Source of the DNA: Leptolyngbya sp. FACHB-321
Lineage (GTDB): Bacteria > Cyanobacteriota > Cyanobacteriia > Leptolyngbyales > Leptolyngbyaceae
Reading direction: 5' to 3'
Assembly: GCF_014695975.1 (NCBI RefSeq)
Contig: NZ_JACJPI010000042.1
Span: forward strand, 124,001 to 188,000
Length of the DNA: 64,000 nt
The notes beneath the pieces are model-generated. The model was not told where the DNA came from, searched no databases, and saw nothing but the letters and a program-made list of their open reading frames with translations. Below are positions 1-64,000 of the stretch, piece by piece; positions within the stretch are counted from its first letter, which is position 1, and each line of letters starts with the position of its first letter. A program made the translations under genes and the position numbers.

Positions 1-64
1 CTTTGATGCTAGCAAGTTGCTGACCAATTGCAGCACGTTTTGCGTCGTTGAGTGTGGAAACCAT
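1..64 (-). CDS. N-terminal start of a CDS truncated by the window edge (MVSTLNDAKRAAIGQQLASIK...)
   Basis: Open minus-strand frame from ATG at 64 to the window edge; family not recognisable from 21 aa. Confidence 0.4.
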   Translation of the reverse strand, partial: MVSTLNDAKRAAIGQQLASIK

Positions 65-317
65 TAGTTACTCTCTCTCTTCTGAAGGATTAGTGAAGGA
101 TTAGGAAATCGGACAAAATCAAATTCGTAACAGCTTTTACAGCGAAAGCCATTAATGAACTAGCAATATTTGTCTATGAAAGACTGCCTCTGCTTCGACA
201 AAGCTGCTAACTAATAGCCTGTATAAACAGCAAGAACAGTTAGCAGTGTTGTCGTAGAACAGCTAAAGCGTCAATGAGCAGAATCTAAACGGGACAGAAT
301 TTAAGCGGGTACTCTTA

Positions 318-962
318 CTACTGCACTGTTGTAGTTGTAGTAGTGCGGGGACTACGAGTACCGATCGATGCACCAATCAATGATGATGCCAGACCTAGCA
401 AAGAACCAATTGCAAAAGACCAACCGACCTTAGCGGCATTCCCAGCAATATCACGGGTCTGCTGAGCGGTTACATTTACATCGGGAGAGGCAGCCGGATT
501 AGGAAGACCAGCTCCAGACTGCTGCGCCTGGTTAATTACTTCACCAGCATTTGATGCCGCAATACCAAACGCACCTGCAACACCATTAGAAAGCAACCAT
601 GCGCTGATTGCTAAGGTCGTTGCCCAAAGAATGGCACCATTCAGTAAGCCAGTGCTGCGATTCATGGGTCCGCAAGCACGAGTCGTCGTCCAGCCGCCCA
701 GAAAGAGCGAAATGAGCAGACTGATAATTGCCCAAATACCAACAGCGGAACCTACACCACCTGCATCTGACCGAGGAGACCCTGAACCAGAAATGCTAGA
801 CAAGCCGATCGCAGCGCCTAACGCACTCAACACTAACTGAGTACTTAGAGCAACAACGAGACCAGCAATGATTGGACCCCACCGTACGCGATCGTGATAA
901 TCGGCGACAGGAAGGGTGGAGCGCTCTACCACGTTATTGATAGGTCTATCTGCGTATGCCAT
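318..962 (-). CDS. Conserved hypothetical membrane protein, several TM segments
   Basis: 214 aa ORF with hydrophobic segments (IIAGLVVALSTQLVLSALGAAIGL; GIWAIISLLISLFLGGW). Confidence 0.75.
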   Translation of the reverse strand: MAYADRPINNVVERSTLPVADYHDRVRWGPIIAGLVVALSTQLVLSALGAAIGLSSISGSGSPRSDAGGVGSAVGIWAIISLLISLFLGGWTTTRACGPMNRSTGLLNGAILWATTLAISAWLLSNGVAGAFGIAASNAGEVINQAQQSGAGLPNPAASPDVNVTAQQTRDIAGNAAKVGWSFAIGSLLGLASSLIGASIGTRSPRTTTTTTVQ

Positions 963-1630
963 AGTTTATGCCTTTAACTCATTTACACTGGTTCCTGCAT
1001 CAAATGGGATTAATTGCAGCAGGGGAATGTAAATAGAGTAGGCAACAGTTGATCTGCCTACCCCTATCCACAGGCATAAACTACTAAGCAAGGCTGTAAA
1101 GTTTATTTAGCAGTCTATAGATGCAACAGGCGCAGCATTGAGTGACCGCTTTTGCCACTATGCATTTAGGACGACAAGCCGACAGCCAAGCGCTTGAGTG
1201 CTGCTTTTTTGAAGACCAATATATTACTTAATCTGTAGACTTACTACTTGTGGAGTATCTACCAATTCAGTGTAATGCTGCCTTAAATCATCTTTACAGC
1301 TTAGTGTTCCTCTCTTTATTAAGTACAGTTTAAGGAACTGAATCGTAGTTATATTTACAAGCTGCTGGTAGTTAAAGTTGCCTTGCTAATCTTTGCTCTC
1401 TGCTCTCTTGAATCTATATCTAGCTTCAATTGTGGGTGTCTCTTTGAAAACAAGATCATAAACAAATATAAAGAGCGTCTTATTAAGCAACTGCAAAATT
1501 TTGCTGCTTCACTCTTTGTTAAAAACAGGTAAAGGCATCGGATCTTCTTTTAGAGGGAGGTAAGGCAAGAAACAAATTTCTATAGTCGTACAAGAACGCT
1601 CGCACTCGTTAAGAGAAAAGAGGAAAAAAC

Positions 1631-2548
1631 ATGGCTCTCTATAAAATCAAAGACTTCGATCCAGACTATCGCCAGCATTTCGACAACCAAGATTTTTTGA
1701 GTTTCGATCTTTACAGTGGCAATGAAAAAGTTGGCTCCGTTGACAACCTTTTGGTTGATGAACAAGGCAACTTCCGCTATTTAGTGGTCAACACAGGTAT
1801 TTGGGTTTTCGGCAAGAAAGTGTTGCTCCCAATCGGTCGCGCTCGGATCTCTTACCAAGAGAACCGGATTTATGCAGACAACCTCAGCCGAGAACAAGTA
1901 GAAGGCTTGCCTGAGTTCGACGAAAAAGCAACTGTTGATTATGACCATGAAGAGCGTGTACGTGGCTCTTACCGCTCAGGTGCTACACCAACTGCTGGTA
2001 GCACTGCGGCTCTTGATCAATCGGCTTCACTGGGCAACGCTCCCCTTAATCAATCGGCTCAAGCCACAGCTTACAGCCGTGATACCTATAGCTACGATCG
2101 CGATCCAGATCTCTATGATCTCAACGAAGCTAATCACCAAAACATCAAACTTTATCAAGAACGCTTGATTGCCAATAAAACCCGTCAAAAGACTGGCGAA
2201 GTTGCAGTTAACAAACGGGTGGAAACTGAAACCGCACGTGTATCAGTACCCGTTGAGCACGAGCGTGTTGTCATTGAGCGGACAGCAGGAAGCAACGTTG
2301 GTACGCCCGTTGATGCGGCTGCCGCTAATTTTCATGAAGGCGAAGTTGCTCGTATGGAAGTCTACGAAGAAGTTCCTGACATCCATAAAGAAACCATCGT
2401 TCGTGAGAACGTAAGCATCCGTAAAGAAGTCGATCACGACACCGTTGAGGCTGAAGAGCAGCTTCGTCGTGAGGAACTGGATATCGATACTCAAGGTCGT
2501 CCAGTTGTTGACCAAACTCCTAACAAGCAGACTAAAAAGGGACTCTAA
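1631..2548 (+). CDS. PRC-barrel plus DUF2382 (YsnF/AvaK-like) stress-type protein
   Basis: PRC-barrel-like N-terminus and C-terminal DUF2382-like repeats (ERLIANKTRQKTGEVAVNKRVETETARVSVPVEHERVVIER). Confidence 0.85.
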   Translation: MALYKIKDFDPDYRQHFDNQDFLSFDLYSGNEKVGSVDNLLVDEQGNFRYLVVNTGIWVFGKKVLLPIGRARISYQENRIYADNLSREQVEGLPEFDEKATVDYDHEERVRGSYRSGATPTAGSTAALDQSASLGNAPLNQSAQATAYSRDTYSYDRDPDLYDLNEANHQNIKLYQERLIANKTRQKTGEVAVNKRVETETARVSVPVEHERVVIERTAGSNVGTPVDAAAANFHEGEVARMEVYEEVPDIHKETIVRENVSIRKEVDHDTVEAEEQLRREELDIDTQGRPVVDQTPNKQTKKGL

Positions 2549-2690
2549 ACTGGCGAGCTACAGAAACGTCAGTCTAGTTCTAGTGGCTAATTAGACAGGA
2601 ATTACAAGTGCAGGTAAAGGCAATATAGCTTTGCCTGCACTTTCGTTCAAACCTAAATTTTTACAACTACAGAGAAGTTTTGGAAGCGTT

Positions 2691-3434
2691 ATGGCACCTA
2701 AAAAACCTAAAAATAATTCCAACCAACCTACGTTTTTAGATTCTATGCCCCTAGAGGCATCGGCACCCTTAGAAGCATCGGCACCATTAGAGTTTAGAGA
2801 AGAGGTAAAGTCGGTAACAGCACCGACTAATAATCAGGTCGATGAAGCTTTGGCAAACCTTTCTCAGACTCAAACACCCGTCGTAGATCGCGATCGCTCC
2901 TATCCGCCAGTACCGTCAGTAGAGCCGGCGCGTGTCGATACTTACAATCATCAGGCAGTTAACGTTCAAAGGCAATCGCAACCGCTTGCGGCACCAACGA
3001 TAGCAGAGGAATTGGTGGTTCAGGTTTTGGAAGAGCGGTTAGTGGTTGATCGCCAGCGTCGTAAAATTGGTGAAGTTATTGTTCGTAAAGAAATTGAAAC
3101 GTACATGGTTGAAGTGCCAGTACGGCGAGAGAAGTTAATTATTGAACAAGTTGGCTTAGAAACAAGACAGCTCGCTGTGCTCGACTTAAAGGAGTCTGAT
3201 CTTGATGGTGTTTCGTTGGCAAATCATTCCACTGCATCGCTGCCAACAACCGTCAGTGGCACCTTTAGTTCAATCAAAGCAGCAAGCCAATTTTTAGGAA
3301 CGATCGCATCTGCCCAGTCGGATGTAGATTGCCAAACGGTACAAATTAAACTCGTGGTCGAGGGTGCAGAACAGGCGCAGCTTTATCAGCAATGGTTCGA
3401 TCGCTACTCTAGCAATAGTGCTTCCGTCGATTAA
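2691..3434 (+). CDS. DUF2382-domain protein; start probably at the internal ATG 2691 rather than 2631
   Basis: LEERLVVDRQRRKIGEVIVRKEIETYMVEVPVRREKLIIEQ resembles DUF2382; follows another DUF2382 gene. Confidence 0.7.
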   Translation: MAPKKPKNNSNQPTFLDSMPLEASAPLEASAPLEFREEVKSVTAPTNNQVDEALANLSQTQTPVVDRDRSYPPVPSVEPARVDTYNHQAVNVQRQSQPLAAPTIAEELVVQVLEERLVVDRQRRKIGEVIVRKEIETYMVEVPVRREKLIIEQVGLETRQLAVLDLKESDLDGVSLANHSTASLPTTVSGTFSSIKAASQFLGTIASAQSDVDCQTVQIKLVVEGAEQAQLYQQWFDRYSSNSASVD

Positions 3435-3565
3435 CGTCAGTTGATTGAAGCAAGCGCTCTATAACGAGCCAATTAGATGGGATTGCATGACAGCTACGAT
3501 CGCCGCCCTACTTGGTCACCCTTACACAAAATCAAATCCAGGCTAGAAGCATTCCAACGACATCA

Positions 3566-5137
3566 CTAGCTAAACCGTTTCAAGAGTTTAAGCAAGAACT
3601 GAGTGCGGGGATTTAGAAGCGCGCGTTGAAGATATTTGTCTGCCGCTTTTTTGATTGCTTCTGCTTGCGTAGGATAAGGATGAATCACCTTAGAGATGGC
3701 ATTAAAACCCTGTTTGGTCACGATCGCTAATGTAATCTCGCTAATCATCTCTCCTGCATGACGGGCTACGATCGTGGCACCTAAGATTTTGTCTGAGCCT
3801 CGCTTGTGTAAGACTTTAACAAACCCCTCCGGCTCACCATCTGCCAGGGCGCGATCGACATCGGAGAATGGAATCATGATGGTATCGGTTGCCCAGCCTC
3901 GCGCTTGCGCCTCTGACTCATATAGTCCAACATGAGCAATCTCTGGATCGGTATACGTTACCCAGGGCATTACCAGACTGCTTAGTTTGCTGCGTCCCAG
4001 ACCAAAGGGACAAAACAGCGCATTTCTGATCACAATGCGGGCAGCGGCATCGGCAGCATGAGTAAATTTCCAGCTCATGCAAATGTCTCCAGCAGCATAA
4101 ATGCGGGGATTAGTGGTTTGCAAATAGTCATTCACTACCACACCTTGATGAGCGTCATATTTAACGCCTACCGTTTCTAGATTCAACCCATCAACATTGG
4201 GTGTCCGTCCAGTTCCTACCAAAATCTCATCCACCACTACGGTTTTTACAATACCGTTTTGGCGATAGTGAATGACTTTCCCCGACTCTGTTTTTTCTAC
4301 TTTTTCCAGGCTGCAATCCAGAAGCAAGTGAAGTTTCTCTTGCAAGAATTGTTGCTGCACGATCGCGGCAGCATCGGCATCTTCACGATCGAGCAACTGT
4401 CCATTTTTATGCAGAATGGTCACGTCACTACCCAAGCGATGGAATGTCTGAGCCATTTCGCAACCGATCGGTCCACCACCAATTACTGCTAACCGTTTTG
4501 GGCATTCAGTAAGGGAAAAAATCGTTTCGTTGGTCATGTAGCCTGCTTCTGCCAGTCCGGGAATCTCAGGACGAGTGGCACGGGCACCTGTAGCAATTAC
4601 CGCTTTCTTGAAGCGCAACTGGCTATCGTTAACGGCGATCGTGTTTCCATCGACAAACGCTGCTCTGCCCAAAAACACATCAATGCCCAACTTGCTAAAC
4701 CGATCGACTGAATCGTGATCACCAATTCCAGCCCGAATCTGTCGCATTCGCTGCATCACAGCCGCAAAATCAATGTCGATGTGCTCTGGTGAGTGAATGC
4801 CAAACGAGGCAGCATTTTGCATTTCACCAACAACCCGCGACGAGCGAATCACGCACTTAGACGGCACACAGCCGATGTTGAGGCAATCGCCTCCCAGCAG
4901 ACTTTTTTCAATCAGGGCAATCTTCAAACCGACCTTTAGCCCAGCCGCACCAGCCGCAACGACTAGCCCAGCCGTACCAGCCCCCAGCACTACTAGATCG
5001 TAGACAGCCGCCGGTTTAGGATTGACCCAATCGGGTGGATGAACATGAGCCATGAGCACCTGATTGTACTCATTCAACGGCTGAAGCGCTGGTTCCTGTC
5101 TGATTGAAGGTGTCATAAATTCACTCTTTGAGCGCAA
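3566..5137 (-). CDS. FAD-dependent pyridine nucleotide-disulfide oxidoreductase (mercuric reductase / dihydrolipoamide dehydrogenase-like)
   Basis: GAGTAGL, GGDCLNIGCVPSK redox motif, GGGPIGCEMAQ, C-terminal HPYPTQAEAI. Confidence 0.88.
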   Translation of the reverse strand: MRSKSEFMTPSIRQEPALQPLNEYNQVLMAHVHPPDWVNPKPAAVYDLVVLGAGTAGLVVAAGAAGLKVGLKIALIEKSLLGGDCLNIGCVPSKCVIRSSRVVGEMQNAASFGIHSPEHIDIDFAAVMQRMRQIRAGIGDHDSVDRFSKLGIDVFLGRAAFVDGNTIAVNDSQLRFKKAVIATGARATRPEIPGLAEAGYMTNETIFSLTECPKRLAVIGGGPIGCEMAQTFHRLGSDVTILHKNGQLLDREDADAAAIVQQQFLQEKLHLLLDCSLEKVEKTESGKVIHYRQNGIVKTVVVDEILVGTGRTPNVDGLNLETVGVKYDAHQGVVVNDYLQTTNPRIYAAGDICMSWKFTHAADAAARIVIRNALFCPFGLGRSKLSSLVMPWVTYTDPEIAHVGLYESEAQARGWATDTIMIPFSDVDRALADGEPEGFVKVLHKRGSDKILGATIVARHAGEMISEITLAIVTKQGFNAISKVIHPYPTQAEAIKKAADKYLQRALLNPRTQFLLKLLKRFS

Positions 5138-5373
5138 GACGCTGTTTGACGATCAGGTTCAATAACTGATGTAGCGCGGGTCATGTTGAGTCGTCACGCC
5201 ACAGTAACAAGGATAACGAGCTTAACCAACGATCACTCTGTTGTACGCCGTTTTATCAAGCCACTCGTTCTCTGTAGCATTAGCAGTTTTATGGTTTAAG
5301 ACGGAACGAGCACCCACAGGATGAGGATTGCGCTATAAAGTGAACCGTCGTACTGGCGCATCCAGCACCCACA

Positions 5374-5871
5374 TTAACCATTGTTCAATGATCGGCTCCA
5401 CTCTTTTCGTTTCACGATGTTGTCTAAGAAAGCATCCATGTAACCAATGACAAAAGCTTCTAGAGTCGGATGAGTCTGTACAATTCTGCCTTTAGTACCA
5501 TCGTAAAAGTAAACCGGTGGATTGTCTCCCTCAGAGGCGCGGATAAAGCCAAACCCCTGCCCCTGGTTATACCAGGCAAAGACAATCGCATCATCAGGCA
5601 GCAACTCTGTACAGCCATCCTCCACCATCATTTCGAGCGCATCTTCTCGATTGCGGCGTAAATAGACACTGCGCAGAACGTAAGAGTCCATAAAGCCCCC
5701 GGCACTTTCTCCTAGCCAGAGGAGAAACTCTTTGTAAGCCTTGGGCAAAGGGAGCTAGATTTCTGCTTCATACGCCTTAATCTGGGCGTCACTGGAAGGT
5801 TTTAACTCACATGACTGTTGGGTTTGTTGGCAAAAGTCTGGAAACCGTTCGATGGCTTTGTTCAAGTACAT
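5374..5871 (-). pseudogene. SMI1/KNR4-like protein interrupted by in-frame TAG at 5755-5757
   Basis: Frames 5755..5955 and 5374..5748 are in phase; reading through gives QIKAYEAEI*LPLPKAYKEFLLWLGESAGGF, matching the start of a SMI1/KNR4 domain. Confidence 0.7.
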
Positions 5872-6273
5872 AAGGCAACCTTTGTAAAAGAGCGATGTTT
5901 TATAAGGTCTAAGGCTTTGTGAGAAAGTCTTTTTGAGGCTTGGCTTGGGACACACTGATCACTGCGTCTCGAAAGGTGTCCCGATCGCACCAATCCGGTT
6001 AGCAGTTTTACCGTGCAAGACAGCCTCTTCGATCGGCTGCACAGGAGTGATTTCCCTACTGCTTGATGCCATCCCAGATACCGTTTGATGCTAACCTAGA
6101 GAAGTTGTCTAAAATCGCACATCCAGGATTTCGGGTGTTTTTTAGCCATCAGCTACTAGCTATCAGCTACCAGCCTAAGAGTTTCTCTTAAAGCTGACTG
6201 CTGACCGCTGAACGCTGACTGCTCAAAGATGCTCCTGGATGGAGGATTAACCCGAATCAGGAGTTCAAATTAA

Positions 6274-7068
6274 ATGCCAGTTGTTTCGTTGGCTCAATTG
6301 TTAGAGTCTGGGGTTCACTTTGGGCACCAAACCCGTCGCTGGAACCCCAAAATGGATCCATATATCTACACCTCGCGGAATGGTGTACATATCATTGACC
6401 TGGTGCAAACCGCCCGGTTAATGGATGAAGCCTATAACTACGTCCGTACTGCGTCTGAGCAGGGCAAGAAGTTTCTCTTCATTGGCACCAAGCGTCAAGC
6501 AGCAGGGATCATTGCACAGGAAGCGGCTCGCTGCGGCGGCTACTACGTCAATCAACGCTGGTTGGGCGGGATGCTGACCAACTGGGTGACGATTAAAACG
6601 CGGGTCGATCGCTTGAAAGAGCTAGAGCGCCGTGAAGAAACCGGTGGACTCGATCTGCTGCCCAAGAAAGAAGCTTCTGTACTCCGACGCGAGTTGGAAA
6701 AGCTACAAAAGTATCTGGGCGGCATCAAAGCCATGCGCAAAGTGCCTGATATCATCATCATGGTGGATCAAAAGCGCGAGTACAACGCGGTGCAGGAGTG
6801 CCAGAAGCTTTCACTGCCGATCGTGGCATTGCTCGATACCAACTGCGATCCCGATTTGGTCGATGTGCCGATTCCAGCAAACGATGATGCCATTCGTTCC
6901 ATTAAGCTCATCGTAGGCAGATTGGCAGATGCGATCTACGAAGGTCGTCACGGTCAGCTTGAGTCCGAAGACGAATACGAAGACTACGAAGGCGGCGAGG
7001 AAGAGTTCGATTACGAAGATAACGACACCTCGTTTATTCCCGAAGCTGGCGAAGAAACCGCAGTGTAG
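6274..7068 (+). CDS. rpsB: 30S ribosomal protein S2
   Basis: [40 protein letters not shown]; acidic C-terminal tail; followed by tsf. Confidence 0.98.
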
Positions 7069-7076
7069 AGAGTGGT

Positions 7077-7122
7077 TAGTTGCTAGTTGTTGGTTTTTAG
7101 AGACTCTGACAACTAGCAACTA
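7077..7122 (+). other. Perfect 14 bp inverted repeat in the rpsB-tsf spacer
   Basis: tagttgctagttgt (7077-7090) / acaactagcaacta (7109-7122), 18 nt loop. Confidence 0.8.
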
Positions 7123-7164
7123 AAAACTAAAACTAAAACTAAAAACTATTCAGAGTAAAAGGCA

Positions 7165-7857
7165 ATGGCGGAAATCACAGCAAAATTAGTCGGTGAACTG
7201 CGCCAAAAAACGGGCGCAGGCATGATGGACTGCAAAAAAGCGCTCAAAGAAACTAATGGTGACCTGGAGCAAGCGGCTGATTGGCTTCGCAAAAAAGGGA
7301 TTTCTTCGGCTGAGAAGAAAGCAAGCAAAGTAGCGGCTGAAGGCATCATTGATAGCTACATTCACACGGGTAGCCGTGTTGGTGTGTTGGTTGAAGTGAA
7401 CTGCCAAACAGACTTCGTAGCGCGCAACGAAGCGTTCAAAAAGTTGGTGCAAGACATTGCCAAACAGATTGTGGCATCGCAGCAAGTTGAGTACGTGAAA
7501 ATTGCTGACATCCCCGCCGAAATTGTGGAGCGGGAGAAGGCGATCGAGATGGGTCGTGATGACCTTGGCAACAAGCCAGAAGCAATCAAAGAGAAAATTG
7601 TGCAGGGACGGATTGAAAAGCGCTTGAAAGAGCTTTGCTTGCTCGATCAGCCCTACATCCGCGATCAAAACATCACGGTTGATGAGCTAGTGAAGCAAAA
7701 CGTAGCTCAACTGGGTGAAAACATTCAGGTGCGTCGCTTTGTGCGCTTTGTTTTGGGCGAAGGCATCGAGAAAGAGGAAACAGACTTTGCGGCTGAAGTG
7801 GCTGCTCAACTAGGTACCGCTGCCCCTACTGTCGATCGCTCTAGTCGATTGGTTTAA
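7165..7857 (+). CDS. tsf: Translation elongation factor Ts
   Basis: [59 protein letters not shown]. Confidence 0.98.
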
Positions 7858-7864
7858 AAGCAGC

Positions 7865-7896
7865 AAGAAAGGCAGTCCTCCGGGGCTGCCTTTCTT
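7865..7896 (+). terminator. Rho-independent-like terminator after tsf
   Basis: AAGAAAGGCAG-tcctccgggg-CTGCCTTTCTT, perfect 11 bp stem just after the tsf stop. Confidence 0.8.
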
Positions 7897-7991
7897 GTAA
7901 GCATGGTTGCGACCGTGCCTGATTCAGGTAGATTTAAGGAAAGGCATTTCATGTTTGAAAATGCCAAAATGCGTCTTGGAAAGGGTTGTGA

Positions 7992-9512
7992 ATGATTACT
8001 GCGATCACTGTACTGGTAGCGCTGGGTTTCCTGGGCTTGGGCTTTTATCGCGCTCGACCGCTTGGCAAATTGGGGCTAGTTGCCTGGCTTCAGTCAGTTG
8101 TGCTGATTTCGCCGTGGCTGCTGTTTTTTAGCCTGTCCGTAGTGGGGATTTACCTCAACTTTGTGAGTGTGTTGTTTCTCTTCCTGCTTTCGACCGGGCT
8201 ATATATCTATTTAGGGAAGCAACTTCGATCGCTTGCCCAAACGGAAGCGCTTACTCAGCGTGCCACAGCGATCGTCGATGAACAGAACGGCAGTCATGTG
8301 GATGCCACTGGTGAGGACTCCAGTGCCTTGCAGCCCGCTAACCCTGTAACAGCAGCAGCGATCGAAGATGAGATGGTTCCCATCCCAGCCGACGATCTAA
8401 AAGTCATTCAGAGCATTTTTGGTATTGACACGTTCTTTGTCACTGAAACCATTCCTTACCAGGAAGGCGTGATCCTGCGAGGAAATTTGCGGGGCGAGGC
8501 AGAGGCAACACTCGCTCGTCTCTCGGAACAGTTGCAAGCAAAGGTCGGTGTCAGCGAAACAGATCCAGCACAGCCACGCTATCGTCTCTTTTTAGTAGAA
8601 GGGCAAGACGGCAAGCCTGTCGTCATTGTGCTGCCTAGTAGCCGCGATCCGCAGCCATCAACACTCTTTCAAAAGGGAATGGCAGTCATGCTGCTGTTGG
8701 CAACGATCGCTGCCACCCTGGAAACCGGAGGCTTAATGCTTGGCTTCGATTTCTTTACGGCTCCCTACCGTTTTGCAGAGGTCTTACCGCTGGCAGCAGG
8801 TCTTCTTAGCGTGCTTGCAGTTCATGAGGTCGGGCATTGGGTGATGGCAAAGCGTTATCAAGTCCGTCTTAGCCTGCCCTTCTTTATTCCTACCTGGCAA
8901 ATCGGATCGTTTGGTGCCATTACCCGGTTTGAGTCGGTTTTGCCCAACCGCAGCACACTGTTTGATATTGCGATCGCGGGTCCCGCAGCAGGCGGCATTC
9001 TCTCGCTGGTGATGCTGGTGTCTGGGCTGCTACTCTCGCACAAAGGCAGCTTGTTCCAGGTGCCAACGGAGTTTTTTCAAGGCTCCATTTTAGTGGGCAC
9101 ATTGACGCGCGTCGTGCTGCAAGAGTCGCTCCAGGAGTCGCTTGTCGATGTGCATCCACTCGTCATTCTGGGCTGGCTGGGGCTTGTCATTACAGCACTC
9201 AATCTATTACCAGCGGGGCAGCTAGACGGCGGGCGCATCGTGCAAGCAATTTATGGTCGTAAGATTGCTGGGCGCACCACCATCGGCACCATTGTCATAC
9301 TAGGACTTGCGTCAATCGTGAATCCACTGGCGTTGTATTGGGCAGTCGTGGTGCTGTTTCTGCAACGCGAACTCGAACGCCCCAGTCAAAACGAACTGAC
9401 TGAACCGAACGACACTAGAGCCGCGCTTGGCTTATTGGCTCTGTTCTTAACGATCGTGACACTATTACCACTAACTCCTAGCCTTGCTGGGCGGTTAGGT
9501 ATTGGTAGTTAG
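7992..9512 (+). CDS. Site-2 protease family (M50) membrane metalloprotease
   Basis: VHEVGHW (HExxH) and LLPAGQLDGGRI within a polytopic protein. Confidence 0.92.
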   Translation: MITAITVLVALGFLGLGFYRARPLGKLGLVAWLQSVVLISPWLLFFSLSVVGIYLNFVSVLFLFLLSTGLYIYLGKQLRSLAQTEALTQRATAIVDEQNGSHVDATGEDSSALQPANPVTAAAIEDEMVPIPADDLKVIQSIFGIDTFFVTETIPYQEGVILRGNLRGEAEATLARLSEQLQAKVGVSETDPAQPRYRLFLVEGQDGKPVVIVLPSSRDPQPSTLFQKGMAVMLLLATIAATLETGGLMLGFDFFTAPYRFAEVLPLAAGLLSVLAVHEVGHWVMAKRYQVRLSLPFFIPTWQIGSFGAITRFESVLPNRSTLFDIAIAGPAAGGILSLVMLVSGLLLSHKGSLFQVPTEFFQGSILVGTLTRVVLQESLQESLVDVHPLVILGWLGLVITALNLLPAGQLDGGRIVQAIYGRKIAGRTTIGTIVILGLASIVNPLALYWAVVVLFLQRELERPSQNELTEPNDTRAALGLLALFLTIVTLLPLTPSLAGRLGIGS

Positions 9513-10444
9513 TGCGAGAACGGATGAACGATCAAACAGGCAGAATCACTCGTCCACAGTCTCAGAACGAGTTGTCAGGTTTCGTTTATGGCTTTTTAGG
9601 CGTACTGATTTTTAGTTTGACGTTACCAGCCACTCGCATTGCCGTTTCAGGATTCGATCCAGTCTTTGTTGGGTTAGGTCGAGCGATCGTGGCAGCCGGA
9701 TTGTCATTCATTTTGCTAGTCGTTACGCGCCAAACAATCCCGCCGCTGCAATTTTTACCCAACTTTTGCATCGTTGTTGCTGGTGTTGTCATTGGGTTTC
9801 CGTTGCTGTCTGCGATCGCCATGCGAGATGCACCCGCTTCTTATGGAGCCGTTATTACAGGACTATTACCGCTCTCGACAGCATTGTGTGGTGTGTGGCG
9901 GGCAGATGAGCGTCCGTCTTTGCCCTTTTGGGTTTTTGCAGGTTTAGGCAGCGCCTTAGTCATTAGCTTTTCGCTGCTATCAGGGAGCGGCTCCATCCGG
10001 TTAGCAGATCTGGCTTTACTAGGGGCAGTAGCGGCAGCTGGGTTAGGGTATGCAGAGGGCGCAGTGCTATCGCGCACCTTCGGCTCATGGCAAGTTATTT
10101 GTTGGTCTCTCATTTTGGCAGCACCGCTACTGCTTCCAATCGTGTGGCAACACGCACCCTCCAATTTCTCAACCGTTTCAGCGGGTGCCGTACTGGGTTT
10201 CCTGTATCTCAGCCTCTTCAGCATGTTCCTGGGGTTTTTCGCGTGGTATCAAGGGCTGTCTCTGGGCGGCGTGGCGCGTGTCGGACAAGTTCAGCTACTT
10301 CAGCCGTTTCTGACCATCATGGCATCCACAATCTTGCTGGGTGAGCATCTAACAATGACAACCTTGGTTTTCGCCTTGGGAGTCATTGCCTGCGTGGCAC
10401 TGGGAAAACGGACTCAAATCAGCGCTGCATCACGAATTTTGTGA
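9512..10444 (+). CDS. DMT/EamA family transporter
   Basis: About 10 TM segments; EamA-like repeat with C-terminal LGEHLTMTTLVFALGVIACVAL. Confidence 0.85.
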   Translation: MRERMNDQTGRITRPQSQNELSGFVYGFLGVLIFSLTLPATRIAVSGFDPVFVGLGRAIVAAGLSFILLVVTRQTIPPLQFLPNFCIVVAGVVIGFPLLSAIAMRDAPASYGAVITGLLPLSTALCGVWRADERPSLPFWVFAGLGSALVISFSLLSGSGSIRLADLALLGAVAAAGLGYAEGAVLSRTFGSWQVICWSLILAAPLLLPIVWQHAPSNFSTVSAGAVLGFLYLSLFSMFLGFFAWYQGLSLGGVARVGQVQLLQPFLTIMASTILLGEHLTMTTLVFALGVIACVALGKRTQISAASRIL

Positions 10445-10643
10445 GCAACTTTATGAGCAACTAGGTTAGCCCTCAAGAGCAACAGTCTGTAGCCAGAGTC
10501 AGTACACGCTGAGTTATCTAAACTATAGATTGCCACTTAATCTACAACAGCCGTTTAGACTAACAAGTTGCCTCTAGAGCAAAGCAGTATTGCTTCTCAT
10601 TGTTACGTTTTGATGTTTGCTTTGACCACCTCAAACTGAATCT

Positions 10644-11612
10644 ATGACTTATCTAGAAACCACCGCCCAATTCTACGCTGAAGCGGCTGAGACCCCTCAA
10701 GTTGGCTTGTGCTGTGTGAGCACCCCACCACCTCGACTGCCGGGGCTAAAGATCCCAACCATTATGCAAGAGATGAACTATGGGTGTGGCTCAACGGTGC
10801 ATCCGACAGAGCTATTTGGCTCGCCTACTGTCCTCTATATCGGTGTAGGAGGCGGGATTGAAGCACTTCAGTTTGCCTATTTCTGTCGTCAACCGGGCGG
10901 TGTGATTGCGGTTGATCCGGTGCCTGAAATGCGACAGGCTGCCACTCGCAACTTACAGCTTGCAACGCAGGACAACGATTGGTTTGATCCTGCTTTTGTT
11001 AAAGTTTTGGCGGGAGATGCCTTTGCATTGCCTGTACCAGATGCTTCAGTAGATGTGGTGGCGCAAAATTGCCTGTTCAATATCTTTGAGCCGGACGATC
11101 TGAAACGAGCACTGCTTGAAGCCTATCGAGTGCTAAAGCCCGGTGGACGGCTGATTATGAGTGACCCGATCGCCACTCGTCCCATACCACTCCACCTTCA
11201 GCAAGATGAACGGTTACGTGCCCTTTGCCTGTCAGGGGCTTTGACGTACGATGCCTACATCCAACATTTGATTGAAATTGGCTTTGGGCAGATTGAGATT
11301 CGCGCTCGTCGTCCCTATCGCCTGCTCGATGCACATAGTTACAACCTAGATACTCCCCTCCTGCTAGAAAGCCTTGATTCCGTTTCATTCAAAACACCGA
11401 TACCAGAGGATGGTGCCTGTATCTTTACTGGCAAAACCGCTATTTACAGTGGTGTGGAACCGCAGTTGGACGATCGCGCTGGGCACCTGCTGCAACGCGG
11501 CAATCCCTTAGCGGTCTGCGATAAAACAGCGGCAAAGTTAGCCTTGCAATTTCCGCAAGATGTGATTGTGACGGATTCTACCTGGCACTACAACGGTGGC
11601 GGATGCTGCTAA
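10644..11612 (+). CDS. arsM: ArsM-type arsenite methyltransferase
   Basis: LCCVSTP...MNYGCGSTV, SAM motif VLYIGVGGGIEALQ, C-terminal GGGCC tail. Confidence 0.82.
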   Translation: MTYLETTAQFYAEAAETPQVGLCCVSTPPPRLPGLKIPTIMQEMNYGCGSTVHPTELFGSPTVLYIGVGGGIEALQFAYFCRQPGGVIAVDPVPEMRQAATRNLQLATQDNDWFDPAFVKVLAGDAFALPVPDASVDVVAQNCLFNIFEPDDLKRALLEAYRVLKPGGRLIMSDPIATRPIPLHLQQDERLRALCLSGALTYDAYIQHLIEIGFGQIEIRARRPYRLLDAHSYNLDTPLLLESLDSVSFKTPIPEDGACIFTGKTAIYSGVEPQLDDRAGHLLQRGNPLAVCDKTAAKLALQFPQDVIVTDSTWHYNGGGCC

Positions 11613-11622
11613 AGCAACCCTT

Positions 11623-12360
11623 ATGCACTCCAGTCGCATCCTTCAAAGCCGCATTTTGCAGTGGACTTATGGGTTGAGCATGAGTACGATCGCCTGGTTG
11701 ATTGCTTCGCCTGCACTCGCTCAAAGTGCCGGGAGTACGCCAGTATTGAATCCTACTGATTTACTTCGTCATACCTTGCAGTGGATTGAAGGTTTGGGTC
11801 TAGCAGGCGGCGTTGCTTTTATTGCCCTTTATATTGTGGCAGCAGTCGCTTTCCTACCTGGCTCAATCCTCACCCTAGGTGCAGGCGCGGTCTTTGGAGT
11901 GTGGTTGGGTGCCATTTATGTTTTTATTGGGGCAACGCTGGGCGCGATCGCCGCTTTTCTGGTGGGTCGTTATCTGGCGCGGGGGTGGGTCAGCAAAACG
12001 ATTGAAGGGAAACCAAACTTTGCCGCGATCGACCAGGCAGTTGCTAGCGAAGGGTTCAAAATTGTCCTGCTCACCCGTCTTTCGCCCCTTTTTCCGTTCA
12101 ATTTGCTGAACTACGCCTTTGGCATCACAGGTGTTTCGCTCAAAGCGTATGCGCTAGGGTCGATCGGAATGCTTCCTGCCATAGTGCTGTATGTCTACGT
12201 CGGTTCCCTAGCAGGCAATCTCGCCAGAATTGGGACGGAGCCGACCGATCCAGCCATGCAATGGGCAGTACGCCTCATTGGTTTAATGGCAACAGTTGCA
12301 GTCACAATTTACGTGACTCGTATGGCGCAGAAGGCGCTGGTTGAGAAAGTGAACGCTTAA
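11623..12360 (+). CDS. TVP38/TMEM64 family membrane protein (start likely 11623, not 11596)
   Basis: FLPGSILTLGAGAVFG...LLTRLSPLFPFNLLNYAFGITGV typical of the family. Confidence 0.88.
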   Translation: MHSSRILQSRILQWTYGLSMSTIAWLIASPALAQSAGSTPVLNPTDLLRHTLQWIEGLGLAGGVAFIALYIVAAVAFLPGSILTLGAGAVFGVWLGAIYVFIGATLGAIAAFLVGRYLARGWVSKTIEGKPNFAAIDQAVASEGFKIVLLTRLSPLFPFNLLNYAFGITGVSLKAYALGSIGMLPAIVLYVYVGSLAGNLARIGTEPTDPAMQWAVRLIGLMATVAVTIYVTRMAQKALVEKVNA

Positions 12361-12554
12361 CGATCGCACCGACTCAACCGCTCGTTTCTCTAGCAGTCGA
12401 AGAGACCGTTAGGACAGACCTAAACCTTGAAACATCCTTTGAGCAAGGGCTTCTATTCATCCTTCATCCTTTTCGGCTTTGTTCAACGTTGGGATCATGA
12501 CCGAAAGCTGCTGATTGGCAAGAGAACAGCCCATCCTGTCTTGCCAAAGCGACA

Positions 12555-14681
12555 CTAGCCCCTCACCTGACTGAGCCGCACCTGTTCCTGTAGCTGTTCC
12601 TGAGTAAGGGCGGGTTCCTGACAGCTAAGACCCTGACAAACCAAGCCAACGGCACCAGTAGGCAAGTCAGACTCCAGCTTGAAAACAGCCGTGGGCAGAT
12701 ATTGCAGAGAGAGTGCGGCAAGCTGTTCTGCTGTCGTACGGATCAGAACATGGTTGTGGAACCAGTCGAGCGCTGCAAAAAGGCTGGGACACGCCTGAGG
12801 CGATCGCTCCAGCACACTACCAAATGCTTGCAACGTTTGCTCTGCCTTGTCGAGATAGCTCAAATCTTCAGTGAGCAGCGACAAGCGGACTAGATTGGCT
12901 GCCGCAATGCTATTTGCTGAGGGTGTGGCTTGGTCAATGTAGCTCCGCTCCCGCAGCAGCAGGTTATCGCTGGCAGCCGTGTTGTAGTAGCCACCAAGCT
13001 CAATACTCCAGAGAAATTCGTCAAATTCTGCTTGTAGTGCGACAGCGCGATCGAGCCAGAAGGAGTGGGGAGTGGGGAGTGAGGCAGAAGGCTCTTCGTT
13101 CAGGGATCCTCGAATGCTTGATCCCTGAACGCTAACGGAAGCCTGATCTAGATCCAGCAGGGCTTTGATAAACAGCGCATAGTCTTCCGATTGTGCCAGG
13201 ACATCAGGCTTGCCATCGTAATTGACGCGATAGAAATGCCCCTCAACCCATTGATGCTGGAGGACAAAATGGGCGGCGTTAGCGGCAAGTGTCAGGTATG
13301 ATGGCTGCTGAAACACACTGGCAGCACGAGCAAGACCAGAGATTATCAGGCTATTCCAGGCGACGATCGCTTTCGTATCGGTCACAGGAGGAATGCGACC
13401 TGCCCAGCCTGTACCTTTCGCTTCTTCATTATTGCGAGCAGGCGGAAACGTAGAAAGGGCTTCAGCAGGAGCGCTGTAGCGAATGAGAAAGAGCTTGCCG
13501 AGCGTTTTTTCGAGAGATTCAGTGAGTGTACCGGGGTGCCGTCGTTGCAGGACATTGAAACCCTCAAAATTGCCGCTGGCCGTTACGGTAAATTGCTCTG
13601 CCAGTTCTGCTAGTTCCGGCAGCGTTAAAAGCTCGACCAGTGCTTGATAATCCCAGACATAGAAAGCGCCTTCCTCTGGTTCAGCAGTCGTGGGATCAGT
13701 AAAGCTATCGGCATCCTGAGCGGCGTAGAAATAGCCTTCTGGGGCAGTCATTTCGCGCTGGAGCCACTGCACGGTACGGGCGATCGCTCGTTCAAACGCT
13801 GGTTCCTGCATACCAGAAGCCCACACATTCGCTAGATACTCCACGATTTGTCCATTGTCGTAGAGCATTTTCTCAAAGTGCGGCACCGTCCAGGTTGAGT
13901 CAACCGTATAACGATGAAAACCGCCGCCCACATGATCCAGAATGCCGCCTAGCGCAAGCTCAAGCCCCCATTGACGACTCACATCGCTGGCGTTATGCAG
14001 TGAGGCAAGGGAGAAGCGTGCCGATCGCAGCGCTACATCCGCATAGGGAATCATCGGAAAGCGAGGACCAGGCCTGGGAGACGCAAGAATGCCAGTATTG
14101 GCTTCTAGCCCGCGTTGCAACAGGTCGGCTTCGACTGACAGCGCCGCGTTAAACGTCGCCGCTTCCTGAAGGTGCGTTAGGATTTCACCTTTCATAGCTT
14201 GCAGTTTATCTGCCTGCGTGTCGTAGTACTGGCGAATAGACTGGAGTACCTGCAAAAAGCCCGGTCGCCCGTAACGTGACTCGACTGGAAAGTAGGTGCC
14301 GCCGTAAAAGGGCACTAAATCATCTGGTGAGATGAAGACGTTGAGAGGCCAGCCACCCTGCCCAATCATGAGTTGCACTGCCTGCATATAAATGCTGTCA
14401 AGATCGGGGCGCTCTTCGCGATCGACCTTGATGGGCAGAAAGTTTGCATTCATGTAATCGGCAATAACCCCATCAGAGAAGGCTTCCCCCTCCATGACCG
14501 TACACCAGTGGCAGCTAGAGTAGCCAATCGAAAGAAAAATCGGCTTGTTTTCGCGTCGAGCGGTGTCGAGTGCCTCGTCGCACCAAGACCACCAGTCAAT
14601 CGGATTTTCGGCGTGTTTCCGTAGGTAGAGGCTGTTGGCTTGGGCAAGGCGGTTGGTCATAACGGGGCACACACGCAACAT
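12555..14681 (-). CDS. Thioredoxin-domain protein, DUF255 / YyaL / SPATA20-like
   Basis: NRLAQANSLYLRKHAENPIDWWSWCDEAL...FLSIGYSSCHWCTVMEGEAF. Confidence 0.93.
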   Translation of the reverse strand: MLRVCPVMTNRLAQANSLYLRKHAENPIDWWSWCDEALDTARRENKPIFLSIGYSSCHWCTVMEGEAFSDGVIADYMNANFLPIKVDREERPDLDSIYMQAVQLMIGQGGWPLNVFISPDDLVPFYGGTYFPVESRYGRPGFLQVLQSIRQYYDTQADKLQAMKGEILTHLQEAATFNAALSVEADLLQRGLEANTGILASPRPGPRFPMIPYADVALRSARFSLASLHNASDVSRQWGLELALGGILDHVGGGFHRYTVDSTWTVPHFEKMLYDNGQIVEYLANVWASGMQEPAFERAIARTVQWLQREMTAPEGYFYAAQDADSFTDPTTAEPEEGAFYVWDYQALVELLTLPELAELAEQFTVTASGNFEGFNVLQRRHPGTLTESLEKTLGKLFLIRYSAPAEALSTFPPARNNEEAKGTGWAGRIPPVTDTKAIVAWNSLIISGLARAASVFQQPSYLTLAANAAHFVLQHQWVEGHFYRVNYDGKPDVLAQSEDYALFIKALLDLDQASVSVQGSSIRGSLNEEPSASLPTPHSFWLDRAVALQAEFDEFLWSIELGGYYNTAASDNLLLRERSYIDQATPSANSIAAANLVRLSLLTEDLSYLDKAEQTLQAFGSVLERSPQACPSLFAALDWFHNHVLIRTTAEQLAALSLQYLPTAVFKLESDLPTGAVGLVCQGLSCQEPALTQEQLQEQVRLSQVRG

Positions 14682-14875
14682 GAAATAAGTTCAAGTTTTA
14701 GTAAGGTCACAGCATTCGGTAACTTGGCAACCTTCCAAAGAATCATCTGTCAAATGCCGTGCTCGTACCGGCGAAGTGTAGAGGTTATTTAAGCTGCGCT
14801 CCTAGGCAATCTCACCAGTGCAGTGTTAGCAATCCTTAAGGCTAGTTCTTGTTGATCTGTAGCAAGTGCAGGCTA

Positions 14876-15676
14876 CTAATTTGCATTGCCCTGCTTGTTG
14901 CGATCGTTTGCTGTAGGCACTTTGTCAGCTGTAAAGTTGCCTAGCTGCACCTGAAGTTGAATCTGTTGACGAATCTGCTCTTCGGGTATGTCCAGCCGCT
15001 GTGAGAGTTGCGCTGGCGTAAAGCTAAGTTTACCGAGCTTGATCCGCACATCATCGTTTAACTGAGCTTGACCATCTTTAATGGTGGGCTTGCCTTCGAT
15101 GCCAATGTAAAAGCTCTGCTGACCCAAGGTTGGAAAGGCAGTGACTAACTTTGTCACAAAGTCACGTTCGGCAGGTGGCAGTTGATCCAGCGAAATATCT
15201 TTGAAGTTAACAACAGCCCCACTTTCAACATTGCCGTTTTGGATTGTAGTGTTCGCACCTTTCACAGCCGCGCCTAGCTTCTTATCTTCAGCTTTACGTG
15301 TGATTTCGTTTGTAAACAACCGCGACAACTCTTTTTGTTGCACTTCCGTCTTAGTTGGCGTTGGCTGCTTGGGAGGGGATTGCGGCACTGTACCAACCTT
15401 TTTGCTCGGCTGGGTGATGGTCACGGAGGGCTGGCTGTTAGGTTGACGACGATCGGATTCAGTCGATCGCTTCGTATCAGTTATAAAGTTACCAGGTGAG
15501 GATGTCGATACGTCGGTTTGACCTGTCTGACTCGATGAATCAGGCTGGGTAGAACCATACCAGTCGGGCAGTCGGGTTGCTTGCTGCCAGTAGTAAAAAG
15601 CCACTGCGCCTACACTAGCCACTGCCAAACATGCAGCAATAAGCATTCGTTTCATCGCGAGACGCTCTCCGTACAT
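14876..15676 (-). CDS. Hypothetical exported/anchored protein with Pro/Thr/Ser-rich linker
   Basis: N-terminal hydrophobic anchor, low-complexity linker, C-terminal conserved-looking domain. Confidence 0.7.
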   Translation of the reverse strand: MYGERLAMKRMLIAACLAVASVGAVAFYYWQQATRLPDWYGSTQPDSSSQTGQTDVSTSSPGNFITDTKRSTESDRRQPNSQPSVTITQPSKKVGTVPQSPPKQPTPTKTEVQQKELSRLFTNEITRKAEDKKLGAAVKGANTTIQNGNVESGAVVNFKDISLDQLPPAERDFVTKLVTAFPTLGQQSFYIGIEGKPTIKDGQAQLNDDVRIKLGKLSFTPAQLSQRLDIPEEQIRQQIQLQVQLGNFTADKVPTANDRNKQGNAN

Positions 15677-15805
15677 TGCACAAATTCCTTATAGTAGCGG
15701 AATCTCAAAAAAGTTGAGATGTGCTATGTCACGCACCTACTACAAAGTACGTGCCATAGCCCTACTAGACTACAGAGGGTCTTGCCTTTAGTGATGTCGC
15801 CCTAC

Positions 15806-17263
15806 TTACAAATTGCCAAAGCCCTTCTTTTTCTTGTCTTTCTTCTTTTTATTGCCGCCTGTCGCATAACCACGCCAGCCGGGTTGCTGGGGGCGGTTGC
15901 CTCCGGGCGCATTGCCCATACCGGGCATACTACCCATACCGGGCATACCGCCCATACCAGGAAAGCGTCCTTGTCCCATTTGCTGCATGAGCGATCGCAT
16001 TTTTTGAAAGTCACTCACCAGTTTGCTCACATCACTTTCGGCATAGCCAGCGCCACGCGCCACACGACGGCGACGACTAGGCGAACCTGATAAAAGCTCA
16101 GGATTTTTGCGTTCTGCCACGGTCATAGAGCCGATCATTGCTTCGGCACGTTTAAGCTGCTTTTCGCCCTGCTGCAACTGTTCATCGCTGATTTTACCCA
16201 TGCCAGGGAGCATTTTCATGATGCCGCCCAGCGAACCCATGTTTTTGAGCATCCGGGTTTGCTTCAAAAAGTCTGTGAAGTCGAATTTTGCAGAGAGAAT
16301 CTTCTCCTGCATCTTTTCGGCATCTGCCAGGTCTACTTCTTCTTGCGCCTTCTCAACGAGGGTCAGTACGTCACCCATGCCCAGAATGCGGGATGCCATG
16401 CGATCAGGATAGAAGGGCTGCAATGCCTCAACTTTTTCGCCAACGCCAATGAATTTGATCGGCTGACCAGAGATTTGCCGCACCGAAAGCGCAGCACCAC
16501 CCCGAGTATCGCCATCCATCTTGGTCAGAATGGCACCCGTAATGCCAATTTGGCTATGGAAAGTTTCAGTCAGGCTAGCGGCTTCCTGCCCGGTCATGGC
16601 ATCAACGACCAGCAAGACTTCGTGAGGCTGCACCGTCTCTTTGATCTGCGCCAGCTCTGCCATCATGCTTTCGTCAATCTGCAAGCGTCCGGCAGTGTCA
16701 ATAATGACGGTGTTGATGCCATCAGCTTTAGCCTTAGCAACACCCTGACGCGCAATTTCAACGGGGTTTGCATCCGCCCCCAGCTCAAAAACGGGTACGT
16801 CGATTTGGCGACCAAGGGTAAGTAACTGGTCGATCGCGGCTGGACGGTACACATCCGTTGCGACAAGGAGCGTGGAGCGGTTTTCCTTTCGCAGATGCAG
16901 CGCTAGTTTTGCTGTGGCAGTCGTTTTACCAGTCCCCTGCAACCCTGCCATGAGGATGACCGTCGGCGCAGTAGCGGCATTGGCAAGGGGCGCGTTGTCG
17001 CCACCCATGACCCGCACCAACTCGTTGTGGACGATCTCAATAAACTGCTGGTCGGGGCGCACGCCGGCAATGACTGCTGCACCCTGGGCATTCGTCTCGA
17101 CCGCTGACACAAAGTCTTTAACGACCTGAAGGCTAACATCCGCTTCTAGCAGCGCCCGCCGGACTTCACGTACTGCGTCCTTAATGTTCGATTCTGAGAT
17201 TTTGTCCTGACCGCGCAGCTTTTTCCAGGTTGACTCTAGGCGATCGGAGAGTGCTTCAAACAT
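15806..17263 (-). CDS. ffh: Signal recognition particle protein Ffh
   Basis: GLQGTGKTTATAKLA, DTAGRLQ, TKMDGDTRGGAALS; Met/Gly-rich C-terminus. Confidence 0.98.
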   Translation of the reverse strand: MFEALSDRLESTWKKLRGQDKISESNIKDAVREVRRALLEADVSLQVVKDFVSAVETNAQGAAVIAGVRPDQQFIEIVHNELVRVMGGDNAPLANAATAPTVILMAGLQGTGKTTATAKLALHLRKENRSTLLVATDVYRPAAIDQLLTLGRQIDVPVFELGADANPVEIARQGVAKAKADGINTVIIDTAGRLQIDESMMAELAQIKETVQPHEVLLVVDAMTGQEAASLTETFHSQIGITGAILTKMDGDTRGGAALSVRQISGQPIKFIGVGEKVEALQPFYPDRMASRILGMGDVLTLVEKAQEEVDLADAEKMQEKILSAKFDFTDFLKQTRMLKNMGSLGGIMKMLPGMGKISDEQLQQGEKQLKRAEAMIGSMTVAERKNPELLSGSPSRRRRVARGAGYAESDVSKLVSDFQKMRSLMQQMGQGRFPGMGGMPGMGSMPGMGNAPGGNRPQQPGWRGYATGGNKKKKDKKKKGFGNL

Positions 17264-18000
17264 GACTCGTTTTTTGCCAGCTAGTTAATTGTCCACAGAT
17301 GTGGCACTGTTACACGAAAAACTGCCCGACAGCAAATTGCTGCCTGATCTTTATCCAGATTAGCGCTTTCGGTTCGCCTGATCTGGTGAATTCATAAAAA
17401 GGCTGAGAGAAGGAGAATGGTATCGTTCCTGGTTCGGCACACGCCCGAAAAAACGTTGCAGTAACTTATAAACATCGAACTGACGCACGTGCAGCCTAAG
17501 ACATTGATTCTATCGTGTCTCTTTGAACGAGAAGCACCCGAACTTATTTCTTAAAGAGAGACTTTAAAAGGTATAGTTTGCGATACTGGTAGGCAGCGAT
17601 CGTCCTAGCCCCCTTACTAACCAGGCATGGCTTCAAGTCCTCCTCTTAACCATTGCGAAAGACCAAGTTTGGGTTAAAGAATAAGTTTGGGTTGGTGAGA
17701 GACGGTGCCGCTTTTTTAACCCTCCGTCCTAAAGTAAGCGCGATCGCCAACCCTACGACATTGAGTATCAGGAAATATTGTCTACAGCCATGCCCCTTTG
17801 CTTTGTAACCGACGTTCTCCTGTTTGCAGCAGTCACACCATTCATTAGGACAGAAGCTACTGACCTGAGGCTCCACCGATTTAAAGCCCCCGCTGACTAG
17901 TTAGATCACTGCGTTATAGCTATCAATGCTCTAAAACTGGTGTATTACCCTGAAGCGTTACTCACTTTATAAGTGTTCATCCACTTAAGGCAGACTATTA

Positions 18001-20441
18001 TGAATCCTTCTGAGTCGGTGACAAATATGCCATTGAACGAGCATCAAACCGCTACGACTCAGAATATTGGTACGTCAGTCCAGTCGCCCGATCGCTCAAC
18101 GATAAAGTTGGACTACCAGCCAGCGCCACTGCCTTTAGTCACTGAGGCGGCGATCATCCCTACGCCAGCAGCAGAAACCCAGGCAGGAGAGCCCCAAGCC
18201 ACTGACACGCACGCTTGGTTGAGCTACTTTCAGCAATGTAGTCGGCTACTTATCGCGACGATCGCACCGAAGTCTATGACGTTGCAGTATGCCAATGCTT
18301 ACTTCCGTCGGCTTCTCGGTCTGCCAGCGGCAGGCGCAGCAGGGGAGTTGGAGCACATCCTTCAGCAGTTGATGGGTGTTGCTGATAATGGGGCAATCCA
18401 GCGCTTGTATCGCCGACATTTACTCTATCGAGTGCTGCAACAGTTTTACCAAATTGATTTGCAAAGCTACCGTCTGCTAGACGAACCCGTGATGATTGCG
18501 CTGCAAAGCCCATTGCATTCCGAACCACGCTACATCGAGTTCTGGCTACGCTCTGAGCAACTGCAACTTACCCGCCTCGACGTTCAACTGGATGAGCCTG
18601 CTGCCCTTAAGCTGAAGCAAATGACACTGCCACAGATGGAAGCCGCACTCGCCGATCCAATGCAGGTTGAGCGCTTAGAGCAGCAATTAGAGCTACAGCA
18701 TTATCAGCCCGAAGGCTGTCTGCTGCTAGAAGGCTTGGACGTTACAGAGCGGGAGATTATTCGCCGCATTACTCAATTGTTGGTCGATCACGATTCGATT
18801 CTGCGTACTCACAAATTTCGCGAGTTGAACCAGCAGATGCGATCGCTCTTTCGCACTCAGAATACCCTGCTGTTAAGCATTGAAACCGACCAGATTCGTT
18901 TGTTCATGGGATCATTGAGCGACGAAGCGCATCCAACGCTCTATCCGCTGGAGGCGCTGCAAGAATCTCACTTTATGCACGCACTCCGCAGCAATCAGGT
19001 ATCTGTCGTTGCCGATCTAGCTCAAGATCCACGTACTGATGGCGGACGACAACTGGTCAAAATGGGCGTACGCTCTTTGTTGCTTATTCCGCTGCTAGCC
19101 CTCAATGGTGGTTTGGGCGATCGGACAGAAGCGGTAGATGCATCTAGCAGCGATAGTCTGCAAGCAGCACCCCCAGTACTGAAGCCTCCGGGTGCCGTGG
19201 GCGTTGTCGCTCTGTTAAGTGATCAACCCTACACGTTTGATGCGCTAGATTGCCGCCATGCCGAGCAGTTGATTCTTGCCTTTACACAAGCACTCACAAC
19301 TGCCCAGCGACAACTCGTACAACAGCGCTTGATTACCAATATTCACCCGTCTGTAGAGTGGCGCTTTTTGCAGGAAGCAGAGCGTCGAAGCATGGGCTTA
19401 CCACCAGAACCTATTGCGTTTCTCAACGTGTATCCCCTATACGGCATTTCCGACATTCGCGGTTCGTCTCATGAGCGCAATCTGGCAATCCAAGCCGATT
19501 TGCTAGAGCAGTTTCATTTAGCACTAGCGGTGGTTGATTCTGCCTGCAATGCCACGACGACAGCCCTGGGCGAGCAACTGCGGTTGGATTTACTGGAACA
19601 CATTCGCCAACTGCAAGAAGGCATCACCGTCGATGCTGAAGTGAGCCGACTACGCTATCTGCGTGAGCATTTAGAAATTTACTTTGACTACTTTGCCCAA
19701 TGTGGTGAAGCAGCGATCGCTGCCATCAACACGTACCGCAATGCGTGCGCCAATGCTCATGAATGCATTTATCAAGCACGCGCCCGCTATGACGCGATGG
19801 TGCACAACATCAACACGCTGCTGCGGGAAACCTGGGAGCGCTGGCAGGAGACAATGCAGCGGATTACGCCTCACTACTGCGATATTGAAGCTACCGATGG
19901 CATCGATCACATGATCTACGCCGGAGCCTCGATCGATCCTAAATTTGGTAGCTTTCAGCTTCGGAGTCTGCGCTACGAACAGCTTCGTGCCGTATGTGCC
20001 TGTGCCAGGACAGCGTTTCAACTACTGGAAAAACATAGCACGCACATGCAGATCACACATCTTGTGCTTGTCCAGGATGCAACCATTGATATCTTCCACG
20101 ATGAAACTACCGAGCGGATGTTTGACGTGCGCGGCAGTCGCGATACCCGCTATGAAATTGTCAAAAAGCGCATTGACAAGGCGATCGACGACAAAACAAA
20201 CACTCGCATCACGCAACCCGGAATGCTAACCCTGGTCTTTTGTACTGAGCAGGAGTGGACAGAATACCAGCAGTACTTCCGCTATTTGATGCGGGAAGGT
20301 TGGATTGATGACCAGATTGAGCGTGGCACCGTCCAACCGCTTCAAGGTGTGACTGGCTTGAAGTATGCCCGTGCACGCATCTTGCCTGAAGGTCGTGATG
20401 CTACTAACCAAGCGTCAGGCAACTATAGCTCGACTACCTAA
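18001..20441 (+). CDS. Large conserved-hypothetical protein with a GAF-like segment; start probably 18001
   Basis: Long ORF; central FRELNQQMRSLFRTQNTLLLSIE...VADLAQDPRTDGGRQLVKMGVRSLLLIPLL looks GAF-like. Confidence 0.75.
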
Positions 20442-20494
20442 GCCGGGGTGAAGCGGTAGTAATCCTGGTTAAGGGCAACGCTTACACCAGAAGA

Positions 20495-20992
20495 TTACTC
20501 ATCCAGTTCAGGGCAGAAGTAGTCAGGAGCCAGCGTTGTGAACAAATCATCGCCCACTTGACCTGTTGTGGTTGGTTGGGGTTGCCCTGTTCTCAGCGCT
20601 GTACAAACCGCTTGGGCACGCTGTAAAACCGCTTGAGGGTTCTGTTGCGCCTGCAAGAGAGCCGCCTTCACGGCTGGTAGTCGTGTTGATCGTTTGCTTA
20701 AGAACGATTGGTAATCGTTAAGAAAACTCTGATCGGTTGTTGAGAGAGCATTCACAGTCCCTTGCTTACCACCACACAGTTTGCTTAGATTCAGCACCCG
20801 CCCATCACTCGTCTGCATATAACAGATATGATCTTCCGGGTTGAGTGCCGTCAGAGAGCTAGTTTGAGACAAAGCAGCATGTGGATTATGGAGAACACCG
20901 ATCGCAGCCGATGTCAGTATCAAGGTAAAGAGACTGGGCGATCGTCCGGTTCGTTTAACGCGCTTCCTAGCCAGGACAAACAGTTTCAACAT
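20495..20992 (-). CDS. Hypothetical exported protein; start probably 20992 (MLKLFVLARKR), not 21124
   Basis: Signal-like segment LFTLILTSAAIGVLHNPHAALSQ. Confidence 0.65.
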   Translation of the reverse strand: MLKLFVLARKRVKRTGRSPSLFTLILTSAAIGVLHNPHAALSQTSSLTALNPEDHICYMQTSDGRVLNLSKLCGGKQGTVNALSTTDQSFLNDYQSFLSKRSTRLPAVKAALLQAQQNPQAVLQRAQAVCTALRTGQPQPTTTGQVGDDLFTTLAPDYFCPELDE

Positions 20993-21087
20993 TGCAAAGC
21001 ACAATAATCTGACGTGAGTTAACAAAGCAGGAAAAGATTGCAGAGGATGTCTACATTGCTGCAACTTCCTCCTGGGGACTTGAGGAA

Positions 21088-21118
21088 GGGCTACTCCAAT
21101 TTGTTGGTGGAGTAGCCC
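21088..21118. other. Perfect 10 bp stem hairpin between the exported protein gene and the PhoX-family gene
   Basis: GGGCTACTCC-aatttgttggt-GGAGTAGCCC; downstream of the minus-strand PhoX-family CDS, no strong T run. Confidence 0.7.
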
Positions 21119-21267
21119 TGCCAATGTGAAAGCGATTTTTCAAAGAGAAATGATCTGACGTAGTGCGACACTTGCCCTCGCTACAAGTGAGCCGCTTGCC
21201 CTTCGACATTCATCAGGTAAATTCTTTAAGAGCAACCGCTTTAGACTACCCAGCTAGTGACCAAACT

Positions 21268-22656
21268 CTAGGCTCGTTTGCGAGACCAGGGACCCCAAAT
21301 GGCAACGGTAATGCCGGGACTCTGGATATTCACAAACAGGGTCTTGCCATCGGGCGAGAAGCAGGCACCAGCAAACTCGCTGCCGTTAAGTACATTGGTT
21401 GCAAAGCGATACAGTTCGCCTTGTTGGTTAACGCCCACAACATATTCAGTGCCGCTGCCGTCTTCACAGAGGAAGAGGTCGCCGAAGGGTGCTACGCAGA
21501 TGTTGTCAGGAGCCGCGAGAACATCATTGGCAGTCGCTTCTACCACCAGGGTTAAAGTACCAGTGGTAGGGTCAGCAGGATTGGATTTGTACGCAAAGAC
21601 TTGTCCAGTTCTTGCATCGCCACCATTGCTACACACAAAGTAGGTTAAGCCATTCCCGTACCAAGCTCCCTCTCCCCGACTGAAGCGGGCTGCACCTTTC
21701 GATCGCGCTTCTACCCGCACAGTATCACCAACGGGATCAACATCGTTGATCTTCACCCAAGTGACTGACAACGGTACGTTCTTAAGACCCAAATAGCCCG
21801 TGCTGGTATTAGCGCTACCTGTGCCGGGTTCAATATTAGCTGCTCTGCTATCTGTGATTTTCAGTGCCTCAAGCACACCGCCGCTCTGTAGATTACCCTT
21901 CTGATTTGGACGGAAACGGTAGAAACAACTATCGCCACGGTCTTCAGTCTGATAAACCCAACCCGTCTCTGGCTCAACTGCCACCGCTTCGTGGTTGAAG
22001 CGCCCCATAGCGACCAGAGGCACAGGATTAGCAACTTGGATTGCAGCACTAGCAGGCACCTCGAAGTTGTAACCATGCTTTTTGGGTGCAATAGAAACGT
22101 CTTCTTCACAGCTCACCCAGGAACCCCAAGGAGTTGGTCCGCCAGCACAGTTGCGAATCGTGCCACCAAGAGAAGCGTATTGCGATTTAACTCGGCGATC
22201 GGGACCGATTACCAGAGTTGTTGTGCCGCCCCCAGCTAGCGGGTCGTACTTACTAGGAGTAACGACTGGGTTTGAACTCGTTGCAGCACCGACTTCATGG
22301 TTCCGTACCAGAATCGTCGTGTTGTTGGAGCCTGGGAAAGCAGCCATCCCATCATGGTTACTTGGAACTCTCCCCCCATCGGTCATTGGCTGACCTGTGA
22401 TTGAAATGGCAGTGTAGTTAAAACCAGGGGGAAGTTCTAACAGGGGCGTTGTTCCCAGGTCAATCCCACCGATGACAACCCCTTGCAGTTCATCCGCATT
22501 TTCAGGAAGTTTGGGTGACAGTGGACCATAGCCAATACCATTAGCAACCTGCCCATTAGCAACTCGTGCATAGAGGGCTTCTAAAGGAGAAACCATCGTC
22601 ACGCCAGCAGCAGATACGCCAGCAAGTGTTAAAAACCGACGCCGAGAAACGCTCAT
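21268..22656 (-). CDS. PhoX/DUF839 family phosphatase-like protein with Tat signal
   Basis: SRRRFLTLAGVSAAGV twin-arginine signal; SNHDGMAAFPG..TTILVRNHE...NCAGGPTPWGSWVSCEED. Confidence 0.9.
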   Translation of the reverse strand: MSVSRRRFLTLAGVSAAGVTMVSPLEALYARVANGQVANGIGYGPLSPKLPENADELQGVVIGGIDLGTTPLLELPPGFNYTAISITGQPMTDGGRVPSNHDGMAAFPGSNNTTILVRNHEVGAATSSNPVVTPSKYDPLAGGGTTTLVIGPDRRVKSQYASLGGTIRNCAGGPTPWGSWVSCEEDVSIAPKKHGYNFEVPASAAIQVANPVPLVAMGRFNHEAVAVEPETGWVYQTEDRGDSCFYRFRPNQKGNLQSGGVLEALKITDSRAANIEPGTGSANTSTGYLGLKNVPLSVTWVKINDVDPVGDTVRVEARSKGAARFSRGEGAWYGNGLTYFVCSNGGDARTGQVFAYKSNPADPTTGTLTLVVEATANDVLAAPDNICVAPFGDLFLCEDGSGTEYVVGVNQQGELYRFATNVLNGSEFAGACFSPDGKTLFVNIQSPGITVAIWGPWSRKRA

Positions 22657-22827
22657 TAAACTGTTTACGCATGCGAAATAACGGCTTCAGTATATTTAAC
22701 TACAATCAAGCGCACGCTAACACTGGTTTAAGCTTTGGTTATTTTTAGGCTTGTTAACTGAACAAGATGTTGTCTCGCCATTAACGCTAAATAACGGAGC
22801 GCCCCTTATGTCTAGAACAGGTTTCGA

Positions 22828-22998
22828 TTAACCAAGCCCTAACCAAGCCAACACGCCTTGTCCAGTAACGTATTCAATAATCAGAGTAAGTGCAAAGCCA
22901 ATCATGGCAGCGCGACCGTTAAGGCGTTCGGCATACCCGCTAAAACCAAACTTCGGTTCTTCTAACTTGGGGGTGACAGTGGGTTGAGGTGTTGTCAT
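22828..22998 (-). CDS. High-light-inducible protein (Hlip/SCP), 56 aa; absent from the supplied ORF track
   Basis: Translated by hand: [56 protein letters not shown]; ExxNGRxAMxGF chlorophyll-binding motif. Confidence 0.93.
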
Positions 22999-23094
22999 GA
23001 GTTAATAGCTCTCAATAAGGCTGAAATGTAAACCGAACCGCTTTGACATCATGGGTCAGTTTTGGGCTGATTCCAAAGATCTATCCAACGGAGG

Positions 23095-23112
23095 GTTACA
23101 AATATTTACACT
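23095..23112 (+). promoter_or_regulatory. Candidate HLR1 (RpaB-type) direct repeat upstream of the Hlip gene
   Basis: GTTACAAA-TA-TTTACACT versus (G/T)TTACA(T/A)(T/A)-N2-(G/T)TTACA(T/A)(T/A): 15 of 16 positions. Confidence 0.6.
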
Positions 23113-23427
23113 TTTATTGTAACGGTTGCTTGCGACAATGCAGCGATCGCTCTACTCGAATCCTTTTAAAACCAAAAATTGCTATCAACAGTAATGATCC
23201 TTAAAGCTGGTTAAAAGGACGATGAACGAACATAATCGTACGGCTTTCTACCCACAACTACACCCTTTAATTGATTTGCAAGCAACAGGGGAGACGATAC
23301 AGTAGTAGGGAGGTCTAAAGTAACAACTCTTAACAGAGCTTAAGACGTTTTGGACCGCTCTACTCGGCTCGTAGGTTAGTACCAGTGGCTTTCGTTTTTA
23401 GTCAACCGCTGCGAAGTTTCAGGCAAA

Positions 23428-24462
23428 ATGGAACAGGGAGCCGACAGAGTTTCACTGTCATTTAGCAAGCGTTTGGGTAGGCTGTTTATGCACAAAGTAT
23501 TACGTTCAATCATGAAGCCCTGGGTAAAAGCGCTCATGGCGATCGGTTTGGTGGTCGCGCTGTCATTTGGTCATGCGGATGGCGCTCTCGCAGCGGGTGG
23601 TGGTCGCATGGGCGGTGGCTCTTTCCGCGCACCCAGCCGAACCTTTACGGCTCCCCGTAGTTATGCACCAGGCGGCGGTTATGGTGGTGGCTACAGTCGT
23701 GGTTACTATCCTGGTGGCGGTTTTGGCTTTCCCTTCCTGTTTCCCTTCTTTAGCATTGGTGGTGGCGCTGGCGGATTGTTCAGCATCCTGATTTTCCTGG
23801 CAGTTGCTAACTTCCTGGTACAAAGCTTCCGTCGATCGCGCTCCGATGACGATAGCCTGGGCTACAGTACCGAAAACCCCACCATCTCGGTTGCCAAGCT
23901 TCAAGTCGGTCTTCTGGCAGAAGCAAGAGAGCTACAGGCTGACCTGAACCGCATTGCTCAGAAAGCCGATACTAGTTCTACGGCTGGTTTAACCGAAGTA
24001 CTGCAAGAATCGACGTTGGCACTACTGCGCCATCCAGAGTATTGGGTCTACGCAGGTTCTACCGTTCAACAAACGCGGTTGGAAGCAGCAGAAGCTCAAT
24101 TCAACCGTCTGCTGTTGTCTGAACGTAGCAAGTTTAGCGGCGAAACCCTTTCTAACGTCAACAATCAGCTTAAGCAGGCGTCCACAAGCAGCCTTGCAGT
24201 GGCTGAGAAAGGCGGCGCGTTGGCTCAGGCAGATGGTCCCGGTGAATATATCGTCGTGACGCTGTTAGTGGGTACTCAAGGTAAGTTGGAGCTACCTAAA
24301 GTGAACAGTTCAGATGACTTGAAGTTGGCGTTGCAGCAGTTGGGTGGCGTGTCGAGCGATCGCCTCCTGGCTCTGGAAGTGCTTTGGACACCTCAAGCAG
24401 AAGGTGATGTTCTCACTAACGAAGATGTAGTGGTGCAGTATCCAGACTTGAAACTTGTCTAG
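23428..24462 (+). CDS. DUF1517 family protein
   Basis: Gly-rich segment, TM, then SRSDDDSLGYSTENPTISVAKLQVGLLAEARELQADL; true start may be at 23488. Confidence 0.85.
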   Translation: MEQGADRVSLSFSKRLGRLFMHKVLRSIMKPWVKALMAIGLVVALSFGHADGALAAGGGRMGGGSFRAPSRTFTAPRSYAPGGGYGGGYSRGYYPGGGFGFPFLFPFFSIGGGAGGLFSILIFLAVANFLVQSFRRSRSDDDSLGYSTENPTISVAKLQVGLLAEARELQADLNRIAQKADTSSTAGLTEVLQESTLALLRHPEYWVYAGSTVQQTRLEAAEAQFNRLLLSERSKFSGETLSNVNNQLKQASTSSLAVAEKGGALAQADGPGEYIVVTLLVGTQGKLELPKVNSSDDLKLALQQLGGVSSDRLLALEVLWTPQAEGDVLTNEDVVVQYPDLKLV

Positions 24463-24513
24463 AGGTTTTATTCAAGATTGCTGAGGCGATCGTTACTTCA
24501 TTGCAAATCCACA

Positions 24514-24539
24514 GGGGGGGCTAGGTAGCCCCCTTTTTT
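24514..24539 (+). terminator. Rho-independent terminator after the DUF1517 gene
   Basis: GGGGGCT..AGCCCCC stem followed by TTTTTT. Confidence 0.88.
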
Positions 24540-24724
24540 AATGTCGTTCTCTTGCTAAAAACGGCTGGGGACTGCGGCAATTAGTGACGAGTTAAACATT
24601 CCCCAGACTCGAATGTGTAGTAAAAAGTAGTGTCAAAGAAACTGAGACAAATTCATGTATTGTTGCGATCAATCGAGCCAACGTTATTGAGTGCATCACG
24701 CTGCTGTCTAGCCATGTGTAACCT

Positions 24725-25495
24725 ATGACGACTACACCGCTTCGGACGTTAGGGGTGCCGCCTAATGCCTGGTCAGTGAATGCTGCGATCGCAGACATTA
24801 CCCGTCCGCCCCTCGCTCCACACGTCATTACGCTGACCACTGAGACTAAAACGCTGCGCCTGGATCTGGCGAAAGCCGCCATCCTGGTCATTGATATGCA
24901 GAACGATTTCTGCCACCCCGATGGCTGGTTAGCGCACATTGGGGTTGATGTCAGCCCTGCACGCACGCCGATCGTGCCATTGCAAGGCTTGTTGCCGCTT
25001 TTACGGTCAGTTCAGGTGCCGATCATGTGGGTAAACTGGGGCAACCGTCCTGATTTACTCAACATCAGCGCTGCCTCGCGCCATGTCTACAATCCGACGG
25101 GAGACGGAGTAGGGCTGGGCGATCGCTTGCCAGCCAACGGTGCCCCTGTCCTGACTAAAGATAGCTGGGCAGCCGCCGTCGTTGATGAATTAGAACCAAA
25201 ACCAGACGACATTCGGGTTGATAAATACCGCATGAGCGGCTTTTGGGACACACCACTCGACAGCATTCTCAAAAACTTGGGCAAAACCACCCTTTTCTTT
25301 GCTGGTGTAAACGCCGACCAATGTGTGATGGCAACGCTACAAGATGCTAATTTTCTGGGCTACGATTGCCTTTTGCTAACCGATTGCAGTGCTACTACGT
25401 CCCCAGACTATTGTTGGAAAGCCACACTTTATAACGTCAATCAATGCTTTGGCTTTGTCACTGATTCTCATGCCCTTTTAACTGCGATGAAGTAG
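24725..25495 (+). CDS. Isochorismatase-like cysteine hydrolase
   Basis: AILVIDMQNDFC and GVNADQCVMATLQDANFLGYDCLLLTDCSAT. Confidence 0.9.
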   Translation: MTTTPLRTLGVPPNAWSVNAAIADITRPPLAPHVITLTTETKTLRLDLAKAAILVIDMQNDFCHPDGWLAHIGVDVSPARTPIVPLQGLLPLLRSVQVPIMWVNWGNRPDLLNISAASRHVYNPTGDGVGLGDRLPANGAPVLTKDSWAAAVVDELEPKPDDIRVDKYRMSGFWDTPLDSILKNLGKTTLFFAGVNADQCVMATLQDANFLGYDCLLLTDCSATTSPDYCWKATLYNVNQCFGFVTDSHALLTAMK

Positions 25496-25609
25496 AAAGA
25501 AGACAGGAATCAGCAGCCCCAACAAACTCAAAACTTTTCAGCAAAGCGTCATTAAGCGCTACTCAGAACACCCTTACATTTTCTCACCCACGTTTTTGAG
25601 GAACACCCA

Positions 25610-26065
25610 ATGGCTTCTGAAAGTTGCGTTATCCCAGTTGTGAAATCACCAGTCGATTATCAAGCGTTTCGGATTAGCCCTCAAGATACCAATCGGTTGG
25701 CGATCGTGTTTGATCCGCAAATTGCTAATATGTCGCTGACCCTGTGTGTCGAAATCTTTGATGTTGGTGGCAAGACTCCACCTAATCGTCATCAATGGGC
25801 AGTCGAAATGTTTTTTGTTCTTAAAGGTGAAGGGCTGGCAACTTGTGATGGTAAGACGGTTCATGTACAGGCAGGAGATAGTATTCTAGTGCCGCCAACT
25901 GGCATTCATGGCATTGAGAATATAGGATCAGGACGGCTGTACGCACTCTGCTTTATGGTGCCGAATGAGAATTTTGCTGAACTCATCCGCAGCGGCATTC
26001 CGGCTGAACTCGACGAGGAAGATATGGCGGTTTTACGCCGTACACCATCGCCAGTATTGTGTTGA
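25610..26065 (+). CDS. Cupin domain protein
   Basis: NRHQWAVEMFFVLKGEGLATCDGKTVHVQAGDSILVPPTGIHGIENIGSGRLYALC. Confidence 0.9.
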   Translation: MASESCVIPVVKSPVDYQAFRISPQDTNRLAIVFDPQIANMSLTLCVEIFDVGGKTPPNRHQWAVEMFFVLKGEGLATCDGKTVHVQAGDSILVPPTGIHGIENIGSGRLYALCFMVPNENFAELIRSGIPAELDEEDMAVLRRTPSPVLC

Positions 26066-26229
26066 AAAGGCTAAGGGATGAATGCTAAAGGATGAGAAAG
26101 GAAAGCTTTGGAGTTGATCCAAATGCCTCTGCTTCTCTTGCTTCCCCTGCAGCTTCAAGAGTTTCCGTGCTTCTCTTGACTCCCCTACTTCCCCTGCCGC
26201 CTCCCCTACCAGCTTAAAGTCCTTTTCTC

Positions 26230-27876
26230 ATGTTCAACGTTCGTCCTAAAGAAACCGCGTCTATGCTAACCCGCGACGGGGTGCGGTTGGATGCAGATAT
26301 CTATCGCCCTGATGCAGAGGAGACGTTTCCTGTTTTACTCATGCGGCAGCCTTACGGAAGGGCGATCGCCTCCACTATCGTCTACGCTCATCCCACCTGG
26401 TATGCCGCTCATGGCTATATCGTGGTGATTCAAGATGTGCGTGGACGCGGTACGTCAGAGGGCAGCTTCAAGCTTTTTGCCCATGAAATTGAGGATGGTG
26501 AGGATACTGTGCAGTGGGCAGCGGCTCTTGCTGGCAGCACCGGGCAAGTTGGGATGTACGGCTTTTCCTACCAAGGCATGACTCAACTGTATGCTGCTGC
26601 CGCAAAGCCATCTGCCCTTAAAGCCATCTGCCCTGCCATGATTGGCTATGACCTGTATACAGATTGGGCATATGAAGGTGGAGCCTTTTGTTTGCAAGCC
26701 AACTTAAGCTGGGCAATCCAGATTAGCGCTGAAACGGCTCGTTTAAAGGGTGATGTTGCGGCATATCAGATGCTGGCAACAGCAGCGAAACAACCGCCTC
26801 CGAGCGACTCAGTGCCTGCTAATCCTGCCATCCTTCAAGATCTTGATCCTGATTCGTTTTACCACGAGTGGCTACAACATTCTGAACCAGACGACTACTG
26901 GGAGAAGCTTTCGCCGAAGTCATACTTACATGCCGTCGATTTGCCAATGTTACATATTGGCGGTTGGTTCGACACTTTCCTGCGGGGAACGATCCATCTT
27001 TACAAAGAAATGGCAGCCCGGAGCACCTATCGCCAGCAGTTGATTGTGGGACCCTGGGCGCATCTGCCGTGGGGACGCAAGGTGGGGGCGATCGACTTTG
27101 GAGCCACCGCTGCTAGCCCCTGCGATCGCCTGCAAATCCGCTGGTTCGATCAGTGGCTCAAAGGCTTAAATACAGGACTACTGGCTGAACCTACGATCGC
27201 TCTCCTTGAAATGGGCAGCAACCAGTGGCGCACCTTTGACACATGGCACAGCACTCACCCAACGCCTTTTTTTCTCACCAGCACCGGGCTTGCCAGCATA
27301 AGTGACCAGGAAGGCACCCTGTCCCCTTTACCGCCTCACTCCTTCACCCCTTCAGCCGATGTTCTCGTCCACGATCCCTGGCGACCGATTCCCGTAAGCG
27401 GTGGTCATGCCTCTGCGCCATCTGGACCGTACGATCGCTCTAGCCTGGATTGCCGCACCGATATACTTACCTACACTTCCGAGCCGCTTACCGAAGACTT
27501 GCACCTAGCAGGTGAGGTATCAGCCTTGGTGTATTGCGCTGCTGATCTGCCTAGCTTTGATCTGTGTGCCGTTTTATCTGACGTGCGTCCCAATGGTACT
27601 GTCTATAACGTCACTCAGGGCTACATCCACGTGCTTTCACAGCCCACGACACCGTTACAAATTTCACTTCAACCAACCTGCGTCTGCATTCCAAAAGGCA
27701 ACGCCATTCGCCTGAGCCTGAGCGCCGCGTGTTTTCCTGCATATCCGGTGAATGCAGGTACCGGGACACCACCTGGTAAAACACGCTTAATTGATCAACA
27801 AATTATTACAGTGACAGTGGCTAGTGGCGACGATCGACCCTCTCAGGTTTTGCTGCCTGTGGTTAAGTTAGAGTAA
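26230..27876 (+). CDS. CocE/NonD family hydrolase
   Basis: VLLMRQPYGR...YIVVIQDVRGRGTSEG...GMYGFSYQGMTQLYAA. Confidence 0.93.
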   Translation: MFNVRPKETASMLTRDGVRLDADIYRPDAEETFPVLLMRQPYGRAIASTIVYAHPTWYAAHGYIVVIQDVRGRGTSEGSFKLFAHEIEDGEDTVQWAAALAGSTGQVGMYGFSYQGMTQLYAAAAKPSALKAICPAMIGYDLYTDWAYEGGAFCLQANLSWAIQISAETARLKGDVAAYQMLATAAKQPPPSDSVPANPAILQDLDPDSFYHEWLQHSEPDDYWEKLSPKSYLHAVDLPMLHIGGWFDTFLRGTIHLYKEMAARSTYRQQLIVGPWAHLPWGRKVGAIDFGATAASPCDRLQIRWFDQWLKGLNTGLLAEPTIALLEMGSNQWRTFDTWHSTHPTPFFLTSTGLASISDQEGTLSPLPPHSFTPSADVLVHDPWRPIPVSGGHASAPSGPYDRSSLDCRTDILTYTSEPLTEDLHLAGEVSALVYCAADLPSFDLCAVLSDVRPNGTVYNVTQGYIHVLSQPTTPLQISLQPTCVCIPKGNAIRLSLSAACFPAYPVNAGTGTPPGKTRLIDQQIITVTVASGDDRPSQVLLPVVKLE

Positions 27877-28105
27877 TTTTCAAAAGGAGGGTAACGGACT
27901 TATAGGAGAGTGCAAAGGTGGAAGGGTGAAAAAGTGGAAAGGTGAGAGCGGCTGTTATTGTGTGAGTACAAAGCTGTACCAGTACAAAATGATTATTACC
28001 TTTAGACAGAAGTGCCTTTAGACAGAAGGAGAACCGCCACAGTCTTTGTCATGCTGGAGTGGTACGCATCCATATTTGAATATACCGACAGGCTGAACCA
28101 GGTTT

Positions 28106-28744
28106 GTGATGGCTAAACTGGCTTTATCAGGACAAACAGAAAAGTCAAGACAGTTGACAGCAGAAGCGCAGATGCAAGTTGAGCGGATGCGAGACTTGGA
28201 GCTTTTGCTCGCTCATATGCTCAGACAGGAGGATGTGACGCTTAAGTTTATCCTGGACTGCCTTTATGATGTTGGCTCGGTTAACTTGATCAACCAGAAA
28301 GTACGTTCTCAGCCGCTTAATCAATTGATGAAGGCGATCGCGGTGATGTCTAAGCCCGCCTTCAAAGTGTTTGCGTTGCGCTGGTTGTATAAAAACTGTC
28401 CCAGCTTAATTGCTAACTGGCTACACCAAAAAGTACGCTTCAGTACGCCAAAGACCCAGCCAGCCGTTACCGTAGCGAAAGTAATGGAGGCACAGGAAGC
28501 CCCTACACCAGTACCCGCACCGCTAACTGATGCAGCCGCTCAGCCGGTTAGTGCTGCCTTGGCAGTTAATGACGCCCCATCAATAGAGAGCGAGCGTCAA
28601 ATTCGGCGGCTACAGCAGCGCGTGCGGCTGCTTACTGGCATTTTAGTTGGCGTGGTTTTGCTTTGGGGTGGTTCGGTACTTTTGCCTTACTACAACACTG
28701 AACCCGGTGCAGCGCAGTCGCGAGAAAACGTGCAGCACCCTTAG
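28106..28744 (+). CDS. Hypothetical membrane-anchored protein
   Basis: 212 aa ORF with one C-terminal TM segment (LLTGILVGVVLLWGGSVLLPYY). Confidence 0.7.
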   Translation: MMAKLALSGQTEKSRQLTAEAQMQVERMRDLELLLAHMLRQEDVTLKFILDCLYDVGSVNLINQKVRSQPLNQLMKAIAVMSKPAFKVFALRWLYKNCPSLIANWLHQKVRFSTPKTQPAVTVAKVMEAQEAPTPVPAPLTDAAAQPVSAALAVNDAPSIESERQIRRLQQRVRLLTGILVGVVLLWGGSVLLPYYNTEPGAAQSRENVQHP

Positions 28745-28774
28745 GAATGAGAATTAAATAAGATCGGATTTTAT

Positions 28775-28871
28775 AGGATGTGTAAGGTCATAGCCGTAAC
28801 GCCTCACCTCCAAAGCTTTTGATGCATGACGCTGCGCTTTTCTGCTATGCCGGAACGGCTTTATACATCCT
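28775..28871. repeat. 97 bp imperfect inverted-repeat element
   Basis: Ends AGGATGTGTAA (28775-28785) and TTATACATCCT (28861-28871), complementary at 10/11. Confidence 0.5.
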
Positions 28872-29086
28872 ACGTAACGTGAGTTCGGGATAAGGAATCG
28901 CTAGAAGCCCTGATTTTCTGCGGCTTGCCACCACGCTCTCGGTCAAGTTCTTGTCAATAAGTCTCACAGTTGCAAATACTTGCAGTAGCAGGTCTTATTG
29001 AGAAAGGGTGACTGGCTGGCTACTTAACTCAAGCTATTCATAGTAGGGGTTTTAGCCTTCGGCTTAACCCGAACTCACGTTACGTA
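28871..29086. mobile_element. 216 bp MITE-like element or IS remnant with 24 bp terminal inverted repeats
   Basis: 28871-28894 TACGTAACGTGAGTTCGGGATAAG and 29063-29086 CTTAACCCGAACTCACGTTACGTA: 23/24 complementary; outer TA may be a target duplication. Confidence 0.72.
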
Positions 29087-29157
29087 AATACTCGGTTTTA
29101 TTAAATCCACAATCCTCAGTCGTTGTGAAACAGTAAATACTCCTGCATTGCGATGCA

Positions 29158-31143
29158 TCAGCCACGATTACGGCAGATCGTTCTTGCCTGTCGTCGTTGC
29201 ACTGGGTTAGCGTTTCGCTGGCGATCGAGTCTGGAGCACCAACGGAGAAGTGCGCCCTTTGCCTCAGCATAAATTGGTTGGTTTTGCGGTACTAATTGCG
29301 CTGACACGATCGCCGCATCATAACGTCCCTGTCTACCCCGTTCGCGTGCCATCAACAAAATTTGGCGGCTCCACGACGCGATCTCTTTCTGAGCCTGGGC
29401 ATACTCTGGTTGACCTGGTTTCACCGTCTTAGCTTCTTGGATCGCAGACGAGTAGGATGATGCCTGACCTGTATTTGCCGCCGCCAGTGCTCTTGCTTTA
29501 TTTAATGGAGATAGGGCTAATGGTTGGGCGATCGATGCTGCGCCCGTTGTCTGAGCAGGTTGCGCCTGTGTCGTGGCTTCCGGCTTGTTAGGCGAGATCG
29601 TTGTTGGAGACAGACGGCTTGCTCCTGAAGCGCCAAAGTCTTGAGCCGTTGCGATGGACTGAGATGGCATCGCTTTCGTCGCAGAGGCTGTAGGGGTTGG
29701 AACGGGTAAGCTTGTTTTAGCAGATGGCGATGGCGTTGTCAGCGATGCTACGTCTGGTTGCCCTGTACCAGACGGTGATGAACGCAAGGCAGCAGTACCC
29801 GGTTGCTGTCCAGTTGCTGGTGCTTTAGGTGTAAAGGCTGCACAATTGCGTAACAGCACGCCCGCAATCAGCACAACGACAGCCACCCCACCCCACCGCA
29901 GCACAGGTCGCCAGAAAAGAGCATCAGGGATTTCGTTCGCGTCCTCGGGATGGTCAGAATACGGCTGTGGCACGGTAGGCACTGGAGGGGGTTGGGCAAC
30001 TCTATTGTCATGATTTTGGGCAACACTGTCGATAGGCAGCGCTGCATGAATGCTAGGCGCTGACATCCTGCCATTTGTCTGAGGCGAGACGGCGGTCAAA
30101 TTATTTGGATGGTGTGCGGAGCCATTCGTCGAGACATTGCCATTGCCATTAGATGCAGCAGTAGCATAAGGGGGTAAGTATCCTGATGCCGCGATCGCAC
30201 TGTCCTTCGTGTCGAGCGATTGCCCATTTGTTGCAACCGACTGCCAACCACTACCATTGGCAGCACCGCCAGACGTTATAGAAGGTATACCTCCATCAGG
30301 TAGCGTTCTGGCGGTAGTAGAAAGGGAACCATTCACAGCTACCGCAGAACCACTCTGTAAAGCGGTCTGTGCAGGAGCGTAGCGATCGCCGTTCTGCTGA
30401 GTCGCTGCCCCAGGAGCCAGGGGTAGTAGAGGCTGTTGTCGTTTTTCGTCTGGACAAATTGTGACAGCTTGCTGGATCGGTCGCCAATAGTGCTCACTCA
30501 ACTCTGGCAGGCGATCGTTCAAATACTGCTCCACTGCCGCTAGCGTGGTAGAGCGGTTGTCTCGCAAGCTTTCTAGCAGCGCTGCGGTGAAAAACCCATG
30601 TCTCAACGCTGACGTTTCACGCGAGAACTGACCTGACTGGCAGGACAGTATGGTAGGGATGCCTGTGATGCTTGCTAAATGCTCTGTATGGGTGCCGACT
30701 GTTTCATACGAACTGCTTTCGTTGCGGTTGATATCTAGCAGCACTAAAACGGTCGCCTCTGCCACCTGCCTCAAGCTGCGAAAAATCGCTTCAAGCGGTA
30801 TGGCGGTTGTAGCGATCGCCGTTGGGTTGCCTTCGATCGGCATCAAATAATCTTGCCCCTGCTGGCATACGCCATACCCACTAAAAAAGCACCACAGCAC
30901 ATCGCCTGGTTGTATATACCGCTGAATAAGCAGATCAAGCCAGCTTTGAATCGTCTCGCGATCGGGATAGGTCGATTTGCCCCATTGGGGTGGCGAGGTT
31001 TCTGTTAGCAGAAGGCATTGTTCAGCCGGAACGCCCCCCGCCTCAACCAAAAATCGGTGGATCGCCTGAGCATCATGCTGGGCATAGCTCAAAGGCTGCA
31101 AGAACTCATACTGATTGATGCCAATGCTGATTGCCCAGTGTCT
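29158..31143 (-). CDS. Caspase-fold (peptidase C14 / orthocaspase) protein with TM segment; catalytic dyad apparently Tyr/Asn; start likely 31143
   Basis: MRHWAISIGINQYEFLQPLSYAQHDAQAI caspase start; FFSGYG where FFSGHG is expected; LDIN where LDxC is expected; TM then C-terminal region. Confidence 0.88.
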   Translation of the reverse strand, partial: RHWAISIGINQYEFLQPLSYAQHDAQAIHRFLVEAGGVPAEQCLLLTETSPPQWGKSTYPDRETIQSWLDLLIQRYIQPGDVLWCFFSGYGVCQQGQDYLMPIEGNPTAIATTAIPLEAIFRSLRQVAEATVLVLLDINRNESSSYETVGTHTEHLASITGIPTILSCQSGQFSRETSALRHGFFTAALLESLRDNRSTTLAAVEQYLNDRLPELSEHYWRPIQQAVTICPDEKRQQPLLPLAPGAATQQNGDRYAPAQTALQSGSAVAVNGSLSTTARTLPDGGIPSITSGGAANGSGWQSVATNGQSLDTKDSAIAASGYLPPYATAASNGNGNVSTNGSAHHPNNLTAVSPQTNGRMSAPSIHAALPIDSVAQNHDNRVAQPPPVPTVPQPYSDHPEDANEIPDALFWRPVLRWGGVAVVVLIAGVLLRNCAAFTPKAPATGQQPGTAALRSSPSGTGQPDVASLTTPSPSAKTSLPVPTPTASATKAMPSQSIATAQDFGASGASRLSPTTISPNKPEATTQAQPAQTTGAASIAQPLALSPLNKARALAAANTGQASSYSSAIQEAKTVKPGQPEYAQAQKEIASWSRQILLMARERGRQGRYDAAIVSAQLVPQNQPIYAEAKGALLRWCSRLDRQRNANPVQRRQARTICRNRG

Positions 31144-31307
31144 CATGCCAGCCGTCCCAGATATCTCTTGACATAGCATTCCCAGTCATGTCTATCATGA
31201 CACGCTCACCTCAGAAGGCAAAATACTATTCGCTCAACATCGATCCAGCATGGATTTAATGAGGAAAACTGGCGTAACCGAGACCCAGCCTATCATTTGC
31301 ACCCGCC

Positions 31308-31339
31308 AAAAAGCTGTGCCTCTTAATCAGAAGCACAGC
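31308..31339 (-). terminator. Terminator after the PTPA-CTERM gene
   Basis: Minus strand GCTGTGC-ttctgattaagag-GCACAGC followed by TTTTT. Confidence 0.75.
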
Positions 31340-31402
31340 CGTTAATAAGGTAGAGGTAGAATCAGTGCTTGAGAAACACGGCTGAACTTAAACTTCGACA
31401 GC

Positions 31403-32086
31403 CTATTTAGCCGCTTGCGCCTTACGCTTCCGCAACACACTTATGCTCAAACCAATCAGCCCTGGCAGCAGTGCAGGAGTGGGAACAGCCGTAGAGCCTG
31501 ACCTGAACCTTGCATTAGAGGCCTCGACAAGGTTTGTGTCAGTTCCCTGATTATTCCTGGTATTAAGTCGAGCATACTCGCTGTTGAAGAGTATGCCGGG
31601 TAAGCTGCCAAATTCTTCCGATTGATTGTAGGCTCTAAAGAAGTTATATCCCTGAGCCGTGTTATCCAACCCAAACACACCAAAAAACTTAGAGGTATAA
31701 GAGGCGTTGTAAAAGTCAGGGTCTCTAATGTAATCCTCGAAGCGGACTTCACCACGACCGTTTGAGAAATCAAAGGTGTGACTGTAGCTGCCGCTATTGA
31801 CAACCAAGCTCATTAAGGAGCCGTATAACCCAGAATACCGGACGCCACCAGGGATGGAAGCGCTGTAAGGCGTAAGGAGAGCATCATCGTAGCTATAAGT
31901 CGCTGTATACGAGTCCCCAATACTGACATTGGTTCCCTGAACGTAGCTATAGTCCCAAGTTCCAGTGACGCTGCCTTTAACAATGGCAGCTTGAGTAGGA
32001 TCGCAACTAAGGATACCGAAGGACAGTAGTGTTGCAACGGCTGCGAAAGAAGTGGATATTCGTTTCCCAAGTGTCATGAAATTCAA
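31403..32086 (-). CDS. PTPA-CTERM (PEP-CTERM-like) sorting-domain exported protein
   Basis: Signal peptide and C-terminal VPTPALLPGLIGLSISVLRKRKAQAAK. Confidence 0.88.
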   Translation of the reverse strand: MNFMTLGKRISTSFAAVATLLSFGILSCDPTQAAIVKGSVTGTWDYSYVQGTNVSIGDSYTATYSYDDALLTPYSASIPGGVRYSGLYGSLMSLVVNSGSYSHTFDFSNGRGEVRFEDYIRDPDFYNASYTSKFFGVFGLDNTAQGYNFFRAYNQSEEFGSLPGILFNSEYARLNTRNNQGTDTNLVEASNARFRSGSTAVPTPALLPGLIGLSISVLRKRKAQAAK

Positions 32087-32541
32087 GACTCCACACGTTA
32101 GAAGGTAATTGGTAGGAGTACCCTGAGAGCGAGACTAGAGGAATGCTCCTCTTTCAAATGTCATTTATTCTTTGCAAATTTGGCTCCCTAGACAGCATCA
32201 AAATGCGAGTCGGGTAGTGCGTGGGGAGTGGTTGATGCTACAAAGTCTGAAAAAGGCACCCTAGCGGTGAATCATTGAGGAATTGCTGGCTCATCCAACT
32301 TAAATGCCGCTGCTGTAAGATTCTAGCCTGAGCCGTTTTACATGGACATGAATTTCTGCTGAACTTCATCTAGGCAGCGCATTAGGAGATGTAGATTGTA
32401 CGGAGTGGAAATCACTCTCAGTCACTGCGAGGCTTGCGAATGATTGCACTACACGTTAGCAAGTTGAATTTTGGGCACGCTGAATCATAATGAGGCATCG
32501 CATTCTGCAAGTCCCACGCTTCATTGCAACTAGGAGTAATT

Positions 32542-33234
32542 ATGTCGCCCTTCGTGTCACCCCAACTAAATCTTCTCCCGTTGGTCACTGCTCCAGTGGT
32601 ACGCCAGTTTCGCTACTGGTTGAAACGGCAGACATCAGTGACAAACATGGCAGTGACGCTGGGGCTTGCCGGAGGTTTGATTGCTATTCAAACGATCGCA
32701 CCCTCTGCCGTTCACGCTTATACAGGGACGGTGAATGTGACGATCGACGTGCAGCCCAGCGAAACCTATGACACGCTAGTACGTCGGGCGGAAGCGATTG
32801 CCAGAGCCGCTACACAACGCAGCTTCGATCGTGACATTTTGATGACGGATGTCGCGATCGTTGTGATTGCTCAAAGCGCGACCTCTACTGTGCCAGTGCT
32901 GTCACTTACCACAACCCGCTCTCAGTGGCGTGGTCAGCCAGATGCACGTCGTTGGGCAACCTATTACAGCACTGCTAAAGCGCTCTTGGGTATGAACACA
33001 GCACCCTCTGGCGCAGGAACAACCGCTCAGCCAACGATTACAACCTCGGCTCCGGCTGCAACTTCCACAGCACCGCAACCGCGATCGACTCCTGCCAATA
33101 CTTCCACGGCACCCGCAGCGGCTCGTGGTGGCGCAACAACTGGTGCAACGACTGGTAGAACTCAAACACCAACCCCGACCCGCAGCCCTATTCTGCCGCA
33201 GCGTATTCCCACTCCAGCAAATATTGGAAAGTAG
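32542..33234 (+). CDS. Hypothetical exported protein with Thr/Ala/Pro-rich C-terminus; start likely 32542
   Basis: MSPFVSPQLN...VNVTIDVQPSETYDTLVRRAEAIARAATQRSFDRDILMTDVAIVVIAQ. Confidence 0.7.
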   Translation: MSPFVSPQLNLLPLVTAPVVRQFRYWLKRQTSVTNMAVTLGLAGGLIAIQTIAPSAVHAYTGTVNVTIDVQPSETYDTLVRRAEAIARAATQRSFDRDILMTDVAIVVIAQSATSTVPVLSLTTTRSQWRGQPDARRWATYYSTAKALLGMNTAPSGAGTTAQPTITTSAPAATSTAPQPRSTPANTSTAPAAARGGATTGATTGRTQTPTPTRSPILPQRIPTPANIGK

Positions 33235-33428
33235 CAGATAAAAAGCAGGGGAGGCAGGGGAAGCTGAGGAGGCGAGGAAGTGGTTGCAAAGCTCTCCTTC
33301 TTCCCGTCTCTTCCTATGCTCCCAATTCTGCCTTGTCTCCTTCTCCCGGTCCCAGGTTTGTTAAGCTCTGTTTCAACTTGGCGGGATCTGCTCCAACTCA
33401 CGGGTGTCTGTTAAAGCTCCGTGATACC

Positions 33429-34691
33429 ATGCATCCTGTAGCTTCTAGCGATTTTAGGAGAAAACCTTTGGCACTACGGGTTGCGGTTGTCGGTGGCGGT
33501 CCAGCAGGCTCCTCTGCGGCGGAAGTTTTGGCAAAAGCGGGTATTGAAACCTATTTGATTGAGCGTAAGTTAAACAACGTGAAGCCTTGCGGTGGAGCTA
33601 TTCCGCTGTGTATGGTGAGCGAATTTGACCTGCCGCCAGAAATTATCGATCGCCGTGTTCGCAAGATGAAAATGATCTCGCCCTCAAACGTGGAGGTCAA
33701 CATTGGCGGCACACTGAAGGATGATGAGTACATTGGGATGTGCCGTCGGGAAGTGCTAGATGGCTTTATGCGCGATCGTGCCGAAAAGCTTGGCACTAAG
33801 GTCATCAACGGTACGATGCACAAGCTGGAAATTCCCGGCAATGACAAAGATCCCTACACGCTGCACTACGCGGATCACTCCAATGGCAGCCTGGAAGGAA
33901 CACCCAAGACACTGCAAGTCGATTTGGTGATTGGTGCGGATGGTGCTAATTCGCGGGTAGCGAAAGCGATTGATGCCGGTGACTACAATTATGCGATCGC
34001 CTTCCAGGAGCGGATTCGTCTTCCCGAAGACAAGATGGCGTATTACAACGAACTGGCAGAAATGTATGTCGGTGATGATGTTTCGCCCGACTTTTACGCC
34101 TGGGTGTTTCCTAAATACGACCACGTAGCAGTCGGTACAGGCACCATGAAGCCCAACCAGGCAAAGATCAAGCAACTGCAAGCAGGCATTCGCGCTCGTG
34201 CAGCAGAGAAACTACGAGGCGGCAAAATCATTCGGGTTGAAGCACACCCCATTCCCGAACATCCCAGACCTCGCCGCGTGGTAGGTCGGGTCGCACTGGT
34301 GGGTGATGCGGCTGGAACGGTTACAAAGTCCTCCGGTGAAGGCATTTACTTTGCAGCGAAGTCGGCACGGATGTGTGCTGAAGCCATTGTGGAATTTTCT
34401 GGCAAGGGCGATCGCGTTCCCACTGAAGCCGATCTTAAGGTTTACATCAAGCGTTGGGACAAGCAATATGGCTTGACCTACAAGGTGCTAGATATTCTGC
34501 AAACCGTCTTCTACCGCTCAGATGCGACTCGCGAGGCGTTTGTTGAAATGTGCTCTGACCTTGATGTGCAAAAGCTCACCTTCGACAGCTACCTGTACAA
34601 AACAGTTGTGCCAGCGAATCCACTAACGCAGCTTAAGATCACAGCGAAGACGATCGGTAGCTTGATTCGTGGCAATGCGCTTGCACCCTAG
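33429..34691 (+). CDS. chlP: Geranylgeranyl reductase
   Basis: LRVAVVGGGPAGSSAAEVLAKAGIETYLIERKLNNVKPCGGAIPLCMV; start assigned to ATG 33429. Confidence 0.96.
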   Translation: MHPVASSDFRRKPLALRVAVVGGGPAGSSAAEVLAKAGIETYLIERKLNNVKPCGGAIPLCMVSEFDLPPEIIDRRVRKMKMISPSNVEVNIGGTLKDDEYIGMCRREVLDGFMRDRAEKLGTKVINGTMHKLEIPGNDKDPYTLHYADHSNGSLEGTPKTLQVDLVIGADGANSRVAKAIDAGDYNYAIAFQERIRLPEDKMAYYNELAEMYVGDDVSPDFYAWVFPKYDHVAVGTGTMKPNQAKIKQLQAGIRARAAEKLRGGKIIRVEAHPIPEHPRPRRVVGRVALVGDAAGTVTKSSGEGIYFAAKSARMCAEAIVEFSGKGDRVPTEADLKVYIKRWDKQYGLTYKVLDILQTVFYRSDATREAFVEMCSDLDVQKLTFDSYLYKTVVPANPLTQLKITAKTIGSLIRGNALAP

Positions 34692-34764
34692 AGTCTGAAA
34701 CGTGGTTGATTGCTAGTTATTCGGTTGCTATTGCGCCATCAACCCATCATTGACGCCTTGGATT

Positions 34765-34806
34765 CAACCAGCATTAAGGAGTATCTTTAATGCTGGTTGT
34801 TTGTGG
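34765..34806 (+). terminator. Terminator-like hairpin downstream of chlP
   Basis: CAACCAGCATTAA-aggagtatc-TTAATGCTGGTTG, 13 bp perfect stem followed by TTTGTGG. Confidence 0.8.
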
Positions 34807-34879
34807 CTATTTTCCAGCACCGTCCTCTAATACTGATTCTCTGTAGCCAGCACTTTTTGCAAATGCCATGTCTCTAAGA

Positions 34880-35605
34880 TCACCGCTGGGGAACGGTTGG
34901 ACAGGACTGCAACGGCTCTTTGGCAAAGTCTTCGAGCTGAACCGACTGCAATAGCCGTGACCAACTGTCAACCAAGCGTGGATCTTGAGGATTGGCACGG
35001 CGTTGCTGCGCTAGAGTAGCGATCGCATCCTGCCAGATACCTGCGGTAGCGTAAAGAGCAGGGCGATCGCGCACACTTGCTTTTTTAAGTTGGCTGGCTA
35101 AGGCAGCAGACGGTTTTATGCGCTGCACCACACCTTCGACAAACGGGTTAACCGATGGTTGGCTAGGATCGCAGAGAAGCGAAAGCTGCCAGTGAAAATC
35201 TTTGCCAACCGTCAAAACAGACGTGGTAACGTTGGTCGGTAAGTTGAAACTCACGATGCCTGGTGTGTTTGGCAGCTTAATGACAGTTTTGTAAAGCGTT
35301 TGATCATTGCTATCTAACAGTGCGAACTCGGCTGTCTGCGCTTCCGTTCTGGGCACGTACCAGAAAAAGGTGGGACTGCTGGACACAGTGGCACTGAAGT
35401 TATTGATCGGAATTAATGGCATGAGTAGTTTTGGTCCCCGCAGGCAAGTACCGCGTGTGCCTGCACCTTCACGTCGTGCAGGGGTGCCGCGCTGAGGTGG
35501 GCGATACTCTTGCGCGATCGCCAACAGTGGCGCACTACACATAGCCACGCTTAAAACACTAGATAGGCAGGCAAGCATCAGTTTTCGCTTGTTTTGAAGG
35601 CGCAT
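34880..35605 (-). CDS. DUF928-like exported protein
   Basis: RGTCLRGPKLLMPLIPINNFSATVSSSPTFFWYVP...AEFALLDSNDQTLYKT. Confidence 0.85.
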   Translation of the reverse strand: MRLQNKRKLMLACLSSVLSVAMCSAPLLAIAQEYRPPQRGTPARREGAGTRGTCLRGPKLLMPLIPINNFSATVSSSPTFFWYVPRTEAQTAEFALLDSNDQTLYKTVIKLPNTPGIVSFNLPTNVTTSVLTVGKDFHWQLSLLCDPSQPSVNPFVEGVVQRIKPSAALASQLKKASVRDRPALYATAGIWQDAIATLAQQRRANPQDPRLVDSWSRLLQSVQLEDFAKEPLQSCPTVPQR

Positions 35606-35869
35606 ATTTAAGCCGCTTTAACCGTTAAAACCGTTGTTTGGGAGAGGAACTGTAAGACTGACAGCAGGTATAACTACTGACTCGGCATACAGGCTTACGG
35701 AAAATTGTGCTGGAGCTTCAGCAGCTAGACAGATATGTTCAGCTTCTCTATCAAACTATGACTGACAATTTGATGTTCTTATTCATACACTCGTTCTAAG
35801 CAAAGGTTAAACTTGCTCAACGCTTCAGCTTGCTTAGTTATTAGGTTAGTTGCACCTTGACCAACAACG

Positions 35870-37819
35870 CTAATCCTTCGACGCACGGGCACGACCTAGC
35901 ACCCGATAGACATCAACCATTTGCTGTTTGCCTTTGAGGGCAAGTAGCCCCCACGGTTCAACCACAAATTTGTTTTGTAAATGCACGAGGGTTTCTTGGG
36001 CAATTAGAATGCGGCACGTTTCTGTCTGACGGTGTTTTTCGTAGCTTTCCAGACGAGAGGCAATGTTAACGCTGTCGCCAATAACGGCATATTCCAACCG
36101 CTCTTTACCACCCAAACTACCAGCCACGATCGGTCCAGTAAAAATACCGACTCGCATTTGGGCAAGAGGCTGATTGCGCGTCTGCCAGTCTTGATTAAGC
36201 TGATCCAGGCGATCGCCCATGGCAAGCGCACACTCAACTGCAAGGCAGGCATCTTGCGACACTTCGATCGGCGTACGCCGGTTCATGGGTACCCCAAAAA
36301 CGGCAAGCAAGCCATCGCCTGTGAATTTGTTGATGATGCCCTGATTGGCTTTCACCTCCTCGGTAATGGCACTGAGATACTCGTTTAGCCATTCCAGCAA
36401 GTCTTCGGGCAGCAATTGTTCTGAAAGGACGCTGAAGTTGCGAATGTCGGTAAACAGCATGGTTGCAGTCAGCCGTTGCCCTGGTAGTTTGCCAGCCTTA
36501 AGCAGGCGATCGCGGCTTTGCCATAGCGCTGTAGCAATTTCTGGCGATGTGTTTTGCCCCAGCAGTTTCATCATCATCATCTGCTGACGCTGCGCTCGCT
36601 GTGCCCGGTAGGAGACAACCAGCATGACAACAGTGAGAACACCCACTACAGGCAGAGCAATAGGCACCCAAAGTTGATGCAGAAACAGGGTATAGCAGGT
36701 TGCCAGCAGCGTTGTCATTGTAGTGAGCATTGCTAGTGCTAGCCCTAGCGGGTGACGCACAAACCAGGCAAGGCTAGCCCCAATCAGAACCCAAACCCCT
36801 AGCCAAAGCATTTCTACCCAATCAGCCCAGTATTCAAAAAGCGATATCTCGTTTGAGGCAGCACTCAGCAACTGACTCACCAGTTGAGCATGAATTACCA
36901 CTCCGGGCATCAGGGGGTTTTGTGGTTCAGCAGCACTGTAGGGCGTAAGAAACAAATCTTTGGCGCTGCGGGCTGTGGTGCCAATCAGCACAATTTTGCC
37001 CTTGACCCAACTAGGATCGATCGCGCCGTTCAATACCTGAGTTAGGGTTACCTGACGTGCCAGCTTGTGACGTGCCCGATAGTTGAGCAAAATTTGATAG
37101 CCCCCAGCATCCACCGTTTGGTACGCGCCAGTAGTAGCTTCTAAAGGGATAAATTCGGCAGCACCCAGGCGTAGATGGTTGGTATCACGTCCCGCCTGTG
37201 GTGTGATGCCCTGCTGCTTAAGGTGGGCGATCGCCAACCGTAGCGAAAAGGCGTAGAGCGTTGTTGCATCAGTATCAACAAACAGCAGCCCACGACGAAT
37301 GACACCATCCGGGTCGCTAGCAATGTCGTTAAAACCAACTCGCTCGTTAGGCACACTGGGCGGCGGCTTGACCCCAATATCATCCGCATCTGGAACTTTG
37401 GTAATGGCAATGACGTTTGACTGTTGCAGTTGCTTGGCGAGGGCAGCAGTACCTGGCTCCTGGGGCAGATCACGATACAGGTCTAAGCCAATAACGCTGG
37501 GCTGTTGCTGCTGCAAGTTTTTTAGGGCTGTTGCGATCGTCAAATCTGAGAGGGGCCACCGCTTTTGTGCTTTGATGTCTGCCTCGGTAATAGTCACAAG
37601 CAGCAAGCGTGGGTCAACACCTTGATCGGGGCGCAAACGCACCATCAGATCATAGCTAGCAAGTTCCAGCGGTTGCAGCCAACCCACCTGTCGCATACCT
37701 AGTAAAACCCCGGTTACGGACGCACTTGTAGCCACGATCGCTAGCTGCACCATAACGATCGCTGGCAGATGCGTCAACTTTATCCACCCATTGCGGCATC
37801 GTTTCAATTTAGCAATCAC
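35870..37819 (-). CDS. CHASE2-domain adenylate/guanylate cyclase
   Basis: CHASE2 N-terminus (LLVTITEADIKAQKRWPLSD..VIGLDLYRD), TM segments, class III cyclase MLFTDIRNFSVLSE...KFTGDGLLAVFG. Confidence 0.93.
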   Translation of the reverse strand: MIAKLKRCRNGWIKLTHLPAIVMVQLAIVATSASVTGVLLGMRQVGWLQPLELASYDLMVRLRPDQGVDPRLLLVTITEADIKAQKRWPLSDLTIATALKNLQQQQPSVIGLDLYRDLPQEPGTAALAKQLQQSNVIAITKVPDADDIGVKPPPSVPNERVGFNDIASDPDGVIRRGLLFVDTDATTLYAFSLRLAIAHLKQQGITPQAGRDTNHLRLGAAEFIPLEATTGAYQTVDAGGYQILLNYRARHKLARQVTLTQVLNGAIDPSWVKGKIVLIGTTARSAKDLFLTPYSAAEPQNPLMPGVVIHAQLVSQLLSAASNEISLFEYWADWVEMLWLGVWVLIGASLAWFVRHPLGLALAMLTTMTTLLATCYTLFLHQLWVPIALPVVGVLTVVMLVVSYRAQRAQRQQMMMMKLLGQNTSPEIATALWQSRDRLLKAGKLPGQRLTATMLFTDIRNFSVLSEQLLPEDLLEWLNEYLSAITEEVKANQGIINKFTGDGLLAVFGVPMNRRTPIEVSQDACLAVECALAMGDRLDQLNQDWQTRNQPLAQMRVGIFTGPIVAGSLGGKERLEYAVIGDSVNIASRLESYEKHRQTETCRILIAQETLVHLQNKFVVEPWGLLALKGKQQMVDVYRVLGRARASKD

Positions 37820-38425
37820 GGGTACTCTCAGCTTCGCTTCACCACATTGAATATTGAACTGAAGCTGCTGAACGGTGGCTTAACCCCATTTAGTATGGCG
37901 TGTATTCTGAGCCGCTCAAAGCGTACCGTTCGTTCTTAACAGTTCAAGCAAGGCAAGCAATGCACCTGGATTGTTCAGAAAATGCAGCAGCCCTTTAAGG
38001 CTATACATCCCTTACAGCACAATATCCTGACAACCAGAAAATTTAGCTGTTAACGACTCTCATGCCGATTTCCCTTTCGAGATTACAAGTCCTACTGCAC
38101 TGCTTGTCTCAATTCAAACAGTGATGGCTATAGATTCTCCCAATGATTCCTCTCAATCCCCCTTCGTAAGGAAGTGCAGGCAGGGGGATCTTGCTTTGTA
38201 GGGTGTAAGGGAATTAGTATGACGTGCCGTCTCCACTTATAAGTAGGAGAGTTAGATTAAACATTACTGAGAGACTGGGTTTCGGCTGCGCTCAACCCGC
38301 CTACAACCGAACTTAGAGCATTTCGGCTTCGCATTCGACTGAGCGCTCACATCGAAGTCTCAATGCCTCTTATCAATAATTGCGCCAGCTACTCAATAGC
38401 TACGCTTATCAACCCTTTGACTGTT

Positions 38426-38863
38426 TCACTCCGCCTTCTTCAGCGTACGTTCCAAAATTCCTTTAGCAGGCTCGACGATCGCCCAAGTACCGTTTGGCTG
38501 CTTGCGTAATGCTGCAAATAAAAGTAACCTGCCACTGCCGATCGCATCGCCCTGACTAACAGCACCGAGACGCGGTTTGTTTAACCCACAGAGGCGAAAG
38601 AGATAGGCTGGTACGTCAGGGCTAGAAAAAATCAGGCAACGATTGCTATCAAGCTGGGCGCGACCATCAAAGGGTGCTTAAACAGGGTTACCATCAAGCG
38701 CCACAGCAATATCGCCAAGCCCACCGAGAACTTTGCGATCGCCGATCGTATCACCCGGTTGCAGTTCCCAGTTTTGATACAGCTTGATTTTAAGTAGTGC
38801 CTCATCACTGGGAGACTTAGCGCAGCCCAACGGTAAAAGCAGCGTTGCGACCAGCAAGCTCAT
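38426..38863 (-). pseudogene. Lipoprotein gene interrupted by in-frame TAA at 38678-38680
   Basis: MSLLVATLLLPLGC lipobox; GLGDIAVALDGNPV*APFDGRAQLDSNRCLIFSSPDVPAYLFRLCGLNKPRLGAVSQGDAIGSGRLLLFAALRKQPNGTWAIVEPAKGILERTLKKAE in one frame. Confidence 0.72.
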
Positions 38864-38885
38864 GCTGAGCAGGGCAATCTCCGAC

Positions 38886-39278
38886 CTAGCGAATATTGAA
38901 ACGATAGCCAGCATATTGCTCACCTTCATAAAGAACGACCAGCCACGTCTGCGGTTCAAACTCTAGCTGGTAAGCCTCCCGCTGCGCTGTTGCACCGACA
39001 CGCACCTGAAGATCAACGAGTTTGCAATACGGATCTTTCAAAATCTCCTGCACTTTTTGCTTCTTATCGCCCTCTGGCACCGTAAGTAAGCGTGCTAACT
39101 GTTGCCTCGACAGCTTCGTTTGTGATTGCACAACTTCCTGGCACAGTTCGCCAGAAGTTTTTTTGCTAAGAAAAGACGGCAGGCTATGCAGGTCTAGCAA
39201 AAGCCCAAATGACAGCAACACTACTCCGCCAGCCATTAGCTGCCTTGAATTAAACCGTTCAGACTTTGGGTATTGCAT
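38886..39278 (-). CDS. Conserved hypothetical membrane-anchored protein
   Basis: 130 aa ORF; N-terminal TM; directly upstream of the interrupted lipoprotein gene. Confidence 0.75.
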   Translation of the reverse strand: MQYPKSERFNSRQLMAGGVVLLSFGLLLDLHSLPSFLSKKTSGELCQEVVQSQTKLSRQQLARLLTVPEGDKKQKVQEILKDPYCKLVDLQVRVGATAQREAYQLEFEPQTWLVVLYEGEQYAGYRFNIR

Positions 39279-39409
39279 TCGTTCTCCTCATCGATCGCTG
39301 TTAGCTAAAAATCCAGCCATCGCTCGGCAGACCAACCAACGCCTTTTAGGTGCTGGAGTCTACCGTCGGGCTGCCTGAAGTACTGACTGATGCGCTGACT
39401 ATTGGTTAA

Positions 39410-40711
39410 CTAAAATCTGCCACCCAGCAGTAGCCCCAGCATGATAAGAAACAGGCGGTAAATGGAAACGAACCCAGCTTTTGGCACACACATTGCTAGG
39501 TATACAGCCGCCGCTGCAGGCGCAAACATCAGCATTAATAACACTGGCGCAAGTGCTGGAACCTGCATGAGTAAAAGTCGCGCTCCCACTCGGATGGCAG
39601 CAGCAAGCACAATCCACAAGGCAGCATCCTTCACTCGATCAAGCGAGGTGTGTGGCATCTGGAGAAACCGCCGCAGCTTTAACGCATAACGCCGGATGGT
39701 CAAAACATTTGCGGACGAGGAACTGGCAGACGATCGCGGTTCGTGTGAGCGTCCTGTAGGGCGGCGCGGCTCTTGCCGAGGAGTAGCGATCGCAGGTTCC
39801 AACGTGTCTCGGCTTGCCAGATAGCGGAGCGCTTGAGCTGTTTCAGCCGCCTCTTGCTGTGCTTTGTGGTCAGTCGCTCCGATGATTGTTGGCTTTTGGC
39901 TACCTGTTGGCAGTGTATCGGCACTATAGCGGTAGGTACTGGAGTTAAACGGTTCTACACCAGAAGATGGAACTGACACTTTCATCTCAGGATTAGCAGG
40001 CTCAACGGGGTCTTCAATGCTGCTGTGGTGTGCGATCGACCCATCAGGCGGCAGTGTCTCGCCCTCTGCTATAGCGGTTTCTAGTGCTTGCAGTAACTCC
40101 TTAATCCGTGCTGCCTGAGCTTCTAACGCTTCTGTGTCGTCATCTGGTGCTGGCATCGGCGGAACCTCTCGCTGAGGCGATCGTGCTGCTGGTCTAGAGG
40201 CTTGTCTAGCACTTTTTGAAGCCTTCTTTTTGGGAGACGGTTTATCTGCCTCAAGAAGCGAATCATGGTTCGTAAGGGCTTCGGGCTGTCCAGCACGTGC
40301 TTGCTTTCGCTTGCGATCGGCAAGCAGTTGATTAATCCGTTCTGCCTGTGCCTCCAAGCGCTTTAACTCGTCGATATAGGGCTGTCGATGCCCATCCCGC
40401 ATTTGTCGAAAAGAAAGTGCTTTAGGGTTTGCCACTACTGGCTTACGCTTGGCAGCAGTTTGCTTCCGCTTTGCTGTGGAGCGCTGCGTTTGCGATGGCG
40501 GCTCAGAAGGTTGCGGTGCAAAGGCTTCGTACGTTTGACGATGGGGCATCTCTACCACATTTGCCTCTCCTTGCCTTAGAGCAGTATCCGAATCGTCAAA
40601 CTCTGGATAGGGCTGCTTGGCAAGGTTTATTTCTGTTGGCGATGATCGAAAAGATCTAACGCGTGCGTGAAGTTCGTCCATGGTCGGGGAATAACCAGCT
40701 TCTTTAGCCAA
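39410..40711 (-). CDS. Hypothetical protein: long charged/disordered N-terminus and C-terminal TM segments
   Basis: 433 aa ORF; C-terminal AALWIVLAAAIRVGARLLLMQVPALAPVLLMLMFAPAAAAVYLAMC. Confidence 0.75.
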   Translation of the reverse strand: MAKEAGYSPTMDELHARVRSFRSSPTEINLAKQPYPEFDDSDTALRQGEANVVEMPHRQTYEAFAPQPSEPPSQTQRSTAKRKQTAAKRKPVVANPKALSFRQMRDGHRQPYIDELKRLEAQAERINQLLADRKRKQARAGQPEALTNHDSLLEADKPSPKKKASKSARQASRPAARSPQREVPPMPAPDDDTEALEAQAARIKELLQALETAIAEGETLPPDGSIAHHSSIEDPVEPANPEMKVSVPSSGVEPFNSSTYRYSADTLPTGSQKPTIIGATDHKAQQEAAETAQALRYLASRDTLEPAIATPRQEPRRPTGRSHEPRSSASSSSANVLTIRRYALKLRRFLQMPHTSLDRVKDAALWIVLAAAIRVGARLLLMQVPALAPVLLMLMFAPAAAAVYLAMCVPKAGFVSIYRLFLIMLGLLLGGRF

Positions 40712-40820
40712 ACGTCTCTCAACAAAAAGAAACGAATGGCTAGGTCATTGATATTAGTACGATAGTACTACAGAAGCATGGGTAGTGATCATTTTTTTTG
40801 CACGACACCTTAAACCGACG

Positions 40821-41729
40821 CTAGGGAATCGGTGTAGCGTTTAGTAGTCGATCGACGATCACCCGTGCCCTTCGCCCTCCAATTGGAATCATGCGATGAG
40901 CGAGTACGTGCGGCGCAAGAAACTTTACATCATCTGGGATAACATAATCGCGATCGTCTAAAAACGCTATTGCCTGGGCGGCACGATATAGAGCAACCGT
41001 ACCTCTGGGGCTGACTCCCAGTGTGATTTCTTCATCATGCCGGGTTACCCGTACTAAGTTGAGGATGTACTGTTGCAACGATTGATCCACATTTACTAAG
41101 GCAGCGCGTCGGCGTAGTTCTTGTACGTCTGCAATCGACAAGCAGGGTTGCAGTTCCTCCAATGCTCCTCTGTTTTGCAAGCGTTGCAGCATTTGCAGTT
41201 CTTCTGCTTCTGTAGGGTAGCCCAGCGAGAGCGACAGCATAAACCGATCCATCTGCGCTTCTGGAAGGGGAAAGGTGCCCTGGTACTCTACAGGGTTCTG
41301 GGTGGCAATGACAAAAAATGGATTCGGCACCTGACGCGACACACCATCAACTGTCACCTGCTGTTCTTCCATCACTTCCAGTAGCGCGGACTGGGTTCGT
41401 GGAGTAGCGCGGTTGATCTCATCTGTTAGCAAAATATTGGCAAATACGGGACCCGGCAGAAACTCAAACGTGCCTTTGCTAGGGTTCCAGATATTTGTCC
41501 CGGTGACGTCGCTGGGCAACAGGTCAGGTGTGCATTGAATACGTTGAAATTTGCCATCGATCGATCGCGCGAGTGATTTTGCCAGCAGGGTTTTGCCAAC
41601 GCCCGGAACGTCTTCTAAGAGAGTATGTCCGCCTGAGATTAGCGCTACCAGCACCAGTCGAATCGCGTCATGTTTGCCGACGATTGTTCGACCCAAATTT
41701 TCTGTCAGTGTTTGAATGCGTTCTCTCAT
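40821..41729 (-). CDS. MoxR-family AAA+ ATPase; start probably 41729
   Basis: LLEDVPGVGKTLLAKSLA; NILLTDEINRATPRTQSALLEVMEE; ATQNPVEYQGTFPLPEAQMDRF. Confidence 0.94.
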   Translation of the reverse strand: MRERIQTLTENLGRTIVGKHDAIRLVLVALISGGHTLLEDVPGVGKTLLAKSLARSIDGKFQRIQCTPDLLPSDVTGTNIWNPSKGTFEFLPGPVFANILLTDEINRATPRTQSALLEVMEEQQVTVDGVSRQVPNPFFVIATQNPVEYQGTFPLPEAQMDRFMLSLSLGYPTEAEELQMLQRLQNRGALEELQPCLSIADVQELRRRAALVNVDQSLQQYILNLVRVTRHDEEITLGVSPRGTVALYRAAQAIAFLDDRDYVIPDDVKFLAPHVLAHRMIPIGGRRARVIVDRLLNATPIP

Positions 41730-42364
41730 GCTGATGCAAGTTCCAAGGGGGCAGTGGAGTGTGAGTAGTTCAGTATGCCCAACTAACACTATCAAGCTAG
41801 CGTCGAGACCGCAAATAGGGGTTGCATTATGGCGGCTAGCTTCAAGCTGTGGCGCAGTGTTTTCCAGAGTTTAGGAATCGTTCCGTGCTCTTTCAGGTTG
41901 GAAGTGACTACACTGCGAGGAAGGAAACGCGCTATTCCTCTCTGCCAAAGTTCTACCGATGTCATTGGTATCGGCTAGGTACTCCCCCACAGCGCAAACA
42001 TTGGAAGCGTTAGGCATGCGACGGGTTACAGGAAAATGACCTTGATTACGGGCGATCGCCACTGGCGTCTAACGCTCTAAACATGACTCAAAGGCTCGAT
42101 CAACTACACCCGTTTCTTCCAGAACAGCACGTTTAGAAGCTTGCATCTCATACCAAGCGTTTCTTTGAGTGCAGCAAGAGGCGATGGCAACAGTATGCCG
42201 ATCATTATTATGAGCAGATGGAAGCATCGATCGCACCTGCGCATGGTGTGTATAGAGCATCTGACGTTCTTGCAAAATCACCTGCTCCTCAGAGACTGCA
42301 ATCTAGTACAGACCGATCCGCAAGCGGTGTTGCCATCAACGTCATAGGCAAAATCAATAAATTT

Positions 42365-42428
42365 TAAGCTATTAACTATCAGTGATCAGCCTGATTTTTC
42401 AAGCTGATCATTGACCGCTAATAGCTTA
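42365..42428 (-). terminator. 26 bp imperfect hairpin downstream of the 42465..42839 ORF (terminator or interspersed repeat)
   Basis: TAAGCTATTAACTATCAGTGATCAGC / GCTGATCATTGACCGCTAATAGCTTA, 12 nt loop. Confidence 0.55.
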
Positions 42429-42464
42429 ATTAAGTTTAAATTAAGTGCTGCAATTTGCTTACTT

Positions 42465-42839
42465 TTAGGGTGCGCCGTAGCTGACGGAACTCGCACCTTT
42501 TCGCGTTGCACCAGCGGTCGGTTGCTGTACAGAGTGTGAGCGATCGCCATGCCAGGGCTGTTCTTCTGGTTGCCCATTGCCTGCGTTATCTAGAGCTACT
42601 TGTTTGTCTTCCCATAATGGGTCAACCGATAGTTCTAGGAGATCTACGACACTGCCCTGCATGGTTCGTTCAGGGCAGCCATCTAAATCGCTGGCTTGGT
42701 CTATTGAACAAGCTGAAGTGGCTAATGATGGGTTCATGCCGCTTTTCTGTGCGTTCTGAACACATTCCTCATACCGTCGTCGCTGTAGAGTACATTGACG
42801 AGCATATTCTGCTAAGTCTGTTTTAAAAAGTACTGACAT
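42465..42839 (-). CDS. Small hypothetical protein
   Basis: 124 aa ORF with a strong Shine-Dalgarno (AGGAGGA) just upstream of ATG. Confidence 0.5.
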   Translation of the reverse strand: MSVLFKTDLAEYARQCTLQRRRYEECVQNAQKSGMNPSLATSACSIDQASDLDGCPERTMQGSVVDLLELSVDPLWEDKQVALDNAGNGQPEEQPWHGDRSHSVQQPTAGATRKGASSVSYGAP

Positions 42840-43310
42840 AGGTTTGTCCTCCTGAAGATCTTAATTAGTTGCCGAACCAAAAGAAAAGTTAATTTGAGAC
42901 ACATTTTTTAAGGCGCTGATACTCTTTACAAAAGGCAATAGAAAGTGGTTTTTCTATACCATCTGTAGTAGCTGACTTACAATTTCTTAGGTACAGCTTA
43001 AACAGTGCCTCAACTTACTTTTAGTACCCAAAAACAAACTATTACTCGCACCTTTAATATGACTCTTTCTTATCTGGTTTTCCATTCTGCGACGAGTGCT
43101 AGTCAATTTTTGCGATTGACAAGACTGGGATCGCCCATTGGCTCTGTCTTAGCCGCAAGTTAAGATCTAAGACTAATGATTGCGTTATATAAAGCTCTTT
43201 TAAGTTACGCTCGTACAATTGTCGGCAATGGCATCCGCATGGATTTTTAGAATAATTTTTAGATGCTTTTTAAGCGTGCAATCATCTTCCTTATACTCAT
43301 TGCCAGTTAA

Positions 43311-44327
43311 TTGCCTGTGTGGCTCTACATTCTTAAACGTTTGCTTGGACTAATACCCGTTTTAGTTGGTATCACTTGGCTAGTATCTAGTTTTCTGTAT
43401 TTCATCCCTGGTGATCCAGCGGTTGTTATTCTGGGCGATCGGGCAACACCGGAGCAGATCGCTGCCCTGAGAGAGCAACTTGGGTTGAATCGATCGCTGC
43501 TGGCGCAGTACTTTGCGTTTCTCAATCAACTGCTCCATTTGGATCTGGGTGTCAGCATCATTAGCGGTATCCCTGTGGCTGACGAAATTCGCAGTCGGTT
43601 TCCCGCTACCCTTGAGCTGTCGGTGGCTGCGATGGCGATCGCCTTGGTGGTAGGCGTGCCTGCTGGCATTCTTGCTGCGATTCGCAAAAATAGCTGGCTC
43701 GATAACCTGGCGATGACTGGTTCGCTGTTAGGTGTTTCGTTGCCCGTCTATTGGTTAGGGTTGCTGTTGGTCTACCTGTTTGCCATCAACTTGCATTGGC
43801 TGCCGCCCAGCGGACGGATCAGCGTTGAAGCGGGCTTTAACTTCCAGCCTCTTACAGGCTTTTACGTTCTGGATGCACTCCTTAGGCTCGATAGTGTTGC
43901 TCTTAAAGATGTGTTGGCGCATCTCATCTTGCCAGCCGTTGCCCTGGGTACAATTCCCCTGGCGATCGTCGCTCGCATTACCCGCAGCGCCATGCTAGAA
44001 ACTCTGTCTCAGGACTATATCCGCACAGCTCGCGCTAAGGGAGTGCCAGAACGCTGGGTTATTTTGCGACACGCGCTCAAGAATGCACTCTTGCCGATCA
44101 CAACGATCGCGGGCTTACAGTTTGGGGCGTTGCTGACAGGCGCAATTTTGACGGAAACTATTTTCTCCTGGTCTGGTATCGGTTCCTGGATTTATGAAGG
44201 TATTCTGGCGCGTGATTATCCTGTGGTGCAGGGTGGTGTCATGTTGGTTTCCATCGCCTTCGTCCTTGTCAACTTACTGGTCGATCTTTCCTACGCTTTG
44301 TTTGATCCTAGGATTCAAATTCGGTGA
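43311..44327 (+). CDS. ABC transporter permease, DppB/OppB type
   Basis: LLGLIPVLVGITWLVSSFLYFIPGDPA...RTARAKGVPERWVILRHALKNALLP EAA-loop. Confidence 0.93.
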   Translation: MPVWLYILKRLLGLIPVLVGITWLVSSFLYFIPGDPAVVILGDRATPEQIAALREQLGLNRSLLAQYFAFLNQLLHLDLGVSIISGIPVADEIRSRFPATLELSVAAMAIALVVGVPAGILAAIRKNSWLDNLAMTGSLLGVSLPVYWLGLLLVYLFAINLHWLPPSGRISVEAGFNFQPLTGFYVLDALLRLDSVALKDVLAHLILPAVALGTIPLAIVARITRSAMLETLSQDYIRTARAKGVPERWVILRHALKNALLPITTIAGLQFGALLTGAILTETIFSWSGIGSWIYEGILARDYPVVQGGVMLVSIAFVLVNLLVDLSYALFDPRIQIR

Positions 44328-44457
44328 GGAAGAAATACAAGAGAGTTTCGAGTTTTGAGTTGCAAGCTTTAGACGTTGGGAGTTATGGCTACACTTTCTT
44401 ACCGTTGGTCTTCTGTCTACTTCTAAACCCCAACAATGTCCTCTGCGGCTTTTTCCC

Positions 44458-45315
44458 ATGCCATATCTGACACAACGAGCTTTTCAGCGCTTTTGGCAGT
44501 CTCCGGCTGGCAAGATTGGGCTGGTTTTGACGATCGCCCTGAGCGCTTTAGCGTTGCTGGCTCCGGTGTTGCATCCGTATGATCCGACTACCGATCGTGA
44601 TTATCTGGCGCGGCTGTTACCACCGACAGCAGCACACTGGTTTGGTACAGATGCCTTGGGGCGGGATGTGATGACGCTAGTTTGGTATGGCATCCGGATA
44701 TCACTTAGCATCAGCCTTGTCTCAGTGGGCATTGGGCTGTTGATTGGCTTAGTGTTGGGACTGCTAGCTGGCTATTTTCGAGGCATTATTGAAGTCGCCA
44801 TTGGTTGGCTCACAGACATTTTGCTGGCGTTTCCATCAATTTTGTTGGCGATCGCGATCGTTACTGTCACGCGTCCCAGCATCCAAAGTGTAGTGATTGC
44901 AGTTGGTCTGGCACAAATTCCGCTGTTTACGCGGCTTACCCGTGCCATGGTGCTTTCTCTACGAGAGCAAGAATTTGTCGAGGCAGCGCGGGCTTTGGGG
45001 GCAACGCCCGATCGCATTATCATCCACCACATTCTGCCAGCTAGCCTTGCTCCTATTGTGGTGCAAACAACGCTGTCGATCGGCACGGCAACCTTAGAAG
45101 CGGCTGGGCTAGGTTTTCTTGGGCTAGGCGCACAACCACCAACACCAGAACTAGGCGCAATGCTGTCGGATGCGTTTAAAGGAGGATATTCGCTCTCTTC
45201 ACCCTGGACAACTCTCTTTCCTGGCTTATTCATTACGTTGATGGTGCTTGCGTTTAACCTCTTAGGCGATGGCTTGCGCGATGGACTTGACCCGCGATCG
45301 GTCAGCATGAACTGA
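44458..45315 (+). CDS. ABC transporter permease, DppC/OppC type
   Basis: HWFGTDALGRDVMTLVWYGIRISL...VEAARALGATPDRIIIHHILPASLAPI. Confidence 0.93.
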   Translation: MPYLTQRAFQRFWQSPAGKIGLVLTIALSALALLAPVLHPYDPTTDRDYLARLLPPTAAHWFGTDALGRDVMTLVWYGIRISLSISLVSVGIGLLIGLVLGLLAGYFRGIIEVAIGWLTDILLAFPSILLAIAIVTVTRPSIQSVVIAVGLAQIPLFTRLTRAMVLSLREQEFVEAARALGATPDRIIIHHILPASLAPIVVQTTLSIGTATLEAAGLGFLGLGAQPPTPELGAMLSDAFKGGYSLSSPWTTLFPGLFITLMVLAFNLLGDGLRDGLDPRSVSMN

Positions 45316-45411
45316 GCCATACATCAGGGCTAGGGAAGGGGTGTAGGGTGTAGGGTAGAAGGAAGCCTCACGCTTGGCTCCCCATCCTCTCTCCCTCTTA
45401 CTCTCTCCCTC

Positions 45412-46551
45412 ATGCTTGGATCTGATCAATGGACTCAATGGCTTAAGATTCGGTTAACGCTGCCGTTTATTGTCCTCAACGGTTGGGTCTTACTCCAGCT
45501 CGTGCAGTACTTTGAGCCACTGTTCACGATTTTAATCTTGTCTGCTGTTCTGGCTTACGTCCTCAATTACCCAGTGCAGTTTTTGTATCGGAGTGGTCTT
45601 CGACGCCGTTACGCCGTTTTGCTGGTGTTGGTGGTGAGCCTGGTGATATTGATTACGCTGGGGGTGACGCTGTTTCCAACTGTGGTGACGCAGTTAAACG
45701 AGATCGTCACACTGCTGCCCGATTGGATTGCAGCCTTAAGCCAAAAGCTAGAGGTGCTACAGGCATGGGCGTTGAGCCGTCGGCTACCTATACATTTGAA
45801 TCGCTTGATTGCACAATTCTCTGATCGGTTGCCAGGTGAGCTACAAGCACTTGCTGACCAGAGCGTAACATTGACGCTTGATGCGATCGGTAGCCTGTCA
45901 GAAGCGCTGCTTGTAATTGTTCTAACGCTTTACCTGTTGCTTGATGGCAGGCGTGTTTGGGATGGTTTTTTTCAGTGGGTGCCGCAAAAGTACCGCGATC
46001 GCTCAGCTCAACAGTTAGAAAGCAACTTCAACCGTTATTTCATTGGTCAGGCGACAATGGGGCTGATTATGGGCACCGCTTTGACGCTGGCTTTCTTTTT
46101 TCTCAACGTACCATACAGCTTACTCCTTGGGCTTTTAGTAGGGTTGATGACCCTTATTCCGTTTGGGGATGTCCTTAGTTTTGGGTTGATTAGTTTGCTG
46201 GTTGCCGCACAAGATTTGGGGCTGGGTGTAAAAACGCTTGCTGTTGCTGCCACCATCGATCAAATTGTCGATCAGGCGATCGCACCCCGTGTCTTGGGAG
46301 GCTTCACTGGTCTCAGACCAATTTGGGTCATTATTTCGCTCCTAATCGGTACTAAAATTGCTGGCTTACCAGGATTGCTCACGGCTGTCCCTGTAGCCGG
46401 ATTCATTCAAGATCTGATCGAAGATCGGCAACATTCTGCTGTTGAGTCAGTTACGCCTGAAAGCCCTTCTGAAAGTGCGATCGTCAATCAGGCATCTCAC
46501 TCAACTGTTAGCCAAGACCCTATTCAATCCGTTGCAGAAAGTCCGTCCTAG
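45412..46551 (+). CDS. AI-2E family transporter
   Basis: Polytopic; LLLDGRRVWDGF...QATMGLIMGTALTLAFFFLNVPYSLLLGLLVGLMTLIPFGD. Confidence 0.9.
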   Translation: MLGSDQWTQWLKIRLTLPFIVLNGWVLLQLVQYFEPLFTILILSAVLAYVLNYPVQFLYRSGLRRRYAVLLVLVVSLVILITLGVTLFPTVVTQLNEIVTLLPDWIAALSQKLEVLQAWALSRRLPIHLNRLIAQFSDRLPGELQALADQSVTLTLDAIGSLSEALLVIVLTLYLLLDGRRVWDGFFQWVPQKYRDRSAQQLESNFNRYFIGQATMGLIMGTALTLAFFFLNVPYSLLLGLLVGLMTLIPFGDVLSFGLISLLVAAQDLGLGVKTLAVAATIDQIVDQAIAPRVLGGFTGLRPIWVIISLLIGTKIAGLPGLLTAVPVAGFIQDLIEDRQHSAVESVTPESPSESAIVNQASHSTVSQDPIQSVAESPS

Positions 46552-47196
46552 AGCTTTACACCCTCTTAAGAGAAGCAAGTTATCCTGCCTTCACGTGTAG
46601 GGATTAGTCGTGAGCCTTACTGCCTAACCTAATCGCTGCAATTGCGGCTGAGACAATGAAAGGCTAATTGCCTGGACGAGCTTTCTGGCTTCTTTAACAG
46701 ACAGAAAGCTGCACCTTAAACGTTAACTCCTGCTAAAGAAAGCTCGCTAAAACTTATTAGGCTTTGGTCTAGTTAATCGCTCTAGCAATTCAAACCCATA
46801 GCATTTTTTGTAAGCATAATCGCGACGTTTTGAGTGCACTGTGCCTGACAACTTTGTCGTAGCTGAGAAAATTTGTATGATACTGGGCGAGTCATTCAGC
46901 AGCTTCTAATACAAATAGGCGTCTTAAAACATCATCTGAACCAATAATTATTTTAGGCTTAACCCTTTGTTTACTTAGCGTTAACTCGTCGTAAACAATG
47001 AATCTTTATTCTGTTGCTTTACCGCTTAGATCTCTATCTTCGTTAAGGCTGCTTTTGCAGTTGGGTTATAGCTAACTGTTTCTAAGCGCTAGCTTTTCTT
47101 TGCTGTTTTTTAAGGAAGCAAGAGCGCCTTAAACAGTACGTAATGGCATTTAGACGATCGAAGGCAAGCACTGAAATTTTAGCCCGTAATCATTGA

Positions 47197-47976
47197 ATGT
47201 TTGAAACCGCACAATTTACTGCCAGTATGCGATCGCCTGGAGTGACAAAGCCACCTGAGGACTCTCAGCCATTTCTAGTAGTTGTAGAGGATGAGTCTCT
47301 CATTCGTGAAACTATCACTATGGCGCTCACAGATGAAGGCTACCAAGTATTAGCTGTTGAGGACGGTCGCCAAGCTCTAGAGGTGGTACGTGCCTCTTGC
47401 ACTAGTGAGGGCGGAAACATTCCAGCGATCGATCTGCTCATCCTGGATTTGATGTTGCCCTACATTAATGGACTAGATTTATGTCGTCTGTTGCGACAAG
47501 AAGGCATGACAACCCCAATTCTGATGCTGAGTGCAAAAGGCACTGAAACTGACATTGTTGTTGGGTTAGAAATTGGAGCCGATGACTATTTGGCAAAGCC
47601 CTTTGGGATGCGAGAGTTGATTGCCCGCTGTCGATCGCTCCTCCGCCGAGCCAATCGGCAGCCCCAGCCTCAAGAGCAGTTGGTTATCCAGTTTCAGGAA
47701 ATTGTGCTTTATCCTCAAGAATGTCGGGTTACGGTGCGCGATAAAGCTGTAAGCCTATCTCCCAAAGAATTTACGCTGCTAGAGTTATTTATGAACAATC
47801 CACGGCGAGTGTTCTCTCGTGATCAGCTTTTGGAGAAAGTTTGGGGTATTGACTTCATGGGCGACTCTAAAACTGTGGATGTTCATATCCGCTGGTTAAG
47901 AGAAAAACTAGAGCTAGACCCCAGCAGCCCGCAATACCTGATTACAGTCCGTGGCTTTGGCTACCGCTTAGGCTAG
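47197..47976 (+). CDS. OmpR-family response regulator, no adjacent histidine kinase
   Basis: Receiver LLILDLMLPYINGLDLCRLLR...LSAKGTETDIVVGLEIGADDYLAKPF and winged-helix C-terminus. Confidence 0.93.
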   Translation: MFETAQFTASMRSPGVTKPPEDSQPFLVVVEDESLIRETITMALTDEGYQVLAVEDGRQALEVVRASCTSEGGNIPAIDLLILDLMLPYINGLDLCRLLRQEGMTTPILMLSAKGTETDIVVGLEIGADDYLAKPFGMRELIARCRSLLRRANRQPQPQEQLVIQFQEIVLYPQECRVTVRDKAVSLSPKEFTLLELFMNNPRRVFSRDQLLEKVWGIDFMGDSKTVDVHIRWLREKLELDPSSPQYLITVRGFGYRLG

Positions 47977-48058
47977 GGGTCTAGCTAGCATTAGTTTATG
48001 GGTTGAAAACCATACAACCGATTGAGAACACTGGCATTAAAACTGTTGCCGCAGTGCT

Positions 48059-50047
48059 CTAATCTCTCATTGCGGCTAGTGGCACGCCCAGCCAACCCAG
48101 GAAGTTTTGCTCCTGACGAGGAGTTGGCTGCTTGGCTGGCACAATCTGAAAACGGCTGAGTCGTGGTTTTGCCAGTGTCACTATGCGAGAGTGCAATTCA
48201 TCCTGATGGAAAAACGAAAGTTGCACGCGATCGCCTGGTTGAAAATCTCGCAAGCGATCGTTAAGTTGGTCAGCAGTGACTCGTAACCCATTCATTGCCA
48301 GCAGCTCATCACCCGCTGCCATACCTGCTTTCTGGGCTGGCGAAGCTGTTTCAACAAATTTAATCACATCACGCCCATGTTCAGTTTTTACCACCAGTCC
48401 AAGATCAGGGACACCCTCATCAGCCCCAGCATCAGCTACTAAACGCAGCCCAAATGGGTTCAAGTAGTCGTCAAATGGTAGTTCCTCAAGACCGTGTAGA
48501 TAGCGCTCAAAAAAGTCCGTCAGATCAATTTCGGCAACGGTTTCAATCACCTGCTGGAGTTGCTCTGGCGTAAAACCAACGTCGGGCTTGCCAAACTGTT
48601 CCCACATTTGCCGCATGACATCGTCTAACGATCGTCGATTGCGATGTCGTTCACGAATCAGCAAATCGAGCAGCAGTGACACCATTTCTCCCTTCAGGTA
48701 GTAAGACATTTGGGAGTTGGGACTATTGGCATCTGAGCGATAGAGCTTAATCCAGGCATCAAAGCTCGATTCACTTAAGGGCTGTACTTTCCGCCCTGGT
48801 GTCATGAGGAAGCGGGTAATTTCACGGTTCAGCGCCATGAAGTAAGCCCGTACATCATAAATCTTTGCCCGGTAGGGAAGCACCAGATCATAAAAGCTCG
48901 TTGTACCTTCACTAAACCAGAGTGAGGGCGTGTAGTTCTCTTGCTCGTAGTTAAAGACTTCTAGCGCTTTAGGGCGAATACGCTTTACGTTCCAGAGGTG
49001 AAAGAATTCGTGCGCTACCAGTTGAATAAAGCGATCGTACTTGTCCTTTTGCCGAAAGCCAAAGCGTTGATAAATCAAAGAGCAGGATGATTGATGCTCT
49101 AGCCCACCAAAGCCTTGTGATGATAGGTGAAGCAAGAAGAGGTAGCGATCATAGGGCAAGCCGCCAAACAGATCCGCTTCAACCTGAATAATTTTTTGGA
49201 TATCTGGAATCAAACGCTCTGGTTCCAGGTTGCCATCACCCCAAACTGCTAGCTGATGTGGTTTACCCAGCGCTTCAAAGGCATAGACGGCATGGCGACC
49301 AATTTCAAAGGGGCTATCCACCAGCGTGTCAAAATTGGGTGCTGCAAACGTGTGGCTTTGTCCTTCTAAAGGTTGAAGGGGTGTAGCTACTTGCCAACCG
49401 TCAGGAGGCACGATCGTAATCGTCAACGGCTGCCGCTCATGCCCTGGAATATAGAAAAACAACGCTGCCCCATTGAAGTAGCCGTGCGTACCATCGAGAT
49501 GATTCGTCCGCACCGAAAGCTCATCGGCATACATCTGATAGCGAACCGTCAAAGACTCCTGTCCCTGAGGATCGATCTGCCAATGATTCTTGCTGATCTT
49601 GCACCAGGGTAGCGGTGTGGTGCGATCGCCTCCAACCGCCACAAAATTCTGTAAGTGCCTTGCATATTCCCGCACGAGATACGAGCCAGGTGTCCAAACG
49701 GGCATCTTTAGATCCAGCAAGGACATAGCATTGGGCTGCAAACCTTTAATCTGAAGGCTTACCTCAAACAGATGGGTTTCTGGCTCTGGCATTGCCACTT
49801 GATAGTGGAGTTGAAGCGTTGTTAAGGGCGCAGAAACGGGTGAATGGGTTGGCTCTTGACTCAAGCCAGCCTCTCTAGGCTGGAACAGCTCAACCTGAGA
49901 ATCTAGCTCTAAGTCTTCTCGATTCATGCTTAATCTTGCTCCTGTATTGTATAAACTGTGTGCTGCAAGCAGCATCACTATACAGCAGTCCTTCTTTAGA
50001 TAAGGTACACCTTGCACCCTCTGCCTTACCTCATCCACAAGCCACAC
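48059..50047 (-). CDS. M61 family (glycyl aminopeptidase-like) metallopeptidase with PDZ domain; start may be internal
   Basis: VAHEFFHLWNVKRIRPKAL; C-terminal PDZ (SPAQKAGMAAGDELLAMNGLRV). Confidence 0.92.
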   Translation of the reverse strand: MWLVDEVRQRVQGVPYLKKDCCIVMLLAAHSLYNTGARLSMNREDLELDSQVELFQPREAGLSQEPTHSPVSAPLTTLQLHYQVAMPEPETHLFEVSLQIKGLQPNAMSLLDLKMPVWTPGSYLVREYARHLQNFVAVGGDRTTPLPWCKISKNHWQIDPQGQESLTVRYQMYADELSVRTNHLDGTHGYFNGAALFFYIPGHERQPLTITIVPPDGWQVATPLQPLEGQSHTFAAPNFDTLVDSPFEIGRHAVYAFEALGKPHQLAVWGDGNLEPERLIPDIQKIIQVEADLFGGLPYDRYLFLLHLSSQGFGGLEHQSSCSLIYQRFGFRQKDKYDRFIQLVAHEFFHLWNVKRIRPKALEVFNYEQENYTPSLWFSEGTTSFYDLVLPYRAKIYDVRAYFMALNREITRFLMTPGRKVQPLSESSFDAWIKLYRSDANSPNSQMSYYLKGEMVSLLLDLLIRERHRNRRSLDDVMRQMWEQFGKPDVGFTPEQLQQVIETVAEIDLTDFFERYLHGLEELPFDDYLNPFGLRLVADAGADEGVPDLGLVVKTEHGRDVIKFVETASPAQKAGMAAGDELLAMNGLRVTADQLNDRLRDFQPGDRVQLSFFHQDELHSRIVTLAKPRLSRFQIVPAKQPTPRQEQNFLGWLGVPLAAMRD

Positions 50048-50179
50048 GTCACCTGATGACAGCTCTGTGTTACCGCCACCAACTGAAAGCTTTTTAGCTC
50101 TCTAAGAGCTTGAAGAAGTTAGTAATCTCAGTGGTCGATGTTTGCTACTCAGTGCAATTTAGCTCTACGTGCTTTTACC

Positions 50180-50869
50180 CTATATCTTGCCTGCTAAATG
50201 TGTCAGTTGCTTCAGGTTGATTAATAAAACTGTTTGTCCCACAGTATCAATCTTAATCCAGCCCTTACTATCCAGCTTTTCCATAATTTTGGCTGTTTCT
50301 TCCACGCCAATATCAGTGACATCTGCCAGATCTTTAAACGGAATATTAAAGACCTCGATGCCATGCTGCACTTCTTGCCCGTAATTTTCCCCTAGAGAGA
50401 CCAGGGTATTTGCTAGCTTGACAGCGGGTGGTTGATGACGTAACTGAAAGCGGAGATTAGTTTGTCGCAAACGTCGCACCATTAATTGCAACATCCGATG
50501 GTGCAGTTGCGGATCTTTGAACAAGGTTTGAATAAACCGCTGTGCTGAAATGCTAATGAGCCTGACTGCCGAAAGAGCAATAACATCAGTTGATCGCGGT
50601 GATTCATCCAAAATCGCCATTTCGCCGAAAAAGTCTCCCCGTCCCAATACAGCTAAGGTCACAACATCTTCACCCGAACCAGACAAACGCCGCACCTTAA
50701 CCCAACCAGAGACAATAAAGTAGACGGCATTGCCCCACGCATCTTCCATTAACACTGCCCGGTTCGCAGGGTACTCGTGTTCGACAGCAACTGACAGCAA
50801 CCACTCCAGAGTTTCTGGGTTAGCTGCCATTAAAAGGGGGAAGAGTTCACTAAACGCTTCGATCTGCAT
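50180..50869 (-). CDS. Crp/Fnr family transcriptional regulator
   Basis: cNMP-like domain (GRGDFFGEMAILDESPRSTDVIAL) and C-terminal HTH. Confidence 0.9.
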   Translation of the reverse strand: MQIEAFSELFPLLMAANPETLEWLLSVAVEHEYPANRAVLMEDAWGNAVYFIVSGWVKVRRLSGSGEDVVTLAVLGRGDFFGEMAILDESPRSTDVIALSAVRLISISAQRFIQTLFKDPQLHHRMLQLMVRRLRQTNLRFQLRHQPPAVKLANTLVSLGENYGQEVQHGIEVFNIPFKDLADVTDIGVEETAKIMEKLDSKGWIKIDTVGQTVLLINLKQLTHLAGKI

Positions 50870-51365
50870 GAAAATCTGTAGAATTCTGTGGGATAGAGCT
50901 GAGGCTGAACAGCGATCGCAAGAGTACAGGAGACAAGGACTGCCACTAATCTATACTCACACCATCATGGCAGGGTTTCTGACGCTTGTTAGAGGGAGAA
51001 TTTACGGATTCTTGGGCTGGGCGCTTAATCTTATACCGTATGTCAAAAATAGTAGCAAGCTTTGAACCGCACTTGTGGGCTATTGATGTGTCAGTATGCA
51101 AAGGCAATGAAACACAGGTGGTTTTCGATCACAGTGAACGCCACAAACGTACTAACTACCTCTGGTCATGTGCCTGCTTTCGTTTTTTGCCTAAAACGCT
51201 GTCCCTATAGTGAGGCATTAGCTTGTTTGTGTATGCGCTCCGTAAGAACTGAAATAGTTGAGCCACGACGTTAAGCGTTGCATCACCATTCGCTATATTT
51301 CCCAAGCGGCAATAGTCATAGGGGCACGCTTAGTTATAGGTGAGACGGGCGTTGTCCCTTTGCAC

Positions 51366-52235
51366 CTATAGTTGCGAGTTTTGAGCAACCGCTTCGACCG
51401 CTGCTTTAAGTTTTGGTCGCAATAATTCAACATACTGAGACCAACCCACTAAAATCGGTTGTGTGTGCGCCAACGTCTCTCCATGCACATCATCAGGTGA
51501 GAAACCGAGCGATCGACCATCCAAATCACAGCAGACGAGTCCAGCCGCTTTTGCTAGGGCTAAGGGGCCTGCCGTATCCCACAACTTGACCCGACCATTA
51601 AAGTAGAGGTAGAGACCCGCTCGTCCTAAAACGACGTCGACCACCTTTAAGCCAAAGCTGCCAAGCGAGTAAAATTGAGCCTCTGGAATCAACTGAGCGA
51701 TCGCACTACCAAACTGCGCCTGATCGCGATGACCAATCAGCACAGGGCAAAACCCAGCTGTTGGTGGCGCAGGTTCAGTCGCTATTAAAGTCTCCGGCTG
51801 TGCATCGGCTGTTGCCTGAAACAATCCCCAGCCTGGTCCGCCATAATAAAGCTGGTCATAAGCAGGTGCATAAAGCCAACCTGCGATCGGCTGCTGGTCT
51901 TGCAGTAATCCCACCATGACAGCATAATCGCGCTTGCGGTGAATGAAATCTTCTGTGCCGTCGATCGGGTCAATGCACCACAATCGCCTGTAGCCAGCAT
52001 GAAACTTTTGGCGCGACTGTGCATCCTCTTCAGTAATTACCCCGTCTTCAGGAAACATCGTGGCGAATGCCGCTGCCAGTTTTTGATCTAGCGCCGCATC
52101 AATACTGGTGACGTAATCCTCTGGTCCCTTCTCAAAAACCTCAAACGGACTGGCAGCCATTTGCTTTGCATATTGACCGCAGCTACGCAATAAGTGCCTG
52201 ATCGATCGATCGAGATCGGGAGAAATTGGGTTCAT
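51366..52235 (-). CDS. Inositol monophosphatase / CysQ-like phosphatase family
   Basis: ITEEDAQ...WCIDPIDGTEDFIHRKRDYAVMVGLL; WDTAGPLALAKAAG. Confidence 0.9.
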   Translation of the reverse strand: MNPISPDLDRSIRHLLRSCGQYAKQMAASPFEVFEKGPEDYVTSIDAALDQKLAAAFATMFPEDGVITEEDAQSRQKFHAGYRRLWCIDPIDGTEDFIHRKRDYAVMVGLLQDQQPIAGWLYAPAYDQLYYGGPGWGLFQATADAQPETLIATEPAPPTAGFCPVLIGHRDQAQFGSAIAQLIPEAQFYSLGSFGLKVVDVVLGRAGLYLYFNGRVKLWDTAGPLALAKAAGLVCCDLDGRSLGFSPDDVHGETLAHTQPILVGWSQYVELLRPKLKAAVEAVAQNSQL

Positions 52236-52377
52236 AGCAAACGTACTGCGATTAAAAACAAACTCTAGCCTGCCAATGGCTACAAAACAACACTTTTACT
52301 TTCATCTTAAGCTCGATCGCTTTAGTGTAGCGATCGCTAAAAAACTCTAGATATAAGGATTAAGAAAAAGCGCCAAC

Positions 52378-52410
52378 AAAAAACGGGCTAACCAGGGAAG
52401 GGTTAACCCG
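52378..52410 (-). terminator. Terminator after ycf35
   Basis: Minus strand CGGGTTAACC-cttccct-GGTTAGCCCG followed by TTTTTT. Confidence 0.85.
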
Positions 52411-52434
52411 CTAGTTTGGGAACGCGAAAAAGAA

Positions 52435-52788
52435 CTACTTTTGTAGTACCAGTTTGACGTTTGCGTTTTGCAGACCAGGACGCTTGACTTCAGAAAGAGT
52501 CTTGTTCACAGCATACTTTTGGTTGATCGAATTGATCAGCTCAGTCTGGTTATGCTTCTTAGCAACACCCCAGAGGTCAGCAATCAGGTCAAACGAACCG
52601 TCGGTGTTGCGAGACCAGCCCAGATCATATTCGCCTTCTAGAATGGCAACGATGTCTGAACGAACCCGCTGACCATTGTAGCCACGAACATCAGCATCTG
52701 TTTTCACAGAAATACCTAGATCACGGAGAGAAGCCTTCAGGATTTCGGCATCAGTAATCTTGGTACGCAGAGTGCTAAAATGAGACAT
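52435..52788 (-). CDS. ycf35: DUF1257 protein, Ycf35-like
   Basis: MSHFSTLRTKITDAEILKASLRDLG..; strong AGGAGGAA Shine-Dalgarno. Confidence 0.92.
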   Translation of the reverse strand: MSHFSTLRTKITDAEILKASLRDLGISVKTDADVRGYNGQRVRSDIVAILEGEYDLGWSRNTDGSFDLIADLWGVAKKHNQTELINSINQKYAVNKTLSEVKRPGLQNANVKLVLQK

Positions 52789-52923
52789 TTGAGTTTCCTC
52801 CTGTGGGGATTTGAGAACAACGTTTGATGGTCAGGAAGCTAACAGCGATCGCTCTTAGCTGTTTGTGGGTCAACTGCTAGCAAAGTGCTAGCCTTTCCTC
52901 CTGTTGGGAGCAGGAGAAAGCTT

Positions 52924-54429
52924 TTAGGACTCAAGTCGCTGATACTCAGCCACTGAGAACGCCGCAGGTCGCGCTCGCTGCCTTGCCCAATCTCTGAGGG
53001 CAGTTACCTGTTCGGTCATTGTTTTAGAAAGCGGCAACGTTGACTTGATAGCAGCAATAATGTCCAGTTGAGTAAATTCTCGATCCTGGGCAAAAGCCTC
53101 ATACATTGCTGCTACCAGTGCTTGTTCAATTTCAGCACCTGAGAAACCGTCGCACACATTCGCTAACTGGTCCAAATCAAACCGTGCAATCTCGCGGCGA
53201 CGCTTAGAGAGATGAATCTGAAAAATCTCTTTCCGCTCTTCACTATTCGGCAAGTCAACAAAAAAGATTTCGTCAAATCTTCCTTTCCGCAAAAACTCTC
53301 CGGGCAAACGCTCCACACGGTTAGCAGTTGCCATCACAAACACAGGAGACGTTTTTTCTTGCATCCAGGTGAGGAAAGAGCCAAAAATCCGGCTAGATGT
53401 ACCACCATCAGAATCCGCTGAACCGGATGTGCCAGCGAACGCTTTATCCATCTCATCAATGAACAAGATAGCGGGGGAAATCGACTCTGCTGTCTTCAAA
53501 GCACCACGTAGATTTGCTTCAGACCGACCCACCATAGAGCCATCATAGACACGTCCCATGTCAAGGCGTAGCAAGGGCAAACCCCAAAGGCGTGAGGTTG
53601 TTTTGGCTATCAGTGATTTGCCACAACCTGGTACACCTAGAATTAGCATCCCTTTTGGCTGAGGCAAGCCATACTCTCTAGCACGCTCTGTAAACGCATT
53701 GGAACGCTGCTTTAACCAACGCTTGAGTTCTTCTAAGCCGCCGACAGAATCGATCGTTTCGTCTTCTTCAACGTACTCCAGAATACCGTTGCGTCGAATT
53801 AGCTGCTTCTTCTCAGAAAGAACAACGTCAACTTCTTCCTCCGTCAAGCGACCAGCAGTAACCTGAGCTTTACGATAAACCTTTTCTGCTTCATCGCGCG
53901 TCAGCCCTAAGGCTGCTTTTAACAACTTCTCACGCGCTTCAGTCGTAATACGTCTAGTGCGAACTTGCTCAAGCTGCTGCGAAAGAACGTGGTTAAGCTC
54001 TCCCATATTCGGCATTGGAAAATCCAAAACCGCTACTTCTTTTTCTAGCTCAATGGGAATCTCTTGTACCGGCGACATCAAAATAATCGTTTTTTGAGTG
54101 CCTTTGAAGCTAGAGATTGCATCTCTCAACCAACGTATAACAGGAGCCGAATAAAATGGATGAAGATCCTTGAAAACAAAAATACCTGGCTCTTTCTGCC
54201 GAGTTACCCACTCAATAGCAGCCTCAGGCGAAACTGTATTGTGCTGAGTCACACTACGAGGCTGACCGTACTCAACAATGCCGTGCGTTACAGTCCAGAC
54301 AAAGACCCGACGCTGAGGTTTATTCTGGGAAACCGCCACAATGGTCTGTTCAGCCCTTTCTTCCTCTGATGTCACCATATAGATGAGAGGATACTGAGCC
54401 TGTATCAGAATACTGAGTTCTTCCTGCAT
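52924..54429 (-). CDS. ycf46: AAA ATPase, Ycf46-like; start probably 54429
   Basis: LIQAQYPLIYMVTSEEERAEQ...GVPGCGKSLIAKTTSRLWGLPLLRLDMGRVYDGSMVGRSE. Confidence 0.94.
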   Translation of the reverse strand: MQEELSILIQAQYPLIYMVTSEEERAEQTIVAVSQNKPQRRVFVWTVTHGIVEYGQPRSVTQHNTVSPEAAIEWVTRQKEPGIFVFKDLHPFYSAPVIRWLRDAISSFKGTQKTIILMSPVQEIPIELEKEVAVLDFPMPNMGELNHVLSQQLEQVRTRRITTEAREKLLKAALGLTRDEAEKVYRKAQVTAGRLTEEEVDVVLSEKKQLIRRNGILEYVEEDETIDSVGGLEELKRWLKQRSNAFTERAREYGLPQPKGMLILGVPGCGKSLIAKTTSRLWGLPLLRLDMGRVYDGSMVGRSEANLRGALKTAESISPAILFIDEMDKAFAGTSGSADSDGGTSSRIFGSFLTWMQEKTSPVFVMATANRVERLPGEFLRKGRFDEIFFVDLPNSEERKEIFQIHLSKRRREIARFDLDQLANVCDGFSGAEIEQALVAAMYEAFAQDREFTQLDIIAAIKSTLPLSKTMTEQVTALRDWARQRARPAAFSVAEYQRLES

Positions 54430-54551
54430 AGCATCGACCCATGAGAGACAGTGCAACCGCCTAGATTAAAGAAACCTTTACGTCTGACCTTAAAACCTAC
54501 TTAGAGGCAATATTCAGAACGCAAGCTTTCTACTAAAACACCCGCTTGGAA

Positions 54552-54908
54552 CTAGCAGGGAACCAAACTTCCTTCACCTTGAGCTTCAGCACTAATAGAG
54601 CTAGCACCCTTGACCCGTACAGATGGAAGCTTTTCCTCAACTAACGCACCAGATTGAGCGCGTAGAGAAACCAATTCACCATCTTTCAAAATGGAAGGAG
54701 AGGAACATTCGTTACACGTATAGATCTGATAAGCCTTTCCGTGCGCTGCACCTTCATAACCGTCAACCAGCTCACTATGAGACAAGTAGAACGCGATGGC
54801 GCGTTGAGCAATATCCGTCATTGTCTCAGAATCAAGTGCTGCCCGAATTTTGATTTGACGGTGCAGCTCTGGCGGGAGATATAACGTAACTTTCTGCTTG
54901 TCTTGCAT
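54552..54908 (-). CDS. Ribbon-helix-helix-like protein with a short Cys pair; start probably 54908
   Basis: MQDKQKVTLYLPPELHRQIKIRAALDSETMTDIAQRAIAFYLSH (RHH) then YTCNECSSPSILKDGELVSLR. Confidence 0.82.
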   Translation of the reverse strand: MQDKQKVTLYLPPELHRQIKIRAALDSETMTDIAQRAIAFYLSHSELVDGYEGAAHGKAYQIYTCNECSSPSILKDGELVSLRAQSGALVEEKLPSVRVKGASSISAEAQGEGSLVPC

Positions 54909-54924
54909 AGAACTCTCAGTTGTG

Positions 54925-54934
54925 TACCCGGGTA
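54925..54934. promoter_or_regulatory. Perfect 10 bp palindrome near the predicted transcription start of the RHH-ycf46-ycf35 set
   Basis: TACCCGGGTA. Confidence 0.45.
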
Positions 54935-54942
54935 TGTAATGA

Positions 54943-54971
54943 AGAATATCGACTGAACAGCTTGCTGTCAA
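54943..54971 (-). promoter_or_regulatory. Candidate sigma70-type promoter for RHH-ycf46-ycf35
   Basis: Minus strand TTGACA (54966-54971), N17, TATTCT (54943-54948). Confidence 0.6.
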
Positions 54972-54978
54972 GACACCA

Positions 54979-54994
54979 TGCCGTCATGACGGCA
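54979..54994. promoter_or_regulatory. Perfect 16 bp palindrome upstream of the -35 box
   Basis: TGCCGTCATGACGGCA. Confidence 0.6.
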
Positions 54995-54999
54995 ACATC

Positions 55000-55017
55000 G
55001 TTACATCTAGTTACAAT
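55000..55017 (+). promoter_or_regulatory. Candidate HLR1 (RpaB-type) direct repeat upstream of RHH-ycf46-ycf35
   Basis: GTTACATC-TA-GTTACAAT, 15 of 16 positions versus the HLR1 consensus. Confidence 0.6.
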
Positions 55018-55141
55018 TGTCTGGTGTTGACATAGCGTATTACTAGCAGATGTAAGGACAGTAAAACCTAATGTAGGCAGTGCTTTTAGTGCTTTAGTTT
55101 TTGAAGACGGACTTTTAAGGCTAAGCAACTAACACTTGGAT

Positions 55142-55366
55142 CTAGAGCCTGTACCAATTAAGCCAGATAGCGGTGGCCGCCAGAGAAACTGCCTCTAGAA
55201 AACTCTTTGAGTGCTTGTCATAGGAGATCCGCCTAGTAACGACATAGCACCGTATTGACAAGCAGTCGTTTGTTCTTGACGTTGGCTCCTATATCACCTT
55301 CGCGTCTAGGCAGTAAGTCTTTGGTTCGTTTCCATTGCTTATCTCGTAGAGCGTATCGTCGTGGTG
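55142..55366 (-). mobile_element. IS5-family-like transposase remnant, internally deleted
   Basis: Minus strand RRYALRDKQWKRTKDLLPRREGDIGANVKNKRLLVNTVLCRY* joined almost directly to YDKHSKSFLEAVSLAATAIWLNWYRL*; catalytic middle absent. Confidence 0.72.
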
Positions 55367-55547
55367 TCAGCTATTCTGCTTGAGTGTATCTGTACCTCTG
55401 TTTTATCTAGATTCATGGCACGTTCTAGAACAGCGCTAGCACAACGAAGAACTAAGAATGAAAACACCTGCCAACGTCGCAATCTGTTAAGGCAGCAAAA
55501 TCATGCCCCTATAGGAAAAATTCGACTTTATTCAATTTGTCTCCCTT

Positions 55548-56039
55548 TCATTTGTCGCGTTCAAAGGAAAACTGCACTTCATGTCTGGCTACTTCCCGCT
55601 TGAGGTAGAGCGGATGTTTGGGTTGTCCTAGCTTCGTGGTGCCCAAACAATAAATCGGCTGATTACCCAGCAACGCCATTACACACCGATCGCGCCCTTG
55701 CAAGCGACCACCATTTCCTCAGGCTAGAATAATCTGGTCTACTCGCTGCCCCAGGTCTGCTAGGTAGCGATCGTTCTCAGCCCCAATCGGATCGGCAACA
55801 CAGCGTAGCTCTGTTGGATAAGCCGTACAGTAAGCAAAAAGATTCACGACTTCTAGCGCACCAAACCCCCATACTCGTGCGAAATCTAGACAGCGCCGAA
55901 TGGTCGGATCGTCAACAACTGCATCTGCCTGACTGGGGTTCAGCATCACAAAGCCAACTTTTGCCGCTCTTGTATCCCACGATCGCCAAAGCAAATAGCG
56001 ATAGTATCCAGTGGCATCAAAGGTCGCGCCAGATTGCAT
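55548..56039 (-). pseudogene. DUF1643-family protein gene interrupted by in-frame TGA at 55719-55721
   Basis: GFVMLNPSQADAVVDDPTIRRCLDFARVWGFGALEVVNLFAY...IILA*GNGGRLQGRDRCVMALLGNQPIYCLGTTKLGQPKHPLYLKREV in one frame; TGA sits where W is expected (AWGN). Confidence 0.8.
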
Positions 56040-56140
56040 AGAGGGTAAGGGGCACTGGGAAACAAGGGGTGCTGAGGAAGCAAGGGAAGTCTAAGGAAGG
56101 CTAGCGTTTGATTGACTGCCGTTTTGCCCTTTGCCTTGCC

Positions 56141-56842
56141 TCACTTCGCCAATTCGGTTGTCACTTCATTCACCTGACGGCGTTTAAGGACAGTGCTCTC
56201 TGATCGTGGCAGTAGGTCAAACAATTCGCGCAACTTCGCATCGATCGTCTCAAACGGAACAATACCGTTTTCGTTCAGCACGACCTTACCAGAAGCATCA
56301 AAGAGCACGACTTGCGGCACCACGCCTGCGTAGTAGTAACCTGGCTCTGTATTTGTATAAGAGGGCTTTGAAGGAATCGAATCAACTCGAATTGGCAACA
56401 AATCCGCTGCCTTGCCATAAAAGGCTTGTAGTTGAGAAATCACTGCCGTGTATGCCTTACAGTCCTTGCTATCATCAACATAGAAATATAGCAACGCAGG
56501 ACGATCGCGCTTTAATGCCTCTGCTAACGTAAACTTCGGCGGTACCAGCGACCCATTGCCCGCATAGAGCGTAAAAATTTCCCCATCGTAGCGGTCGTCC
56601 GTCAACCCTGCTAGCGCTGGTGGCATACTTAGCACCCCTAGTCCAATAGCCATAGCTAGGCACAGCCATAAACCACGCTGAAACGTTCTTCGTCCCCAAT
56701 CAACACATGCACCCGCGATCGGTAACTCTAACCAGCGCAACTGCAAAACTCTCATAAACCCGAATACTTTCGTAACGTCTCCCTTCTCATTCTCTAGCAA
56801 TCGAGGACAGAAGCAAAGGCAAAAGCAGAGGACAGAAGGCAA
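56141..56842 (-). CDS. Thioredoxin-like protein, possibly a thylakoid PSI accumulation factor type; true start probably internal
   Basis: Signal/TM then DDRYDGEIFTLYAGNGSLVPPKFTLAEALKRDRPALLYFYVDDSKDCKAYTAVISQLQ. Confidence 0.75.
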   Translation of the reverse strand: MPSVLCFCLCFCPRLLENEKGDVTKVFGFMRVLQLRWLELPIAGACVDWGRRTFQRGLWLCLAMAIGLGVLSMPPALAGLTDDRYDGEIFTLYAGNGSLVPPKFTLAEALKRDRPALLYFYVDDSKDCKAYTAVISQLQAFYGKAADLLPIRVDSIPSKPSYTNTEPGYYYAGVVPQVVLFDASGKVVLNENGIVPFETIDAKLRELFDLLPRSESTVLKRRQVNEVTTELAK

Positions 56843-57079
56843 GAAGTAAAAGTAGCAAAGCGCTAGCCTTCCCCAAACGTCCCTTACTCCTCCTGCCCCC
56901 TGCCTCTTAACCCCTTACCCTAAAGCAAAGTTGTAGCGAGTTTAGGTTAGCCTGTGATAGAACTGTATGTAAGTAGCAACGCCTACAATTATCAGCTTGA
57001 GCTGAAAAAGCTTGAGTAGCAGCAAAATCTGGCGCGATGTAGGCAGCTAGGTTGTATCAGTGAGTCGAGAGCGTCCAGT

Positions 57080-57526
57080 ATGCAAAACAATGTAGCAGCG
57101 GAAAAACCAATTCGATCGCTTGAAGATGCCCTTGATCGCTGTCAGGCGTTAGGCATGAGGTTGAGCCGTCAACGACGATTCATTCTTGAGTTGTTATGGC
57201 AAGAAGAAGAGCATTTAGCTGCGAGAGAAATTTATAATCGCCTCAACCGTCAGGGCAAAGAAATCGGTCATACATCAGTTTACCAAAACCTTGAAGCGCT
57301 CTCTGAGCAAGGCATTATCGAGTGCGTTGAGCGTTCTGATGGCAGACTGTATGGCAACATTAGCGATTCTCATAGCCACGTCAATTGTCTAGACACCAAC
57401 CAAATTTTGGACGTTCACATTGAGCTGCCAGAAGCAATCTTGCAACAGATTGAGCAGCAGACAGGCGTTCGCATTACTGACTACCACATTGATTTCTACG
57501 GTTATCGCAAGCCTCAAGATCAGTAG
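57080..57526 (+). CDS. Fur-family regulator
   Basis: MRLSRQRRFILELLW...HLAAREIYNRLNRQGKEIGHTSVYQNLEALSEQGIIE; expected CxxC position reads CLDT. Confidence 0.92.
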   Translation: MQNNVAAEKPIRSLEDALDRCQALGMRLSRQRRFILELLWQEEEHLAAREIYNRLNRQGKEIGHTSVYQNLEALSEQGIIECVERSDGRLYGNISDSHSHVNCLDTNQILDVHIELPEAILQQIEQQTGVRITDYHIDFYGYRKPQDQ

Positions 57527-57536
57527 AAATTTAAGT

Positions 57537-57566
57537 ATTGAGGCGCTCCCGTCGGAACACCTCAAT
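57537..57566 (+). terminator. Terminator after the Fur-family gene
   Basis: ATTGAGG...CCTCAAT stem followed by TTTATTT. Confidence 0.65.
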
Positions 57567-57592
57567 TTTATTTAACGAACCCCCAGGTATCG

Positions 57593-59149
57593 TTAGGCAA
57601 CCAGGTATTGCTGCACGACAGCTACCAATGTTTCGGTCCAGTACGTTACGAGATCGGCAGTAGCAGCCTCTACCATGACGCGAATAAGGGGTTCTGTGCC
57701 TGAAGCCCGCACCAGAACACGTCCTCGATCGCCCATATCGGCTTCTGCTTGAGCGATCGCCTGTTGCAGCGGATCGCAGTTTTGCCAGTGCAGCCGACGA
57801 TCGCGGTCTTCTACCCGCACATTTTGCAGCCGTTGAGGATAAGTTTGAAAGCTCTGATCGACCAGCGTCGTTAACGAAACGCCCGACTGCTGCACCAGCG
57901 AGGCTAGATGGAGTGCTGTTAGCAAACCATCACCGCTCACACCATAATGGCTACAGAGAATGTGACCTGACTGTTCACCACCTAGCACCGAGCCGTGGCG
58001 CAACATCTCAGCATGGACGTATTGATCGCCAACCGCAGCACGAATCAGCGTACCACCCTGTTTTTCCCAAGCACGTTCAAAGCCCAGGTTGGACATAACA
58101 GTTGCAACGATCGTATTGCCAGGTAGCTGCTCTGACTGCCGCAGGGTTTGCCCCCACAGGTAAAGAATGTAATCACCATCTACCACGCGACCACTAGCAT
58201 CCACTGCCAAAACGCGATCGGCATCGCCATCAAAGGCAAACCCCATATCGGCATGATGCATTTTCACAGCCGCCTGAAGTGCCCCTAAATGTGTTGAACC
58301 ACAGTTCACATTGATACGACTACCATCTGGCTGGTCATGGAGGCAAATGACTGATGCACCAAGCGAGCGAAACGCCTCTGGTGCCAAATGCACGGCTGCG
58401 CCCCACGCCAGATCCAGGACAATACGCATTCCTTGCAGCGGTAATGCTGCTTTTGATAGAGGCTGCTGAATGGCAGTGAGATAGTCGTTGAGCAACTCTG
58501 AGCGATAATAATGCTGCCCATAGCGACCGTTATCATTAATCGCTAGAGTGCTTTTACCACGTAAAGCTGCCTCAATTTGCTCTTGAAGTGCTAGCGCTAG
58601 CTTGCTGCCGTTAGAGCCAAAAAACTTGATGCCATTATCGTCCGGTGGATTATGGCTGGCAGAAACCATCACACCCCCGATCGCCTCAGACGCATTGGTC
58701 AGATAAGCAACGCCTGGAGTTGGGCACAAACCCAAATTCCACACATCTAAACCCGCTGCGTTTAACCCGGCTGAGAGTGCCATCGCCAGCATATTGCCAG
58801 ACTGACGTGAATCCTGCCCAATCACGACCGGACCCAGCGCCGCTGCTTGCGATCGCCCCGTTGGAACCATCTGTGACCGCAAAATATGTCCTGCCCAAAA
58901 CCCAATTTGTAAAGCTAGCGGCGCGGTAAGCAAATCCCCAGCGCGTCCACGAATGCCATCGGTACCAAACAGGCGACTGGTCGGTAGGTTTAACCCGCCC
59001 CAACCTGTGTTAGCAGTTGCCAAGTTAGTCGTTTCTTTACTAACTAATGGCGGTGCTATAAAGGACGATCGCCCTAATTCTGTCGATCGTAAAGACGACG
59101 CAATGCCGATATCATCAGACTCTTGCGTCCTGACTGGAGATTGAACCAT
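57593..59149 (-). CDS. glmM: Phosphoglucosamine mutase
   Basis: [65 protein letters not shown]. Confidence 0.95.
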
Positions 59150-59254
59150 ACACTAAAGAACCCCACACAACACACTCATTGTGGAGGATAACACTTTCTT
59201 TAGAAAACCGACGCTGGACAGAACCAGTAAGTTAAGCGTCTTCTCTATGCGCCT

Positions 59255-59563
59255 CTATACGCCCGCTGCCTCAAGGACTGGTTGTATGGTTCCCCAGGTT
59301 AATCCCTGCTGGATGTAGCGCGGTTCATTAGGGTCATAAGGACTATGGAGCCGATCGATCGCTTGGATGATGGCATGATCGGGCAGCACTGGCAGATCAG
59401 GATCAAACGCAGTCGATCGTACTAGAGAGCTAGAGAAACCCCGAAAGATAGCAACCTGATCAACGACACCATCTACCTCAGCCATCACAAGCAGCACTTC
59501 TTGCGGACGCTTTTCGGTATAGCGTTCCAAGCGAGTTCCTGCTGTCGGCGTCAAATCAACCAT
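59255..59563 (-). CDS. Conserved hypothetical protein of cyanobacterial/plastid type
   Basis: TGTRLERYTEKRPQEVLLVMAEVDGVVDQVAIFRGFSSSLVRSTAFDPDLPVLP. Confidence 0.8.
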   Translation of the reverse strand: MVDLTPTAGTRLERYTEKRPQEVLLVMAEVDGVVDQVAIFRGFSSSLVRSTAFDPDLPVLPDHAIIQAIDRLHSPYDPNEPRYIQQGLTWGTIQPVLEAAGV

Positions 59564-59568
59564 GACAT

Positions 59569-60171
59569 CTATTGCCCTGTCGCCGATCGACCCTGCCGAC
59601 CTAAGCGAACGACCACAAAGTAGCCCAAATAGAGCACATAAACTGCCAATGCCACCAATGCTAAAAAGCCTAGAAAAAACGGCTTTGTTGTAGCATGGAT
59701 GGCTTCTCTAAGCGCCCAAGGTGGCTCAAGCCAGAGACGGCAAAACGGATCTCCTAACAGCGTATTGGCACCCAAAAAGGCACAGCGTAGAACTGGTATT
59801 TGAGCCAGCGCACCTAAGCCGCAATAAATCGAGACCGCCCAGCGCCAGGATGTAAAAGCCAGTTTTAAGCGACTAGACGGCTGCTCTGAAATTTCTTCGT
59901 TCAAATCTGCCCAAAACCAGAGCGATACTGGAATCAAAAGCCGTGCCAGCCAGCCAGCTACAAAGCCAACAGGCAACGCCCCAATCAATAAATAGACCGT
60001 AATGGCTAGCAAGCTCGAAACACGCCAGTAAATAGCCAGAAGGCTCTGCATCGCTTCTGCTTTGGCAATAAATGTCCATAGCAGCAGTGCCAGCGGGAAC
60101 AACACTGTGAAAAGAAGCGCCAATCGGTAGTCTGTCCAGACAAGGGATGGCAACCAGGAAGGAAACGGCAT
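59569..60171 (-). CDS. DUF3177-like membrane protein
   Basis: LVWTDYRLALLFTVLFPLALLLWTFIAKAEAMQSLLAIYWRVSSLLAITVYLLI. Confidence 0.85.
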   Translation of the reverse strand: MPFPSWLPSLVWTDYRLALLFTVLFPLALLLWTFIAKAEAMQSLLAIYWRVSSLLAITVYLLIGALPVGFVAGWLARLLIPVSLWFWADLNEEISEQPSSRLKLAFTSWRWAVSIYCGLGALAQIPVLRCAFLGANTLLGDPFCRLWLEPPWALREAIHATTKPFFLGFLALVALAVYVLYLGYFVVVRLGRQGRSATGQ

Positions 60172-60330
60172 AAGAATACGGTCAACGGCAAAGATAATAA
60201 CCAGTAAACATGAAAATTGACGAGTAGCCTCAACGCCAACTAGGCATTCTGGGTACTCGTCAAGATTCGCGCATCCAGTATACCTAAGGGCTACAGGAGG
60301 CGGGAGATAGGAACTTCAAGCTAACGGGCT

Positions 60331-60555
60331 TTAGTCCTCGTAAATCCGACATTCAGCCGCTTCAGGATTGTCGTCGCAGTAGATCTCAAGGGAGTTTTTC
60401 TTTGGTTTAGCTTGCCGTTGGTGAGCCGCTTCAGATTGCAGTTCTTCGACGGCATCCCAGGCTGCGGCACACTCAGGCGAGTTGCTGCCGCTAACATCAC
60501 AAGCAGCACGGGCTTGCTTCAACTCATCTTCAATTTTTTCTTGAATATCACTCAT
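60331..60555 (-). CDS. cp12: CP12 Calvin-cycle regulatory protein; start 60555
   Basis: MSDIQEKIEDELKQARAACDVSGSNSPECAAAWDAVEELQSEAAHQRQ...YCDDNPEAAECRIYED; both Cys pairs present. Confidence 0.95.
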   Translation of the reverse strand: MSDIQEKIEDELKQARAACDVSGSNSPECAAAWDAVEELQSEAAHQRQAKPKKNSLEIYCDDNPEAAECRIYED

Positions 60556-60966
60556 GGATTCTTCGCTGGTAATAATTCTCATCGAGTATTGGGGCAACGC
60601 AGATAAATTACTGCTTCGTAAGTTACGGTTGCCGTCCCAAACATCAGCACTTTGTCGATCGCCCGATCAATGTATGCTTACATCCATCGCTTTAGCCGTT
60701 TCTGCCTGGGTGAAGCAGAAAGCGATCGCACTTCAGTAAAGCTTGCCTCATCGCTAACGATTTTGGCTAACCTCAAAGAAGAGGCTAATTAGGCTATGCT
60801 CTACCTTTACTTATCGTAACGCTAACTCCACCTTACCAGATCCATTGATCGCCATGGCGAAGCTTGAGAATTGTTGAGGTGGTTCTAAGAATTGCTCGTA
60901 ATCGTTGAGACGATCGAAACATTTCCAGCTACGCTGAGAAGCATCCTTTGCCTCAAGGGGGAACGC

Positions 60967-62238
60967 ATGACAGGAGGAGACAGCGCGAATGCAATGCAGT
61001 GGGTCAGCACCTTATCAACTCGTCCGTCCTTAGAAGCCGCCGTTGATGACGTGGTGCAAAAAGCACAAGCGCTACTAAACAATGCACCCACTGTTGGCTT
61101 TGTTTTTATTGCCGCTGCGTTTGCCAGTGAATATTCTCGGTTGCTGCCGCTGCTACGGGAGCGGTTGCCAGACATCCCACTGATTGGGTGTGGTGGTAAT
61201 GGAGTCGTAGGGTCGAAGGGCACAGAACAGCCCCAGGAAGTAGAAGATGAACCCGCGATCGCGCTCACCTTGGCAACCTTGCCAGACGTTAATGTGCGAT
61301 CGTTTCATATCACGGCAGAACAGTTGCCCGACTTAGACAGTGCGCCTGATGCCTGGGTGAAGTTAATCGATGTGCCTATTGACGAGCAACCCCAGTTTGT
61401 TTTGCTGGCTGATCAGTCATTTCCCAAAATTAACGACCTCCTGCAAGGACTTGATTTTGCGTACCCTGGCTCAGTTAAGGTGGGCGGCGTTGCCAGTGCA
61501 GCCACCCCAAACGGCAGTAGCGGCTTATTTTGTAATGCTCATCTACATCGTGATGGAGTCGTTGGCATTGCACTCAGTGGCAACGTTGTCTTGGAGACGA
61601 TCGTCGCGCAGGGTTGCCGACCGATTGGGCAACCGTATTGGGTAACAGAAGGTGAGCGAAACATTCTGCTAGGGTTGGAAGAACAGGCAGATACTAGCCC
61701 CGTACCCCACGGCGGCGGTGCGCTAGTGTCACAAAAGCGTACGCCGCTAGAGGTCTTGCAGGATCTCATTCAAACGCTGGACGCAGATGACCAAATGCTG
61801 GCGCAGAATTCGCTGTTTGTTGGTGTAGCGCAGAATGAATTCAAGCAAGATCTGGAACAGGGAGACTTTTTGATTCGGTATTTGCTCGGTGTCGACCCAA
61901 GAGTGGGCGCGATTGCAATCGGCGATCGTATCCGCCCCGGTCAGCGCATTCAGTTTCATCTGCGCGATGCCCAGACCTCAGCCGAAGATCTGGAAATGCT
62001 GCTAGAACGTTACCAACAGACTAAACCAGCCTCTGCGATCGGAGCGCTCATGTTTGCTTGTGTCGGACGAGGCAATCGGCTGTATGACGAACCTAATTTT
62101 GACTCCCAGCTTTTTAGCCGCTACTTACCAGATGTGCCCCTCAGTGGCTTCTTTTGCAGTGGTGAAATTGGTCCTGTTGGTGACAGTACGTTTCTGCATG
62201 GGTTTACGTCTGTCTTCGGTATCGTACGCCAGCCATAA
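60967..62238 (+). CDS. FIST-domain protein; start probably 60967
   Basis: FIST_N/FIST_C pattern: FIAAAFASEYSRLLPLLRERLPDIPLIGCGGNGVVG ... LSGFFCSGEIGPVGDSTFLHGFTSVFGIV. Confidence 0.9.
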   Translation: MTGGDSANAMQWVSTLSTRPSLEAAVDDVVQKAQALLNNAPTVGFVFIAAAFASEYSRLLPLLRERLPDIPLIGCGGNGVVGSKGTEQPQEVEDEPAIALTLATLPDVNVRSFHITAEQLPDLDSAPDAWVKLIDVPIDEQPQFVLLADQSFPKINDLLQGLDFAYPGSVKVGGVASAATPNGSSGLFCNAHLHRDGVVGIALSGNVVLETIVAQGCRPIGQPYWVTEGERNILLGLEEQADTSPVPHGGGALVSQKRTPLEVLQDLIQTLDADDQMLAQNSLFVGVAQNEFKQDLEQGDFLIRYLLGVDPRVGAIAIGDRIRPGQRIQFHLRDAQTSAEDLEMLLERYQQTKPASAIGALMFACVGRGNRLYDEPNFDSQLFSRYLPDVPLSGFFCSGEIGPVGDSTFLHGFTSVFGIVRQP

Positions 62239-62315
62239 GCGTAGCGTTTGAGTGTAAGTGCTAAGTCTGTATGAGCCTTCAGCAGTCAGCGATCAGCTAA
62301 AGACTTCCATCAACT

Positions 62316-63449
62316 TTAGGACAACAATAGCGTGGTGTTGTTATCGATGCACTGCAGCTGACCGTTAGCGTCGATCGCGCTAAATCGCTCGAAGTAACGA
62401 CGAGCGGATGCGGGAAACGTAGGGAAAGCAAACCTTGCATCACCATTGGCGAGATCTGCCCAAAAGGAGTGTAGATGGGGAGCCAATTCCGCTGCTTCTG
62501 CCTGAGACAGCTTTAACGGGGGCTGCATCAAAAGTTGAAGCATGAACGGCTGGGATCGCTCGCCCATGAAGTCACGCGACGTTTGCTGTAACGTCTCCCA
62601 ACCGGGTACTGATTCAACCCGTCCAGAGGCAATGTGCAGTAATCGCTGCCCACGATCGTCCGTTCGCAACTCCAGCACACGATAGGGATGCGGATAGCTC
62701 ACTAGCGATCCCGTCGTGATGTCATAAACGCCCTCAGAGCAGGCAATATCCTGCACGTGCAAATGCCCTGTAAATACGAGCTGTACCTTTGCTTCTCGCA
62801 GCATTTTTAACAATGTCGGCGCATTGTCTAACATATAGCGCTGCCCTATTGGGTTCCGCGACTGCCCCGGCAAATGCTCCACAACATTGTGGTGAATCAT
62901 CACTAGAATCAAATCGTCCTGATGCTCTGCCAAAACGGTTTGCAGCCAGCTTAATTGTGCATCATCCAGGCAGCCAAGCTGTTTACCATGACGATCGAAC
63001 TGATTAGAATTCAACCCAATCAACCGTACTCCTGGCAGCAGTTGGCAGGTGTAATAAAGTTGCTCTGGATTGTCATAGCCGTACGAACGGTAGTAATGTG
63101 GAAAGTCCGCCAGCCCGATCGCGTTACCATCAGATTCCAACGTCGGTACATCATGATTACCAGGCACCACATACGCTGGGTAGGGCAGTTGTGCTAATCG
63201 TTCTGCCAGCCAGGTATGGTTTGCTGGTTCGCCATGCTGGGTCAAATCACCTGGCAGCAACAGGAAATCTAGCTTGAGAGTGCTTAGGCGATCGAGAATG
63301 CTTTCTAAAACAGGAATGCTCACTTCAACCAAGTGAAAGCGGCTGGGATGATTCCAAATGGTGTGGGGTAAAGCGATATGTAGATCGCTAATGACGGCGA
63401 AGCGAAAATTAAGACTCATACGATCGATCCTAAGCGATGTGCGAAGCAA
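62316..63449 (-). CDS. Calcineurin-like metallophosphoesterase; start may be 63419
   Basis: FAVISDLHIA...LLLPGDLTQHGEPANH...VPGNHDVP...MIHHN...FTGHLHVQD. Confidence 0.92.
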   Translation of the reverse strand: MLRTSLRIDRMSLNFRFAVISDLHIALPHTIWNHPSRFHLVEVSIPVLESILDRLSTLKLDFLLLPGDLTQHGEPANHTWLAERLAQLPYPAYVVPGNHDVPTLESDGNAIGLADFPHYYRSYGYDNPEQLYYTCQLLPGVRLIGLNSNQFDRHGKQLGCLDDAQLSWLQTVLAEHQDDLILVMIHHNVVEHLPGQSRNPIGQRYMLDNAPTLLKMLREAKVQLVFTGHLHVQDIACSEGVYDITTGSLVSYPHPYRVLELRTDDRGQRLLHIASGRVESVPGWETLQQTSRDFMGERSQPFMLQLLMQPPLKLSQAEAAELAPHLHSFWADLANGDARFAFPTFPASARRYFERFSAIDANGQLQCIDNNTTLLLS

Positions 63450-63602
63450 TCAGCTAGAAGGGAAAGGCTAAAGGGGAAAGGCTAAAGTTAGAAAGCCATC
63501 ATCAGTGTTGACTAAAACGTATCCCCTTTCACCCTTCTACCCCTTCACCTTTTTACCCTCCACCCTTCATCCCTTATCCTTTCTCTAAGAGGCTCTTCTC
63601 AC

Positions 63603-64000
63603 TTGTCTATTGTCCGAGTGCGCGAACACGTTAATCCGCTTAGCAAAAAGTATCAAACTCCCATCAGCCCACCGGATTGGAGCCGTCTTTACCATGACCT
63701 CGATCGCCCACTTCACTTAGATATTGGTTGTGGCAAGGGTCGGTTCCTGCTGCAAATGGCACAAGTGCAGCCAGAGTGGAATTTCTTAGGGCTAGAAATT
63801 CGGGAGCCACTGGTAGAGCAAGCTAATGGCTGGAAAGCGGAGTTGGGCTTGACTAATTTGCACTATTTATTTTGCAACGCCAACAACTCCCTGCGACCGT
63901 TACTGAGGTCACTGCCTGTCGGACGGCTTCAGCAGGCGACCATCCAGTTTCCCGATCCGTGGTTTAAGCGCAAACACCAAAAGCGCCGCGTGGTACAGCC
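63603..64000 (+). CDS. trmB: tRNA (guanine-N7-)-methyltransferase, truncated by window end
   Basis: TTG start: [54 protein letters not shown]...[19 protein letters not shown]; not in ORF track because it runs off the edge. Confidence 0.92.

What the first reader, a model, noticed from the sequence alone, without database searches (positions are those of the whole stretch)
54908..55017. Second HLR1-like repeat, same orientation and distance, upstream of RHH-ycf46-ycf35
GTTACATC-TA-GTTACAAT (55000-55017) lies 91 nt upstream of the RHH protein ATG. The Hlip site lies 96 nt from its ATG, on the same relative strand, with the same TA spacer. This suggests the poorly understood Ycf46/Ycf35 module belongs to the same light-acclimation regulon as the Hlip. 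The repeats are seen; the shared regulon is inference.
Basis: partly seen in the sequence, partly recalled or inferred. Interest (0 to 1): 0.78.

Follow-up and report, generated by a model that had tools for sequence, protein, structure and literature searches.

The report
Conserved light-stress promoter before ycf46
A light-response DNA switch (HLR1) sits before a poorly understood cyanobacterial stress operon, has been kept at one exact promoter position across nearly all cyanobacteria that carry the operon, and is joined by a second array of short repeats that looks like the landing site of the operon's own regulator.

Summary
The repeat is real: GTTACATC-TA-GTTACAAT at 55000-55017 (+), one mismatch to HLR1, 91 nt from the ATG. 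Two such sites in 64 kb exceeds chance (0.07 expected), but conservation is decisive. Before orthologues of this RHH gene (slr0373 family, NF052617), an HLR1 with ≤3 mismatches occurs in 31 of 36 cyanobacterial families (0.7 expected), on the same strand, and exactly 28 nt before the -35 in 105 of 109 promoters. The operon matches Synechocystis slr0373-slr0374-slr0376, a known light/stress operon. I propose that the RHH protein binds the array and autoregulates while RpaB gives light input. Binding and polarity are untested. The third gene is a divergent DUF1257 paralogue, probably not Ycf35 proper.

The parts
55000..55017 (-). HLR1 element (GTTACATC-TA-GTTACAAT reads on the + strand; the gene it serves is on the - strand)
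   Evidence: one mismatch to consensus; same strand and 28 nt before the -35 in 105 of 109 orthologous promoters
54965..54994 (-). tandem array of 8-bp boxes TGCCGTCA-TGACGGCA-TGGTGTCT-TGACAG(C), last box overlapping the -35; proposed operator of the RHH protein
   Evidence: lag-8 self-match 0.469 versus 0.241, z 29.6; only match in this genome; in 58 genomes no match away from this promoter
54966..54971 (-). predicted -35 hexamer TTGACA
   Evidence: near-invariant
54943..54948 (-). predicted -10 hexamer TATTCT, 17-nt spacer
   Evidence: best -10-like hexamer falls at 17/18 nt spacing in 106 of 109
54926..54933 (-). ACCCGGGT palindrome just downstream of the predicted transcription start (about 54935-54937)
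   Evidence: exact in 98 of 125 orthologous promoters, never elsewhere in the fetched upstream DNA; only exact CATACCCGGGTA in the genome
54552..54908 (-). slr0373-family protein: N-terminal ribbon-helix-helix, CPEC-type motif, C-terminal VPC
   Evidence: NF052617, 138.8 bits, cut-off 100; PF20605 Antitox_RHH in 27 of 31 relatives, best 2e-5; conserved cysteines
52924..54429 (-). Ycf46-like AAA+ ATPase (slr0374 type)
   Evidence: directly downstream of the RHH gene in 78 of 80 loci
52876..52924 (-). two conserved tandem RNA hairpins between ycf46 and the third gene
   Evidence: 17 pairs, 8 with compensatory changes; no Rfam family
52435..52788 (-). DUF1257-family protein (paralogue; probably the slr0376 position)
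23095..23112 (-). HLR1 of the Hlip gene (22828-22998, -), just after its -10 box

Best explanation
Shown from sequence: the RHH-ycf46-DUF1257 operon has one ancient, strongly conserved promoter. In order it holds an HLR1, a tandem array of 8-bp boxes overlapping the -35, a 17/18-nt spaced -10, and an ACCCGGGT palindrome at the start of the transcript. Inferred: RpaB binds the HLR1 from the activator side and couples the operon to photosynthetic redox state; the RHH protein encoded by the first gene binds the 8-bp array (and perhaps the palindrome), blocks the -35 and represses its own operon; stress or redox change, possibly sensed through its conserved cysteines, lifts this. The RHH gate, rather than release of RpaB, would then explain induction under high light, blue light and other stresses. 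My rough confidences: functional RpaB site 0.8; activator-type action 0.55; RHH autoregulation through the array 0.6.
For: HLR1 profile and placement: 86 of 124 upstream regions have at most 2 mismatches in the 86-100 nt zone on one strand, against 9 matches at all other positions; shuffles give 1.5 sequences. 31 of 36 families have at most 3 mismatches versus 0.7 expected; columns match KTTACAWWNNKTTACAWW throughout. Rigid 28-nt spacing to the -35 while the -35/-10 spacer sequence is unconserved. Array: 8-bp periodicity; 25 of the 42 genomes with the gene match the pattern at up to 3 mismatches, all at this promoter, with none in 16 genomes lacking the gene and none in the reversed control. 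RHH domain: and weak profile hits to solved RHH-type proteins (2kel, 9kkd). Precedent: Anabaena TrcR, an RHH repressor, autoregulates through a motif conserved before its own gene (PMC10272220). Position rule for RpaB: PMC13421787, PMC6331805. Stress induction of slr0373/0374/0376: PMC7496141.
Against: The TSS is predicted, not measured. With it, HLR1 spans about -63 to -80, a little farther out than the published activator window (-45 to -66), so the rule may not apply. An RpaB activator should lose activity in high light, yet the Synechocystis operon is reported to respond to high light and stress by rising; the RHH gate is an added assumption to explain that. PMC6331805 notes that HLR1 role is not always set by location. 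No binding data for RpaB or the RHH protein; another OmpR-type regulator could use the site. Structure prediction was poor (pLDDT 64, pTM 0.26) and fold search gave nothing usable. The lag-8 test pools related sequences, so its z is inflated.
Confidence: 0.6

Rival explanations
1. RpaB represses the operon in low light and releases it in high light, exactly as for the Hlip.
For: Same motif, same strand; operon and hli genes both rise in blue light in Synechocystis, and the operon responds to high light (PMC7496141).
Against: HLR1 lies 28 nt upstream of the -35 in 105 of 109 promoters, not over the start site as in hli genes.
Confidence: 0.25
2. The conserved element is the site of another OmpR-type response regulator, not RpaB.
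For: The genome has several close RpaB relatives (230, 229, 214 bits); some families keep only one good half-site (GTAATATT-N2-GTTACAAT type).
Against: The column profile follows the HLR1 consensus including its degenerate positions, and two hli genes of this genome carry the same motif upstream.
Confidence: 0.15
3. The 8-bp array is bound by something other than the RHH protein, or is a sigma-factor or DNA-bending feature of the promoter.
For: It overlaps the -35; no binding data exist.
Against: It is confined to the one promoter of the RHH gene and absent where the gene is absent; 8-bp tandem boxes recall the MetJ type of RHH operator (general knowledge, not tested).
Confidence: 0.35
4. The single site in this window is a chance match.
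For: Genome-wide excess over control is under threefold at up to 1 mismatch.
Against: Position-fixed conservation over 36 families.
Confidence: 0.01

Closest known systems
HLR1 / RpaB (NblS-RpaB) regulon of Synechocystis PCC 6803 and Synechococcus PCC 7942
   Same: 18-bp direct-repeat motif, RpaB in the genome, light/stress operon downstream; upstream-of-core placement as described for photosystem I genes
   Different: reads on the strand opposite to the gene, about 63-80 nt before the predicted start, separated from the -35 by an 8-bp repeat array; no paper I could read names this operon as an RpaB target (Riediger 2019 was not available)
slr0373-slr0374-slr0376 stress-responsive operon (Synechocystis)
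   Same: first gene is an NF052617 (slr0373 family) member, second is Ycf46, same order
   Different: the window's third gene is a DUF1257 protein; identity with slr0376 was not tested
TrcR of Anabaena PCC 7120 (RHH autorepressor)
   Same: RHH protein, conserved motif before its own gene overlapping the core promoter, 8-bp consensus
   Different: different motif (ATACTACACTTGTATTAC), overlaps the -10 rather than the -35, regulates translation genes; relation between the two proteins was not tested
MetJ met-box arrays (E. coli)
   Same: tandem 8-bp near-palindromic boxes overlapping a promoter, RHH protein
   Different: box sequence differs and no AdoMet link; the resemblance is from general knowledge, a lead and not a test

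Membership tests
HLR1 element | KTTACAWW-N2-KTTACAWW direct repeat | tested here: met
   one mismatch here; 0 mismatches in 18 orthologous promoters at the same place; column profile agrees
HLR1 element | RpaB encoded in the genome | tested here: met
   NF045944, 398.4 bits, cut-off 330
HLR1 element | bound by RpaB | not testable with these tools
   needs EMSA or ChIP
RpaB-repressed (hli-type) promoter | HLR1 within about -38 to +23 of the start site | tested here: not met
   HLR1 ends 28 nt before the -35; start site predicted only
RpaB-activated promoter | HLR1 about -66 to -45 | tested here: inconclusive
   upstream side, but about -63 to -80 from the predicted start
slr0373 family (NF052617) | score above curated cut-off | tested here: met
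   138.8 versus 100 bits
ribbon-helix-helix proteins | sequence match to an RHH profile | tested here: inconclusive
   PF20605 in 27 of 31 relatives, best 2e-5, but the window protein itself is below cut-off (16.6 versus 27.2 bits)
ribbon-helix-helix proteins | RHH fold | tested here: inconclusive
   helices 13-24 and 30-43 follow the expected strand region, but the monomer model is poor
Ycf35 | orthology within DUF1257 | tested here: inconclusive
   four DUF1257 proteins in the genome; this one scores 78 bits, the best 151

The most novel reading that the evidence does not exclude
Nearly all cyanobacteria outside the small picocyanobacteria run this stress operon from one composite promoter in which a global light regulator (RpaB, from upstream) and a dedicated, self-encoded RHH repressor with possible redox-sensing cysteines (on a MetJ-like tandem 8-bp array over the -35) act together, giving an operon that can be induced by many stresses through a single local gate.
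Probability: 0.45. Interest if true: 0.72.

Novelty: new member of a known kind. Interest (0 to 1): 0.6.

Why it matters
The slr0373-slr0374-slr0376 operon is among the most strongly blue-light- and stress-induced loci in Synechocystis, yet its function is unknown (PMC7496141). A base-pair-rigid promoter map conserved over the class names two candidate regulators, gives opposite predictions for RpaB at hli and at this operon, and makes both directly testable with reporter fusions in laboratory strains.

Tried and rejected
Scanning at up to 2-3 mismatches was dropped: it is mostly noise (147 versus 127 control genome-wide; 10 versus 13.5 expected in the window). A combined -35/palindrome pattern used a wrong gap and found nothing. 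Riediger 2019 (RpaB regulon) is not in the library, so whether slr0373 is already listed there is unknown. Piechura 2017 main text does not mention ycf46. Fold search of the RHH model gave only meaningless hits. No Rfam family in 52300-55300. HLR1 before the DUF1257 gene: none (best mismatch mostly 4-6 in 190 nt). Ycf46-like proteins of genomes lacking the RHH gene are only 40-44% identical and carry no HLR1 better than 3 mismatches upstream, so they are probably paralogues and no use as a test of what happens to the HLR1 when the RHH gene alone is lost.

Full report
OBSERVATION. The motif and its coordinates are correct. The site and the Hlip site are the only matches with at most one mismatch in the window, against 0.07 expected. 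Genome-wide the excess is modest, 22 against 8 in the reversed control, so a motif match alone would not be convincing.

WHAT THE GENES ARE. The first gene belongs to the curated slr0373 family (NF052617). Its N-terminus looks like a ribbon-helix-helix (PF20605 in 27 of 31 relatives), followed by a conserved CPEC-type motif and a C-terminal VPC. The second gene is a Ycf46-like AAA+ ATPase. The third is a DUF1257 protein, but the genome has four of these and another scores much better, so 'ycf35' is uncertain. Among 80 related loci, ycf46 follows the RHH gene in 78 and the DUF1257 gene was detected after it in 75; the exceptions are loci that end too early to show it. By gene content this corresponds to slr0373-slr0374-slr0376, a known stress operon that responds to high light, blue light, iron, nitrogen or sulfur lack, salt and oxidative stress (PMC7496141).

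CONSERVATION OF THE SITE. I collected upstream DNA of 125 orthologues from 36 families. An HLR1 match with at most 2 mismatches lies in the 86-100 nt zone on the same strand in 86 of 124, against 9 matches at all other positions and strands. Taking one genome per family, 31 of 36 have at most 3 mismatches, against 0.7 in shuffles. The column frequencies reproduce the HLR1 consensus, including K and W positions. Sequence upstream of the site and between -35 and -10 is not conserved, so this is selection rather than recent common descent.

PROMOTER ARCHITECTURE. HLR1 ends exactly 28 nt before TTGACA in 105 of 109 promoters; the best -10-like hexamer follows at 17 or 18 nt in 106; an ACCCGGGT palindrome follows, usually 8-10 nt after the -10, exact in 98 of 125 and never elsewhere in the fetched upstream DNA. 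The window has TTGACA at 54966-54971 and TATTCT at 54943-54948.

THE TANDEM ARRAY. Between HLR1 and the -35, and overlapping the -35, lie near-palindromic 8-bp boxes, in the window TGCCGTCA-TGACGGCA-TGGTGTCT-TGACAGC. Self-match at lag 8 is 0.469 against 0.241 (z 29.6; inflated by relatedness). A 30-bp pattern for it matches 25 of 42 genomes with the gene and 0 of 16 without it, with no match away from this promoter in any genome and none for the reversed control. Such an array over a core promoter, before a gene for an RHH protein, suggests autoregulation; TrcR of Anabaena is a proven case of an RHH protein doing this through a conserved motif before its own gene (PMC10272220). This remains inference.

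COMPARISON WITH THE HLIP. Among 30 relatives of the Hlip gene, 24 have an HLR1 with at most 3 mismatches, same strand, at variable distance from the ATG; in 18 of these it begins 3-10 nt after the -10 box. That is the repressor position. In the RHH operon it is upstream of the -35. By the published rule (PMC13421787) the two placements predict opposite RpaB effects. The near-equal distance to the ATG in this window is a coincidence of different leader lengths.

MECHANISM. The most likely reading is RpaB input from upstream plus an RHH self-gate at the -35. The tension with high-light induction in Synechocystis is real and unresolved: either the RHH gate dominates under stress, or RpaB at this distance acts as a repressor, or another regulator uses the site.

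NOVELTY. HLR1 and the operon are both known; their link is not stated in any paper I could search, but the main RpaB-regulon paper was not available. I therefore file it as a new member of the HLR1 class. The array and the palindrome appear undescribed as far as I could search.

Noticed in passing
52876-52924 (-): Two tandem hairpins directly after the ycf46 stop, 17 pairs with 8 showing compensatory changes among 31 sequences; probably the element reported as slr0374-x-slr0376 in PMC2662882. Could be a processing or attenuation signal before the third gene.
   Followed up: partly
52789-52924 (-): The anti-Shine-Dalgarno-like TTTCTCCTG of hairpin 1 could also pair with the conserved GGAGGAAA before the DUF1257 gene, so alternative pairing (translational control) is possible.
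   Followed up: no
54552-54908 (-): The slr0373-family protein keeps a CxxC motif (CPEC in most) and a C-terminal VPC: possible zinc or disulfide redox switch.
   Followed up: no
L010/L011 (G000:C54:269396-269433): Three overlapping HLR1-like repeats about 100 nt before a second hli gene (C54:269533-269655).
   Followed up: partly
L016, L013, L017: Other HLR1 sites with at most 1 mismatch lie shortly before a ferrochelatase-like gene, a phycobiliprotein-like gene and an OmpR-type response regulator (the first two identified by eye from translations).
   Followed up: no
genomes G035, G059, G106 and others: Genomes lacking the RHH gene have only a 40-44% identical Ycf46-like protein, so two Ycf46 paralogue groups seem to exist and the slr0374 type seems absent together with the RHH gene.
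   Followed up: partly
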